Source: a virus
Length of the DNA stretch: 44,350 nucleotides
Virus record (IMG/VR): IMGVR_UViG_3300028800_000158
Location: 1-44,350 of that record
Reading direction: 5' to 3' (one strand)
Below the pieces are notes generated by a model. The model did not search any database, had not been told where the DNA came from, and worked only from the letters and a program-made list of their open reading frames with translations. The translations under genes and the position numbers were made by a program. Positions 1 through 44,350 of this stretch are shown one piece after another (positions within the stretch are counted from its first letter, which is position 1; every line of letters begins with the position of its first letter).

Positions 1-335
1 TTTGTCAACTTCTCTATTCGTCTTTGTCTACGGGCAAGCACCATGTCTTTCTGACGCTTGGTGTTAGGTAGCCTAGATTTGTGAGCAGCCGTGGCTTCAA
101 TACAAAACTGAGCTACCTGTAGGAGACACTTGTCATCGAACAACGAGTTAAGCGGAAAGAAACAGTATTTTCTCCAATTTGAGAACCACTTGATATATCC
201 AAGCAGCGAACGGGTTGTTCTGGAGTAGACACTAAACTGTCGAGTTTTCGCCCCTTTACTTACCGGGCCATCGTCCTTGAAAAATAAATTACTTGATCGA
301 AACCAATCAAGGTCGATGCGCTTTATCTCAATCAT
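1..335 (-). CDS. Conserved phage protein of unknown function, 3' end cut by window edge
   Basis: An open minus-strand frame runs from ATG at 335 off the left edge (about 111 residues visible). It is basic and aromatic, with the stretch GYIKWFSNWRKYCFFPLNS followed by a Cys-containing helix. I recall a WRxYCFFP core from short uncharacterised phage proteins, but no function is known to me. An upstream in-frame ATG at 344 overlaps the -10 box of the promoter at 343-371, so it cannot lie in the transcript. ATG 335 lies 7 nt after the -10, which predicts a leaderless mRNA. The visible end, with Lys-Leu-Thr codons containing TTGACA at 8-3, resembles the end of the next gene upstream, so the stop is probably just outside the window. 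Confidence 0.7.
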   Translation of the reverse strand, partial: MIEIKRIDLDWFRSSNLFFKDDGPVSKGAKTRQFSVYSRTTRSLLGYIKWFSNWRKYCFFPLNSLFDDKCLLQVAQFCIEATAAHKSRLPNTKRQKDMVLARRQRRIEKLT

Positions 336-342
336 TAAATAC

Positions 343-371
343 ATGATACCACATTTTTACTTCTTTGTCAA
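343..371 (-). promoter_or_regulatory. Sigma70-type promoter for leaderless gene at 335
   Basis: Read on the minus strand: TTGACA (371-366), 17-nt spacer (365-349), TATCAT (348-343) with a TGTGG extended -10 context. The -35 box lies inside the last codons of the HExxH gene (Leu-Thr-Lys-Lys-stop). Seven nucleotides separate the -10 from ATG 335, so transcription should begin at or within about a base of the start codon. Confidence 0.8.
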
Positions 372-749
372 GGTCATAGTTGGCACTTTTTTAGTCTTTG
401 TGTAATATTTGTTGAAAATAGTTGAACACAAGTGATCCAAGTGGTAGGCGAAGGCTTCTTCATCATCAATGCCGTAGAACTTCATCATTCGGTAAATACA
501 ATGATAAGACTCATGTACAACGGTTCCAGAGTCGCAGCGATCATATATTATCAAGGTGCTGTGCTGCCTACCTTTGTTACTGATATGACAGCCGCCGTCC
601 GTGGTAACAGGCAACTGGTGCTCTTTTAAGTTAAATTGTTTCATACGTTTACGGACAGATTCATATACATTACTGCTAAAAATGATATCAGCAGTATATC
701 CGTAAACATCAAACTTAACTTTGAAAGTAGTCTCTTTTAGTTTTTTCAT
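357..749 (-). CDS. Putative phage metallopeptidase (HExxH protein)
   Basis: A protein of 130 residues with VVHESYHCIYRMM: His79-Glu80-x-x-His83 is a zinc-binding HExxH motif. An acidic DDEEAFAYHLDHL segment follows about 15 residues later and could supply a third ligand (Glu97/98), as in gluzincin-like folds. Short phage proteins with this HE..H...EEAFAY pattern are known, but a substrate is not. The start is ATG 749, with GGAG six nt upstream, and it overlaps the polymerase stop by one base (TGATG). ATG 752 is also possible. It is the second gene of a polymerase-led transcript, so it is probably expressed early. The catalytic reading is inferred from the motif alone. Confidence 0.65.
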   Translation of the reverse strand: MKKLKETTFKVKFDVYGYTADIIFSSNVYESVRKRMKQFNLKEHQLPVTTDGGCHISNKGRQHSTLIIYDRCDSGTVVHESYHCIYRMMKFYGIDDEEAFAYHLDHLCSTIFNKYYTKTKKVPTMTLTKK

Positions 750-3502
750 CATTTGCTCCAATACTTTTCGATGTGATAATCAAATTCCATTACAACCTTC
801 TTCATCTTGATTGCTGCGGCCCGTTTGAATGCGTCCCCAATCAGTGCGGCTACTTTCTCCCCATACTGTTTAGGACATTGTACCACAAGCTCGTCATGCA
901 CAAACTTGACAAGTTTTGCCCGATACTGCGAAAGGGTATGGAACAAGAATGGCTTGCCTTCAAGATCATACCCTGCTCCCATCGCTTTCTTGGCAATCGT
1001 TGCGTTAGTTCCCTGAATCCGATGGTTCTTGCCTTGTCGTGTAATGCTATTGGACATCTGGAAGTAACTGCGTCCAACTTCTTTTGCCGTAGGTGGTCTA
1101 TGACTTAGATCAAATTGCTCAGCCTGAGTAGGCTTGCGTCCCTTAATTTGAACAAATATGTCTGTGTTCTTTTGTGTTGCCTCTGGTGTTAGACGCAACT
1201 CCTTTTCATTCCATTCCTTGCAGTTCTCCGTTGCACGTTCGGTATCTGGCTCTGGTAGTAAACGTCTGCGGCCAAATAAGTCAAACGCCTTGAAGTGCAT
1301 TGCGGCGTCTTTACCCGACTTATCAAGGTACGCCCAGATACGCGGATTCTTCATTTCGTGCAGGGCCATTAACTCTTTAGCTGCCTTTACGGTTTTTTTA
1401 ATTTCGACTGCTAACTTACTTGGTCCTCCTCCATAAGCCAAAAGAAAGTTAGTACTTTTGTTCTCATCGCGTCGGATTTTATGTAACGGACAGTTACATT
1501 TCTTTCTGGCCGGTTCTCCGTTCTCTTTTAACTTAAAGTATGCACAATCCGGTAACGCCTCTTTGGGCCACTCGTCCTCATACAAAAGCTCGGTTCCGAC
1601 CGAGTGGACATCTTCTCCCTTCGCAAAAGCATTTATCCATACCGGATCATTAGCATCTTCTGCGATGATACGAAGCTCAGCGCCGGACATATCAGCAGTT
1701 ACATCAACGTACTCTTCGGCGTGTGTCTCGCAATATTGGTCACACTTCGCACATGTGTGTGCGTCTCCTCCCATACTGTGACTTAAATATATCTCAGCTT
1801 CGCAGCAGTTGCTAATCCTGATACTCTCATTTGGTGGGTCTGCAATGAAGCAGCTACGCACTTCTTTATCCTGCGGTAAGTTCTGTCCGTTTGGTTGACT
1901 AGAACTACTGCGCCCGGTTGCAGCATCAAGTTGATTAAACGTGGAATGCAAACGACCGTCGCCCGGATGTAACCAGCCCTCTTCTTTGCACGGGTGAGTA
2001 GTCCACTCAGTAGCCCATGCATCACCATATGTGCCGATTTCTTTTGAAAGCCCGTGGTATTCACGAATCAACTTAATGACCGTATTAGATTCGTACAACT
2101 CTAACGTGTCATCATCGAGGCTTTCAAGTACACCACGCTTGTTGCCCGTCTTCTTACCTTCTTTCTTTTCGTCAACGAACAGGCGTGGAAAGTATTGAAA
2201 GTTATCAGGGTCCGTTAAGATGCGGAGTAATTGAGCATCAGAACTGTAATTGATAAGTGCTTCGCCCTCGCATTTATCGGACAGGTTTTTGATCTTCGTG
2301 CGCTTCTTCTTTAAGTCTGCACATTCCTTCTTGAGAATTTCTTTTTGCTCCTTGCGCTCAAGTTCCCATGAACTCAGTTTAAGGTCTATCTCAGCAATTT
2401 CCAATTGTAATTGAGTCAAAGCGTCCACGTCAATTGTCTTTTTGAGATTACGGCTAAGCGGTCGGCGTGCAATCTTGAGCGCCAGTTCCTGCTCAGTCTC
2501 ATTATTAAGTGCTTTCCACGAAGCCTCTAAGTTGTCAATCTTGGCATCATCAATTGCCTCTAACTTAGACCCAACAATCGGCAAGAAAATTTTGTCAAGT
2601 TCCTGTAAATTAGTTACTAACTTATCTTTCGATTTTTGAACACGTGCTAACCAGCGCTCTCGGTCAATGCGCTCTCCGTGAACGTGCATGTCCACAAAAC
2701 TACCGATAGCTTCGTTCTCAATTGCAATAATGCTGTGAAGATTGTCGCCAAGAATAATTGAATCGAGATAATATAGATAGTCGGCTAACTTAGGTTTTCC
2801 TTTTGCCTTAAGACCCCTAGGCGTCTCCCCGCTAGCAACTACTGTCTGCAACATTTTGATAGCCGCAGGAATCCGAGTATCAAGCGCAGCATACTCTACT
2901 TGGGCGTCAGTCAACTCGCCCTCAAGTGTGAATGATGTTTGTAGGGTCTTGTCAATAGTCATGCCAAAGTAGCGTTCGAACATTGATTCCATTCTATAGA
3001 AATCATAGTTCTTCAATCCGGCTTGCCCGCCTAATCCTGCATATATACACTTCTCCGCAAGCATACAGTCATACCAGCCATATCCACGGAGTCCACATAA
3101 CCAGTAGAAACATTCATATTCGAAGCCAAGATTGACTCCGACCTTAGTCCAACTATTCGAACAGATGTACTTCTCAAGTCGTGTAATCAATTTTGCAAAC
3201 CTTGGAGCCTTGTTTAAATTAGCACCATACTGGCCTTGACAACTGTATAGAAGATCAGAATCGCCATCACAATAAGCAAGTAAATCAATTACGTATTGCT
3301 CTTGGGCTGTCCCAAATTGTATAGTTCTAAGGCGTCTGTAAAAGTAATCTTTCACAGGAGTAGTTTCAACGTCGAGTCCAAATTCTTTAGTTTGCTCTAA
3401 AAAGGCAATCAGCTTCTCTTCACTGGCGTCATCTACAACCCGCGTGATATTGGGAGGCGGGTTTAGGACAAGTGGCTTTAGTTCTCTCTCGGCTATAATC
3501 AT
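749..3502 (-). CDS. Family A DNA polymerase with 3'-5' exonuclease domain
   Basis: A 917-residue replicative polymerase. The N-terminal exonuclease has GLDVETT (Asp44/Glu46), a motif II region around KVGVNLGFEYECF and a motif III YAALDTR. The polymerase domain shows TGRSSSSQPNGQNLPQ, motif A as DMSGAELRIIAE (near residue 604), motif B as RRDENKSTNFLLAYGGG (near 680) and motif C as VHDELVV (near 869). Two Cys-rich insertions occur: CCEAEI...CAKCDQYC just before motif A and KKCNCPLHK just before motif B. The second resembles other phage polymerases I know. An upstream in-frame ATG near 3550 would place the promoter inside the gene. ATG 3502, 7 nt after the -10 box, is chosen, giving a leaderless mRNA. 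Confidence 0.93.
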   Translation of the reverse strand: MIIAERELKPLVLNPPPNITRVVDDASEEKLIAFLEQTKEFGLDVETTPVKDYFYRRLRTIQFGTAQEQYVIDLLAYCDGDSDLLYSCQGQYGANLNKAPRFAKLITRLEKYICSNSWTKVGVNLGFEYECFYWLCGLRGYGWYDCMLAEKCIYAGLGGQAGLKNYDFYRMESMFERYFGMTIDKTLQTSFTLEGELTDAQVEYAALDTRIPAAIKMLQTVVASGETPRGLKAKGKPKLADYLYYLDSIILGDNLHSIIAIENEAIGSFVDMHVHGERIDRERWLARVQKSKDKLVTNLQELDKIFLPIVGSKLEAIDDAKIDNLEASWKALNNETEQELALKIARRPLSRNLKKTIDVDALTQLQLEIAEIDLKLSSWELERKEQKEILKKECADLKKKRTKIKNLSDKCEGEALINYSSDAQLLRILTDPDNFQYFPRLFVDEKKEGKKTGNKRGVLESLDDDTLELYESNTVIKLIREYHGLSKEIGTYGDAWATEWTTHPCKEEGWLHPGDGRLHSTFNQLDAATGRSSSSQPNGQNLPQDKEVRSCFIADPPNESIRISNCCEAEIYLSHSMGGDAHTCAKCDQYCETHAEEYVDVTADMSGAELRIIAEDANDPVWINAFAKGEDVHSVGTELLYEDEWPKEALPDCAYFKLKENGEPARKKCNCPLHKIRRDENKSTNFLLAYGGGPSKLAVEIKKTVKAAKELMALHEMKNPRIWAYLDKSGKDAAMHFKAFDLFGRRRLLPEPDTERATENCKEWNEKELRLTPEATQKNTDIFVQIKGRKPTQAEQFDLSHRPPTAKEVGRSYFQMSNSITRQGKNHRIQGTNATIAKKAMGAGYDLEGKPFLFHTLSQYRAKLVKFVHDELVVQCPKQYGEKVAALIGDAFKRAAAIKMKKVVMEFDYHIEKYWSK

Positions 3503-3509
3503 CTTAACC

Positions 3510-3538
3510 ATTCTAGCATGGAAAAAAAAGTTTGTCAA
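3510..3538 (-). promoter_or_regulatory. Divergent sigma70-type promoter for DNA polymerase
   Basis: On the minus strand: TTGACA (3538-3533), 17-nt spacer, TAGAAT (3515-3510). Seven nucleotides (GGTTAAG) separate the -10 from ATG 3502. No Shine-Dalgarno sequence can fit in the transcript. Confidence 0.8.
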
Positions 3539-3550
3539 CTCACTTGACAA
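3532..3550. repeat. Inverted repeat between divergent -35 boxes
   Basis: TTGTCAA (3532-3538), 5-nt spacer CTCAC, TTGACAA (3544-3550) is a perfect 7-bp inverted repeat. The two arms are the back-to-back -35 boxes of the polymerase and RNase H promoters. The two promoters could hardly be bound independently, so the repeat could also serve as a shared operator. That role is inferred. Confidence 0.6.
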
Positions 3551-3572
3551 CTTGACCGACCTGTGGTATCAT
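3544..3572 (+). promoter_or_regulatory. Divergent sigma70-type promoter for RNase H gene
   Basis: TTGACA (3544-3549), 17-nt spacer ending TGTGG, TATCAT (3567-3572). The ATG at 3579 is only 6 nt after the -10 box, again predicting a leaderless transcript. Confidence 0.82.
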
Positions 3573-3578
3573 GGAAAT

Positions 3579-4004
3579 ATGTCTGAGTACGTATTGAATT
3601 TTGATGGGTCAGTTGGACCCGGAAATCCCGATGTCAATGCACGTTATGCTTATGTGATCCGAAAGGATGGTAAGAACTGGTGCCTTGATAAAGGTGATTT
3701 GGAAAAGACTCAAAAGTACTCTAACAACTATGTGGAGTTTTATGCATTATACAAAGCATTAAAAATGTTGTCTACACATATAACTTCATCTGATTGTCTT
3801 CTTATTCGCGGTGATTCACAGCTTGTTATCAAGATGCTGAAGAACTGGTATAAACCAACACCAACCAAACTATACTATCCTGCTTACTTACTCGCAGCGG
3901 AAGCTTTACGAGAAATTAGAAGCAAGCGGGTGCCTGTATCGATTGATTGGGTGCCAAGGGAAATGAATACAGAAGCCGATAAAGCATCAAAATACAGCAA
4001 GTAG
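3579..4004 (+). CDS. RNase H-like protein
   Basis: A 141-residue single-domain RNase HI-type nuclease that would cut RNA in RNA-DNA hybrids, for example primers during phage replication. The four acidic positions expected of the family are visible: NFDGS (Asp9), NNYVEFYAL (Glu53), RGDSQLV (Asp79) and REMNTEADKAS (Asp134), with the usual WVPRE..N..AD ending. The length matches compact RNases H. The start at 3579 is set by the promoter and not by a ribosome binding site, since none exists. Upstream in-frame codons lie in the divergent gene. It pairs functionally with the polymerase encoded on the other strand. Confidence 0.88.
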   Translation: MSEYVLNFDGSVGPGNPDVNARYAYVIRKDGKNWCLDKGDLEKTQKYSNNYVEFYALYKALKMLSTHITSSDCLLIRGDSQLVIKMLKNWYKPTPTKLYYPAYLLAAEALREIRSKRVPVSIDWVPREMNTEADKASKYSK

Positions 4005-4427
4005 TGGTGAAAAACGTCGAAAGTGGTTTCTCCCTCTGAATATGTGTAGTAAGGGGTTTTTCCAAGCAACGAGCAAGTACTTGATCTTGTCATCTATGGC
4101 GGCGTCTTGGTTGAGTTGTGCGTTTAATCGCACCCGGTATAAAAGAAATCATGTAACCAGTAATGGAATCAATGAGATTGATACTCTTTATTGATTGTAG
4201 ACAGTGGCCCGGTAAAACCTCGTGGCTGAGGCGGGTATCATCTTAACCGCTAGAAAAGGGTAACCTTATTCGCATTGGTCTATTAAACAGACTCTTTAAG
4301 TAACCATAGTAACGTTACTTATCCGGCAGGACAGTATTAACTAACAGTTATGATAGTTAATATAATAGAGATACTGGCAATAAGGACGGCCATAGGTGTA
4401 TCTAAAAATACCATGAAAGGGCTATAA
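4005..4427 (+). other. 423-nt noncoding region rich in hairpins
   Basis: I find no convincing gene here. Several stem-loops can be drawn: GTGCG/CGCAC around 4117-4132, ATCAAT/ATTGAT near 4168-4182, CCTC/GAGG followed by GCGG/CCGC near 4217-4250, GTCT/AGAC (4278-4281 with 4289-4292, 7-nt loop), AAGTAAC/GTTACTT (4298-4304 with 4314-4320) and a 9-bp perfect TATTAACTA/TAGTTAATA (4335-4343 with 4354-4362). The last three are packed closely before the HNH gene. The region may be a structured leader or the remnant of a self-splicing element. I looked for group I core motifs and tRNA arms and did not find them. Confidence 0.4.
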
Positions 4428-4898
4428 ATGAGTAATTTAGTCGATTTTGAGAAAGTATCCGTGAAAGAACTTTTTGAAGCGTGCCCATTATACCGCATTC
4501 CTAAAAAGGATCGAAAGAAGTTTTTGCAGCAAAGATTGCACACCGGTCAATGGATTTCCAAGTTTGATAGAGACTACTATCGTCGGGAATTTAGAAAGAT
4601 TGCCTCCGATTTGATAGATTTGCAATCTGGAGTTAAGTGTTATTTGTGCCCTAAGTTAGCGCAGCATAGACATCATGTACGCCCCATTGCGAGGGGTGGG
4701 GCAAATACAATTGATAATATAGTTCCGCTTTGCATAAAGTGTCATTCGACGTTTGAAGTTAAATATCCAGAAAAGAGAAAAAAAGAGAATTATTACAGAG
4801 TTGTGAATCCTTGGAAGGTAAAGAATTTTAAAAGTCCGCTTTGCAAACCGAAGCAGGGAATAGTCGTTATACCGCCAAATACTCCCTGTGAGATGTAA
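4428..4898 (+). CDS. HNH endonuclease (probable homing endonuclease)
   Basis: A 156-residue protein with a C-terminal HNH module: CYLC (Cys71/Cys74), HRHHVRPIARGG (His82/His83), DNIVPLCIKCH (Asn97, Cys102/Cys105/His106). This is the usual Zn-stabilised beta-beta-alpha metal nuclease, which nicks or cuts DNA. The basic helical N-terminus (residues 1-70) probably binds DNA. It stands alone between replication and virion genes, directly after a structured noncoding stretch, which is typical of mobile phage endonucleases. There is no clear Shine-Dalgarno; GAAAGGGC lies 6-13 nt upstream of the ATG. A packaging-associated HNH role is less likely because it is far from the terminase. Confidence 0.82.
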   Translation: MSNLVDFEKVSVKELFEACPLYRIPKKDRKKFLQQRLHTGQWISKFDRDYYRREFRKIASDLIDLQSGVKCYLCPKLAQHRHHVRPIARGGANTIDNIVPLCIKCHSTFEVKYPEKRKKENYYRVVNPWKVKNFKSPLCKPKQGIVVIPPNTPCEM

Positions 4899-5014
4899 AG
4901 TAACCTTGACTTTTGGCAAAAATAAAATCTTTTTTCAACTATTTTGCGATCTTTATTATCAACAAGTTACGTGCATTTTACATAATTGTGTACATGAAAA
5001 CTAGCATAAAACGC

Positions 5015-5043
5015 TTGACGACCGTGGTATACTAAGGTATCAG
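5015..5043 (+). promoter_or_regulatory. Promoter of the structural gene block
   Basis: TTGACG (5015-5020), 17-nt spacer, TATCAG (5038-5043), a close relative of the TTGACA-N17-TATCAT promoters at the left end. An overlapping alternative is the extended -10 TGG-TATACT (5025-5033). Unlike the early promoters it is followed by a ~100-nt leader with a strong stem-loop and a Shine-Dalgarno. Confidence 0.65.
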
Positions 5044-5061
5044 AACAAATTGAGAAACGAG

Positions 5062-5114
5062 CGGCAGGCTCCTCCACTATGCTTTGAGCTTTCGGGCTTG
5101 GCATAGTCCTGCCG
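5062..5114 (+). other. Leader stem-loop upstream of first structural gene
   Basis: A long hairpin: CGGCAGG (5062-5068) with CCTGCCG (5108-5114), then ACTATGC (5076-5082) with GCATAGT (5101-5107), then AGC/GCT closing a TTTCG loop. CGCT at 5117-5120 may extend the base. No T-run follows, so it is not an obvious terminator. It probably stabilises or regulates the transcript that starts near 5050. Confidence 0.6.
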
Positions 5115-5147
5115 TTCGCTATTTCGGAGGCCCACCTTGGAGTCCAC

Positions 5148-5423
5148 ATGGCAGCAGTTAAAAACTCAGTAGCATTTCAAATATCAATTGCATCGTCCGC
5201 TACCCCTCAACAACTCCCATCATGGGCATTAGTTAATGGAGGAACGTTAGCGGCAAAGACAGGGAATACAGCCGCGATTGCCATTAGTCCAAATCCCGCA
5301 GTATCAGGAAGCAATGGATTTTTACTAGGTGCAGGACAGCAAGCGCCTTTTACTGGTAGCAATACTAATCAACTATGGGTCGAAGGTACTTCAGGCGATG
5401 TACTGTCGTTCTTGGGGAACTAA
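5148..5423 (+). CDS. Small Ala/Gly/Ser-rich protein, possible head decoration or fibre protein
   Basis: A 91-residue protein, low in charge and rich in Ala, Gly, Ser, Thr and Asn, with a beta-prone pattern such as NGFLLGAGQQAPFTGSN and ending in DVLSFLGN. No signal peptide or membrane helix is seen. I do not recognise the family. GGAG at 5139-5142 supports ATG 5148. It is the first gene after the promoter and leader, and its stop overlaps the next start (TAATG). The composition resembles small virion proteins, so a decoration or fibre-accessory role is plausible but not shown. Confidence 0.75.
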   Translation: MAAVKNSVAFQISIASSATPQQLPSWALVNGGTLAAKTGNTAAIAISPNPAVSGSNGFLLGAGQQAPFTGSNTNQLWVEGTSGDVLSFLGN

Positions 5424-5605
5424 TGCTAAAGGCATCTAATTGCGTCAGCAACGTATTCGGTATTGATCGTGACGCTTATCTACACGCTTTAAAAAGCAGC
5501 CTACCTAAGATTGTTCCTAACGGCTTACCAACAAGTGAAGACTTGGATGCAGTTGCCGAGGAAGAGAGAATTAAAAACGCTACGAGCGTAAACAATACGG
5601 AGTAA
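5423..5605 (+). CDS. Small hypothetical protein (60 aa)
   Basis: A 60-residue polar protein, translationally coupled to the preceding gene by the TAATG overlap at 5421-5425. The sequence (GIDRDAYLHALKSSLPKIVP, then an acidic SEDLDAVAEEERIKN) suggests two short helices. No family is recognised. A longer reading frame upstream (from 5375) lies inside the previous gene and is not used. Its last codons contain one copy of the dispersed CGTAAACAATACG motif. The next gene starts two bases after its stop. Confidence 0.65.
   Translation: MLKASNCVSNVFGIDRDAYLHALKSSLPKIVPNGLPTSEDLDAVAEEERIKNATSVNNTE
5587..5599 (+). repeat. Dispersed motif CGTAAACAATACG, copy 1
   Basis: A perfect copy of the 13-mer, with CGTA/TACG arms around an AACAA centre, 9 bp upstream of the ATG at 5608. 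The 18-base block ACGAGCGTAAACAATACG is shared with the copy at 36967. Confidence 0.75.
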
Positions 5606-5607
5606 CC

Positions 5608-6678
5608 ATGGCATTTGATAGGGTATTTCAGGGACCGCCTAGTGACACAGCGGCACCCGGCACAGCACAATCACCATCTTTCGGCATTGACGTTGTTAAT
5701 TCAAATTTGTACTTTTCTGCGGGTGAAGGTTGGCAGGAGATTGTAGCAGCCCAAGATATTACTGGCGATTTAGACGTTGACGGTACGTTGGCGGTAAATG
5801 GTCACTCGGCGTTGGGAGTAGGCGCAACGATTGATAGCGTTCCTACAGAAGCACCGGATGAAAGTGGCACCATTAGTTCTAAAGCTATTGTAGTAGTAGA
5901 AGAAACGGCTACCGGTGATCTAGAGAACGGATCATATTTGGGACTCACATTGAACCCTTCCACAGCACCTTCTACTACAACCGCTATAGGAGCATTTACT
6001 GATTTAGTCGCTGAAGGGGAGAATTTAGGTGGCACCGCATTATTCGCATCATGGAGTGCTGCTACCTTAGAAGTAAATACTCCAGCATCGGCACCAGCGA
6101 TTAGCGGCGGTGTTATAGGAGCATATATTAAAGGTAACGCAGAAGTGCCTTTTGCTGGTGGTTTAACAGTAGATGCAGTTAATTTTGGTACCGCTACTGT
6201 AGATGATGTTGAAGCATTAAGTATATTTATTGGAAACATATCTTCAGGAACTATTTCCGGTTGTGATGGTCTTGCAGTTTCTTATAATGCGTCTGGTGCT
6301 GGAAGTACTGTAGATGCACTTAATTATATTCATTTGGAGAGTCCTAATAACACAGGTGACATAGTTACTGCTCTTGTTGGATTACAAATTGACGCTTTAG
6401 AGGCTAGCGGCGTCGGAACAGTTACACCTATAAAATCTGATAGTGTAGGTGCGTCAGTATTTGCCGGACCTATTGAACTGCCTTATAGTAAGGCACAGAC
6501 GGTTTATAGTGCAGCAGGAACCCCGATTCCAGCAGCCGCAACAGCCGGTGTTGGAGCACGAGCCTTTGTAAGCGACTCAACAGCAGCCGGTGTAGGTGGA
6601 TTTGCCGCTCCGTATGTAAGCGGAGGGACACATAAAGTTCCTGTCTACTCTGACGGAACAGGTTGGTTTATCGGATAA
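5608..6678 (+). CDS. Virion-associated fibre or decoration protein
   Basis: A 356-residue Gly/Ala/Val/Thr-rich protein. The first 50 residues (FDRVFQGPPSD...FGIDVVNSNLYFSAGEGW) match the opening of the protein at 18727 (NQVFQGNPN...AIDTVDGTIFLSAGNGW), so the two share an N-terminal module, probably for virion attachment or trimerisation. The middle repeats beta-strand-rich segments with many VDxTLAVNG and TATVDDVEALS patterns, as in phage fibre shafts. The end, GGTHKVPVYSDGTGWFIG, looks like a fibre tip or capping motif. GGAGTAACC precedes ATG 5608. The exact role (head fibre versus tail fibre) is uncertain. Confidence 0.7.
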   Translation: MAFDRVFQGPPSDTAAPGTAQSPSFGIDVVNSNLYFSAGEGWQEIVAAQDITGDLDVDGTLAVNGHSALGVGATIDSVPTEAPDESGTISSKAIVVVEETATGDLENGSYLGLTLNPSTAPSTTTAIGAFTDLVAEGENLGGTALFASWSAATLEVNTPASAPAISGGVIGAYIKGNAEVPFAGGLTVDAVNFGTATVDDVEALSIFIGNISSGTISGCDGLAVSYNASGAGSTVDALNYIHLESPNNTGDIVTALVGLQIDALEASGVGTVTPIKSDSVGASVFAGPIELPYSKAQTVYSAAGTPIPAAATAGVGARAFVSDSTAAGVGGFAAPYVSGGTHKVPVYSDGTGWFIG

Positions 6679-6722
6679 AGTTTTAGCGCAGCCATACTTA
6701 TAGTAAATAATAGTGCTGCTAT

Positions 6723-6770
6723 GGCGGGAAAACCGCCAATTTTGGTGGGGGTGTCCATCGGCACTCCCAC
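6723..6770 (+). terminator. Two tandem stem-loops, possible terminator
   Basis: GGCGG (6723-6727) pairs with CCGCC (6733-6737) and is followed by AATTTT. A second 9-bp stem, GTGGGGGTG (6745-6753) with CACTCCCAC (6762-6770), has one G-U pair. The first has a short T-run, so partial termination or mRNA processing between 6678 and the JAB gene is plausible. Confidence 0.45.
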
Positions 6771-6809
6771 GTACACGGAGAATATAATAAGGAAGGCCGG
6801 GGGTAACTA

Positions 6810-7229
6810 ATGTTCTCGAAGGTGAAAGTTAGTAAAGGAGCTTTGGATCACTTTCGCAGAAAAGCACGTAAAGCCGCTCCTTTAGAAATTCATGCCTACT
6901 TGTTAGGAGAAGTTATTTCTTTAGACACTATCCGCGTAGTTAAATTTTGCTATCCCAAGAAGTATGATATACAGACATCCGGTAATGTAAGTTGGGATGC
7001 AGAAGAATATAGCGCACTGAAGATTAAGGCCGAGAATAAAGCGTTGAGAATCGTTGGTGACATCCACTCGCATCCAAATTGGGATGCAGTTATGAGTGGG
7101 GCCGATTACCGGGGATGCTTGCTCGACTCATTAAGTGTGTGCGGTATATGCTCTATTTACGATAACAAAACTAGAGTGAGATTTTGGACACCAACCTCCT
7201 CACTCCCATGCGACATCATACATCCATAA
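6810..7229 (+). CDS. JAB/MPN+ metalloprotease-like protein
   Basis: A 139-residue JAMM protein. Glu26 in PLEIHAYLLGE and the GDIHSHPNWDAVMSGAD motif (His86, His88, Ser96, Asp99) give the complete zinc and catalytic set E-x(n)-HxHPx6SxxD of JAB isopeptidases. In siphophages this fold occurs in the lambda gpK-type tail assembly protein, usually fused to NlpC/P60. Here it stands alone, between fibre-like genes and small hypothetical genes. No ubiquitin-like or E1-like gene is visible nearby. It could mature a virion protein or remove a host protein modifier; neither can be decided from sequence. The purine-rich GGAAGGCCGGGGG precedes the ATG. Confidence 0.8.
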   Translation: MFSKVKVSKGALDHFRRKARKAAPLEIHAYLLGEVISLDTIRVVKFCYPKKYDIQTSGNVSWDAEEYSALKIKAENKALRIVGDIHSHPNWDAVMSGADYRGCLLDSLSVCGICSIYDNKTRVRFWTPTSSLPCDIIHP

Positions 7230-7245
7230 CTCTTGAGGAGGAGCT

Positions 7246-7605
7246 ATGCCGTTTGCTAAAAAAGAAGGTAAGGAGAAGTTCTATACTGGACTTGCATTTC
7301 GCATCCACGAGTATCGTCAATTATTTAATGACGTTCGCGCTAGTATTGAAGCTCGTGAGGATGCGAAGCGTCATATTGACTTCCTAACTGCCGAGACAAA
7401 AGAAGAGAGAGAGTTTTGCCGATTCAAAATCGTGGCAGCATATCTCGATAAATTGAAATATAGACCCCGAAATGAACAAGCTACTGGATTGAATGGATTG
7501 TCAAGTGATGACAAATCTGCATTTGATAATACAGTGAAAAGTATGCTTGAGTACGTAACTAAGCCAGCAGCCCTTCCTAATCTAGAGGAGGGCTTCCTAA
7601 TCTAG
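7246..7605 (+). CDS. Hypothetical charged protein (119 aa)
   Basis: A 119-residue, strongly helical and charged protein (REDAKRHIDFLTAETKEERE). It has no recognised domain. GAGGAGG just upstream gives an excellent Shine-Dalgarno for ATG 7246. The 3' end is altered by a 20-bp tandem duplication (7573-7612). The first copy encodes LPNLEEG and the second supplies FLI and the stop TAG, so the C-terminus was probably changed by the duplication. The ribosome binding site of the next gene lies in the second copy. Confidence 0.72.
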   Translation: MPFAKKEGKEKFYTGLAFRIHEYRQLFNDVRASIEAREDAKRHIDFLTAETKEEREFCRFKIVAAYLDKLKYRPRNEQATGLNGLSSDDKSAFDNTVKSMLEYVTKPAALPNLEEGFLI

Positions 7606-7612
7606 AGGAGGG
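7573..7612 (+). repeat. 20-bp perfect tandem duplication
   Basis: CTTCCTAATCTAGAGGAGGG occurs twice head to tail (7573-7592 and 7593-7612). Each copy carries a possible stop (TAG) and a strong AGGAGG. The second copy ends one gene and provides the ribosome binding site of the next (ATG 7618). Confidence 0.95.
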
Positions 7613-7617
7613 ACAGA

Positions 7618-7836
7618 ATGTATAAAATCGAGCGCCCTGAAACAGAAAAGTTTTCACGTGTATGGAACAAAGGCGGTATTCAGATCATTCTCACACCCGA
7701 AGCTATAGACTTTGCAACAGCATGGGCGAACGTGGTTTTGAATAATTTCGTACAGATGTGTCAGACAGAAGCAGCCGCCGCCGCAAAGAAAGCAGCAGAA
7801 CCTGAGAAGTCTAAAATCATTATGGAAGGTATCTAG
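7618..7836 (+). CDS. Small hypothetical protein (72 aa)
   Basis: A 72-residue protein: an N-terminal beta-like part (KFSRVWNKGGIQIILTPEA), then a helix with a run of Ala and Lys (EAAAAAKKAAEPEKSK). It has no recognised family, signal peptide or membrane helix. AGGAGGGACAGA precedes ATG 7618. It ends just before the noncoding block with the structured RNA and the tRNAs. Confidence 0.68.
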   Translation: MYKIERPETEKFSRVWNKGGIQIILTPEAIDFATAWANVVLNNFVQMCQTEAAAAAKKAAEPEKSKIIMEGI

Positions 7837-7845
7837 AAAGCGCTG

Positions 7846-7955
7846 ATCCGATGGACCGACTCTAAGCAGGGCCGAAAGAGCATACCCAAGAATTAATGCT
7901 TGGCGCATTCGTGCGGTTCCTATTCCCCAATGGGTTTGAAGAAGGCACATCGGAT
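7846..7955 (+). ncRNA. Putative structured RNA of unknown type
   Basis: ATCCGATG (7846-7853) is perfectly complementary to CATCGGAT (7948-7955) and closes a 110-nt domain. Inside are CGCA-TTCG-TGCG (a stem with a TTCG loop), CCAAG/CTTGG, ACCC/GGGT and CTCT/AGAG pairings, giving a multi-branched fold. It lies directly upstream of two tRNA genes but lacks a T-arm, an anticodon arm and a 3' CCA, so it is not a normal tRNA. The type is unknown to me. Confidence 0.45.
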
Positions 7956-7976
7956 TTAGTGGCCCCGCAATTTTAC

Positions 7977-8051
7977 TGGCGTCTGGTCTAAAGGCAAGAC
8001 GGAGCACTGTTAATGCTTACGATTCAGGTTCGAATCCTGAGATGCCAGCCA
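7977..8051 (+). tRNA. tRNA-Asn(GTT)
   Basis: Full cloverleaf. Acceptor TGGCGTC pairs with GATGCCA; the D-arm is GTCT...AGAC; the anticodon stem GAGCA/TGCTT carries loop CTGTTAA (anticodon GTT); the T-arm is TCAGG-TTCGAAT-CCTGA. The discriminator is G and the 3' CCA is encoded (8049-8051). Confidence 0.95.
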
Positions 8052-8052
8052 T

Positions 8053-8128
8053 CTTTCCTTCGTCTAACTGGATAGGGCATCGGGTTACGAACCCGAGAGT
8101 GCAGGTTCGACTCCTGTGGGGAAGACCA
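8053..8128 (+). tRNA. tRNA-Arg(ACG)
   Basis: Acceptor CTTTCCT pairs with GGGGAAG (two G-U pairs). The D-arm has loop AACTGGATA, the anticodon stem TCGGG/CCCGA has loop TTACGAA (anticodon ACG), and the T-arm is GCAGG-TTCGACT-CCTGT. The encoded CCA is at 8126-8128. It starts one base after the CCA of tRNA-Asn, so the two are probably processed from one transcript. Confidence 0.93.
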
Positions 8129-8143
8129 TTTTATAGGAGATAC

Positions 8144-8611
8144 ATGAATAAGTTTCTTAGTAGAATAAGCGTAGCTGTTTGCCTGTTACTTGGCGCAGCA
8201 TTCTCGCACGCACAATCAGGAGTTACACTAACAAGTCCCGGAGCACCATCTTATGAAAACAACCTAACGTGGAGCGCACCGGTAAGTAATGGTAGTGCTG
8301 GTTTAGTTGGATGTGATACTGTTAATGTTTGTAATTATTCAATATTCCGTCTAACTGCTGCATCATGTCCCGCTACCCTTGTTGGTTCAAGTGGATGGGT
8401 AAAAGTTGGAACAACTGCTAATAGTGTTCTTGCATATAGTGATACCACAGTAGCACCCCTTACCGAATATAGTTATGTGGTTGAAGCTAATCTTGTATCC
8501 GATTCAATTTCTTCAGGACCATCCAATTGCATTACTATTACTACAGGTGCCCTCCCTTTGGTCCCTGCGGCTCCGGTACAAAGTCCGGCAACCACTCTAT
8601 CAATCCCCTAA
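8144..8611 (+). CDS. Secreted FN3-like protein of unknown function
   Basis: A 155-residue protein with a typical Sec signal peptide: MNKFLSR, hydrophobic core VAVCLLLGAAF, then SHA with likely cleavage after residue 23. The mature part looks like one fibronectin-III or Ig-like beta sandwich (SPGAPSYENNLTWSAP, YSDTTVAPLTEYSYVVEA) with Cys residues that could form disulfides outside the cytoplasm, and a Pro/Ala-rich tail. A longer frame would start inside the tRNAs. ATG 8144, with TAGGAGAT upstream, is the sensible start. A phage-encoded exported protein may act at the host surface. It might instead be a virion decoration protein that retains a leader. Confidence 0.75.
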   Translation: MNKFLSRISVAVCLLLGAAFSHAQSGVTLTSPGAPSYENNLTWSAPVSNGSAGLVGCDTVNVCNYSIFRLTAASCPATLVGSSGWVKVGTTANSVLAYSDTTVAPLTEYSYVVEANLVSDSISSGPSNCITITTGALPLVPAAPVQSPATTLSIP

Positions 8612-8651
8612 TCAGGTTGTGGTGTGAATCGGAACCGAAGGAAGAATAACC

Positions 8652-9182
8652 ATGGAAGAGGTATACAAGAACATCTTTGTGGGCGATGATAATGATTATC
8701 TTAAAATCGCCCCAAGAGAAAATTGGAGCGCCCTGCGTTGCTGCAAATTTGGTCCGGGCGGTCACAAAGAGATATTAGGTTACACCACAAACGCAGCACC
8801 GAAAGGAAAAAATTACCTATGGGCAACCAAGGGTACTAATCTAATGGCGCTAAATCTCCTCGATTTAGACGATCCAAATATGATCCCATTCGATGCCATT
8901 AAACGTGGACTCGACTTTGTTAAGCAACGTCTTGAAGCCGGGGATAAAGTTTTAATCGCGTGCAATTCAGGACACAGCAGAGGCCCAACAACGGGCCTTA
9001 TGTTTTTGCGTGCAATAGGCGACATGCCGTACCACTTCGTTAAGTCGGAGACTATTTACAAAACGTTATACTCGAAGTACGATCCGGGTATGGGAATGCG
9101 ACAGACCGCCAGAACACACTGGACTGATTTAGAGAATTCGGAGATAAACAATGGCACAGGGACCGGCAGACAACCTAATTGA
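8652..9182 (+). CDS. Dual-specificity-phosphatase-like protein
   Basis: A 176-residue protein with the protein tyrosine phosphatase signature loop ACNSGHSRGPT: Cys104-x5-Arg110, after a predicted strand (DKVLIACN) and before a helix (TTGLMFLRAIG). LLDLDDPN (Asp71/73/74) could supply the general acid. The family normally has His before the catalytic Cys; here it is Ala, which would alter the Cys pKa and may lower activity. It could dephosphorylate host or virion proteins, or be a binding-only relative. It lies between a secreted protein and a gene whose start it overlaps by 32 nt. Confidence 0.75.
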   Translation: MEEVYKNIFVGDDNDYLKIAPRENWSALRCCKFGPGGHKEILGYTTNAAPKGKNYLWATKGTNLMALNLLDLDDPNMIPFDAIKRGLDFVKQRLEAGDKVLIACNSGHSRGPTTGLMFLRAIGDMPYHFVKSETIYKTLYSKYDPGMGMRQTARTHWTDLENSEINNGTGTGRQPN

Positions 9183-9864
9183 CGTAGCTAAAAATACCTT
9201 CGTAAAGCCAGTACAAAACGTATTGAGCACGATTGATAAGTATACACCAAGTTGGTTACCCGGTGTAAACAAGCCAGCCACACCTGATCCAAACGCTACA
9301 AAGCCAACCGCAAAGTCGTTAGGATGGGCCGATCAAACGCCAACGTCAACTGACGCAACAAAGCCCGCACCAAAGCCAGTAGCTAAGAAGTCAGCACCTA
9401 AGTATCATCAAGGTACTGACTACGTGCCAAAGACAGGACCGGCAGTGTTGAAGAAAGGCGAAGCGGTATTGAATAATGATGATGCCGACACACTTAGAGC
9501 GGCCAAAGGAAAAGGAATGAAAAAGCAGGATGCAATGAAGTCAGTTGCCGATGAGTTAGGTGGAAAGTCAGAGAAACCGGCTAAAGAGATTAAGCACATT
9601 GTTAGTCGCAAGGCAAAGACCAAAGACGGGAAGCACGTAGTTGTACACACACATGTACATACACACCCTGCCCACCCAGACGAGGAACACGTAACAAGCG
9701 GCGATGATGAAATGGCCGAGCACATGATGCAGAATATGGGTACTCCTAACCCCGGTGAGGCAGAAGCCGATGCCGGTCAAGGCGCGGCCCCGGCAGGAGC
9801 AGCCCCCGTACCCGGTGCAGCCGCACCCGGAGCAGGACCAGCGCCCGCACCAGCAGGAATGTAA
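9151..9864 (+). CDS. Low-complexity virion-type protein with His-rich motif
   Basis: A 237-residue protein in three parts. The polar N-terminus has a YHQGTDYVPKTGPAVLKKGE motif (residues ~89-108), a pattern I know from many phage proteins of unknown role. The middle has VHTHVHTHPAHPDEEHVT (near 170-187). The C-terminus is Ala/Pro/Gly-rich. The middle block is repeated in the next gene. Clustered His and acidic residues could bind metal. The start overlaps the phosphatase gene. The neighbours are its paralogue and the terminase, so a packaging or head-related role is possible, but function is unknown. Confidence 0.7.
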   Translation: MAQGPADNLIDVAKNTFVKPVQNVLSTIDKYTPSWLPGVNKPATPDPNATKPTAKSLGWADQTPTSTDATKPAPKPVAKKSAPKYHQGTDYVPKTGPAVLKKGEAVLNNDDADTLRAAKGKGMKKQDAMKSVADELGGKSEKPAKEIKHIVSRKAKTKDGKHVVVHTHVHTHPAHPDEEHVTSGDDEMAEHMMQNMGTPNPGEAEADAGQGAAPAGAAPVPGAAAPGAGPAPAPAGM

Positions 9865-9890
9865 TTAGTTTAACTAGAGGTAAAAGATTT

Positions 9891-10442
9891 ATGAGTAACC
9901 CATGGGACGGCGTAGCAAGTACATTAGGCGGAAAACCTGATACAGCACCGAAAGAGATTAATCATATCGTCACACGCAAGGGAACAACGGCAAGTGGCAA
10001 ACCAGTTAACGTTCATACACATGTTCATAAGAATCCAGCACACCCGGACGAAGAACATGTAACTGAAGGTAATAAGGGACTTGCGGATCACATGACAAAA
10101 CATCTTGGTGAGGCAAAGGAAGATGCACCAGATACTAATGCCGCCAACGCCCCTGCTAAACCCGATGCCACAGCATCACAGGCAATACCCACCGGAGGCA
10201 CGGGAGCCGCATCTAATTCTCCAACTTCTGCCACAAGAAATAGTGGCGCAGCAACAGGTGGTGCGGTAACTATCACTATGAGTCCAAGCAGCACTTCTAC
10301 CGGAACGACTACAGGCGCGGGAGCAGGAGCAAGTAAGGGCGGAAACGGTAACGATAAAAGTGGTGGAAAATCTGAGAAACCACCGCAGAACGTAAACATT
10401 ACTGTAGATGCAAGAGGAATGAGCGGACACGCCGCAAGCTAG
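9891..10442 (+). CDS. Paralogue with His-rich motif
   Basis: A 183-residue protein. It repeats the KEI-HIV-RK-GK-VHTHVH-PAHPDEEHVT block of the previous protein (here residues ~22-63: PKEINHIVTRKG, NVHTHVHKNPAHPDEEHVT), followed by an Ala/Thr/Gly/Ser-rich linker and a GGKSEKPPQNVNITVD tail. GGKSEKP also occurs in the neighbour just before its block. The two genes therefore arose by duplication of one module. Folding is unlikely outside the module. Function is unknown; AGAGGTAAAAG precedes the ATG. Confidence 0.7.
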   Translation: MSNPWDGVASTLGGKPDTAPKEINHIVTRKGTTASGKPVNVHTHVHKNPAHPDEEHVTEGNKGLADHMTKHLGEAKEDAPDTNAANAPAKPDATASQAIPTGGTGAASNSPTSATRNSGAATGGAVTITMSPSSTSTGTTTGAGAGASKGGNGNDKSGGKSEKPPQNVNITVDARGMSGHAAS

Positions 10443-10450
10443 GAGTAGAG

Positions 10451-10657
10451 ATGGCAAAAGATAAAGAAGAAACAGTGCATTTATCTAAACATCGCGTAGT
10501 CATGCATCTTAACAAGGGTGGACTACATCGTTGGGCAGGAGTGCCCGAGGGCGAGAAAATTCCTGAGAGCAAGGTCCAAGAGGCCGCTAACAGTAATAAT
10601 CCACACGTAGCAGCTATGGGCCACCTAGCCCAGAATATGTCACATTGGGGCAAGTAA
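10451..10657 (+). CDS. Small conserved-type phage protein (68 aa)
   Basis: A 68-residue basic protein with LNKGGLHRWAGVPEGEKIPE followed by a helical AANSNNPHVAAMGHLAQN segment. This style of short protein (LNKGGLHR..GV..G..IP...) recurs near packaging genes in phages as far as I recall, without known function. AGGAGTAGAG precedes the ATG. It lies between the His-rich pair and the large terminase. A small terminase role is possible from position only, and I see no helix-turn-helix. Confidence 0.65.
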   Translation: MAKDKEETVHLSKHRVVMHLNKGGLHRWAGVPEGEKIPESKVQEAANSNNPHVAAMGHLAQNMSHWGK

Positions 10658-10672
10658 CGCACACGGAGGGGT

Positions 10673-12727
10673 ATGCGTCTAGAAAAACTAAAAGAATTAT
10701 ACGAGACGTGTAAAGTTCTTCCGCACTACCAGCACAGGGATATGAATGACGGCGAGTTTCTGACCAGAGCTACGAAAAGCTTTCAGAGATTACCGAAGTC
10801 ACAGCAAACAAAGGCAGCAGAAAGTTGGGCCAAGAAACTCAGCAAAGAGTCAATAGCTGTTACACCAGATACAATAAACGAACTTATGCGATATAGGTTC
10901 ATGGCACAGACAAATCTATTCTTTCTCTGTCACTTACTAGAGCTATATGGTCAAACTACTGTAAATACACATGAGGAGATTTGCAATAAGTTTTTCGTAC
11001 AGAAAGACCCAACATTTTTGACATTCGATCATTTTGCAGACCAGTACACCGATTTGAAGCAACGCATGTTATTGGTACCCCGTGGCGGATTCAAATCTAG
11101 TATTGACATGGCGGATTGCATTCAATGGTTCATTTGTTTTCCCGCTATTACCATTGCTATTCTAACGGGTGTTTTACAATTGGCAAAAGACTTCGTGGGT
11201 GAAGTGAAACTACACTGCACTAAAACCGAAGCTGGAACAGATTCAAAAGGCAAATCGTTATACGATGTTCGTCAACTAATGGACAAAAAAACCGGAGAGT
11301 GGTCAGACAGTCTTTTTCAAGTACTATTCCCAGAACATTGTTTATCACCGTTAGAAGGCAACCAACTCGAATTTCAGACGCCCGCCGCTGAAGAGTCTAA
11401 AGAACCGACAGTTAGAGCGGCATCTATTGATCAGGCTTTGTCAGGCAGTCACTTTAATGTCCTAAAGCTTGATGACGTAATCACAAACGAGAACACAAAA
11501 ACAGAAGCTCGTATCAAAGACACGATCAAGCAAATTACCATCAACAACGGCTTGCTTAATCCCAACGGATTTTATGATGTTATCGGCACATGGTATGATG
11601 AACGTGATTACTACGGCGTCACAATTAAGAAGCTAGAGAGACGCGCCAAAGAGGAAGGCTTACTACAATCCATCACAGGATCAGTAGATAGCGGACGTTT
11701 CAATGCTGATTTAAGTTTTAAGATTTATCTTCGCGCTGCTTGGTGGCCTACAGAGGAGGCACTTAAGGCAGGTAAGATTGAAGAAGAAATGACTAAGAGC
11801 GATTGGGTATTATGGTTCCCCGAGCGCCTGAGTTATGAGTTTTTGATTAACAAGCAGAAAGATGACTCCGATTTGGATGACGATGAAGGAGACACCGGTT
11901 ACTTTGCGATTAAATATCTTAACAATCCGCGCAAAGTAAATCGCATCAAGTTTCCAAAAGAACTACTCATGCGACGTACAATTCCGCATACTCAATATCC
12001 ATCACAGGGAATAGTGGTTACTACTGTAGATACAGCTTACAGCACTAAGGCATGGGCTGATTATACAGTTATTCTAACTGCCCTGATCTTCGGAGGACGC
12101 TTCTACATTGTCAACATGGTTAGAGGGAGATTCAATGAATACGACTTGCCCAAAATCATCGCCAACACAGCAAACAAATGGAAACCTAAAAGAATTGCCA
12201 TTGAGGACTCTGTTGGAGTTAAGTGGATGGGTCGAGAACTTAGACGGGAAATGGACAATCTTAGAATTTCCATACCTGTCGAATTTGTATCCCTTGGACT
12301 CGGGTCTAAATTACGATCAAAACAGCTTAAAGCCAAGCCTGTCCTTCGTTTACTAGGCGATGAGCGCTTGTATTTCTTCAACTCCTGTGAAGGTCTTGAG
12401 GAAATTTATAACGAAATGACGCAGTTCACAGGAACAAGCGACGACAAGCATGATGATATTGTATCAGCTATATCACTACTGGTAGAACAATTTATTGGAT
12501 ACGCCGATGTAGATAGCCGCGTTAATTCATATCAGACTGATTTTGTGGCCGATCAAAAGGCAAAGGACAAACACGATCAAATATATTTCTTAGGGAAGTA
12601 CGCAAAGTTCAATGAACTTGGACCCATTGATGACAACCCTAATACACAATTTCAGGTTCAACAGGCGGCACAGCAGAGTATAGATACCACACCAGACGTT
12701 GACCCACTCGCTGATTTATTGCGATAG
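10673..12727 (+). CDS. Terminase large subunit
   Basis: A 684-residue DNA packaging motor and nuclease. The ATPase part has a Walker A-like PRGGFKSS (near residue 136) and a Walker B LKLDDVIT (near 263) with catalytic acidic residue. The C-terminal RNase H-fold nuclease shows TTVDTAYS (near 451), IAIEDSVGVKW (near 509) and a DDKHDDIVSA ending (near 590), the expected acidic triad. The protein docks on the portal and cuts the concatemer. CGGAGGGGT gives a good ribosome binding site. A 54-aa gene and a broken endonuclease separate it from the portal gene. Length and motif order are normal. Confidence 0.93.
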   Translation: MRLEKLKELYETCKVLPHYQHRDMNDGEFLTRATKSFQRLPKSQQTKAAESWAKKLSKESIAVTPDTINELMRYRFMAQTNLFFLCHLLELYGQTTVNTHEEICNKFFVQKDPTFLTFDHFADQYTDLKQRMLLVPRGGFKSSIDMADCIQWFICFPAITIAILTGVLQLAKDFVGEVKLHCTKTEAGTDSKGKSLYDVRQLMDKKTGEWSDSLFQVLFPEHCLSPLEGNQLEFQTPAAEESKEPTVRAASIDQALSGSHFNVLKLDDVITNENTKTEARIKDTIKQITINNGLLNPNGFYDVIGTWYDERDYYGVTIKKLERRAKEEGLLQSITGSVDSGRFNADLSFKIYLRAAWWPTEEALKAGKIEEEMTKSDWVLWFPERLSYEFLINKQKDDSDLDDDEGDTGYFAIKYLNNPRKVNRIKFPKELLMRRTIPHTQYPSQGIVVTTVDTAYSTKAWADYTVILTALIFGGRFYIVNMVRGRFNEYDLPKIIANTANKWKPKRIAIEDSVGVKWMGRELRREMDNLRISIPVEFVSLGLGSKLRSKQLKAKPVLRLLGDERLYFFNSCEGLEEIYNEMTQFTGTSDDKHDDIVSAISLLVEQFIGYADVDSRVNSYQTDFVADQKAKDKHDQIYFLGKYAKFNELGPIDDNPNTQFQVQQAAQQSIDTTPDVDPLADLLR

Positions 12728-12736
12728 GAGATTGCC

Positions 12737-12901
12737 ATGTCTATTAGCCCCGTTCAGCGGATTAAGGAAGGGATTATAACTCGCTACAAAAAGGAATATC
12801 CCGAAGAGAAGGTGTATAGCAAGGCATTTTCCCTATACCTATTAAATAAGTATGCCCGTCTGCTTTACAAGATATATCAGCAAGCCGGAAAGGATAAATA
12901 A
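12737..12901 (+). CDS. Small hypothetical protein (54 aa)
   Basis: A 54-residue basic, Tyr-rich, helical protein (SPVQRIKEGIITRYKKEYPE, then LYLLNKYARLLYKIYQQ). No family is recognised. TAGGAGATTGCC precedes ATG 12737. The stop overlaps the start of the decayed GIY-YIG gene (TAATG at 12899-12903). Its place between terminase and portal may reflect a head-packaging accessory role, but nothing in the sequence shows it. Confidence 0.65.
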   Translation: MSISPVQRIKEGIITRYKKEYPEEKVYSKAFSLYLLNKYARLLYKIYQQAGKDK

Positions 12902-13267
12902 TGCACGTATACATGATCCAAAATTTAGTAAACGGAAAGTGTTATATAGGCCAATATGCTGGTGAAAACTTGTCGGATTATTTGTCATAAGGCGGTGGAG
13001 GTAGACTAGGCACGACTAGCATATGCTCATCTGAGACAAGACTTAAAATGTCACTGAGTCGTAGAGGTAAGTCTAAGTCTCCCGAATGGATTAAGAAAAT
13101 TGGCGATTCCCAACGAGGTCGCAGCTTAAGCCCCGGAGCACATTGCTGCTTTAAGACTTGGACAAAAGGGATGTAAAAAGCCCAAACGTACAGAAGAACA
13201 TATGAGAAAATTGCTAGAAAGTCGTAAAAGAAATAAACTAGCTAAGTTGCAACTACAGGAGGCATAG
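12901..13267 (+). pseudogene. Decayed GIY-YIG homing endonuclease
   Basis: The first 29 codons read MHVYMIQNLVNGKCYIGQYA, the start of a GIY-YIG nuclease and close to the intact gene at 43760 (VYLLTNKLNGKYYVGKT). A TAA follows at 12988. After it the same frame continues with GGGGRLG...SSETRLKMSLSRRGKSKSPEW, matching the C-terminal part of the family (GGG, SE-T-K, NUMOD3-like helices), so most of the catalytic domain is deleted. Near 13136 one extra G shifts the frame. In the shifted frame the tail is EHIAALRLGQKGCKKPKRTE and ends in QLQEA-stop at 13265-13267. Three lesions mean it is inactive. Its last codons contain the Shine-Dalgarno of the portal gene. Confidence 0.85.
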
Positions 13268-13268
13268 A

Positions 13269-13502
13269 ATGGCTCTGTTGGAAAAAGACGGGGTACAAAC
13301 CCAAGCCGATCTAACTGAAAAAGATTACAATAAACAGGGCGATCTTACCAATTCCGGTGCAGAAGTTAATCTTGTAGTCGGGTCGGCAGGGCAAGCAGAA
13401 AAGTTTATTCAGAATAAGCAGTATGCATTGTTATGGCGAGACTCTGATTTGCTATTCCAGTCTCCCCGCCCAATGTCGGTATACGAAAATACATACATCC
13501 TT
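13269..13502 (+). CDS. Portal protein, exon 1
   Basis: The first 78 codons of the portal gene, MALLEKDGVQTQADLTEKDY through PMSVYENTYIL. Read through unspliced, the frame hits TAA at 13506-13508, six bases into the flanking intron's coding phase, which would give only 79 residues. Splicing to 13725 restores an uninterrupted 701-residue portal. The CAGGAGGCATAGA sequence upstream is a strong ribosome binding site that overlaps the broken endonuclease gene. The exon end, CATCCTT, pairs with GGGGATG (13516-13522) in the intron to form P1 with terminal U-G pairs. Confidence 0.85.
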
Positions 13503-13724
13503 TGCTAAGCGGCTTGGGGATGTCTAAACCTTTTTTAATTGACTTGAACCCTGAAACGGCAACAAGGCGCAAGCAGAGAAATCGTGCAGCGTGAGAGACT
13601 AAACAAAGAGGCACTAGAAATAGTGATGCGATAGTCCGTTCTCATGGGAATAAAAACCATGAGAGCTATGCAGAAATGACATAGCTCGACAAGTTACACG
13701 GTCGATAACAAGAGAAGAGAGCCG
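13503..13724 (+). ncRNA. Group I self-splicing intron in the portal gene
   Basis: A 222-nt intron without its own ORF. P1 is CATCCTT | ... GGGGATG. P7 is formed by the R element GAGAGACTAA (13593-13602) and the S element GATAGTCC (13630-13637). P8 is CACTA-GAAA-TAGTG (13612-13625). Downstream hairpins follow: CTCATGG/CCATGAG (13641-13663), AGCTATG/CATAGCT (13664-13686) and CGAC/GTCG (13687-13704). It ends in G (13724), as a group I intron must. Splicing CTT|AAT GTG keeps frame. Alternative 3' sites such as G13728 with exon end 13503 also keep frame, so the boundaries are certain only to a few bases. Confidence 0.9.
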
Positions 13725-15596
13725 AATGTGCAACGTTTTACTGTTGCCAAGGTTGTTAACGCAATCGTTCCTCAGTTATATAAGGGTCTATTCTACACTG
13801 ACCCGCCAATGGTATTACGTCCGCGTCCGGGCACATCGCAGAACACTATCGATGCCAAGACCGCACTGTTTTCAACTCTATTGGACGAATGTAATTTCAA
13901 AATGGAAACCAAGATAGGGCTTGAGCAAATGGCTCATCTTGGAACCGGTATTTGGAAATGGGGAATCAAATACAAAAAGATCATCACTAGAAAGAGAACG
14001 GCTACAGCTACTAAGCTCGAAGCCGGTCCTGAAGGATACAAAGCGACTGCAATGGTGCCCGAAGACAAGGCACCAATGATTGAAAGAAAGACTAGATACG
14101 CGCCTCGCCCGTACATTGAAAGCCGCTCCATTGATAGAGTCCTTGTGGACCCTCACACAATGTTCGGTGATATTCGTAGAGCAGATTGGGCCATTGACCA
14201 ACGGTTCATGGACTTCTATCAGTTCCAAGAACTGTTCAAAGGCATTGCTGCACTACCCGATGGACACCCTGATAAAAAGGGATGGGTCATTCCTAGTGAA
14301 ACAGAATTGAAAAGCTGGTTTCTACCTCCAACCGATGCTGGTACAGCCGGGGAGTCAACAACTCAACAAGCTGCATATATCAATGGTGTTGTACACCATG
14401 CAGAGGACATCAACATACAAGTTACCCCAGACGTTCTAATGAAGAAATTAGAAGTTTTGGAGTATTGGGATAAGAAGCGCAAAATTATTGTCGTCCAGCG
14501 TAAAAAGAAACTGTACGCTGGTGAAAATCCATTTGGCATTATCCCGTTCCTATCAGCTAATTGGTGGAATAGACCAAGAGCTTTCTATGGAATGGGGTTG
14601 GGCCTGATTGTCGGACAGAATCAGCGTGTAGATCAAGGAACAATCAACGCTATCCTGAAAATCCTGTCGTTTGGTGTGAACCCAATTTACTTGCGTAGAC
14701 GTGACTCGAACACGCCTCCGCAGATGATTCGCACCGGTCTTGGCAGAATTTTGTCGGTAGATGGTGAAATTGATAAGGCTTTTGGCCTCTTGGAATCACC
14801 CAAGGTTCCTTCCGATGTGTGGTCCGCGTTGGCTGAATCCGAGAAAGCTACAGAAAGTAGCTCTGGTGCCGATGCACAACTTGTGCAAGGCTCATCATCA
14901 GGTCCAAGATCATCGATGGGACGCACAGCAACAGGTGCGACTAATCTTGCAGGAGCAAGTGCTACACGTCTTGATGGCCCGCTTGATAATTTTATTGAGC
15001 AGGTATTCAAGCCTTGGCTTTACATCCTAGATATGTTAGTGTTCGAATACTTCTCGGATGCTGAGATTTACACAATTCTTGGCGATGAGTTGGGCAAGGA
15101 CTTTGAACTTGATCTACAATCATTCCACGATGGTGTTGTAGAGTTTGAAACCCTAGCCGGTGCGTCACTATCCGCTAAGAGAATCATGGCGCAATCTATG
15201 ACTCTCATTACTCAACTGTTTGAGACACCCGCGATCCAAGAGCAACTAGCGGACATCAATGAAGAGTATATTGACTTCAAAGAAATCATCAAAATGATGA
15301 TGGAAGCAAGCGAGTGGAAGAACATTCAGGACATTATTAAGCCTTTGACGCCCGCTATGAAGCAGAAGCGTCAAGCGCAATCACAAGCAGCACAGCAGCA
15401 ATCTAAACTTGCTACACAGCAAGCCGTAAGCGCACAGAATGCACAACAGAAGTCTAAGCTACAGGCCGAGTCAATCCAAGGACGTATTCAGGAGCGACTG
15501 GTAGTAGGAGCCGTTCTGAATAGTGCAAAAGGTGAGGCTAACGAAGGCCAACCTGATACATCAGGTTTAGGTGGCTCAGAAGATACAGTTGAATAA
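13725..15596 (+). CDS. Portal protein, exon 2
   Basis: The remaining 623 codons of the portal. It begins NVQRFTVAKVVNAIVPQLYKG and continues with LFYTDPPMVLRPRPG, a segment typical of podovirus-like portals. YIESRSIDRVLVDPHTMFGD and FLSANWWNRPRAFYGMGLG also fit the family. The C-terminus is a long Gln/Ala coiled-coil-like tail (QAQSQAAQQQSKLATQQAVS) that could form the portal barrel. As the ring at one capsid vertex it takes DNA from the terminase. GTG 13728 has no ribosome binding site at a proper distance, consistent with this being an exon and not a separate gene. Confidence 0.88.
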   Translation, partial: NVQRFTVAKVVNAIVPQLYKGLFYTDPPMVLRPRPGTSQNTIDAKTALFSTLLDECNFKMETKIGLEQMAHLGTGIWKWGIKYKKIITRKRTATATKLEAGPEGYKATAMVPEDKAPMIERKTRYAPRPYIESRSIDRVLVDPHTMFGDIRRADWAIDQRFMDFYQFQELFKGIAALPDGHPDKKGWVIPSETELKSWFLPPTDAGTAGESTTQQAAYINGVVHHAEDINIQVTPDVLMKKLEVLEYWDKKRKIIVVQRKKKLYAGENPFGIIPFLSANWWNRPRAFYGMGLGLIVGQNQRVDQGTINAILKILSFGVNPIYLRRRDSNTPPQMIRTGLGRILSVDGEIDKAFGLLESPKVPSDVWSALAESEKATESSSGADAQLVQGSSSGPRSSMGRTATGATNLAGASATRLDGPLDNFIEQVFKPWLYILDMLVFEYFSDAEIYTILGDELGKDFELDLQSFHDGVVEFETLAGASLSAKRIMAQSMTLITQLFETPAIQEQLADINEEYIDFKEIIKMMMEASEWKNIQDIIKPLTPAMKQKRQAQSQAAQQQSKLATQQAVSAQNAQQKSKLQAESIQGRIQERLVVGAVLNSAKGEANEGQPDTSGLGGSEDTVE

Positions 15597-15664
15597 GAAC
15601 GGTTGAGGGGCAGTGCCCGAATCTAATAAAAAGATAAAATTGCCCCAAATTCCATAAGGAGAGT

Positions 15665-16033
15665 ATGGAGAAGCAGGAAAAGCTAGAATTTAATCCCGAA
15701 CTAGAATTGGACCGTGGTGAGGTATCGGCACTAGCCGCTATTGTATCACAACCCGGATTTACCGTGTTACAGAAGATTGGTAAAGCGTGTGTCGATCAAT
15801 TCGTAGTTAAGTGGATAAACCAAGAAAAGCCAGATGATGTCATTCGTGCTCATCATCGTGCAAAAGTTGCTGCACAAGTCTTTACAGCATTGATGCAGCG
15901 TATACAATACGAAGTAGAGACGTACGTACAATCACAACCAAACGACAAGCCTATTGAGGCCGGTATCGGTGTAGACTTAGGTGAAACTACCGATCCAGAC
16001 ACGTTTATGGAAGAGGAGCCATTGACATTATGA
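15665..16033 (+). CDS. Hypothetical protein between portal and scaffold-like gene
   Basis: A 122-residue acidic, mainly helical protein (EVSALAAIVSQPGFTVLQKI, then RAHHRAKVAAQVFTALMQRI), ending in an acidic tail (DPDTFMEEEPLTL). No recognised domain. AAGGAGAGT precedes the ATG, and the stop overlaps the start of the next gene (ATTATGAG, 4-nt overlap). The position suggests a head assembly accessory protein. A GGGGCA/TGCCCC pairing lies in the 68-nt gap before it. Confidence 0.7.
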   Translation: MEKQEKLEFNPELELDRGEVSALAAIVSQPGFTVLQKIGKACVDQFVVKWINQEKPDDVIRAHHRAKVAAQVFTALMQRIQYEVETYVQSQPNDKPIEAGIGVDLGETTDPDTFMEEEPLTL

Positions 16034-16944
16034 GTGATACCCAAGTAGCAACACCAGTCGAACAGACATACACATACCAACCAACAGATGCAGAAAACCG
16101 CCCTATTGGTGGAAAACAGGTAATCAAGTACACCACACAAGAGGAGCTAGTATCCAAGATTCAAGAGCAGAATATTCTCCTGATTCGTAAGCTTCGTGAG
16201 CAGACAAAGAAGGTTCGCCTTGGCATTGAGGAAAGAGAAGACCTTGGAGAGAATCTAGAACATTTTGACGGGCCGGTTGAATTCAAACCACGTGAACTAA
16301 GCGTCGAAGAGAATTACGACATTGCGCGTAGACTGACTGATCCGACAACTTCATCAGCGGCAACCGATGAGTTATTGGAAGCACGTCTCGGCGCTCCATT
16401 GAATGTAATCGGATCAACTCTACAAAAAACACAGCAAGAAGTCATTACATTGCGTGCAAAGTTAGAGGCCAATTCATTCGTAGCTGAGAACCCGGATTAC
16501 TACAGGTGCCCTGAGAACTTTGAAGCTATCACATCATGGATGGTTCGTTATGAACTAGCCCCTGTGAAGGAGAACTTCCAGAAAGCCTACGACACACTAA
16601 AGGCGCAGGGTCTTCTTGTTGAAGGCGCGGCTCCCGTGCAGACAGCACCGGTTGTAGAAACTCCCGTTGTAACGGAGGCTCCAGCCGTAAACAATACGCA
16701 ACCTGCTCAAGTCTCTGTACCCGGCTTAGCTAGCGGATTGACCAACGAGGATGCTTCGAATGTTGGAACACCAGTTCCGCTAGGAAGCGATATTACATAT
16801 GTGCTCAACGGAAACACACTAACCGGTCTCGCTGCCATCGCAGCTATGCCGTCAGAGGAGTACAAATACCGTTTGACACATGACAGAGAGTTCTCAAAGA
16901 AAGTCGATCAATTGGAAGCCGCAGCTAGAAAGCCAAGGGGCTAA
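16030..16944 (+). CDS. Scaffold-like head assembly protein
   Basis: A 304-residue protein. The N-terminal half is charged and helical (EELVSKIQEQNILLIRKLRE, TLQKTQQEVITLRAKLEANS), fit for coiled coils, and is followed by a compact NPDYYRCPENFEAITSWMVR segment. A Val/Pro/Thr-rich linker (PVVETPVVTEAPAV) and a short C-terminal domain close it. Order after the portal and before the major capsid, together with coiled-coil content, is what scaffolding proteins show. I infer the role from this and not from a recognised family. One copy of the 13-bp dispersed motif lies within it. Confidence 0.65.
   Translation: MSDTQVATPVEQTYTYQPTDAENRPIGGKQVIKYTTQEELVSKIQEQNILLIRKLREQTKKVRLGIEEREDLGENLEHFDGPVEFKPRELSVEENYDIARRLTDPTTSSAATDELLEARLGAPLNVIGSTLQKTQQEVITLRAKLEANSFVAENPDYYRCPENFEAITSWMVRYELAPVKENFQKAYDTLKAQGLLVEGAAPVQTAPVVETPVVTEAPAVNNTQPAQVSVPGLASGLTNEDASNVGTPVPLGSDITYVLNGNTLTGLAAIAAMPSEEYKYRLTHDREFSKKVDQLEAAARKPRG
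16686..16698 (+). repeat. Dispersed motif CGTAAACAATACG, copy 2
   Basis: A perfect 13-mer inside the scaffold-like gene (codons for Ala-Val-Asn-Asn-Thr), about 260 bp upstream of the GNAT gene. Shares CGTAAACAATACGCA with the copy at 36967. Confidence 0.7.
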
Positions 16945-16945
16945 A

Positions 16946-17392
16946 ATGGTACGAGACTACAAAGAAGAGGACTTTGCTAGTATCCGATCTATTGACGAAT
17001 TATCTTTTGTTGATCCCGAACCCGAGTGGTTTCTTAAAAAAGCTATCGAGAAGGGTAAGGCATGGGTATTCGAGGAAGATGGTAAGATTCAAGGCTTTCT
17101 TGTCGGCAAGATCAAACACGACTCACCGTATGTCCACAACGTCGCGGTGAAGAAAGAATTTAGAAATAAGGGTATCGCAGCCGCGTTGTTCTCCAAATTT
17201 GAAGAGCATTACGGTGCAGCCCAGAAACCTGAAAACAAGATGTTTTGGCTTCAGGTGAATTGTAACAATCCCGCGCAAAAACTATACTTCGATTTGGGGT
17301 ATAGGATTTGTTCGGTGGATGAGAATTATTACGGCTCTGGCGAACATGCTCTTTGTATGTATAAATCAGCTAGACCGCTTGCATTACGGTAA
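16946..17392 (+). CDS. GNAT family N-acetyltransferase
   Basis: A 148-residue protein with the GNAT core: VHNVAVKKEFRNKGIAAALF carries the beta4 strand and the acetyl-CoA pyrophosphate loop (R-N-K-G-I-A), followed by a helix. NNPAQKLYFDLGYRIC is the conserved C-terminal motif B region. It would transfer an acetyl group from acetyl-CoA to an amine; the substrate is unknown. Located between scaffold-like and capsid genes, it may modify a virion protein, although many phages carry such enzymes without proof of role. ATG 16946 is one base after the previous stop. A longer upstream frame overlaps the scaffold-like gene and is not used. Confidence 0.87.
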   Translation: MVRDYKEEDFASIRSIDELSFVDPEPEWFLKKAIEKGKAWVFEEDGKIQGFLVGKIKHDSPYVHNVAVKKEFRNKGIAAALFSKFEEHYGAAQKPENKMFWLQVNCNNPAQKLYFDLGYRICSVDENYYGSGEHALCMYKSARPLALR

Positions 17393-17620
17393 GGGACTTT
17401 GACCCTAGATAGGCTAGGTAAATCGTTACCGCCATGGCACTCGCAGTCGGATTACTGTAGAACCACCAATTTGCGTGAGGCAACTTCGGTTGAAGTCTTA
17501 ACAGAAGGCATCGAAAGTACAGTCGGATTACTGGCATGACTAGATGACGCATCAAGGACATGGGAAATTATTCTCTGGGAGGAGAAGAGTAGTCTACCAC
17601 TTAAAAGGAAAACTACTAAC
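17393..17620 (+). other. Structured leader of the major capsid gene
   Basis: A 228-nt noncoding stretch. The 14-mer CAGTCGGATTACTG occurs twice (17444-17457 and 17520-17533), each able to fold as CAGT/ACTG with the same six-base loop. Between them is a CAAC-TTCG-GTTG tetraloop hairpin (17481-17492). Upstream are GGTAA-ATCG-TTACC (17417-17430) and an overlapping CCTAG/CTAGG alternative. TTGACC at 17399 could belong to a promoter but no -10 sits at the right distance. The leader probably stabilises or tunes the most abundant late mRNA. Confidence 0.5.
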
Positions 17621-18655
17621 ATGGCCGGTTATAGCCCATCTAGTAATAATCAATCAAATCTGCCTCAGTCAACGGTTCGCTACTACGACAAAAAGTTCCG
17701 TGAGAACCTGAAGGCACAGACACCGTTCGTTGCATGTTCGGAGCGTCTGGACCTACCTATGAAGTCTGGTAATCAATATGAACTTTTCATGTATGTTCCT
17801 TTGGCTGCTAATACAACGCAGACAACTGAAGGTACAGTTGGAAGTGGTATTGCTGTACAGGTTCTAACTACAACTGCAACAATCGGTGAATATGCAGATT
17901 ATGCGAACTTCTCAAGTCTATCTTTGGCTACAGCTATTGATAACACTGTTGAGAATGTAGCACGTGAGCTTGCATATCGTCTGGGCGAGTCCCTAAGCGG
18001 ACTTGTTCGTGCAACTGCTGACGGTGCAAACGCCGTTGACGCAAGCGTACTAACACAGCTTGGTGCAACATCAACCACAGCCTTTACAACCTTGAGCTTG
18101 AGCCAAATCCGTAACTCTGTACAGAGTCTAGCGGGTCGTTCAGTTCGTCCGTTTGACGAGGCTTCAAAGACTTTCTGCGGTGTAATTCACCCGTTCGCTC
18201 TTGGCGACGTTCTTGCTGACAACAGCAACAACGCACCAATCGACATCCTGAAGCACACGCCAGTGGGTCTAGCCCGCATGGAAGATTTAATTTCTGTTGA
18301 TCTGACAGAAATGATTGAACTGCCTTCAACCGGCGTTCGCTTCTTCCAGACAAACCAAGTCACAGCAACTACGAATTATAAGGGCGTAACCGGTCTAACA
18401 GCCCTACGTACTTATATCTTCGGACGTGACGGCATCTTCAGTATTAAGCTAGGTGCTCAAGGCGATACAGGCTTCGGTGACGGAGAGTGGCAGAACATCA
18501 AGTGTAACATCGTGCAAAATGCTGAGCCGACAGTCGCGGACCCCGAAGGGCTAATCCCCGGATGGACAAGCTATCGTGTTCACTTTACCACCAGCCTTGG
18601 ACCGGATACCACAATTAGGATACGCGAAATCGACGCGGCTTCAGCAATCAGCTAA
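17621..18655 (+). CDS. Major capsid protein, N4-gp56 type
   Basis: A 344-residue protein with the opening RYYDKKFRENLKAQTPFVAC and KSGNQYELFMYVPLAANTT, matching the N4-gp56 family of HK97-fold capsid proteins that I recognise. Further features are TTTATIGEYADYANFSSLSL, VCGVIHPFALGDV-like positions (FCGVIHPFALGDV) and a C-terminal GWTSYRVHFTTSLGPDTTI. It is the only family-level capsid candidate, it follows the portal and scaffold-like genes, and a hairpin terminator follows. AAAAGGAAAAC upstream is a fair ribosome binding site. Codon use appears even, as in highly expressed genes. Confidence 0.88.
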   Translation: MAGYSPSSNNQSNLPQSTVRYYDKKFRENLKAQTPFVACSERLDLPMKSGNQYELFMYVPLAANTTQTTEGTVGSGIAVQVLTTTATIGEYADYANFSSLSLATAIDNTVENVARELAYRLGESLSGLVRATADGANAVDASVLTQLGATSTTAFTTLSLSQIRNSVQSLAGRSVRPFDEASKTFCGVIHPFALGDVLADNSNNAPIDILKHTPVGLARMEDLISVDLTEMIELPSTGVRFFQTNQVTATTNYKGVTGLTALRTYIFGRDGIFSIKLGAQGDTGFGDGEWQNIKCNIVQNAEPTVADPEGLIPGWTSYRVHFTTSLGPDTTIRIREIDAASAIS

Positions 18656-18688
18656 TAAAAAGCTAGCGAAGCAAATTCGATTCACTTA

Positions 18689-18715
18689 TAGGGGTGGGTG
18701 CTCTCACCCCTACTT
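18689..18715 (+). terminator. Stem-loop after the capsid gene
   Basis: TAGGGGTG (18689-18696) pairs with CACCCCTA (18705-18712) around an 8-nt loop and is followed by CTTT. The T-run is short, so it may be a partial terminator or a processing and stability hairpin that keeps capsid mRNA above downstream message. Confidence 0.6.
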
Positions 18716-18726
18716 TAAGGAGAAAA

Positions 18727-19239
18727 ATGGGTTTACTAAATCAAGTATTTCAAGGCAATCCTAACATCCTTGGTGTAGTTGCAGCAGGGGGAGCACCAAA
18801 CTTCCCTAACCTTGCAATCGACACCGTAGATGGTACGATTTTTCTGAGTGCAGGTAACGGATGGGTGCCCCTATCGGGTGTAGCTCAGAAGGCTGTAGCT
18901 TCAGCACAGGTAGCGAACAACGCTAACGTGTTGACGTTTACGGCTCCCGTTGCGGGTCTGTACGAAGTTTCACTTTATGGAGTATCAACTAATACCCCAA
19001 CCGCAGCAACACTACCTGCTTTTACAGTAGTATACACCGACGCGGATTCAAACGCAGTAGTAACAGATACATTGGCATCAGTAGGCTCTGTAGGAGCAGC
19101 CGGTGTAGCCAGCCAAGGACGTTTCCTTGTTAATCTTAAAGCCGGTGGAACAGCAGTAGTTGCTACAACTAGTTACAATGCCGGAAGCGGTACGGCGCTT
19201 GCATACACCGCCAAGGCTCGCGTAAGCTATCGCGGCTAA
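18727..19239 (+). CDS. Small fibre or decoration protein
   Basis: A 170-residue protein. Its first 50 residues resemble the protein at 5608 (VFQGNPN, IDTVDGTIFLSAGNGWVPLS). The rest is a beta-rich domain (GLYEVSLYGVSTNTPTAATL, ALAYTAKARVSYRG) like small jelly-roll or C1q/TNF-like tips of phage fibres. It is directly downstream of the capsid gene with a strong AAGGAG. A head decoration or head-fibre role is likely, based on position and composition. Confidence 0.7.
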   Translation: MGLLNQVFQGNPNILGVVAAGGAPNFPNLAIDTVDGTIFLSAGNGWVPLSGVAQKAVASAQVANNANVLTFTAPVAGLYEVSLYGVSTNTPTAATLPAFTVVYTDADSNAVVTDTLASVGSVGAAGVASQGRFLVNLKAGGTAVVATTSYNAGSGTALAYTAKARVSYRG

Positions 19240-19263
19240 TCAAATCTAAGGAGAAAACACAAT

Positions 19264-20898
19264 ATGACTTTTATTAATGGTCAAACAACAGGTTTGGGCG
19301 TTGCCGCGCAGATTTTGGTACCCGGTAATAACGCACCTATCAGCACCAAGAGAGGTTACAACAATGTAACTCTATCTCTATCTGGTGCTGGTGGGTGGCC
19401 TACAACTTTTCAATTACAACCAGTCGTTGCCGATGTAGTGGGCACACCTTATTTACAAGGTGCGACGTTCACACTTTCAGCAGTAGCAGCTTCAACGCCG
19501 GGGTCATTTGCCCTGACAGCCGTAGCAGCATCTGTTGGCGGAACAGCAGCGTACTCCGGTACGTTTTCTAGCGGCGGATCAAATGCCTATGAGGGTTACA
19601 CTGTAACTGTCACCGGCTTCACTGGAGCCGCTGCTGTAAACAACGGTACTTTCCAAATCACAGCATCCAACACAACAACACTGACGCTGAACAATCCTAA
19701 TGCCGTTGCGGTTACCGCAGCCGGTACAGTAGCGTTCCTTCAAGGAACAGCCGTATACACGGGTGTAATCAATGGTGGTGCAGATAATGCATATGCCGGA
19801 CTTACTTTCGGAGTATCTGGATTTACAGCGGGCGTTCACAACGGTACGTTTATCGCTGTAGCTTCAACCAACACAACTATTACACTAGAGAATGCATCTG
19901 CGACAGGAGCAACCCAATCGGCTACTCTTACGTCACAAGAAGTACTTACCCCGGTTGCCAACCAACTAGGTGGTGCTGCAAAGTATGCATTACTAGGGAA
20001 CTCAGGTATCACAAACTCAGGAAGTTCTGTAATTGCTGGTGGAAATATCGGTTCTTCACCTACAGTTTCAATTACTGGTTTTCCTCCCGGTGTGCTAACG
20101 CCTCCTTCCGTAGTTGATAACGGGAACGCAGGACAGGCACAAACTGACCTAGCCGCAGCCATCACCTATTATCAAGGTTTGACACCGACCCTTTCTGGTC
20201 TAAGCACATTAAGCACAGAAGGTAACGGGTCTACCGCATCAACCTTTACTCCGGGTGTGTATGTCGGTGCAGCCGGTTTGACAATGGCTACAGGAATTAT
20301 TCTTGACGCACAAGGCAATCCAAACGCAACATTCGTGTTCGTAGCAGGGTCCACAATCAACCTAGCAAGCGGTCAGACTGTTGCTCTGGTAAATGGCGCA
20401 CAAGCAGCAAACGTAGTATTCGTAGCAGGAAGTTCATTTACAGCAGTAGCTACTTCAACAGTCAACGGAAACATTCTTGCTGTTGCAAGTATTACTCTTG
20501 GCGGTGGAACACTGAATGGTCGCGCACTAGCTAACACAGGTGCCGTGACTATTTCTACTGCTACCGCCGTCACTGCTCCGTTTCAAGCCGTAGACGTATT
20601 CGGAAACGAATTGACTTATGTCGCGTGGCCTTCAAGAACAGTGACCGGTCAGACGTACATTCCTTCTGGTACACCTACAGCGGTTGTTACGGTATCCGCA
20701 ACAGGGCTTCTTACAGCGGTTGCTCGTGGTGCAGTTGAAGTCGAGGTTTCATTCCCGGCCTTCAATAACGCAAGCGGACAAACTGGTGCAGAGCCTTCTG
20801 GAGCGGTGATCCCTAAGAATGTGTACCCAAACAACCCTAATGCGGGTCTACCAATGAACAAGATTTACACCAGTGTAAATGTTGAAGTCGTTGCTTAA
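19264..20898 (+). CDS. Virion protein with DUF3494 ice-binding-like domain
   Basis: A 544-residue protein. Residues ~94-226 hold two tandem repeats (G-TA-Y-G...NAY-G...V-GFT...NGTF...TT-TL-N). Residues ~237-436 match the DUF3494 (ice-binding-like) beta-solenoid: KYALLGNSGITNSGSSVIAG, then TVSITGFPPG, AQTDLAAAITYY, FTPGVYVGAAGLTMATGIIL, NATFVFVAGSTIN, VNGAQAANVVFVAGSS, VNGNILAVASITL and NGRALANTGAVTI. A BIG2-like Ig domain (VVTVSATGLLTAVARGAVEV) closes the protein. No signal peptide is present, so it is probably assembled on the virion and not secreted. DUF3494 proteins are adhesins or antifreeze proteins; here the fold may serve surface binding. Confidence 0.82.
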   Translation: MTFINGQTTGLGVAAQILVPGNNAPISTKRGYNNVTLSLSGAGGWPTTFQLQPVVADVVGTPYLQGATFTLSAVAASTPGSFALTAVAASVGGTAAYSGTFSSGGSNAYEGYTVTVTGFTGAAAVNNGTFQITASNTTTLTLNNPNAVAVTAAGTVAFLQGTAVYTGVINGGADNAYAGLTFGVSGFTAGVHNGTFIAVASTNTTITLENASATGATQSATLTSQEVLTPVANQLGGAAKYALLGNSGITNSGSSVIAGGNIGSSPTVSITGFPPGVLTPPSVVDNGNAGQAQTDLAAAITYYQGLTPTLSGLSTLSTEGNGSTASTFTPGVYVGAAGLTMATGIILDAQGNPNATFVFVAGSTINLASGQTVALVNGAQAANVVFVAGSSFTAVATSTVNGNILAVASITLGGGTLNGRALANTGAVTISTATAVTAPFQAVDVFGNELTYVAWPSRTVTGQTYIPSGTPTAVVTVSATGLLTAVARGAVEVEVSFPAFNNASGQTGAEPSGAVIPKNVYPNNPNAGLPMNKIYTSVNVEVVA

Positions 20899-20921
20899 AC
20901 AACAAAGAACAAAGAACGAAC

Positions 20922-20952
20922 AAAGAGGCTCTTTAATGCTAGGAGCCTCTTT
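20922..20952 (+). terminator. 10-bp hairpin, possible bidirectional terminator
   Basis: AAAGAGGCTC (20922-20931) pairs perfectly with GAGCCTCTTT (20943-20952) with an 11-nt loop. The T's are within the stem (CTTT) and A's flank the left arm, as in short intrinsic terminators. It closes the capsid-fibre unit. Confidence 0.7.
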
Positions 20953-20961
20953 GGGCACCAA

Positions 20962-21123
20962 ATGCGGATAGAGAAACGCGGTAGAGTATATGTATCATTA
21001 CCCCGCGTCGGTTGCGCCGAGGAGCATTAACAAGTCTACTTCGGGGACTATGATACGATAATCGTGAGGCCATCCAAGCTAACGATTGTACGAGAATTAG
21101 ATGTTAAATCAACCTATAAATAA
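20962..21123 (+). pseudogene. Possible small gene interrupted by an in-frame TAA
   Basis: From ATG 20962 the frame reads MRIEKRGRVYVSLPRVGCAE, then TAA at 21028. It then continues without another stop as QVYFGDYDTIIVRPSKLTIV to TAA 21121. The combined 53-residue sequence looks protein-like, but there is no ribosome binding site and it overlaps the next gene by 23 nt. A CGCGGTA/TACCCCGCG pairing also lies in it. It could be a decayed gene or chance. Confidence 0.25.
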
Positions 21124-21271
21124 GCTTGCACCGTTTGAAGTCTTAGACGATAATGGTGTGCCGATCATTCAAGTTGATGAAAGAGGCGTTCTCGTAGACG
21201 TAATCATTTTCCCAGATGGGAGTACACAATCTAGTGCCGCAGTTAGCAGCACCGATAGTGGAACATTCTAA
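21101..21271 (+). CDS. Small fibre-type protein (56 aa)
   Basis: A 56-residue protein: LDDNGVPIIQVDERGVLVDV then IIFPDGSTQSSAAV, ending in DSGTF. The FPDGSTQ pattern is common in phage fibre shafts, and the ending resembles that of the next protein (SVDCGTF). A purine-rich GAGAATTAG lies directly upstream of ATG 21101. It opens a run of three related small fibre-like genes. It is probably a fibre segment or anchoring protein, inferred from motif and context. Confidence 0.6.
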   Translation: MLNQPINKLAPFEVLDDNGVPIIQVDERGVLVDVIIFPDGSTQSSAAVSSTDSGTF

Positions 21272-21283
21272 AGAGGTAGAAAC

Positions 21284-21805
21284 ATGGCACTAAATGTAGC
21301 ATTGCAAGTTTATCGGGGAGTACGGGCGAACCTTGCTGCACTCGCCTCAACAGGAAAGGCAGGAACATTAGCTTGGACTACAGACAGCAATGAACTATTT
21401 GTAGATTCAGGATCAGGCACAGGAATTGGAACAGCATGGTTACCAACGGGTAACAGCATTTCTTACTTTACAGCCGCAAATCAGGCTGCAATGGTCGCAC
21501 TAGCTGCTAAAGTTGGTGACCTAGCAGACCGTACTGATTTAAAGCAAAACTTCATTTTGACAGCGTATCCGGCAAGTACGGTAGGCAATTGGTCGGCTCT
21601 TTCGCCCGATGCAAGTGTTACTGGTATTCAAGGACTTGTTTCAGGTACAGCGCATGAATGGGTCAGTTACATAGATTCATCTGGTGTACAGCATTTGACG
21701 CAACCAGCGTTTGCTGACATTTCCGGCCAACTTTCACAAGCACAGTTGCCAACAACAATTGGTGCAGGGTCGGCACTAACTTCCGTAGATTGTGGTACTT
21801 TCTAA
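21284..21805 (+). CDS. Fibre N-terminal-type protein (173 aa)
   Basis: A 173-residue protein. The first 60 residues (VALQVYRGVRANLAALASTG, LAWTTDSNELFVDSGSGT) follow the LQ-x-x-RG-x-x-AN-L...TD-x-x-LF/Y pattern of phage tail-fibre and tropism-protein N-termini. The next gene has the same pattern, so both likely attach to the same virion site. The C-terminal part is small and polar (ALSPDASVTGIQGLVSGTAH). GAGGTAGAAAC precedes ATG 21284. The stop overlaps the next start (TAATG). Confidence 0.7.
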   Translation: MALNVALQVYRGVRANLAALASTGKAGTLAWTTDSNELFVDSGSGTGIGTAWLPTGNSISYFTAANQAAMVALAAKVGDLADRTDLKQNFILTAYPASTVGNWSALSPDASVTGIQGLVSGTAHEWVSYIDSSGVQHLTQPAFADISGQLSQAQLPTTIGAGSALTSVDCGTF

Positions 21806-22404
21806 TGAGAAACGTACAGTTGCAAATTATCCGTGGTGTATTAGCAAATATGCCAAGTCTCGGCGACGGAGAGTTCTACTTTGCAACCGATAAATGCCAA
21901 CTTTATATCGGGTTCGGCGGAAACAATCTTCCAATCGGAGGCACTATGTCAGTTCAAATTGCAGACAAAACGAATACTTCGCAGCTACTAGCTGTTCAGT
22001 CTGACGGTAGTATATTATCTAATACAGGGGTTAACAAATCACTTGTTTTAAAAACAGGCTCTCTTGTAACTACATCAGTAACCGCAAACCAGAGTATTCT
22101 GTCTTATACAGTCACGGCGGCAAAAACATTCTATCTAACTTACTTTGATTTACAGGGAAGACTCACTACCGCATCAGCTACTGCTTCGAATTTGGGAACT
22201 GTTAGTGTTTCCATTGGTGGAGTAATCGTTTATCAGGCAGGGTTTAACAACCCAACTACAAGCGATTGCGGGTCACAGTCTGTTAGAATTTACACAAACG
22301 CGGCTATTCCAATTGCAGCAGGTACAGTTATTCTTATTGAAGTGACACCCGCTGCTGTAACTTCAATGACGTGGTTAGGAAATCTAGGTGGTTACGAGCA
22401 GTAA
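21805..22404 (+). CDS. Fibre or tropism-type protein (199 aa)
   Basis: A 199-residue protein: N-terminal RNVQLQIIRGVLANMPSLGD with GEFYFATDKCQLYIG, a well-known opening of phage fibre proteins (attachment domain), then a beta-rich C-terminal head (QSILSYTVTAAKTFYLTYFD, SVRIYTNAAIPIAAGTVILI). The frame could be extended 15 nt upstream, but ATG 21805 overlaps the previous stop and is the natural coupled start. It probably binds a receptor or forms a short fibre; the exact receptor cannot be predicted. Confidence 0.72.
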   Translation: MRNVQLQIIRGVLANMPSLGDGEFYFATDKCQLYIGFGGNNLPIGGTMSVQIADKTNTSQLLAVQSDGSILSNTGVNKSLVLKTGSLVTTSVTANQSILSYTVTAAKTFYLTYFDLQGRLTTASATASNLGTVSVSIGGVIVYQAGFNNPTTSDCGSQSVRIYTNAAIPIAAGTVILIEVTPAAVTSMTWLGNLGGYEQ

Positions 22405-22442
22405 CTAACATAATAAGTCTTTAATACTTTGAGGAGGGTATT

Positions 22443-22631
22443 ATGGAACAATGGGACAACGAACGTGTTGAGGTTGTAAAGCGTCAAAATCAGATACTAC
22501 GCAAGATGAATCAAAACTTGCGTAGTGCTTTGAAAGCTGCGCTGGAATACAATGACAACTTATTTTTAGAATTATGTAAAGAATCGGAGAACAAAGGCTC
22601 CGTTGATGGTTTAGAAAATAAACTATACTAG
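22443..22631 (+). CDS. Small coiled-coil protein (62 aa)
   Basis: A 62-residue, charged, nearly all-helical protein (NERVEVVKRQNQILRKMNQN, SALKAALEYNDNLFLELCKE) with heptad-like hydrophobic spacing. GAGGAGGGTATT gives a strong ribosome binding site. The stop codon's last base is the first base of an intrinsic terminator stem, so it ends its transcription unit. No family recognised; it may oligomerise with a fibre or chaperone one. Confidence 0.68.
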   Translation: MEQWDNERVEVVKRQNQILRKMNQNLRSALKAALEYNDNLFLELCKESENKGSVDGLENKLY

Positions 22632-22654
22632 CGGCCTTGGGGCCGCACTTTTTT
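22631..22654 (+). terminator. Rho-independent terminator
   Basis: GCGGCC (22631-22636) pairs with GGCCGC (22641-22646) with loop TTGG, followed by ACTTTTTTG. GC-rich stem plus six T's is a classic intrinsic terminator. Confidence 0.9.
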
Positions 22655-22663
22655 GTTGTATAG

Positions 22664-22707
22664 CGTAAACAATACGCGGTGGATTACCCGGTTGCGTAAA
22701 CTATACG
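22664..22707 (+). repeat. Dispersed motif pair, copies 3 and 4 (variant)
   Basis: CGTAAACAATACG (22664-22676) and CGTAAACTATACG (22695-22707) lie 31 bp apart, about three helical turns, in the 195-nt gap between the terminator and the gene at 22827. This is the only intergenic pair. Both have CGTA/TACG arms. The spacing suggests a protein-binding pair or part of a late promoter region. No TTGACA promoter is visible in this gap. Confidence 0.65.
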
Positions 22708-22826
22708 ACTTATGTTTCTTCTGTCAGGTGTGTACAACCGAGTAAGAAACCTGCTACCAACTAGCAACGTTCACTTTAAAGACGTAGTTGAATAGCAGAC
22801 ATGTTATTTGAAAGCTGGAGGGCTTG

Positions 22827-23483
22827 ATGCAACCAACAGCACAGGATATTCAGAAGACCCAAGGAACCCGTCTGAGCGAGACGGCTCCATGGGAAACATA
22901 TGATAGTGAACTTAGCGGACCTAAAATGTCTCCTGAGTTGGCTGCACAAGTTGCAGCTTATGCAGAGAAGCGCTATCAAGATGCTCCCGTTAGTTCTGAA
23001 GCACAAGAAGTGCTTGCAGAGAACCGGGAGATAAACCAAGAAATTGCAAAGCAGTATCAGTGGCTAGACCCAAAGGATTACGCAGACGTTGAGGCTAGAA
23101 TTGGCAAAGTAATGACTCATGCGGAGTTTATTACCAAGCTGAGACAAGCAGGAGTGACATGCTTTTACAGACAGCATCCACATCCAGATAAAGCAACGTT
23201 GCTTTATACTCAAAACGGTTTAGGCGATCCTGAAGTTGCATGTTGGGCACAGTTAGGTCAGATGCCCGAGCTTTCGATTATGAATTTTGACCAGTACGGC
23301 GCACCGCTGGCCGAGAGACGCAGAGGATGGCGTACTTGTTTGCTGCAAATCATCCTGAAAGGAATTATCACAGAGGAGACGGCAAATAGAATCTTTGGCA
23401 ATCCAAGGAATGACGCAGCATTTGCCAGATACAATTCAACACTACAGGCGTTTAGAAATGCTGGTAGCAGGTTGAGCGAATAG
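22827..23483 (+). CDS. Hypothetical virion-region protein (218 aa)
   Basis: A 218-residue protein. It has a disordered N-terminus (TAQDIQKTQGTRLSETAPWE), a helical middle (EVLAENREINQEIAKQYQWL) and a C-terminal domain with conserved-looking ITKLRQAGVTCFYRQHPHPD, CWAQLG and MPELSIMNFDQYGAPLAERR. No family recognised. CTGGAGGGCTT precedes ATG 22827. First gene after the terminator and motif pair, followed closely by the next gene, so it likely starts a tail-assembly unit. Confidence 0.72.
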   Translation: MQPTAQDIQKTQGTRLSETAPWETYDSELSGPKMSPELAAQVAAYAEKRYQDAPVSSEAQEVLAENREINQEIAKQYQWLDPKDYADVEARIGKVMTHAEFITKLRQAGVTCFYRQHPHPDKATLLYTQNGLGDPEVACWAQLGQMPELSIMNFDQYGAPLAERRRGWRTCLLQIILKGIITEETANRIFGNPRNDAAFARYNSTLQAFRNAGSRLSE

Positions 23484-23494
23484 GAGAGGAGACT

Positions 23495-24088
23495 ATGAGT
23501 AAGCTTAATGATATTGCTGACGGCAACAACGCCAGTCAGGAAACTAAGACATCAACCCCCAAGAGCGAAGTTGAGGCTCTTAATTTGGAAACCGCAAAGC
23601 TAGCACATGAAGCGGCACAACTTGCAATTCTTGAAAAGAGAGCAAATCTACAGGACATCGAGGAACGTCTTGCAGAGCGTGAACTAGCGCGTGAACAGAA
23701 GAGACAAAAGAGCATCAGCAACGGTCAAATTCTGAAGCAGAATGCTCAAGCCGACACCGCACACCAGAGAAAGTGCAATCACCGTAAAGGTGGTAACGGC
23801 GCAGTCGGTGTAGTTGGTGGTCAAGGTGACGACACACAGTATGCAGTTTTGAAGCACACATTTGCCAATGGCGATATGTGGGTACGTTGCCTACGTTGTG
23901 GTAAGACATGGAAACCACCGGTTAAGGAGATATTCGCTTCAGAGGAGCTATTCTTGAAGGCAGTCGCAGAGTATGAAGCGGCTGTAAACTTCCAGACTCG
24001 TAACGTGGCTTCGGCAGGATGTCAATTCCGTTTCTCCGATAACGGTCAGTATTATAGACAGGTCACTGCAAACACAACGCTGAGATAA
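23495..24088 (+). CDS. Zinc-ribbon-like protein (197 aa)
   Basis: A 197-residue protein. The N-terminal half is a long charged helix (ALNLETAKLAHEAAQLAILE, RLAERELAREQKRQKS) suited to a coiled coil. The second half has CNHRKGG...WVRCLRCGKTWKPPVK, where Cys-x-His and Cys-x-x-Cys could bind zinc in a treble-clef or ribbon fold. GGAGAGGAGACT is a strong ribosome binding site. Function is unknown. Neighbouring structural genes suggest a role in tail or head-tail assembly. Confidence 0.7.
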   Translation: MSKLNDIADGNNASQETKTSTPKSEVEALNLETAKLAHEAAQLAILEKRANLQDIEERLAERELAREQKRQKSISNGQILKQNAQADTAHQRKCNHRKGGNGAVGVVGGQGDDTQYAVLKHTFANGDMWVRCLRCGKTWKPPVKEIFASEELFLKAVAEYEAAVNFQTRNVASAGCQFRFSDNGQYYRQVTANTTLR

Positions 24089-24100
24089 ACAGGAGAACTA

Positions 24101-25462
24101 ATGGGCGCAGCAGTCGTACAAATTCCATTTACAACTACGGCAGGAGGACCATTTACCCTGCCGCATACTTTAGGTGTGGTTCCCGGTGCGGTGATTTTTG
24201 AAATGACCGCTGGAGGAGTTGTATGGTTCCAAACAACTCGATTTGATGCAAATAATTTGTATCTAGTAGCATCTGCTGCCGGGTTGACTGGATACGCGAT
24301 TGTATTTGCTAGTGCAAGTGGCCCATCATATCTCATTCCCGGACAAGGCAACTCAACCATTCAGCTACAAGAAGTGGTAGATGATGCTTCCACTCTTGGT
24401 GATGTGGCACCGGCCTTGGCAACTGGAGGATTTTCACAATCCCCTGCTCTATCGATTGCCAATGACGTTATGCAAGCCATTATCAACGGTGGACCCGGTG
24501 GACAGCCTTATAACTGGAAATGGAATCGTTATAATCTGCCTGTGTTCTACACAAACAGTTTACAGCAAGACTACTTCATTCCAAATCTAGTAAACATCGG
24601 ATGGCTCGAAAGCGCATGGGCTGTAAACATCAATCAAACATCAGTTCCAAAGCAAAACTTCCCAATCGAAGTTGATAAAGACTTGCTACTAACCTATCAG
24701 GCAGGTACATACGCGGCAAAGATTGCGTGGCTTCCAAATAGTATGCTTGAGACAGGAACATGGGGAGCACAGCCTCTTGGTCCTACTGCCGGTTTCCCTT
24801 CTGGTCAAACAACCGTAGCTGGACCGAATTTAACGGGCCTACAGAACCCCGGACCCGGTGTGATCTATACAAACCCGGTCGGAACGCTGGTGACGCCTTA
24901 TAACGCAATTACAGCGATTACAGACCCCAACGGGAATCTCTGGTGCTTGACAACATACGGCACATGTAGTAATACACAACCTAGCTGGCCCTCAAGTCCT
25001 GTTTATCCTACACTTCGCAATCCCAACCTGATTGCCACAACGGTGACAGATGGTACTTGTGTATGGACGGCGATTAATCCAAAGGGTCAAGGAATGCGTA
25101 TCAGCCCTGTTCCGCCTCAGTCTGGTGTAGTATGGGCCATTCAAGCGGTTGGTCAGATGGTAGCTCCGCGTTTCCACAGTCTGACTCAATATCTCAACCC
25201 ATTACCAGATACTATGGAATGGGCATTTAAGCAGGGCTTCTTTGCCGAGTGCTATAGACGTAATCCTGATCCAAAGATACGCGCACGTTTTTCACAAGAG
25301 CGTCAACTCTGGCTTGAAGCATTAGATAAAGCAGTCCGTCAGTATGATCGTGAACAGGATGATTTTGGTTTTTATCCCGGCGATCCGTCTGTTATGGACA
25401 CAGGATGGGGTTTCAATCCTATCTCTCCTGCTATGCCTTTTGGTCCTTGGACTGGATGGTAA
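24101..25462 (+). CDS. Structural protein, tail/adaptor-like (453 aa)
   Basis: A 453-residue protein. Residues ~80-200 (LQEVVDDASTLGDVAPALAT, ANDVMQAIINGG, NWKWNRYNLPVFYTNSLQQD) resemble the start of the protein at 25538 (ANTVLQTIVGPPFTWPWNRV), so the two share a core. The C-terminus (MEWAFKQGFFAECYRRNPDP, RQYDREQDDFGFYPGDPSVM) is helical then Gly/Pro-rich. The N-terminus has a separate small beta domain (GGPFTLPHTLGVVPGAVIFE). By order in a podovirus-like genome it may be a head-tail or tail tube component. This is inferred from position and duplication. Confidence 0.7.
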   Translation: MGAAVVQIPFTTTAGGPFTLPHTLGVVPGAVIFEMTAGGVVWFQTTRFDANNLYLVASAAGLTGYAIVFASASGPSYLIPGQGNSTIQLQEVVDDASTLGDVAPALATGGFSQSPALSIANDVMQAIINGGPGGQPYNWKWNRYNLPVFYTNSLQQDYFIPNLVNIGWLESAWAVNINQTSVPKQNFPIEVDKDLLLTYQAGTYAAKIAWLPNSMLETGTWGAQPLGPTAGFPSGQTTVAGPNLTGLQNPGPGVIYTNPVGTLVTPYNAITAITDPNGNLWCLTTYGTCSNTQPSWPSSPVYPTLRNPNLIATTVTDGTCVWTAINPKGQGMRISPVPPQSGVVWAIQAVGQMVAPRFHSLTQYLNPLPDTMEWAFKQGFFAECYRRNPDPKIRARFSQERQLWLEALDKAVRQYDREQDDFGFYPGDPSVMDTGWGFNPISPAMPFGPWTGW

Positions 25463-25482
25463 AAATTTGGTCAAACAACCTA

Positions 25483-25526
25483 CGGGAGACGTTTTGGCAT
25501 ATCGCCCGTCTCCCGCTTTTCTTTTT
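25483..25526 (+). terminator. Rho-independent terminator
   Basis: CGGGAGACG (25483-25491) pairs with CGTCTCCCG (25507-25515), a 9-bp GC-rich stem with a 15-nt loop, followed by CTTTTCTTTTT (25516-25526). Strong intrinsic terminator between two related structural genes. Confidence 0.9.
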
Positions 25527-25537
25527 ATGGAGATACA

Positions 25538-26461
25538 ATGGCATCAAGTTCAATTCAATTACTTCAGACGATAGAATGGGCGCGTCGTTTTATCTTCCAG
25601 CGTCGTACAAATTTTGGCAATTTTAATGAACCGGCTATTAGCAGTGCCAATACTGTTCTTCAGACAATAGTAGGACCACCTTTTACATGGCCGTGGAATC
25701 GCGTGGTGACTGGATTTATCTGCACTCCGGGTGTACAAGATTATACGATTTTCAACTGGCTTGCCAATACAAACGTAACCGTGGGTTACGTCCTTGTTGA
25801 TTCAAATGGTAATTGCCAGTCAGTGACTACAGCGGGGCCAACAGGCGGAACAATTCCCACATGGAATACTACTACAGGTCATATTACCACGGATGGATCA
25901 GCAGTATGGACTAATCTTGGTCCTATCGGTTTATCTAAAGGATCACCGACATACAGCTTTGGATGGATTGAAACAGCATCAGTGAACGTCCCCAATGTTA
26001 ATTCTAACGGAACAACGTGGAAGGAGATTGAAACAAAGAATTGTCTTGGTGTAGAGTCCGTAACAGCTCGTCCGCACGATATTGCACCACAATTCATCGA
26101 TGTAAATGGCAATATTACTTTTAGACTAATGCCCTCCCCTAATCAAGCCTATCAAGTATCTATTGCACTACAGCAAAGACCGACACTGTTCACAGCAATT
26201 GATCAAACATGGGGACCGATTCCAGATTCATATAGTCATATTTACAATTGGGGCTTTTTGAGCCTTATGTTCATGTTTGCCGATGATCAAAGATTTCAGT
26301 TCGCCAATCAGAAGTTCATTGCACATCTATTGAGCACCAATCAAGGACTCAGTGAGACTGAGCGTAATATTTGGCTTAACAATTGGCAAGCCGTAACAGG
26401 TCAACAGATCATTCTTCCTACTGCGCTTCAGCAAGGATTTAGCGGTCGTCAAGCACTATAA
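25538..26461 (+). CDS. Structural protein, tail/adaptor-like (307 aa)
   Basis: A 307-residue protein sharing a core with the gene at 24101. IEWARRFIFQRRTNFGNFNE is its opening, then AISSANTVLQTIVGPPFTWP and WNRVVTGFICTPGVQDYTIF. The C-terminal part has an all-helical end (FADDQRFQFANQKFIAHLLS, RNIWLNNWQAVTGQQ). In podovirus-like order this is where head-tail adaptor or tail tubular A-type proteins lie. I treat that as a suggestion. TGGAGATACA precedes the ATG, directly downstream of a terminator T-run. It may need its own promoter, which I cannot identify. Confidence 0.72.
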   Translation: MASSSIQLLQTIEWARRFIFQRRTNFGNFNEPAISSANTVLQTIVGPPFTWPWNRVVTGFICTPGVQDYTIFNWLANTNVTVGYVLVDSNGNCQSVTTAGPTGGTIPTWNTTTGHITTDGSAVWTNLGPIGLSKGSPTYSFGWIETASVNVPNVNSNGTTWKEIETKNCLGVESVTARPHDIAPQFIDVNGNITFRLMPSPNQAYQVSIALQQRPTLFTAIDQTWGPIPDSYSHIYNWGFLSLMFMFADDQRFQFANQKFIAHLLSTNQGLSETERNIWLNNWQAVTGQQIILPTALQQGFSGRQAL

Positions 26462-26469
26462 GAGGAACC

Positions 26470-27336
26470 ATGATTCCCACATTAGTTCGTACAGCTACAT
26501 ACGGTAACACAGGAGTTGCTACATTTGCAGAGAACACTGCGGGTAATATACTATTCGCCGCCTTTGTGGTATACGGAGGAACTTCTCCTTATTCATTTCC
26601 TAGTACTTGTACAGATGAAGCTGGAAATGTGTATCATTTATTGGCAAATGGTGCAATAGGTTCTCCTATTACTGCTTTTGGAGTATATGTGTGCAATTCT
26701 TGCGTCACATCTTCTTCAAATAATGTAACTAGTCCGATCAGCGGAACTGTTTCTACTTTTGCAATGGCCTCCGAATTTGAGGGTCCGGGAACTGTTGTCG
26801 TTGGTGGTTCTACTATAGGACAAGGTACATCATCGCTATCTCTTACAGGCGTCCCATCTACTGCAATGGCGCTTGGTGTATCCATGTCGATAGGCGGTAC
26901 GTCGGAAGCTGCTCCCGGTGTGGTAGCACTTTATACCGGAGAACCTACAGGATTTCAATATGATGCATCTATTCCGACACCATCCTATACACAAAACTTC
27001 TCATTTTCAGGGGGTTCAGGTAGTGCTGCGTATCTTGTCACGGTCATAGTAACTTTATCGCCGTCTCCATTAATTGTGAAAAAGTTTGTTAACGCAGACG
27101 GTACACCGATTGCAAATGGAAAGGTTTTAATGCGCTTGAGCCAAGATGGTTCGGTCGGGGATGAGCAAATACAATCTAATTTTACAACACTTGTGCTAGA
27201 TAATACAGGCACGGTCGTTGGGTCGCCGGTATTCTGGCAAAATTCTGCTATCAATCCACCCGGAACCTACTATATCCAAAAAGTATTTAGCGCCAGTGGA
27301 CAACGAGTTTCTGGCCCTTCTGTAGTAATCGTTTAG
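26470..27336 (+). CDS. Beta-rich virion protein with shared C-terminal module
   Basis: A 288-residue protein. The N-terminal ~200 residues form a Gly/Ser/Thr/Val-rich beta domain (TATYGNTGVATFAENTAGNI, FEGPGTVVVGGSTIGQG). Residues ~205-288 (NADGTPIANGKVLMRLSQDG, PPGTYYIQKVFSASGQRVSG) match the whole of the small protein at 32765 (NAQGNVLANGYLLFELSQDG, YTLSAYSASGQLVWGPNP). This is a carbohydrate-binding-like or Ig-like module found in fibres. The two copies flank the two spike genes, so they may bind the same partner. No signal peptide. GAGGAACC is the ribosome binding site. Confidence 0.7.
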   Translation: MIPTLVRTATYGNTGVATFAENTAGNILFAAFVVYGGTSPYSFPSTCTDEAGNVYHLLANGAIGSPITAFGVYVCNSCVTSSSNNVTSPISGTVSTFAMASEFEGPGTVVVGGSTIGQGTSSLSLTGVPSTAMALGVSMSIGGTSEAAPGVVALYTGEPTGFQYDASIPTPSYTQNFSFSGGSGSAAYLVTVIVTLSPSPLIVKKFVNADGTPIANGKVLMRLSQDGSVGDEQIQSNFTTLVLDNTGTVVGSPVFWQNSAINPPGTYYIQKVFSASGQRVSGPSVVIV

Positions 27337-27344
27337 GAGATTTA

Positions 27345-30300
27345 ATGAAGTTTTTGAAACTATTAGGTACAGCAGTCTTATTCATGGCGTCATTGATGCC
27401 TATAGCTGCACAACAACCACAGACTCATACTGATCCCCCATTTGCTACGAATTCTAATTGGGTTAACGGAGTTGCTCCGGGATATGCACCAACTATCGGA
27501 AGTGGTCTGACCCTTGATCTTGGAGGAGGAACTTCTGATTGCAATAATACAATCGTGGAGTATGCGGGTGGAACATTATCCCTAGCTAATAACACAACTA
27601 ACTATGTGTATCTTAATACCGGCTCTAGTTGTGCCCCTACTTCAAATACATCTGGGTTCACTTCAAATTACCTACCCATTGCTGTTGTCGTGACATCTGG
27701 CGGTGCAATCACCAGCGTTGACGATGTGCGTACATACTTCTCGTACAGACCCGGTTCAGCAGGATCGGGCACACAGGTCAGCCTTAATAGCGGTGCGGCC
27801 CAATCATCCCTAGCCGTTACAGGCTTTATGCCACAAACATGCATTGATACAACGGGCAATGATTTGGATCAAAGTTGTACTACTGCAAATACATTTGTTC
27901 CCCAAAATGGCAATTGTTTTGTGTATTACACGGCTGTAACTAACAACAGTCCATCGTTCAACATCAGCATTAATGGTTCTTCAAATATACCAGTTGCTAT
28001 GCCATCGGCTAACGGATTTACTACTACATTAAATGATTTTTCATTTCCTACTAGTACTCCTGTCATGATGTGCTATGACGGTGTAAATCTAAACGCATCG
28101 CCGTCTGGTACAACTCCCGGAGGATTTTTAACAGGCTATCAAGTAACTAAATCCGGTCTTTTGACCATTGAAGTCGCTGCTGGAAACGTAAATTGTGCAG
28201 GATCACTTGTAAACTCTCCTCAACAACAATTTACATTAACACCAAGTTCCAATAACTATGTGTTTTTGGACACATCAGCCAGTTGTGCGCTGACAGTTAA
28301 TACTACCGGATTTGGAATAAACAATATACCAATTTCTCTAATAACAACTACTCTTGCTATCTCAAGTATACAAGACCAGCGTACATTATTTGCATATAAC
28401 CCCGCCCTCAGTTTCCCCGGAGCAGGGGTAGCTAACTCTACAGGCACTGGTTGGGGTACTAGTTATCAAGTTGGTATTTCAGCGAATGATCTTGTACAGC
28501 TAAACGGTTCTGCACAACTTCCAGCACTGAATGGATCACTGCTTACAAATCTAGCATTCATGAGTTTATCGACAATTGGAACGACTGGACCGGCGTCTCT
28601 TAGTAGCGGTGTATTGAACATCCCTAACTATTCAGGCGGGGGTGGAGGCGGAAACATTCCGTCAAATGCGATCTTTGCTTTTGTGCCCACATCGTCCAGC
28701 GACGACGATAATCACGTTCTTAGTTCCGCTGTAGCGCTGACCAGTTGGAGCACATCAGGTAGCACTACGACAGTGATTAACACGGGAACCAATAACTTCA
28801 GTGCTGGTCAATGGGTTAGTATGCGCTTCGCCACCAGCTTCCCCGGCTCTCCGCACGGCTTCCAGTTTTATAAGGTGCTTTCGGCGGGTCTAACCTCGAC
28901 TCACTTTGAATTGGATACCACAGGAGTTTCAGCGGGCACCTGTGCCTCCACTTGTGGTAGCGCGTATAGTGCTACACCATACCTGCCATTCTCCACTACT
29001 GGAGCACCGGGTATGCCCACAGCGGCGGCGACCAGTAACACCTACGCCTTCTGTGCTGGAAATGACCCAAGCGGAAACCCATGCACGTTGTACGGGATGG
29101 AAACGAACTACTCCACAATCCTGCACTCTATCAGCCCCGCTGTGACTGGCCAGCCCGGATACCTGATTGTCTTTTCACCGAACAACGATTTAGGTCTGGG
29201 ATACACCCTAGCCAACATCAAGACGTACTATCAGGCGCTTTTCTCTGCTGCCCACGCTGACGGCTGGACAATCGTCGTTTCTTCTCCTACCGGCGCGAAC
29301 TTTAACCAAAGCTCTGCCCCTAGTGCATTCGCTAATCAAATAGCTCTTGATGAATGGCTGCGCGGACAGGGTAAATCTACGGTACAGGCCGCATCCCCCG
29401 GATCGGCGCAGTATTGGGATATCTGGACAGACGTTGGTAACACGCTCTGGGACGGATCAAACACGGACATGATTGCAGCGAACACCGGTCTGGGTCCAAC
29501 AGGCGCGAAGCTGGCTGGAATCACCATTGCCTCAGACATGGAAAACGCTAACGGGCGTCCACTACAGCAACGCACACTTTGGTGGGCGGGTCCAGTAGGC
29601 GGCGGCTCTACGGGGAACAACGGGTATGTATTCACCGTTGGACCAGCGGGTGTTCCTACTGCGGCGTGGCGTTGGATGGACTTCGGCCTTGCCAACACCT
29701 ATGCAGAACTGAGCACTAGCGGCGTCCTATCAGCGGGTCAGATATGGGCAGGCAGTATTCATGCTGGTAGTTGTCCCGGTGGAAGACCGTTTTGCACTTC
29801 AGGTGGCCTAAACATTGATAACACGAATAACATCTGGAGTGTTGCGGGCATCGTTGCGGCTTCTGGACCATCGAACGCAAACTGCTGGAACACTAACGGC
29901 GGTGTGATAACGGGGTGTGGCGGCGCTGCGGTCTGGGGTAGCATCACGGGAACACTCTCTTCACAGACCGACCTTCAAACCGCGCTCAACGCCAAGGCAC
30001 CCACAGCTTCACCGACTTTCACCGGGACGCCGGACGCAAGCGGCGCGACACAATTCAAACTCCCGGTAGCCGGAGGCGGGGCAAGTGCTGCTAATGGCGA
30101 AATTATCTACGACTCAACGAACAAGAATTGGCATCTATGGGTCAACGGAGCGGATGAGATTCTGGCACCGCTTGCCACAGGGTTCACGAGTGGGCACTGC
30201 GGTCAGCCAACATTGACAGGCGGCTCATGGTCGATTGCCGATGCAGGAGGCGCGTGCGGAACTTCAGGAGGCACGGGTACCGTACAGGATGGGGCAGGAA

Positions 30301-31181
30301 CGTCCACGCCACTACAATTCCCTGAGTCCACTTCGACGCCGCATGTGCTGCAATACCGCACACCGTCACAAGCTCTTGGAGACATGGGCGCGGCACCGGC
30401 TTTAGCATGTACAACGGTAAGTTCTCTGAGTCCGGCGAACAATGGTTGCTACAACCTCTCGACTTCATCTTCAACGGCGATGCCTGCGGCCAGTGCGTTC
30501 ACTATTTTCAAAATCACTACCCAGAGCGGAGAGACGGCGACTTTGACAGGAACAACGCTGACGGCCAACGCTGGATGCTCCAGTTATCTTTCTGGAACAA
30601 CACTGGCGCTGACAGGTAATCAGAGCATAATTGTGCAATCGGATGGAACGAATATCTGGGCTACTTGTACATTCACTTCTTCTGGTGGAGCGTGGACGCA
30701 GATTCAGTCGCAGACCGTTTCTGGAACCCCCGGTTCTATGACCTTTAGTTCTATTCCCGGAGGTTACAACTCTCTGAATCTTCGCTGTATATTGACTGAC
30801 TCCTCCGGGCTAAACAACGCAAATCTTACCTTTAATGGCGACACCACAGCCGGTCATTATTGGTGGACAAGCGTTTATGTGGACCCGGCTACAACTCCAT
30901 CAAAAGGAGGCAGCGCTAGCGATTCGAAGATCGGTGGCCCGGAAGTGAACGCATCACCTGACGCATCGCAAGCGGTATTTGATATCGTGGGCTATGCTCT
31001 GACATCGGTAAACAAGACGGTCTACATAAGCAATCCTTCCCCATTCACGGGAGGCAGCACTATGACGGGACTCGATATTTACGGTGCTTGGAAGTCAACA
31101 GCAGCGATCACTTCTCTCACACTTACTATGAGTTCCAGCACACTTTCAGGTGGCGTATGTACGTTGTACGGGATTAATTAG
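27345..31181 (+). CDS. Mosaic tail fibre or spike with signal peptide and SGNH-like domain
   Basis: A 1278-residue protein. Residues 1-22 (MKFLKLLGTAVLFMASLMPI, then AA with cleavage before QQ) look like a Sec leader. Two related ~85-residue domains lie near 45-130 and 262-345 (NNYVYLNTGSSCAPTSNTSG versus NNYVFLDTSASCALTVNTTG). After LNIPNYSGGGGGG (near 430) GC content rises sharply. Residues ~560-730 resemble an SGNH esterase: FSPNNDLGLGY, LANIKTYYQALFSAAHADGW, YWDIWTDVGN and NTDMIAANTGLGPTGAKLAG. The following shaft (TDLQTALNAKAPTASPTFTG) and C-terminus are usual fibre ends. It probably recognises or deacylates host surface polysaccharide. Active-site residues are not confirmed. Confidence 0.72.
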   Translation: MKFLKLLGTAVLFMASLMPIAAQQPQTHTDPPFATNSNWVNGVAPGYAPTIGSGLTLDLGGGTSDCNNTIVEYAGGTLSLANNTTNYVYLNTGSSCAPTSNTSGFTSNYLPIAVVVTSGGAITSVDDVRTYFSYRPGSAGSGTQVSLNSGAAQSSLAVTGFMPQTCIDTTGNDLDQSCTTANTFVPQNGNCFVYYTAVTNNSPSFNISINGSSNIPVAMPSANGFTTTLNDFSFPTSTPVMMCYDGVNLNASPSGTTPGGFLTGYQVTKSGLLTIEVAAGNVNCAGSLVNSPQQQFTLTPSSNNYVFLDTSASCALTVNTTGFGINNIPISLITTTLAISSIQDQRTLFAYNPALSFPGAGVANSTGTGWGTSYQVGISANDLVQLNGSAQLPALNGSLLTNLAFMSLSTIGTTGPASLSSGVLNIPNYSGGGGGGNIPSNAIFAFVPTSSSDDDNHVLSSAVALTSWSTSGSTTTVINTGTNNFSAGQWVSMRFATSFPGSPHGFQFYKVLSAGLTSTHFELDTTGVSAGTCASTCGSAYSATPYLPFSTTGAPGMPTAAATSNTYAFCAGNDPSGNPCTLYGMETNYSTILHSISPAVTGQPGYLIVFSPNNDLGLGYTLANIKTYYQALFSAAHADGWTIVVSSPTGANFNQSSAPSAFANQIALDEWLRGQGKSTVQAASPGSAQYWDIWTDVGNTLWDGSNTDMIAANTGLGPTGAKLAGITIASDMENANGRPLQQRTLWWAGPVGGGSTGNNGYVFTVGPAGVPTAAWRWMDFGLANTYAELSTSGVLSAGQIWAGSIHAGSCPGGRPFCTSGGLNIDNTNNIWSVAGIVAASGPSNANCWNTNGGVITGCGGAAVWGSITGTLSSQTDLQTALNAKAPTASPTFTGTPDASGATQFKLPVAGGGASAANGEIIYDSTNKNWHLWVNGADEILAPLATGFTSGHCGQPTLTGGSWSIADAGGACGTSGGTGTVQDGAGTSTPLQFPESTSTPHVLQYRTPSQALGDMGAAPALACTTVSSLSPANNGCYNLSTSSSTAMPAASAFTIFKITTQSGETATLTGTTLTANAGCSSYLSGTTLALTGNQSIIVQSDGTNIWATCTFTSSGGAWTQIQSQTVSGTPGSMTFSSIPGGYNSLNLRCILTDSSGLNNANLTFNGDTTAGHYWWTSVYVDPATTPSKGGSASDSKIGGPEVNASPDASQAVFDIVGYALTSVNKTVYISNPSPFTGGSTMTGLDIYGAWKSTAAITSLTLTMSSSTLSGGVCTLYGIN

Positions 31182-31190
31182 GAAAACAGT

Positions 31191-32438
31191 ATGAGACTAC
31201 GCTTTATCATTCCGCTGCTTCTACTCTGCTCGACTGCATGGGCTACAACGCGCAACGCTGCTTCGTGCTCTGCAACTGACGTACAGGCTGCAATCAACGC
31301 TTCATCTACTGGTGATCTTGTGACTGTCACAGGCCCGTGTACAGCGGCATGGGGAACGCAAGTGACCCTTTCCGCGTCAGCGGGGATCACGGTTCAGGCC
31401 ATTACCGGAACAGTGACAGTGACCACAGACGGCTTTGTGCTGAACATGGGCACTCAGTCTAGCCGTATCACCGGCTTCACGTTCACTCAAAACACTGCTT
31501 CTTGCAGCAGTGCGACTACTCCCGTTGTAACATCTGGCGGGTCGTTGTCTTCGGCTCCGTTCCGCATCGATCACAACACCTTCACCAACACTAACCAAGT
31601 GATTGACGTGTGTATTAACGGAGTAGATGGACTGATCGATCACAACACCTTCAACATCGGCGGTGCATCCGAAGTCATCCACCTTAACGACCAAGGTGGA
31701 GGCTCTGGGACGTGGGCCGATGATGTGAAACCGGGCGGGTCGCGTCAGACCTATATAGAGACGAACGTGTTTAACAACACTGATAACACGTTCCTCTGTT
31801 CGGCGGAAGAGTCTTACAACGACGCACAGCTTGTCTTTCGAGACAATACCATGAAGGGGTGCCAGAACGATATTCACGATGGATCGAACGGTGGCCGTTG
31901 GGCCGAGGTTTACAACAATACCTACCAGCTTGGGTCGCTCGGCTCATTGGCGAACTTTGTCCAGTGGCGCGGAGGCTCGGGAGTATTTTTCGGCAATCAT
32001 AAGAGCACTTCTTCGGTAACGCAGTTCGGACCTGACTGCCCTTCATCCGATACCTGTTCGGGAAGTTGGATTGTCCCGAGGCAGGTAGGTGCAGGGATCA
32101 ACGAGACAACGCATTCACCAGCTTATATCTGGGGTAACGACTCGGGCATGTCACCCACACCGCTTGGAGCGCCGGACGTTCCTTTTGTGATCGGTGGAAC
32201 GGCGGCAGTGGACGCGACCAATTGTTCGGCTCACGCCGGGAACGTTTGTGATTACGTAGTAACCGTATCACAGCCGGTAACGCTGGTTAGGTGCCAATCG
32301 GCAGCAGACATTAGCGCAGGATGCCCTGTAAGCTACTCGTATACGCCGTTTACCTATCCCTATCCGCTGACGGCAAACGGAATGCCGGACCCAAATGGAG
32401 GGGCGCTCACACCCGCGTCTCCGCAGAATTTACTATAA
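31191..32438 (+). CDS. Secreted parallel beta-helix protein, putative depolymerase
   Basis: A 415-residue protein with a clear signal peptide (MRLRFIIPLLLLCSTAWA, cleavage before TTRN). The body has the repeating pattern of a right-handed parallel beta-helix: SRITGFTFTQNTASC, FRIDHNTFTNTNQVIDVCIN, GLIDHNTFNIGGASEVIHLN, YIETNVFNNTDNTF and LVFRDNTMKGCQNDIHDGSN, as in pectate-lyase-like and phage depolymerase folds. Cys residues suggest extracytoplasmic disulfides. The gene is GC-rich, continuous with the second half of the previous gene, and probably transferred together with it. A glycan-cleaving role is plausible. Catalytic residues cannot be assigned by eye. Confidence 0.75.
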   Translation: MRLRFIIPLLLLCSTAWATTRNAASCSATDVQAAINASSTGDLVTVTGPCTAAWGTQVTLSASAGITVQAITGTVTVTTDGFVLNMGTQSSRITGFTFTQNTASCSSATTPVVTSGGSLSSAPFRIDHNTFTNTNQVIDVCINGVDGLIDHNTFNIGGASEVIHLNDQGGGSGTWADDVKPGGSRQTYIETNVFNNTDNTFLCSAEESYNDAQLVFRDNTMKGCQNDIHDGSNGGRWAEVYNNTYQLGSLGSLANFVQWRGGSGVFFGNHKSTSSVTQFGPDCPSSDTCSGSWIVPRQVGAGINETTHSPAYIWGNDSGMSPTPLGAPDVPFVIGGTAAVDATNCSAHAGNVCDYVVTVSQPVTLVRCQSAADISAGCPVSYSYTPFTYPYPLTANGMPDPNGGALTPASPQNLL

Positions 32439-32464
32439 CTTCCCGCTTTGTTATAAGGAGAGAT

Positions 32465-32761
32465 ATGAAAGTATTTTTTTCATGGTTAAAATCAGCTTAC
32501 AGCGAGTCGGACGGCAGCGGCTCGTCCACTCGTATCCACATGACCGCACTCATCGCATTTGTGATCGGAGTGGGACTAGCCTTCGGTGTCGCTACTCACG
32601 AAAAGAAATTCACCATCGAGCAATTTGATGGATTTTTAGGAGCAGGAGCTACATTTATTGTAACCACTTGTGGTCCTTTATACGGACTGAATAAAGCTTC
32701 AGACGTTCTGAATAAGAAAAACAATAACGACGATAAAGGAACTCAACAACCCGGAGTATAA
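32465..32761 (+). CDS. Holin-like membrane protein
   Basis: A 98-residue protein with a hydrophobic segment at residues ~26-43 (MTALIAFVIGVGLAFGV) and a second, weaker one at ~57-74 (GFLGAGATFIVTTCGPLYGL), a charged N-terminal domain and a highly charged C-terminus (VLNKKNNNDDKGTQQPGV). This size and layout fit a class II-like holin that would make membrane holes at lysis. No endolysin gene lies adjacent; the transglycosylases at 37714 and 40587 are virion-type. A longer frame upstream overlaps the previous gene. AAGGAGAGAT marks ATG 32465. Other phage membrane proteins remain possible. Confidence 0.6.
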   Translation: MKVFFSWLKSAYSESDGSGSSTRIHMTALIAFVIGVGLAFGVATHEKKFTIEQFDGFLGAGATFIVTTCGPLYGLNKASDVLNKKNNNDDKGTQQPGV

Positions 32762-32764
32762 CTC

Positions 32765-33118
32765 ATGTCAACAGTCAATCAAATCGTAGGTGGGGCGTTT
32801 CAAAACGCACAGGGAAACGTCCTAGCAAATGGTTATTTACTGTTTGAATTGAGCCAAGACGGAATTGTGAATACGACTACTAAGGTTTGCGCGGGATACA
32901 AAATACGTGTCCCGCTCAACTCTAGCGGCAGTGTCGCGTCATCACCGGCCTACTCCCTTTGGCCTAACAACGTACTAATACCAAGCAACACATTCTACAC
33001 ATTGTCCGCATATTCGGCATCCGGGCAACTAGTATGGGGACCAAATCCTGTAGTAATTACTAGCAGCCCAAGCCCTTTTGATTTAGGGACATTAATACCG
33101 GGAGATATTAACCCATGA
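32765..33118 (+). CDS. Small fibre module protein (117 aa)
   Basis: A 117-residue protein consisting of one beta-sandwich module related to the C-terminal ~84 residues of the protein at 26470 (GNVLANGYLLFELSQDGIV, FYTLSAYSASGQLVWGP). The C-terminus DLGTLIPGDINP is exposed and polar. ATG lies 3 nt after the holin-like gene's stop, and its stop overlaps the next start (ATGA at 33115-33118), so it is co-translated with the nozzle-like gene. It may cap or attach a fibre to the tail. Confidence 0.7.
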   Translation: MSTVNQIVGGAFQNAQGNVLANGYLLFELSQDGIVNTTTKVCAGYKIRVPLNSSGSVASSPAYSLWPNNVLIPSNTFYTLSAYSASGQLVWGPNPVVITSSPSPFDLGTLIPGDINP

Positions 33119-36100
33119 GTAACAACCTAGCTTTGGCCGGTGCAACTCCAAATAAGCAGCCTAGATTTGCTCCAATCTTTACTTCAAGATTCTTTTCGGG
33201 CCTTTGGACAAATCGTTCTCCTCTACGAGATGCTACAACTAGCCGTATTGTGGAAAAGTTCTACGGTCAAGCCGGGGATGCACTCATTGCTGGATCAAAT
33301 GTAGAAATTACGAACAAATTAACCCTAGCTCGTAGACCCGGTACAAGTGTATATGATTCCAATATCTATACCGGAGTGGATCGTTTCTATTCATTTCGTT
33401 TGTTCAGTCCTACAACGGAACAAATCGATGTAATGATTGACCAAGCCAATGCTATCTATTCACTGTATGCTGGAACCAAAAGCCTTGTATTCACTAAAAG
33501 TGCCGGTGCCGGTCAAGCGTACATGCAATCAGTGGGTAACATCCTGTTCTGGGGCGACAGTGTAGATAACAAAAAGTGGCTACAAACTCTGTTCACATGG
33601 AACGGTACTACTACACTTGGACTAGCAGGTAGCCCGTTTTTCACCACATTTTTGATTGATCCTAACGGCAATATCGAACAGCTAGTCGGTTCATTTGTGC
33701 AATGCAGCGCAATTGCATGGGGATCAGGTACATTAACGGCAACCGTTACTACTAATCCCGTTGGTACAATCGCAATAGGCGATACCATTACGTTTCCTTC
33801 TACAATGACTGCAACTGATTTGGAGGGACAAAATCTAGTAGTTACCGGTGTAACCTCTACCACACTAACTTTTGCATACATCAATTTAACTACACCTACA
33901 TATTCGGGAGCAGAATCGAATGTAGTGCTGTCTGATATTGGATCAGGTACTCCCACAACTAGCGGATCAACGCCAACATGGAGTACAACTATACCTAACG
34001 CTGGTAATAACTTTGCGGGAGGTATTACGTATGATGGATCAGTCATTTGGGTTAACAGAGGAGCGCCTGTCGAAAATTGGGGCATTGATATCAGTGCTGG
34101 TACTCAACTTAAGAACATTGGTCCGTCTTCACCAAGTGTAACGGAGACTATAGCGGGAGGAGGGGCCGGATCGACTATTACCTCTCCCGGTCCACCAGAT
34201 GACAACAACACTACGACGACATTCTCAGGATTTGCGTCTGCTTCGGTTTCAGAAAACGTGGTTGTAGCTTTTACCCTGAATGCTACATCTACACTGACCT
34301 ATCCAAGTAGCCCCGACACATCAGGTTGTGAAAACACCATTTTCATTAATATATCAGTAGATGGTGGTGTAACTTTTTTAACCTATGCAACGTATACTTT
34401 TAACATTTTAGGGTCAATTCTGACCGGTGGTGTACAGACATTAGTGAATGTTCCGGTCAGTCTGACAGTGAGTGGATGCTCGAATTTATCCACATTACAG
34501 GTACAGTTAAGTGCAACATCATCTATTAGCACATTAGTAGGCACTGGATATTCAGCCACATTGTCATCAACAATTGGTACGATTAGTGCAAGTACTGGAA
34601 ACAATGCTGTGACATGGGCACCTAGCACTGCTTATGGCGTTGGTGAAGTAGCAATTGACAGAAACAGTAATCTTCAAACAGTAACGACTGGCGGCACTTC
34701 TGGGGCTACAGAACCTAACTGGAGCACGGTCCTCGGGGGTTCAACAACCGACAATACTGTTATCTGGGAAACCACATACATACAGGCCATTTCAGCATCT
34801 AACGGCGGGTATGAATATGCCATAGCTCTGGTAAATAGTTTGGATAACACTGTATCTAATGCTACCATATTGTCGCAATCTACTGGTGACTTTAGCGGAG
34901 CACAGGGTATCTTAATTCCTGCCGGGGCAGGATTACCCCCAATTGCACAGATTGATCCACAGGCTGATTATGTAGCCATCTTTAGAACTACAGACGGGCA
35001 AAGCGCCCCGTTCCTGATTCCCGGTCCCGGTAATTATCCATGGACCATACCGCTTTCACAATATCTAGCTAGCGGTTATTTGGATCATACACTCGATACA
35101 CAACTAAACAATGAAATATCAGCAGCCATTTTAGGTGAAAATACACCACCCGGAGCCGGTGCTATCAATTTGACTTATCATCTTGATCGTATTTGGTACA
35201 GTATCGGGAACACTGTATACTGGACAACAGGACCGGCTACTCCGGTAGGAAATGGAGTTAACGGCACATCACCGTTGAATTTCTCGTCTTTACCGTCGTT
35301 GGTGAAACGTATCGTGCCTACCTCTACCGGTGCTTTGATCTTTACGGTGTCCGATATTTACATTATTCAGGGTAACGGGACAACAGCGAGTCCTATTCAA
35401 AGCGCCCTACCTCTAATTCCGGGGGTAGGCTTACTAAGTTATAATGCCTTAGCTTTGAATGGACCTACTATTGGATTCTTTACTACGGACAACCAGTTCA
35501 TCATTCTGGACCCATCTGCGGGCGTTTCATACGCAGGATTGCCAATCGGGGATCAATTTAGACAATCAAATGGACAACCCGGAACCAACTGGAATCCAGC
35601 GAATGTCTATGTAACATGGCATGTGGAGGGGGAAGACCAAGCATGGTACGTGGCTGACGGTCAGTTCGGTTGGTACAGATTGATGTCAGCCCCTGCCCCT
35701 GAGAGTGGGTATCCGTGGGCACCTTTTGCCACTATCACGAACGGCGTAAAGGCAGTACAGAGCATTGAAGTAACACCGGGCGTGCATCGCCTACTACTTG
35801 GACCTATTGGTACCGGTGAACTATTACAACGAAACCTGTCTGTGTTTGCAGATAACGGTATACCATATCCTGCTAACGCAACGATTGGGTCTATTGTTCT
35901 TGCACAGCCCGGACAGGTAGCGGAAGTCGCTCACATCACAATCGATGCTGTGAGAGTCGGTGCTCCCGTGGTTCTAGGATTGATGATCGATGAGGCGTTG
36001 CCGTATTATACCGGTCCTATTGATATTCTAAAGGAGTGGGAATCCGATCCACCTAACTTATCACAAAGTAGATCATTCTATCGCCAGCGCTTCTACCTAT

Positions 36101-36231
36101 CAAACAGTGAAGAGGATGAAGCCGCAGTGATGCGCGATTGTCAGGTGCAGATTATTTTCTCACCATACGACATCGTCCAGAACGAGTTGCTTACTGTAAC
36201 GTTGTTCGGAGCATATAGCCAAGAGCTATAA
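33115..36231 (+). CDS. Tail nozzle / tail tubular B-like protein
   Basis: A 1038-residue protein. The opening (FFSGLWTNRSPLRDATTSRI, then EKFYGQAGDALIAGSNVEIT and LARRPGTSVYDS) is typical of large podovirus tail proteins that form the nozzle or gp12-type tube end. I recognise the G-L-x-T-x-R-x-P-L pattern and RLTLARRPG-like step. The C-terminal half has beta-propeller-like stretches (GALIFTVSDIYIIQGNG, GPTIGFFTTDNQFIILDPSA, HVEGEDQAWYVADGQFGWYR). The middle contains Ig-like inserts. It would anchor fibres and gate DNA exit. The assignment to a named family is moderately sure. Confidence 0.75.
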   Translation: MSNNLALAGATPNKQPRFAPIFTSRFFSGLWTNRSPLRDATTSRIVEKFYGQAGDALIAGSNVEITNKLTLARRPGTSVYDSNIYTGVDRFYSFRLFSPTTEQIDVMIDQANAIYSLYAGTKSLVFTKSAGAGQAYMQSVGNILFWGDSVDNKKWLQTLFTWNGTTTLGLAGSPFFTTFLIDPNGNIEQLVGSFVQCSAIAWGSGTLTATVTTNPVGTIAIGDTITFPSTMTATDLEGQNLVVTGVTSTTLTFAYINLTTPTYSGAESNVVLSDIGSGTPTTSGSTPTWSTTIPNAGNNFAGGITYDGSVIWVNRGAPVENWGIDISAGTQLKNIGPSSPSVTETIAGGGAGSTITSPGPPDDNNTTTTFSGFASASVSENVVVAFTLNATSTLTYPSSPDTSGCENTIFINISVDGGVTFLTYATYTFNILGSILTGGVQTLVNVPVSLTVSGCSNLSTLQVQLSATSSISTLVGTGYSATLSSTIGTISASTGNNAVTWAPSTAYGVGEVAIDRNSNLQTVTTGGTSGATEPNWSTVLGGSTTDNTVIWETTYIQAISASNGGYEYAIALVNSLDNTVSNATILSQSTGDFSGAQGILIPAGAGLPPIAQIDPQADYVAIFRTTDGQSAPFLIPGPGNYPWTIPLSQYLASGYLDHTLDTQLNNEISAAILGENTPPGAGAINLTYHLDRIWYSIGNTVYWTTGPATPVGNGVNGTSPLNFSSLPSLVKRIVPTSTGALIFTVSDIYIIQGNGTTASPIQSALPLIPGVGLLSYNALALNGPTIGFFTTDNQFIILDPSAGVSYAGLPIGDQFRQSNGQPGTNWNPANVYVTWHVEGEDQAWYVADGQFGWYRLMSAPAPESGYPWAPFATITNGVKAVQSIEVTPGVHRLLLGPIGTGELLQRNLSVFADNGIPYPANATIGSIVLAQPGQVAEVAHITIDAVRVGAPVVLGLMIDEALPYYTGPIDILKEWESDPPNLSQSRSFYRQRFYLSNSEEDEAAVMRDCQVQIIFSPYDIVQNELLTVTLFGAYSQEL

Positions 36232-36240
36232 GGAGTAACT

Positions 36241-36477
36241 TTGCCATCAATTGCGGATCGTTTAGGAGCAGATATGAGTAACTATACTTCTGCTACGATG
36301 AAACCAACACCATCAACCCCGACTTCTGTAACTTCAACGGATCAGGAGCCGGGGTTGAATATATATCTAAGATGTCCACTGCCTCCTATATGGCAGAGCA
36401 GTCCAGATGCGTTGCGCCAGTTTTATAATAACAATCGCGTTCCGCAAACTAGACTCTTCAATCCGGTAAAATCGTAA
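36241..36477 (+). CDS. Small hypothetical protein with two candidate starts
   Basis: Up to 78 residues. TTG 36241 has AGGAG five nt upstream, and an in-frame ATG 36274 also has AGGAG five nt upstream, giving 67 residues. Either or both could be used. The protein is Pro/Ser/Thr-rich (KPTPSTPTSVTSTDQEPGLN) with a C-terminal part, CPLPPIWQSSPDALRQFYNN, that looks like a short assembly peptide. It lies between the nozzle-like gene and the ejection genes. No family recognised. Confidence 0.6.
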   Translation: MPSIADRLGADMSNYTSATMKPTPSTPTSVTSTDQEPGLNIYLRCPLPPIWQSSPDALRQFYNNNRVPQTRLFNPVKS

Positions 36478-36484
36478 GGATATA

Positions 36485-36925
36485 ATGATTACAAGTCGCT
36501 ACATCACAAAAGATGATTATCCGCTGTTAGCTAATAGTCTTGCCTCAGATGAGTATCACAAAGATACAACTCCTGATTTTTTCTATGAGGAAGGTACGGT
36601 GTGCTCAGTGTTCGAAGATGACAATGGGCCGGTACTATTTGCCAAGGCTACACCAATTATACAGGAAGGAGTTGTAATCATAAAGCAAGATATTCAGTAC
36701 ATAAACAATAACGATGCAAGACGTAATATGAAAACCATGCTGGCAGGTTTTCATATTATTGAACAACGTGCGCGTGAGAATGGCATTGCCGGGTTTCTTT
36801 TTGTAAGCAACGCTCCGCTACTTAGAAAGTTCTGCGTCAAGAGATTAGGGTTCTACGAAATAAACGACGAAGTGCTAGGCAAGATCATACAACCACTTGA
36901 CTGCACAGGCAGGGATGAGGTATAA
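36485..36925 (+). CDS. GNAT-like acetyltransferase fold protein
   Basis: A 146-residue protein with the GNAT layout: an N-terminal strand-helix (SRYITKDDYPLLANSLASDE), central strands (GPVLFAKATPIIQEGVVIIK), a helix (MLAGFHIIEQRARENG) and the C-terminal FLFVSNAPLLRKFCVKRLGF motif. The R/Q-x-x-G-x-G/A pyrophosphate loop is not clear, so acetyl-CoA binding may be lost or altered. Such phage GNAT-like proteins commonly sit next to ejection-protein genes. The stop overlaps the next start (TAATG at 36923-36927). Confidence 0.7.
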   Translation: MITSRYITKDDYPLLANSLASDEYHKDTTPDFFYEEGTVCSVFEDDNGPVLFAKATPIIQEGVVIIKQDIQYINNNDARRNMKTMLAGFHIIEQRARENGIAGFLFVSNAPLLRKFCVKRLGFYEINDEVLGKIIQPLDCTGRDEV

Positions 36926-37695
36926 TGAGAATTCATACTAGAACAGTTTGGCAATGGTCAGACGAGCGTAAACAATACGCAAAAGTAGCTGATAACTTCT
37001 ATGAGTACGAAGGCCCGGTATCTTCCGCGTGTGGCGCAAGTTCGCAACAAACTCAGATTGAACAAGGTCAACAGAACTTGTTCCAACAACTTCAAACCCA
37101 AGCTACAGCGGTTTTCGGCGCATCATCCCAAGTATTCAATAGTTTGATGAGCACATATGCCCCAATCGTTGCAGCGGGGCCTGATCAAAACGGATTTAGT
37201 CCGCAGTTGACAGCCAACCTAAACTCACAGGCTATTACACAGACAGGCGTTAATTACAAGAATGCTAAAGCCGCTCTGGGTAATGAAGAGGCCGCACAAG
37301 GAGGAGGTAATGCTACATTACCAAACGGAGCAGCAGTTGGTGCTGATTTAAGTCTCGCAGAAAGTGCGGCAAATCAGACATCAGGTGAGTTAAGTCAGAT
37401 CACTCAAGCAGGGTACGCTCAAGGTAACAAGAATTACGAGGAAGCTGTTGCCGGTGAGCAAAACGCGCCTAACGTGTTTGGTGCAGCGAGTAATGCAGGA
37501 AGTGTGGCGTCAAGCTCTGGCGGCGAGGCCGCTAATACAGCTAACCAGATTGCACAGGAAAATAATAGTTGGGTTAACGCAGCTATCGGGGCATTGGGCG
37601 GAATTGCCGGTAGCGCAGTTGGCGGTTGGGCCAAAGGTTTAGGTAGTAACAAAACTGCGGCACCCACGCCAGCACCTAGCGGTACAGGCGGATAA
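36925..37695 (+). CDS. Small internal virion (ejection) protein candidate
   Basis: A 256-residue Ala/Gly/Gln/Ser-rich helical protein. After a short N-terminal part (MRIHTRTVWQWSDERKQYAK) comes QTQIEQGQQNLFQQLQTQAT, then repeated AANQ/GG segments and a Gly-rich hydrophobic stretch near residues 217-238 (VNAAIGALGGIAGSAVGG) that may insert into a membrane. The two following genes encode large transglycosylase proteins, so this is a likely third ejection protein (similar in place to T7 gp14), a role inferred from order and composition. One copy of the 13-bp motif lies in its first codons. Confidence 0.68.
   Translation: MRIHTRTVWQWSDERKQYAKVADNFYEYEGPVSSACGASSQQTQIEQGQQNLFQQLQTQATAVFGASSQVFNSLMSTYAPIVAAGPDQNGFSPQLTANLNSQAITQTGVNYKNAKAALGNEEAAQGGGNATLPNGAAVGADLSLAESAANQTSGELSQITQAGYAQGNKNYEEAVAGEQNAPNVFGAASNAGSVASSSGGEAANTANQIAQENNSWVNAAIGALGGIAGSAVGGWAKGLGSNKTAAPTPAPSGTGG
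36967..36979 (+). repeat. Dispersed motif CGTAAACAATACG, copy 5
   Basis: A perfect 13-mer at codons 15-19 of the gene at 36925, part of the 18-base block ACGAGCGTAAACAATACG also present near 5587. The reading frame differs between the two sites (Arg-Lys-Gln-Tyr here, Val-Asn-Asn-Thr there), so protein conservation does not explain the match. Confidence 0.72.
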
Positions 37696-37713
37696 TACTC
37701 TTAAGGATAAAAC

Positions 37714-40578
37714 ATGACGCAACCTACAACACCATCACAATATCAAGGTACATCGAATCCACCTAACGGTGGGGATGTAACAGACGTGTCTACTCCTGAG
37801 TCAAATGATCAGACGGTGGTAGACGCTACTGGACCTAATACCCCACCCTCTCAGCCACAGACTCCTGTCGCAAATATTCCTACACCGGGTGGAGCAGCCC
37901 CTACACAGGGTCCGCAGACTCCGGGACAGCCCCAAGGTCCACCGGGACAACCCGGAGGCTTACAAGGGAGCTTACCAAAGCCTCCACCACCAAGTCCTGC
38001 TCAAATACAGAATGCCGTACAACAGGCGAAAAAGACTCAAGCTGTAGGTAAAGCCAGTATATTTCATGATGTAGCAGAGACACTAGCGGGTGGTCCTCAG
38101 TACAACTACACAGTGGATGCATATGGTAATATGCAGAAGACTAAGGTTCCGGTGAGCGGTGCTCATCTCGCCCTAGCAATCGCAATGGAAGCGTTGAGCG
38201 GGGCCGCTACCGGCTTTGCTAACGGCCAAGGTCCGGGAGGAGCCGCACGCGCTGCCGGTGCGTCATTTAAGCAGGGTCAAGAACAGATTCAAGCAGCCGA
38301 TGCACTTAAGCAGAAACAAGCAAGTGATGACTTTGCACGTAAGGCCCAGACTACCGAACTTAACATGCGTATGTACTCAACTGCGCTTCAAGCCGGTAAG
38401 ATGGATTTTGAATTGAATACTGAAGTAGATAAACAGTGGGAACCTACTTTAACCAATTTACAACTAAAGGCACCCGGATTTATTGAAGGGCCTATTACGG
38501 CGCAAGAAGCCATTAAAATAGGTAATGTAACCCGCGATAGTTTGATTCCGGCAAAAACTGTTCCTCGCCTTGATGGTAGTGGTAATCAAGTTGAAATTAA
38601 TGGAATAAAACAATGGAATCATTTATTTTATATGGTCAAGCCCGGAGTTAAGCTATCCAATCTATTTACTCCTCAAGATTTAGAGGACGCGAAGAAATGG
38701 GGGTTTTCTTGGGGTAATAATGATCGTATTATCGATTCACCTATAGACTTAAATCTGTATATGAATCTTAAATCTCAGTTAGTACAGTTAAACGTGGCTG
38801 ATAAAACATTTCAACAGGAATTTGATAAGTATGATTCGTCAAAAGGTGGTGGATACAAAATCGGCAATGATGTCCCGGTTACCGGTAAATTTGATGATGT
38901 TATCAATAGCGAGTCCAAAGATGCTGGTATTGATCCACGCTTTACAAGAGCCTTAATCGGTGAAGAAAGTAGTGGCAATCCTACAGCTACAAGTCCTACC
39001 GGTGTAAAAGGCATTATGCAGGTTACACTGGCTACGGGCAAGAAGTACGGTATCAATAATGACGATGACCGTGATGACCCGAATAAGAGCATTCATGCCG
39101 GGACTCATTACTTCTCAGACCTGTTGAATCAGTTCAAGGACCCTAAGCTAGCCATTGCCGCATACTACAGCGGCCCACAAGCTATTAAGGATGGAAAGAT
39201 TGTAGACACTAGTGATCATACCGCAGCAGATACGCAGCGTTATGTAAGTCAGGTTACCGGTCGTTTAGGACTAACAGCCCAAGACTCAACTGAAGGGGGC
39301 AAGCCCGAGCGTATGTCATTGGATCAGTGGACTGCAAAATATCCGCAGACCCGTAACGATATTGAAGCATTCATGGGTGCAGTAAATTCACCAAACAATC
39401 CGAATGAAACCGGACTATATGCACCGGCCTTGAATCATCTAGCACAGACGAATCCACAGGCAGCGGGTAATATTGCTGCGTTTCTGAATCAAGGTGACCC
39501 CGATTTCATCAAGAACCACGATGATGATTTGGTTACACAGGCTGAAGCACGCAAGGCACAAGTACAAACAGACGCCTTGGATCAGCGAAATGAGAATAAG
39601 CAAGCTCAAGATGAACGTCTAGCAACGATTACCCAGAGCTATTTGAAACCACCTACGGATAATTTTACACTTGATCCGACGATTGTATCTATGGACTCAA
39701 ATGATGCTCAGACGGCATTAAAAAACGCTGGTGTACGAATTCCTACAAACTTCGGTGCTCTATGGCAGGTAGCCCACTATAAAGCTCCTGCAAGTATCCT
39801 ACCAGCTAGAACATGGCAGAAAGGTGCTCCGAATGAAATGGATGCTCAGACCGGACTTTCATATATTCAGCAGTTCGTGAATCCGGGATATGATCAGAAG
39901 AATTATCAGACGGCTCAAAAAATTCGTCTTGAAAATGCTTCCGGCAATTCGAAGAACGGAGCATCTATTCAAAACGCTGGAGTCGCGGCTCAGCACTTAA
40001 CGCTATTGAAACAAGCTGGTGATGCACTGGCACAGGGCAATATCCCTATAGCTAATAGTGCGCTTAACCAGTTAAGCAAGGCACTTGGTCAACCCGGTCT
40101 TACGACTTATGAAGCTTTGCTTCCTATCGTATCACAGGAAGTTGGTAAAGTTGCCGCTGGCGGAACTGTTCCATACGAACAAGCGGTCAGTAAAGCAGAA
40201 AGTGCATTTGATCAGAAGCAATCTCCGCAACAGAGAGAGGCCGCTATCAACGGCGTGATTGGTCTTATGTATGGACGTATTAAAGCTATTGATGAGAATA
40301 CATATGACAACCTACAGGAGCATTTGAATAACGTGCCTTCGGAAGCGACTGACTTATTCCAAAAAGCTGGCTTTGATACCCCGTGGATACCACAGCCTAA
40401 ACCGCCAGTACAAGGTGCTGTACCGGGTTACCAAAACGGTAAATTGGTCGGATGGCAATTACCTAACGGTCAAAAGGTTCCTGCAAACTGGAAACCACAG
40501 CCGTCACAATCACAACAGCCACAACAGCCACAGGGCGGCGACCTAAACGGAATCTCGCCTCAACAACCACAACAATAG
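37714..40578 (+). CDS. Internal virion protein with lytic transglycosylase domain
   Basis: A 954-residue protein. A Pro/Gln/Thr-rich N-terminus (residues 1-100) precedes helices. Residues ~395-500 form an SLT lysozyme-like domain: GIDPRFTRALIGEESSGNPT contains the catalytic Glu (GEESSGNP), then GVKGIMQVTLATGKKYGI, IHAGTHYFSDLLNQF and LAIAAYYSGPQAI. The long C-terminal half is helical with a Gln/Pro tail. It would cut peptidoglycan glycan strands locally while DNA enters the cell, like T7 gp16. AAGGATAAAAC precedes the ATG. The next gene carries a second, different SLT domain at its C-terminus. Confidence 0.87.
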   Translation: MTQPTTPSQYQGTSNPPNGGDVTDVSTPESNDQTVVDATGPNTPPSQPQTPVANIPTPGGAAPTQGPQTPGQPQGPPGQPGGLQGSLPKPPPPSPAQIQNAVQQAKKTQAVGKASIFHDVAETLAGGPQYNYTVDAYGNMQKTKVPVSGAHLALAIAMEALSGAATGFANGQGPGGAARAAGASFKQGQEQIQAADALKQKQASDDFARKAQTTELNMRMYSTALQAGKMDFELNTEVDKQWEPTLTNLQLKAPGFIEGPITAQEAIKIGNVTRDSLIPAKTVPRLDGSGNQVEINGIKQWNHLFYMVKPGVKLSNLFTPQDLEDAKKWGFSWGNNDRIIDSPIDLNLYMNLKSQLVQLNVADKTFQQEFDKYDSSKGGGYKIGNDVPVTGKFDDVINSESKDAGIDPRFTRALIGEESSGNPTATSPTGVKGIMQVTLATGKKYGINNDDDRDDPNKSIHAGTHYFSDLLNQFKDPKLAIAAYYSGPQAIKDGKIVDTSDHTAADTQRYVSQVTGRLGLTAQDSTEGGKPERMSLDQWTAKYPQTRNDIEAFMGAVNSPNNPNETGLYAPALNHLAQTNPQAAGNIAAFLNQGDPDFIKNHDDDLVTQAEARKAQVQTDALDQRNENKQAQDERLATITQSYLKPPTDNFTLDPTIVSMDSNDAQTALKNAGVRIPTNFGALWQVAHYKAPASILPARTWQKGAPNEMDAQTGLSYIQQFVNPGYDQKNYQTAQKIRLENASGNSKNGASIQNAGVAAQHLTLLKQAGDALAQGNIPIANSALNQLSKALGQPGLTTYEALLPIVSQEVGKVAAGGTVPYEQAVSKAESAFDQKQSPQQREAAINGVIGLMYGRIKAIDENTYDNLQEHLNNVPSEATDLFQKAGFDTPWIPQPKPPVQGAVPGYQNGKLVGWQLPNGQKVPANWKPQPSQSQQPQQPQGGDLNGISPQQPQQ

Positions 40579-40586
40579 AGGGTTAA

Positions 40587-43500
40587 ATGGATAACCAGAA
40601 TCCACAAAGTACAGACTTGAACAGCCCGGATATCAAATGGGGCGCTCAGCCACAGAACGCGCCCGATTTGAATAGTCCTAATATTCAATGGGGAAAACCC
40701 GGCATGGCAGCGCCTAATGAACCTGCTACCGCTCCTGCAAAGCCCGACCTTATGCAGGGTGTAAAAGACATTAGCGGAGTTGCAGCAGGTATTGGAGAAG
40801 GTTTATCAGGTACACTAGCCGGGGTAACTGATCTTGCTCATAAAATTCCCCTCTCGCCTTTGGGACCGCTGGCACTTGCTGATAAATTAGCCGGTGGAAA
40901 AATAAGCAGTACTCTACACGGTCTTGCGAGTGGTAGCGGAGAAAACGGTGCTCCAACAAAACCAGAAGAGTTTGGACAGGACGTTGAAACCATTGGGGAA
41001 TTTCTACTTACCGATGCAGCTTTGAAGGGACTGTCAGTTGCCGATAAGCTAACGCAAGTTTCCAAAGTAATGAAGTATATTGAGAAATCACCAAAACTTG
41101 CTCAAACACTTCGTCTTGGAATTAATGTTGGTAAGGCTGGTATTGAGTTAGGTCCAGAGGAACGCGCTATACTTCAGAAGTATCCTGTACTTGCCCGTTT
41201 AGCCGGTGTCGGAATGGACGCTATTCGTCACGGCACGATTCAAGGTGCTCAGACATTAGCGAAAACTGACGGTGATATAGAAGAAGCCGCAAAGAGCGGC
41301 GGTACTATGGCCTTGGGATCAGCATTTATCGGTGCGCCGTTAGGTATCGCTGGTGGATTGCTCGACAAAGTAGGACAGGCAGCGGATACTGTTAATGACG
41401 TTCGTACTGGTTTACAAGGCAACGCGCCTACACAGGCCGATGTAGAAGGACAGTTGAAGCAGACAACTGAGAATGCAGTAGCGCCACAAATCAACGCGGC
41501 TCAGCAAGCTCAACAAGAGGCAGAAGAAAGAATTGCAGGAGCAGCATCAGTGCCAGAATCTCTTGCAGCTAACGCACCAACTAACGAAGCCATTACCTCA
41601 TCTACTCAGAAAGCTGTAAAAGCAGCCCATACTAACTTGATGAATTCGTATGGTGTGGGATTAGACTCACTAAAGAATGTAGCACAAGGTCAGACTCTTA
41701 ACTATGCAGATAGTCCTCTACAGAAGGCTGCACAATCTCTGCTTGACAAAGGTAGCAATGAGACAAAACCGCTAGATGCCGCGTTCGATGTAAACAGGCC
41801 GGGTTCAGAAAAAGCCAATCATATGCTTAGTCTGTTGAATGATCCTTACGCAGATGAAAATGAAGAGAGCATAGCAGACGCCAAGAAGTTGTCTACGGAT
41901 GGGGCCAAAGTACCCGCCTCTATTAAGACACTAGAAACACATCCGGTTAAGCTGGATATGCAAGAGCTTGTGGATAGACGCAAGAAGGTTGGTGAGTTAC
42001 TTCGCAATACAGGATGGCAGACAGACGAACAACGTGCCGATAGAAACATCTACAAGACTCTACTTCAGGGCACAGATGATTCTATCCAACAACTTGTTGA
42101 GAAGTCCGGCAATCCCGATGCGATTCAGACTCTTCAAAAAATGAACAACGACTATCGCACCGGTATTAGACGCTTCGATAATAACGATGTTCAGGCGTTG
42201 TTACGCGGAGATGCTAATGATGTCGCAAAGAGATTAATGGGCGGCGGAACAAGTGTCAACGACATCAATACAGTACGCGACACTATTGGTTCCCCTGCAT
42301 TCAAGCAGCTAGCAGATTCATCCATACAGCGTATGGCAGCAGATGCAATTGATAAGACAACGGGCCAATTTAGCTTTGATGCATTTTTCAAGAATTGGAA
42401 TCGTATTCCGTCAGACGTTCGCACGGCCATGTTCCAAGACTCAATGAAAGCAGGGTCTTTACAAAACGCCATTATGCAGGTCCAAAAGACAAATGCATCC
42501 GGCGTGATCCCGGAATCTCTTGCCCAGATTAAAGCAGCAACAGATACAGTATCAGACATCCTTGGTAATGGAAGCATTGATTCGTTGCTAAAAGACCCAG
42601 AGCGCGTGCAGAATCTTGCACAGCTTGTGGGACCAGAGGCCATGTCTGATCTAGGCAAGACGGTTCTACAGAATCAACTACGCGAGGCAAGCACAGACGG
42701 AACAGGTAACATCAAGAACGTCAATACCGATAAGTTTTTGAAATTCGTAGCATCGCTTAAGGATTCACCAGAAGTGGTTGATGCGCTGTTTAGACCTACC
42801 CCTGAGACAGCCGCAGCATATGACAAACTGCTAGCTAGTATACATAATGTGAGCCGCGTCAAGGAAATGGTAAAACTAGGCATAATTACTCCTACGATTG
42901 GTGCAGCAATTGGGGGTGCTATCGGGCACACCGGATTTTCATTAGTACTTGGTGCAGCAGCAACAGAAGCAGCCGGTGGATCAGTATCATTTGCGCGTGA
43001 TATGTTGGATCGCATTGCTAACAGTCCGCAGACTTGGAATACGTTGAAGTTCTTGGACACAGCAGCTAAGAGTAAAATAGCCGGTGGTATTAGCAAACTT
43101 GGTAGATATGCAGCCGGTAAGACTGCCAGAGCAGTAGGTCCATACCTTAAGAATATTTATAGTCAGACCGGAAGCTCTCTTGGCGGTACAACACCAAATT
43201 CTCCTGTCACACCTAGTAGTAATCAGAGCAACAGTTTTTTTGAGTCAGCCGGGGCCTCAACGGAACCCGGCGCACTCGTGATGCAGCTACCAAAAGAAAT
43301 TCAAACATTGGTAGATAAGTATGCAAACAAATACTCTGTGCCTACGAATCTTGCCCGTGCTGTGATCTTCCACGAATCAAGTGGTAATCCAAACGCGACC
43401 GGTAAGACTACATCAAAAGGTCAAGCTAAAGGTCTTGGACAGTTGTTGCCACACACTGCTGAAGAACTTGGAGTAACCGATCCATTCGATCCCGACCAGA

Positions 43501-43751
43501 ACTTAAACGGGTCTTTGAAGTATCTAAGTCGCCTATACAAGAAATACGGACATGATCCGCTACTTGCATATGCAGCTTATACATCAGGACCAAATAGAGT
43601 GCAGCCGGGAGAATCTATTCAAAGTGTCATAAAGAAGTTACCGGCAGAGGGTCAAGCTGGTGTCAAACGAGTGGCACATCTTATGGGAATCGATATTAAC
43701 CCTCCTAAACCCGCGCCCAAACGCGGCTACGGAGTAAGTGGTAGCTGGTAG
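40587..43751 (+). CDS. Large internal virion protein with C-terminal transglycosylase domain
   Basis: A 1054-residue protein. The N-terminus repeats NSPDIKWG / LNSPNIQWG (residues ~12-36), then Gly-rich hydrophobic stretches (TLAGVTDLAHKIPLSPLGPL, GSAFIGAPLGIAGGLL) and a long helical body. Near residue 755-780 there is a hydrophobic segment (GIITPTIGAAIGGAIGHTGF). The C-terminal SLT domain begins near 912 (QTLVDKYANKYSVPTNLARA), with catalytic Glu in FHESSGNPNATG, then KGLGQLLPHTAEELGV and LLAYAAYTSGPNRV. Two transglycosylase domains in adjacent ejection proteins is unusual. It may span the cell envelope during ejection. Confidence 0.87.
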   Translation: MDNQNPQSTDLNSPDIKWGAQPQNAPDLNSPNIQWGKPGMAAPNEPATAPAKPDLMQGVKDISGVAAGIGEGLSGTLAGVTDLAHKIPLSPLGPLALADKLAGGKISSTLHGLASGSGENGAPTKPEEFGQDVETIGEFLLTDAALKGLSVADKLTQVSKVMKYIEKSPKLAQTLRLGINVGKAGIELGPEERAILQKYPVLARLAGVGMDAIRHGTIQGAQTLAKTDGDIEEAAKSGGTMALGSAFIGAPLGIAGGLLDKVGQAADTVNDVRTGLQGNAPTQADVEGQLKQTTENAVAPQINAAQQAQQEAEERIAGAASVPESLAANAPTNEAITSSTQKAVKAAHTNLMNSYGVGLDSLKNVAQGQTLNYADSPLQKAAQSLLDKGSNETKPLDAAFDVNRPGSEKANHMLSLLNDPYADENEESIADAKKLSTDGAKVPASIKTLETHPVKLDMQELVDRRKKVGELLRNTGWQTDEQRADRNIYKTLLQGTDDSIQQLVEKSGNPDAIQTLQKMNNDYRTGIRRFDNNDVQALLRGDANDVAKRLMGGGTSVNDINTVRDTIGSPAFKQLADSSIQRMAADAIDKTTGQFSFDAFFKNWNRIPSDVRTAMFQDSMKAGSLQNAIMQVQKTNASGVIPESLAQIKAATDTVSDILGNGSIDSLLKDPERVQNLAQLVGPEAMSDLGKTVLQNQLREASTDGTGNIKNVNTDKFLKFVASLKDSPEVVDALFRPTPETAAAYDKLLASIHNVSRVKEMVKLGIITPTIGAAIGGAIGHTGFSLVLGAAATEAAGGSVSFARDMLDRIANSPQTWNTLKFLDTAAKSKIAGGISKLGRYAAGKTARAVGPYLKNIYSQTGSSLGGTTPNSPVTPSSNQSNSFFESAGASTEPGALVMQLPKEIQTLVDKYANKYSVPTNLARAVIFHESSGNPNATGKTTSKGQAKGLGQLLPHTAEELGVTDPFDPDQNLNGSLKYLSRLYKKYGHDPLLAYAAYTSGPNRVQPGESIQSVIKKLPAEGQAGVKRVAHLMGIDINPPKPAPKRGYGVSGSW

Positions 43752-43759
43752 GGACTTGC

Positions 43760-44317
43760 ATGTATGTATACTTATTAACAAACAAATTGAATGGAAAATA
43801 CTATGTAGGAAAAACTAAAAAGAAAGACTTACAGAAGTATTTTACATTTAAGAAGTGGTGTGCTAAGAAAGGCGGTAATTACCATCGTATGCCTGTTATT
43901 GCGGCTATTGCAAAATACGGATGGGATAGTTTTACTGTCGATGTACTTAGCATTGTTGATACCGAAGAACAAGTTAATGATCTAGAATGTCTTTGGATTG
44001 TTCTTTTAAATTCTAGAAACCCAGACATAGGGTACAACATTGCCATTGGTGGTGGAAGGGTTTGTGCTCCATTATCTGAGGCAACTAAGGATAAGATCAG
44101 CGCTGCTAATAAAGGCCGAAAACCAAAAGGCTACATACGCACAGATTTGCATAGACAACAACTTCGTGATAGAATGAAGGGGAATAATATCGGCACTAAA
44201 TTTACATCTGAGACGGCACGACTAGCAATGATAAATGAAACCCCTGAGAATAAGACAAAAAGAATTGCAGGAATTCAAGCAGCTTGGGATCGAAAACGCG
44301 GTATAACTGGAGGGTAA
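43760..44317 (+). CDS. GIY-YIG homing endonuclease
   Basis: A 185-residue protein. The N-terminal nuclease has VYLLTNKLNGKYYVGKT (family pattern Y-x(10-11)-YVG), a catalytic Arg candidate at HRMPVIAAIAKYG, and Glu in VNDLECLWIVLLNS. A GYNIAIGGGRVC junction leads to a DNA-binding tail of NUMOD3-type helices (LSEATKDKISAANKGRKP, TSETARLAMIN). It is intact and related to the decayed copy at 12901. The start follows the ejection gene by 8 nt with weak ribosome binding. It may be free-standing or at the edge of an element that continues outside the window. Confidence 0.87.
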   Translation: MYVYLLTNKLNGKYYVGKTKKKDLQKYFTFKKWCAKKGGNYHRMPVIAAIAKYGWDSFTVDVLSIVDTEEQVNDLECLWIVLLNSRNPDIGYNIAIGGGRVCAPLSEATKDKISAANKGRKPKGYIRTDLHRQQLRDRMKGNNIGTKFTSETARLAMINETPENKTKRIAGIQAAWDRKRGITGG

Positions 44318-44350
44318 CTATATACTTAGGCAAGATGACTGGCAAAAGGC

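Follow-up and report, generated by a model that had tools for sequence, protein, structure and literature searches.

The portal gene of a soil phage, virus record IMG/VR IMGVR_UViG_3300028800_000158, whose 44,350 bases are here called the window, is broken: its reading frame meets a stop at 13508, coding resumes further downstream, and removing one segment restores the frame, as an earlier note on this DNA had observed. This raises the question of what the segment is, and how an element that holds no open reading frame (ORF) may have come to lie there. Judged from the evidence below, it is a 216-nt ORF-less group I intron inside the portal gene; the best reading of its history, and in our view a probable one, is that it was a passenger spread by collaborative homing, which is now stranded.

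The interrupted portal gene and its relatives

The head genes of the window follow the order terL, portal, two to three small genes, and a capsid-like gene (17621-18655). Tunturiibacter phage Tunturi_3, the sole record of the phage collection matched by the window portal protein, has the identical head-gene order, and its portal gene is unbroken. A search of the Tunturi phage paper returned no mention of an intron, homing, an endonuclease or a portal, and a literature search found no paper combining a group I intron with a portal gene. Elsewhere, the window holds adjoining genes for tRNA-Asn and tRNA-Arg (7977-8128), an HNH endonuclease gene (4428-4898; Pfam HNH and HNH_5) and, at its right end, an intact free-standing GIY-YIG endonuclease gene with a NUMOD3 motif (43760-44317; Pfam).

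Among 80 related virus contigs, the portal gene is uninterrupted in 62 and interrupted in 15, while three lack exon 1. Portal introns are thus present in 15 of the 77 loci of this virus group that show exon 1, at odds with the earlier suggestion that a portal location is uncommon. Comparison with intron-less portal homologues had also been proposed, extra homologous residues at this point, together with a missing covariance match, being the outcome that would speak against an intron; the 62 uninterrupted genes have no homologous insert, and hence that outcome was not reached. One contig, L001, equals the window over 4661 nt at 100% identity, intron included.

Ends of the intron

Splicing at 13502-13717 would join the exons as ENTYI-L-E-P-NVQRF, with U (13501) as the end of the exon and G (13717) as the end of the intron (Table 1). 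The ends first proposed, 13503-13724 (222 nt), also keep the frame, but join ENTYIL straight to NVQRF; compared with that junction, all 62 uninterrupted homologues with both exons have two extra residues, which are EP or TP in the 11 homologues inspected. We rejected the 222-nt version because it would delete two residues kept by 62/62 uninterrupted homologues; the 216-nt version fits them.

Nucleotide-level ends were assigned for 27 portal introns, 15 at five sites plus 12 more that raise the number of sites to nine. Every one is preceded by U and has G as its last base, though this is no independent test, since the ends were picked among frame-consistent options with that rule in mind. Contiguous P1 pairs number at least five in 14 of the 27, four in 3, three in 9 and two in 1 (L151a); at site s2, nine of ten introns have only three to four. 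We also considered a CCU target as a general rule. It fits many portal sites and fails at s7, s8, s9 and the inspected capsid sites, where the guide sequence fits other exon ends.

Table 1. Features of the portal region of the window (positions in the window; all on the + strand).
Feature	Position	Remarks	Basis
terL, terminase large subunit	10673..12727	upstream limit of hot spot	profile matches
GIY-YIG homing endonuclease gene wreck	12901..13276	in terL-portal gap	broken frames, 49-75% identity to intact L021, L025
Portal exon 1	13269..13501	77 codons + two bases	tblastn vs 80 relatives; 5' splice site from uninterrupted homologues
P1, 5' exon strand	13495..13501	ACAUCCU	7 contiguous pairs with guide; U.G at splice site
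ORF-less group I intron	13502..13717	216 nt; U before, G last	uninterrupted homologues, frame, covariation, model
P1, internal guide sequence	13517..13523	GGGAUGU	pairs with 13495-13501
Catalytic core P3-P9	13527..13665	R1 model	147.9 bits; row belongs to R1's own seed
P3, 5' strand	13529..13535	partner 13605-13611	6/7 pairs with double-sided changes, 15 introns
P7, 5' strand	13595..13601	one bulged base; partner 13632-13637	100% paired; outer pair covaries GC:10 AU:5
P8 hairpin	13612..13625	CACUAGAAAUAGUG	covariation; capsid-gene relatives hold endonuclease ORF at P8
P7, 3' strand	13632..13637		core alignment, R1 match
P9 hairpin	13641..13663		5/7 pairs with double-sided changes
P9.1 + P9.2 hairpins	13664..13705	approximate limits	single-sequence fold; missing from shortest relatives
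Portal exon 2	13718..15596	SU10/P22-type portal	PHROG + Pfam portal profiles

Fold and covariation

The segment 13480-13750 folds better than 200 of 200 shuffled sequences (z -3.05). The intron contains no ORF, and its elements are P1, P3-P8, with AGAAAU as the P8 loop, P9 and two more P9-type hairpins; P1, P7, the capped P8 and the three P9-type hairpins recognised in the earlier note are all present.

For a comparative test, 15 homologous introns of 183-247 nt from 11 loci were aligned over their core. Excising these introns, which occupy five positions, on paper leaves an open and conserved portal frame at 11/11 loci; many of their lengths are not multiples of three, yet the frame remains intact. 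Over P3-P9 including P7, 93.9% of the cells are paired, compared with 33.7-45.5% in slid controls, and 27 of the 41 core pairs show changes on both sides; 0/500 shuffles reached such values on these measures. A measure of further pair types did not exceed the shuffles (42 vs 44.2). RNAalifold recovered the same nested helices from the core alignment. The helices P3-P8 and P4-P6 around a pseudoknotted P7, by which a group I intron is recognised, are all supported, and the host gene is restored on excision, on paper.

Model R1 and known group I introns

A covariance model, R1, was built from the 15 portal introns; it finds one copy in the window, itself a seed row. As an outside test, R1 was run on eight named phage records, of which six matched. 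The LittleE capsid intron was found at E 1.1e-5, the S-PM2 psbA intron at 0.0075 (with a second S-PM2 match elsewhere, at 1.85), and the T4 nrdD, nrdB and td introns at 0.0135, 0.0226 and 0.405; the matches in T4, Twort and S-PM2 are individually weak (E 0.0075-0.4). Those in T4, S-PM2 and LittleE fall in annotated split genes; the Twort match (16817-17409, E 0.026-0.14) lies in what we take to be an intron, where the local annotation names none. SPO1 and Tunturi_3 gave no match to R1. Splicing of the LittleE capsid intron has been demonstrated by RT-PCR and N-terminal sequencing (PMC3706429). Together with the covariation and the splice arithmetic in relatives, this recovery of known phage introns bears out the original proposal of an ORF-less group I intron in the portal gene.

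The suggested covariance search with RF00028 did not return the family: Rfam as a whole, RF00028 included, left it unmatched both at the gathering cut-off and at E 10. The RF00028 model has itself been described as incomplete (PMC11878797), and the missing match is a matter of score threshold and no biological criterion. Among cultured phages, the search for close relatives of the intron gave partial matches only (best E 9e-6 for the window, 2e-13 for L068). The remaining two of the six records matched by R1 each hold an unannotated intron. One (MW202674.1, 16879-17025, E 1.5e-17) is in a record whose annotation divides the P22-type coat gene into two CDS on either side of a 'hypothetical protein'; the other (OR420741.1, Roseobacter phage CRP-118, 35076-35225, E 3.6e-13) sits between two CDS annotated for ribonucleotide reductase.

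The family outside the portal gene

A pattern scan of virus contigs found the family in at least 120 stretches. Of these, 80 (L112-L191) were run through R1, which at E 0.001 gave 117 matches in them, mostly in capsid and portal genes; L192-L231 were used in the endonuclease scan only, except that L225 is also among 14 further portal loci described below. By eye, family introns were also seen in a terminase gene, an HK97-type portal gene and another structural gene (L139:1361; L133/L147/L150; L184). In a set of cellular genomes that represents 84,980 bacterial and archaeal species by one genome apiece, only five stretches matched the pattern (L355-L359: Peribacillus, an Acidobacteria MAG, a Firmicutes MAG and two archaeal assemblies), which may be viral contigs in bins.

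The capsid gene of the relatives has introns at about eight places as judged from tblastn ends, three of which were inspected by eye at base level, and ORF-less introns are found at many of these sites. Near capsid residue ~24, the P8 of family introns contains an ORF of the endonuclease VII type (L037, L039, L041, L044 and L076; the ORF of L039 matches Pfam Endonuclease_7), and ORF-less introns are found at about the same residue in L052 and L068. At residue ~92, L064 has an intron with an endonuclease ORF that is LAGLIDADG-like by eye and HNH by PHROG. From these sequences, the family is able to accept an endonuclease in P8, while the portal introns hold none. Many further LAGLIDADG-like ORFs of about 150-310 aa lie downstream of the portal gene, in or near the capsid gene (for instance L008:6321-7247, L031:7091-8038 and L013:5938-6858), and some of them may represent additional introns or inteins missed by R1.

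Crowded intron sites beside an endonuclease gene

The 27 portal introns occupy nine positions within 87 nt of a gene of ~2.1 kb, at CDS nucleotides 154, 161, 171, 180, 182, 204, 226, 233 and 240 (window numbering, counted by hand). Seven loci (L019, L029, L030, L068, L122, L143 and L151) have two introns each. The nearest relative of the window intron is that of L021, at the same site and 88% identical over the core.

Many relatives carry a free-standing GIY-YIG gene in the gap between terL and portal. Searched against PHROGs, these genes give strong homing endonuclease matches; Pfam GIY-YIG scores L019, L022, L052 and L068 above its cut-off and L021, L025 and L029 below it, and did not match the L008 endonuclease. 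Intact copies keep the motif tyrosines, the Glu and the Asn, and most rows keep the basic residue of A-R-K-Y-G. In the window, the gap measures ~540 nt and the gene is a wreck: after its start, ~74 codons (residues about 28-101) that include catalytic positions are gone, and two pieces in different frames follow. The wreck resembles the L021/L025 type of endonuclease. A small ORF of 54 aa (12737-12901), without a match in a PHROG search, lies between terL and the wreck.

Introns and gap endonucleases tend to occur together. Among 72 usable loci, 8 have both (counting L001, the window's own broken copy), 5 an intron only, 8 an endonuclease only and 51 neither (p 7.6e-4); of the 80 loci at the outset, L026, L038 and L043 were left out for lack of exon 1, and L023, L032, L040, L041 and L054 because their upstream DNA is too short. 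The association persists in 46 dereplicated clusters (8/2/4/32 in the same order, p 7e-5), where 8 of 10 intron-bearing clusters have the endonuclease compared with 4 of 36 others, and with one count per genotype (8/3/4/33, p 1.6e-4). Of eight phylogenetically independent contrasts, 5.8 showed the endonuclease changing in the same direction as the intron and 0.0 in the opposite direction (median p 0.031). The association has exceptions on both sides: three of 11 intron-bearing genotype groups (the L030, L031 and L055 types) are without a gap endonuclease, and four endonuclease-bearing clusters are without an intron.

Another query yielded the 14 further loci, four of them with an intron: L225, L266 and L272 have an endonuclease and L270 does not, although L270 is a copy of the L030 type and L225 had previously been met through its intron. 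The 10 intron-less loci gave one weak GIY-YIG match. Of the portal loci met solely via their introns, L129, L131/L132, L143, L151 and L179 possess an endonuclease and L144 and L187 lack it; the sequence of L122 does not reach far enough to be scored, and L126 and L137 have diverged too much. The endonuclease phylogeny, a tree with long branches, did not clearly track the intron site.

Swapped blocks between near-identical phages

L068 has an endonuclease and two introns, and L037 has neither. Their flanks are mostly 97-100% identical, apart from 2201-2400, where identity falls to 86-92%, while the shared coding parts of the block (3201-4100) are only 60-82% identical; L039 compares with L068 much as L037 does. 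Similarly, L029 and L030 share 99-100% identity except in a block that runs from the terL end to about the intron end; there, L029 has an endonuclease and introns at s3 and s2, and L030 has introns at s4 and s5 and no endonuclease. Two further pairs, L052 with L044 and the window with L002, have diverged too far to show sharp block limits. Such block differences are what an exchange of endonuclease, exon and intron would leave, and the joint exchange with a flanking exon that defines collaborative homing is thus seen as a comparative signature rather than in a cross. A swapped block is a sign of recombination and is silent on its trigger. The other hallmark, a free-standing endonuclease gene beside the split gene, is found in the relatives, and in the window as a wreck.

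How the intron may have come to the portal gene

We infer collaborative homing from the adjacency, the association and the swapped blocks. From its class, the intron would be expected to excise itself from the mRNA with a guanosine cofactor, P1 marking U13501 and G13717 being the last intron base; the outcome would be an intact portal protein. The GIY-YIG enzyme probably cleaves portal genes that lack an intron, doing so near codons 52-80. Repair would then copy the endonuclease, exon 1 and the intron or introns together, which is collaborative homing; an intron within this stretch would shield its carrier from the cut. The earlier note had regarded the insertion site as one that homing requires; no endonuclease is encoded within the intron, and the neighbouring GIY-YIG gene, broken in the window, is the candidate driver instead. 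Since that gene has decayed, the window intron would be inherited and probably no longer driven. The wreck resembles the genes of L021 and L025, L021 also carries the intron most similar to that of the window, and so the window intron looks like a one-time passenger that has lost its driver.

The term and cases of collaborative homing have been published (PMC3984707, PMC10448857, PMC2988022). In S-PM2, a group I intron splits psbA next to the free-standing F-CphI gene, and the endonuclease site matched the intron insertion site (PMC3984707); here, the enzyme is of the GIY-YIG type and lies upstream, many intron positions fall in one short stretch, and cleavage at the intron site is a prediction. 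The T4 nrdB intron is likewise mobilised in trans by a free-standing endonuclease, mobE, although that is an HNH enzyme acting at a single site and the T4 intron has a defective endonuclease inside it (PMC2988022). The ICP1 terminase intron also splits a packaging gene, with the endonuclease beside the N-terminal exon and outside the intron; its enzyme is T5orf172-type, and one intron is described in the sections of PMC10448857 consulted. The LittleE capsid and BAKA tail introns share with ours a virion gene, a U exon end and a G intron end, and the BAKA intron has no endonuclease (PMC3706429); they differ in genes and hosts, and the LittleE intron has its own endonuclease and RT-PCR-proven splicing, while splicing in the window is predicted from sequence.

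The main rival is that the introns spread mainly alone, their RNA reverse-splicing at guide matches of a few bases and being copied to DNA, with the endonuclease as an independent parasite of the same hot spot. In its favour are the nine sites in one gene, with a U before each cut and 3-7 contiguous P1 pairs in 26 of 27 introns, and the ORF-less copies at many capsid-gene sites; moreover, the introns at s3 and s5 of L068 are sisters (tree support 96/95), and site labels are scattered on the intron tree (13 changes, with a minimum of 8 and a shuffled-label mean of 16.2). Gene conversion could equally yield sister introns, however, and pairing with a short guide does not predict that portal sites are packed in 87 nt; the association with the endonuclease persists after dereplication and in independent pairs, and a review states that direct experimental proof of the route is lacking (PMC3984707). 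We therefore consider it unlikely that reverse splicing explains the pattern by itself; it may act beside collaborative homing, since something must carry introns to new positions.

It is less likely still that the window intron formerly held an endonuclease in P8 and lost it through an ordinary homing cycle and decay. The capsid introns near residue ~24, some with an endonuclease VII-type ORF and those of L052 and L068 without, offer a precedent, but all 27 portal introns, at 183-247 nt, are too small for an ORF, and the endonuclease gene that is present instead lies outside the intron and belongs to a different family, GIY-YIG. Finally, that there is no intron at all, and the break reflects an assembly error, a pseudogene, programmed bypassing or an in-frame insertion, would agree with the lack of an Rfam match but is scarcely credible given the identical sequence in a second contig, frames that stay intact although the excised lengths are often indivisible by three, covarying group I helices, and the absence of the segment from uninterrupted homologues.

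Extending the reading of the intron as a stranded passenger, we tentatively propose, as something possible rather than probable, that the 87-nt portal stretch is a common target of the local GIY-YIG enzyme. Any family intron at one of at least nine positions would then immunise its carrier and be driven together with the endonuclease, new positions being reached via guide retargeting (reverse splicing). If this is true, phages would trade pre-formed immunity introns that sit in their essential virion genes, and a parallel system would operate in the capsid gene.

Implications

By itself, the window intron is nothing unusual within a known class. The family to which it belongs is unseen by Rfam, was matched in at least 120 virus-contig stretches, and splits portal and capsid genes; gene callers therefore report broken genes. 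Whether introns that lack an endonuclease spread by collaborative homing or by reverse splicing is an old question, and the crowding of sites beside an exchangeable endonuclease provides many natural pairs in which to ask it.

Follow-up and report, generated by a model that had tools for sequence, protein, structure and literature searches.

The DUF3494 domain is the antifreeze fold of polar microbes, and ice-binding proteins are known as products of cells, most of them secreted. Does such a domain, encoded by a phage near its major capsid gene, belong to the virus particle, and does it bind ice there? We addressed this question in the window, namely the whole of the IMG/VR viral record IMGVR_UViG_3300028800_000158 (44,350 bases), which is a single metagenomic record. 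A first-pass annotation of this DNA had read the domain as part of a virion protein that may bind ice. The gene and the parts of its product are as follows.

19248 to 19253, + strand: Shine-Dalgarno sequence AAGGAG, 10 bases upstream of the ATG (from the sequence)
19264 to 20898, + strand: 544-residue scaffold protein with an inserted DUF3494 domain, the central finding
19264 to 19488, + strand: N-terminal part of the scaffold, a putative anchor (residues 1-75, TTGLGVAA...), kept in Tunturi_3 gp7 and other capsid-adjacent homologues
19540 to 19740, + strand: tandem repeat 1 (residues 93-159)
19741 to 19941, + strand: tandem repeat 2 (residues 160-226), sharing 48% identity with repeat 1
19993 to 20565, + strand: DUF3494 (PF11999) ice-binding-like domain (residues 244-434), from profile and model; ordered in the model over residues 230-440 approximately
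20011 to 20550, + strand: region encoding the threonine ladder of the putative ice-binding B face (T250, T271, N366, T393, T411, T429), from alignment to AnpIBP (PMC7277481)
20602 to 20895, + strand: C-terminal scaffold part with a weak likeness to BIG2 (PF02368, residues 473-495, under cut-off)

The reading frame is uninterrupted over all 544 residues. The Pfam search gave a PF11999 match (E = 8.8e-37) that scored 127.2 bits, where the cut-off is 28.7, and spanned positions 2-206 of the 208 in the model, and a six-frame search of the 44,350-base record found a single PF11999 match (E = 1.1e-39). The domain therefore follows the DUF3494 pattern over its full length, as the first-pass annotation had claimed, and the boundaries given there (19970-20575) were correct to within a few codons. 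By phmmer against the PDB, the best match among solved structures was EfcIBP (6eio, E = 6.4e-25), followed by AnpIBP (7bwx, E = 2.1e-17). In the AlphaFold model, pLDDT exceeded 90 for residues 230-440 approximately, and the remaining chain was poorly modelled. The well-modelled part is predicted to form the right-handed beta-solenoid with a helix alongside that defines the IBP-1 fold. A Foldseek search of the PDB returned 31 significant matches, every one a DUF3494 ice-binding protein, with none significant after them (TM scores by target length, 0.88 for 7bwy and 0.81 for 6eio). Thus, both the profile match and the beta-solenoid, on which the annotation had made its claim depend, were found. 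Because the profile, the PDB sequence matches, the AlphaFold model and Foldseek point to the same family, the observation is right: the window protein carries a complete DUF3494 domain. Its likeness to AnpIBP (7bwx and 7bwy) and EfcIBP takes in the profile, the beta-solenoid with a long helix and a threonine-rich B face.

Outside the domain, the reported fusion to tandem repeats was borne out, since two repeats of about 67 residues each lie N-terminal to it. The BIG2-like domain that had also been described survives only in part: a PF02368 signal is present in the window protein (16.8 bits) and in the same region of the homologue L064 (15.2 bits), and both scores are below the cut-off of 22.8. 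A heuristic test found no signal peptide on the 544-residue protein, in agreement with the annotation. Past the stop codon by about 24 bases, at 20922-20952, there is a perfect 10-base inverted repeat, AAAGAGGCTC...GAGCCTCTTT; despite this repeat, a terminator scan called no intrinsic terminator in 20900-20960.

The genes that identify the phage and surround the scaffold gene are the following.

10673 to 12727, + strand: terminase large subunit (PHROGs), 56% identical to that of Tunturi_3
13728 to 15596, + strand: portal protein (PHROGs), 66% identical to that of Tunturi_3
16880 to 17392: GNAT acetyltransferase (E = 1.1e-12), between the portal and capsid genes, a place kept in Tunturi_3
17621 to 18655, + strand: major capsid protein (PHROG major head protein, E = 2.8e-17), 88% identical to the major head protein of Tunturi_3
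18727 to 19239, + strand: 170-residue protein between the capsid gene and the scaffold gene, kept in part of the Tunturi_3-like phages, with a weak, sub-threshold PPC-like match

Among named phages, the closest is Tunturiibacter phage Tunturi_3 (PP885686), a podovirus from Finnish tundra soil (PMC11924767). The order terminase, portal, two small genes, acetyltransferase, capsid and scaffold is common to the window and Tunturi_3. By its capsid, portal and terminase sequences and this gene order, the window phage is a member of the Tunturi_3-like podovirus group, and the relationship to a Tunturiibacter phage makes an acidobacterial host likely. A family A DNA polymerase and an SU10-type adaptor are also encoded in the window. 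The annotation had placed the DUF3494 gene next to the capsid gene; the position is indeed capsid-adjacent, but one gene (18727-19239) stands between, because the capsid gene lies at 17621-18655.

What kind of protein carries the domain? Tunturi_3 gp7, annotated as a tail fiber protein (PP885686), has the same place after the capsid gene. Its N- and C-terminal parts and its two repeats align with those of the window protein; however, gp7 has 312 residues instead of 544 and does not contain DUF3494. Judged by this alignment, Tunturi_3 gp7 is a natural empty site for the domain. A survey of 80 capsid-gene relatives found the same scaffold a short way downstream of the capsid gene, mostly with 160-310 residues and without DUF3494; its hallmarks are the N-terminal TTGLGVAA... 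and a C-terminal KIYA-V-V-V. Among 47 distinct contigs that span the capsid-adjacent slot of Tunturi_3-like phages, five have DUF3494 in it. In L098, L113, L127 and L134, a plain scaffold copy and a DUF3494-bearing copy stand side by side. Thus, the scaffold is a conserved capsid-adjacent protein of Tunturi_3-like phages, into which DUF3494 has been inserted repeatedly.

The scaffold resembles T4 Hoc in its setting. Hoc is an accessory protein with a capsid-binding part and variable displayed domains, and some phages have two versions of it (PMC10385173). The scaffold likewise lies beside the major capsid gene, with accessory domains that vary between relatives. In contrast, searches of the PDB and PHROGs found no homology to a known capsid-binding domain. 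The scaffold alone, as modelled for L064 (pLDDT 83), had no PDB fold match at E 0.001 and no match in PHROGs, which gave no ground for identifying it as a known decoration protein. Therefore, attachment of the scaffold to the capsid is suggested by position only, and the Hoc head fibre and Hoc-like proteins, with no detectable fold relation to it, are a working likeness only if the virion-display reading is correct. A term search of the main text of PMC11924767 found no virion proteomics for Tunturi_3, and a virion role is as conditional for gp7 as for the window protein. Nevertheless, synteny, conservation of the scaffold with or without the domain, and dozens of phage relatives that lack secretion signals together strongly suggest a virion role for the DUF3494-bearing protein.

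A scan of IMG/VR found 61 viral loci with DUF3494 relatives, 38-84% identical to the window domain. Scanning 84,980 genomes of bacteria and archaea returned a best relative with 47% identity; such relatives are present in ordinary soil bacteria, for example Streptomyces. We constructed a tree of 53 viral and 60 bacterial DUF3494 domains. In this tree, 47 viral domains, including that of the window, form a virus-only clade on a long stem (SH-aLRT 99). The proteins that contain the domains of this clade are of many unrelated kinds and range from 329 to 2083 residues in length. The carriers of a Tunturi_3-type capsid are not one group within the viral clade, since a single origin was rejected (AU p = 9.5e-13). 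For example, the window domain is 75-82% identical to domains on contigs with no capsid-gene relative in the fetched flanks, and only 51-59% identical to the domains of capsid relatives such as L021, L041 and L050. From the AU result it follows that the module was acquired or swapped several times; the DUF3494 module has moved repeatedly. It is also under purifying selection, with dN/dS of 0.06-0.11 for six pairs (between the window and L002, synonymous changes have reached saturation). A signal-peptide-like start, as expected of secreted microbial ice-binding proteins, was found by a simple heuristic in 0 of 50 viral ORFs vs 84 of 106 bacterial ORFs. Known DUF3494 proteins are mostly secreted and cellular; in contrast, the window protein has no signal peptide, and its domain is a member of a virus-only clade, inserted into a phage protein encoded near the capsid gene.

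Two further observations concern the viral domains. An 824-residue phage protein (L032:7428-9899, the same in L033, L034, L035 and L054) has two DUF3494 domains from different parts of the viral clade. In L057, L058, L059, L060, L061 and L062, the DUF3494 domain lies outside the main viral clade and its threonine ladder is largely intact; on this account, further transfers from cells to viruses are likely.

Does the domain still bind ice? The fold alone is no proof, because DUF3494 occurs in ordinary soil bacteria and PF11999 has also been reported from ice-free environments (PMC12337378). Therefore, the residues of the putative ice-binding face carry the argument. For AnpIBP, the B-face strands of the ice-binding site have been listed, and S153Y and T156Y cut the activity to 17% (PMC7277481). 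The numbering in that paper is the chain index minus 6; with this offset, the phmmer alignment places the functional S153 and T156 on S390 and T393 of the window protein. Among the 47 domains of the viral clade, S390 is kept in 46 (the remaining one has threonine) and T393 is also kept in 46. We assigned the B and C faces from the AnpIBP alignment and the secondary structure of the model, and so found the flat Thr/Ser-rich face that the annotation had suggested looking for, as a conserved, threonine-rich B face. Its rows in the window domain are S-G-i-T, A-S-i-T, S-S-f-T, S-T-i-N, T-(G)-A-v-T and A-G-l-T, and the threonine column reads TTNTTT (T250, T271, N366, T393, T411 and T429). By sequence, the window domain thus has the T/S-A/G-x-T/N motif of functional ice-binding DUF3494 proteins. 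Threonine, serine or asparagine occupies all six ladder places in 34 of 47 viral vs 41 of 115 bacterial domains. The outward B-face positions of the viral clade are T, S, A, G or N in 95% of cases, and in the b2 row about half of the clade has aspartate in place of threonine. The mean entropy is 0.82 bits for the outward B face vs 1.39 for the outward C face (one-sided Mann-Whitney p = 0.016, a modest value that ignores kinship). This is the pattern that ice would produce: it fits a constant, flat ligand, and fits a variable host polymer less well. Thus, the conserved threonine-rich B face favours ice binding by the domain, and the earlier interpretation of a virion protein that binds ice is partly supported.

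We propose the following explanation as the most likely one. The product of 19264-20898 would be an accessory protein on the virion surface, with the capsid as its probable point of attachment. Its conserved N- and C-terminal parts may hold it on the particle, so that the middle would serve as an exchangeable display slot, which in the window phage contains the two small tandem repeats and the whole DUF3494 beta-solenoid. With many copies on each particle, the protein might then display the flat threonine/serine B face outward and adsorb to ice. Adsorption by a single domain, probably weak, would become strong through multivalency, and virions would consequently attach to ice in freezing soil. 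They would concentrate at ice-water interfaces, where hosts and liquid water also gather, and would stay in the liquid veins where hosts remain, with less damage from ice recrystallisation. For this full chain, an interchangeable virion-surface module that still binds ice, in which we infer both the virion location and the ice binding, we consider the chances evenly balanced. The broader claim, that tailed phages of freezing soil evolved a dedicated, horizontally exchanged virion ice-binding module that many lineages recruited independently, is put forward tentatively. More modestly, given the close sequence relatives in dozens of uncultured phages, some phage particles may stick to ice.

An unlikely but serious alternative is that the protein is a virion adhesin with another ligand. 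The flat face would bind a repetitive polymer, such as host capsule, exopolysaccharide, cellulose or a peat polymer, and keep the phage near its hosts, like the Ig-like domains of other phages. Phage adhesion domains, such as those of T4 Hoc (PMC10385173), are typically swapped as modules in fibre-like proteins beside the capsid gene, and the close bacterial relatives of the domain inhabit ordinary soils. However, a face for a variable polymer is expected to diversify, whereas the B face keeps its threonine ladder and varies less than the other exposed face, and the residues that AnpIBP requires to bind ice are retained. The domain could also be a structural spacer or stabiliser: a stiff, protease-resistant rod without any ligand that reinforces or lengthens a decoration protein. 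We regard this as improbable. With tandem repeats and an Ig-like part as its neighbours, and with homologues that do without it, the domain does behave like one more bead in a string, but a rod does not need near-invariant exposed B-face residues in domains that have otherwise diverged widely, and one particular fold would not be expected in so many unrelated architectures. Quite improbable, too, is a role outside the virion, in which the protein would be an auxiliary gene product made in infection and released on lysis as a cryoprotectant for the host. Such a role has been proposed for three Arctic vOTUs, whose PF11999 genes are read as host cryoprotection in the relevant portion of PMC11515562. 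The complete lack of signal-peptide-like starts among the 50 viral ORFs speaks against it. So does the fusion to a scaffold that stays next to the capsid gene in phages with no DUF3494 in it, and so do fusions of up to 2083 residues with other phage protein parts. Finally, an assembly artefact, either a chimeric gene or a phage contig with host sequence attached, could be suspected since the window is a single metagenomic record; it was rejected, because L002/L124 from another metagenome has the same arrangement (domain 84%, capsid 89% and N-terminal part 58% identical), the base composition is even across the junction and the frame is open throughout.

How new would a virion-displayed ice-binding module be? 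A tblastn search of 50,697 GenBank phage records found no DUF3494 domain, and the sole match was the scaffold of Tunturi_3. An apparent DUF3494 in Tunturi_3 gp7 was discarded as the spurious match of a profile that included gp7 itself; the in-house DUF3494 profile was built without gp7. DUF3494 had no match in PHROGs, and a literature search found no paper that combines DUF3494 and phage. Among the predicted viral structures of BFVD, only three Hyperionvirus proteins matched significantly. These are viral proteins with the same fold; however, Hyperionvirus is a giant virus and not a tailed phage, and the structural agreement is weaker (TM by target length 0.28-0.70). The three Arctic genes, from vOTUs of the surface microlayer (PMC11515562, 2024), are also PF11999 genes in viral contigs, as in the window; the portion of that paper on these genes describes no virion context, scaffold or clade. 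Thus, the first-pass statement that DUF3494 proteins are known from cells and mostly secreted is correct for most of the family, but must be extended to these viral cases, which were already annotated. Because DUF3494 was found neither in the GenBank phage records nor in PHROGs, viral precedents are few and the Hoc analogue has no detectable homology, we class the domain as a member of the DUF3494 family whose setting, probably virion-associated, is new. If our proposal is true, virion-displayed ice binding would be a new physical route for viruses to persist in and move through frozen soil: particles would partition on to ice, and could survive or meet hosts during freeze-thaw. The virus-only clade would then be a source of many new candidate ice-binding sequences, which are absent from current phage annotation. 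Tunturi_3, a cultured phage with an empty scaffold, and the carrier phages are a natural pair for comparison.

Other features of these phages were also observed. The capsid gene of the Tunturi_3-like relatives L111, L112, L124, L135, L139 and L142 is interrupted by inserts of about 30 to 1,000 bases (for example, L111:7913-8195). The inserts sit at different codons, and matching sequence resumes after each. They look like introns; no Rfam family matched those of L111, L124 or L135. In the L139 and L142 contigs, one capsid-gene insert contains a 208-residue ORF. In the window, the ORF at 21790-22404 has an N-terminus weakly like the N-terminal domain of the major tropism determinant (PF18454, E = 0.0046, under cut-off). 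Two consecutive large proteins, encoded at 37714-40578 (954 residues) and 40587-43751 (1054 residues), each contain an SLT transglycosylase domain, differently placed, and may be ejection-protein-like. A homing-endonuclease-like ORF (PHROG 314, E = 3.9e-29) lies at 43760-44317, at the right end of the record, and adjacent tRNA genes for Asn(gtt) and Arg(acg) are present at 7977-8128.
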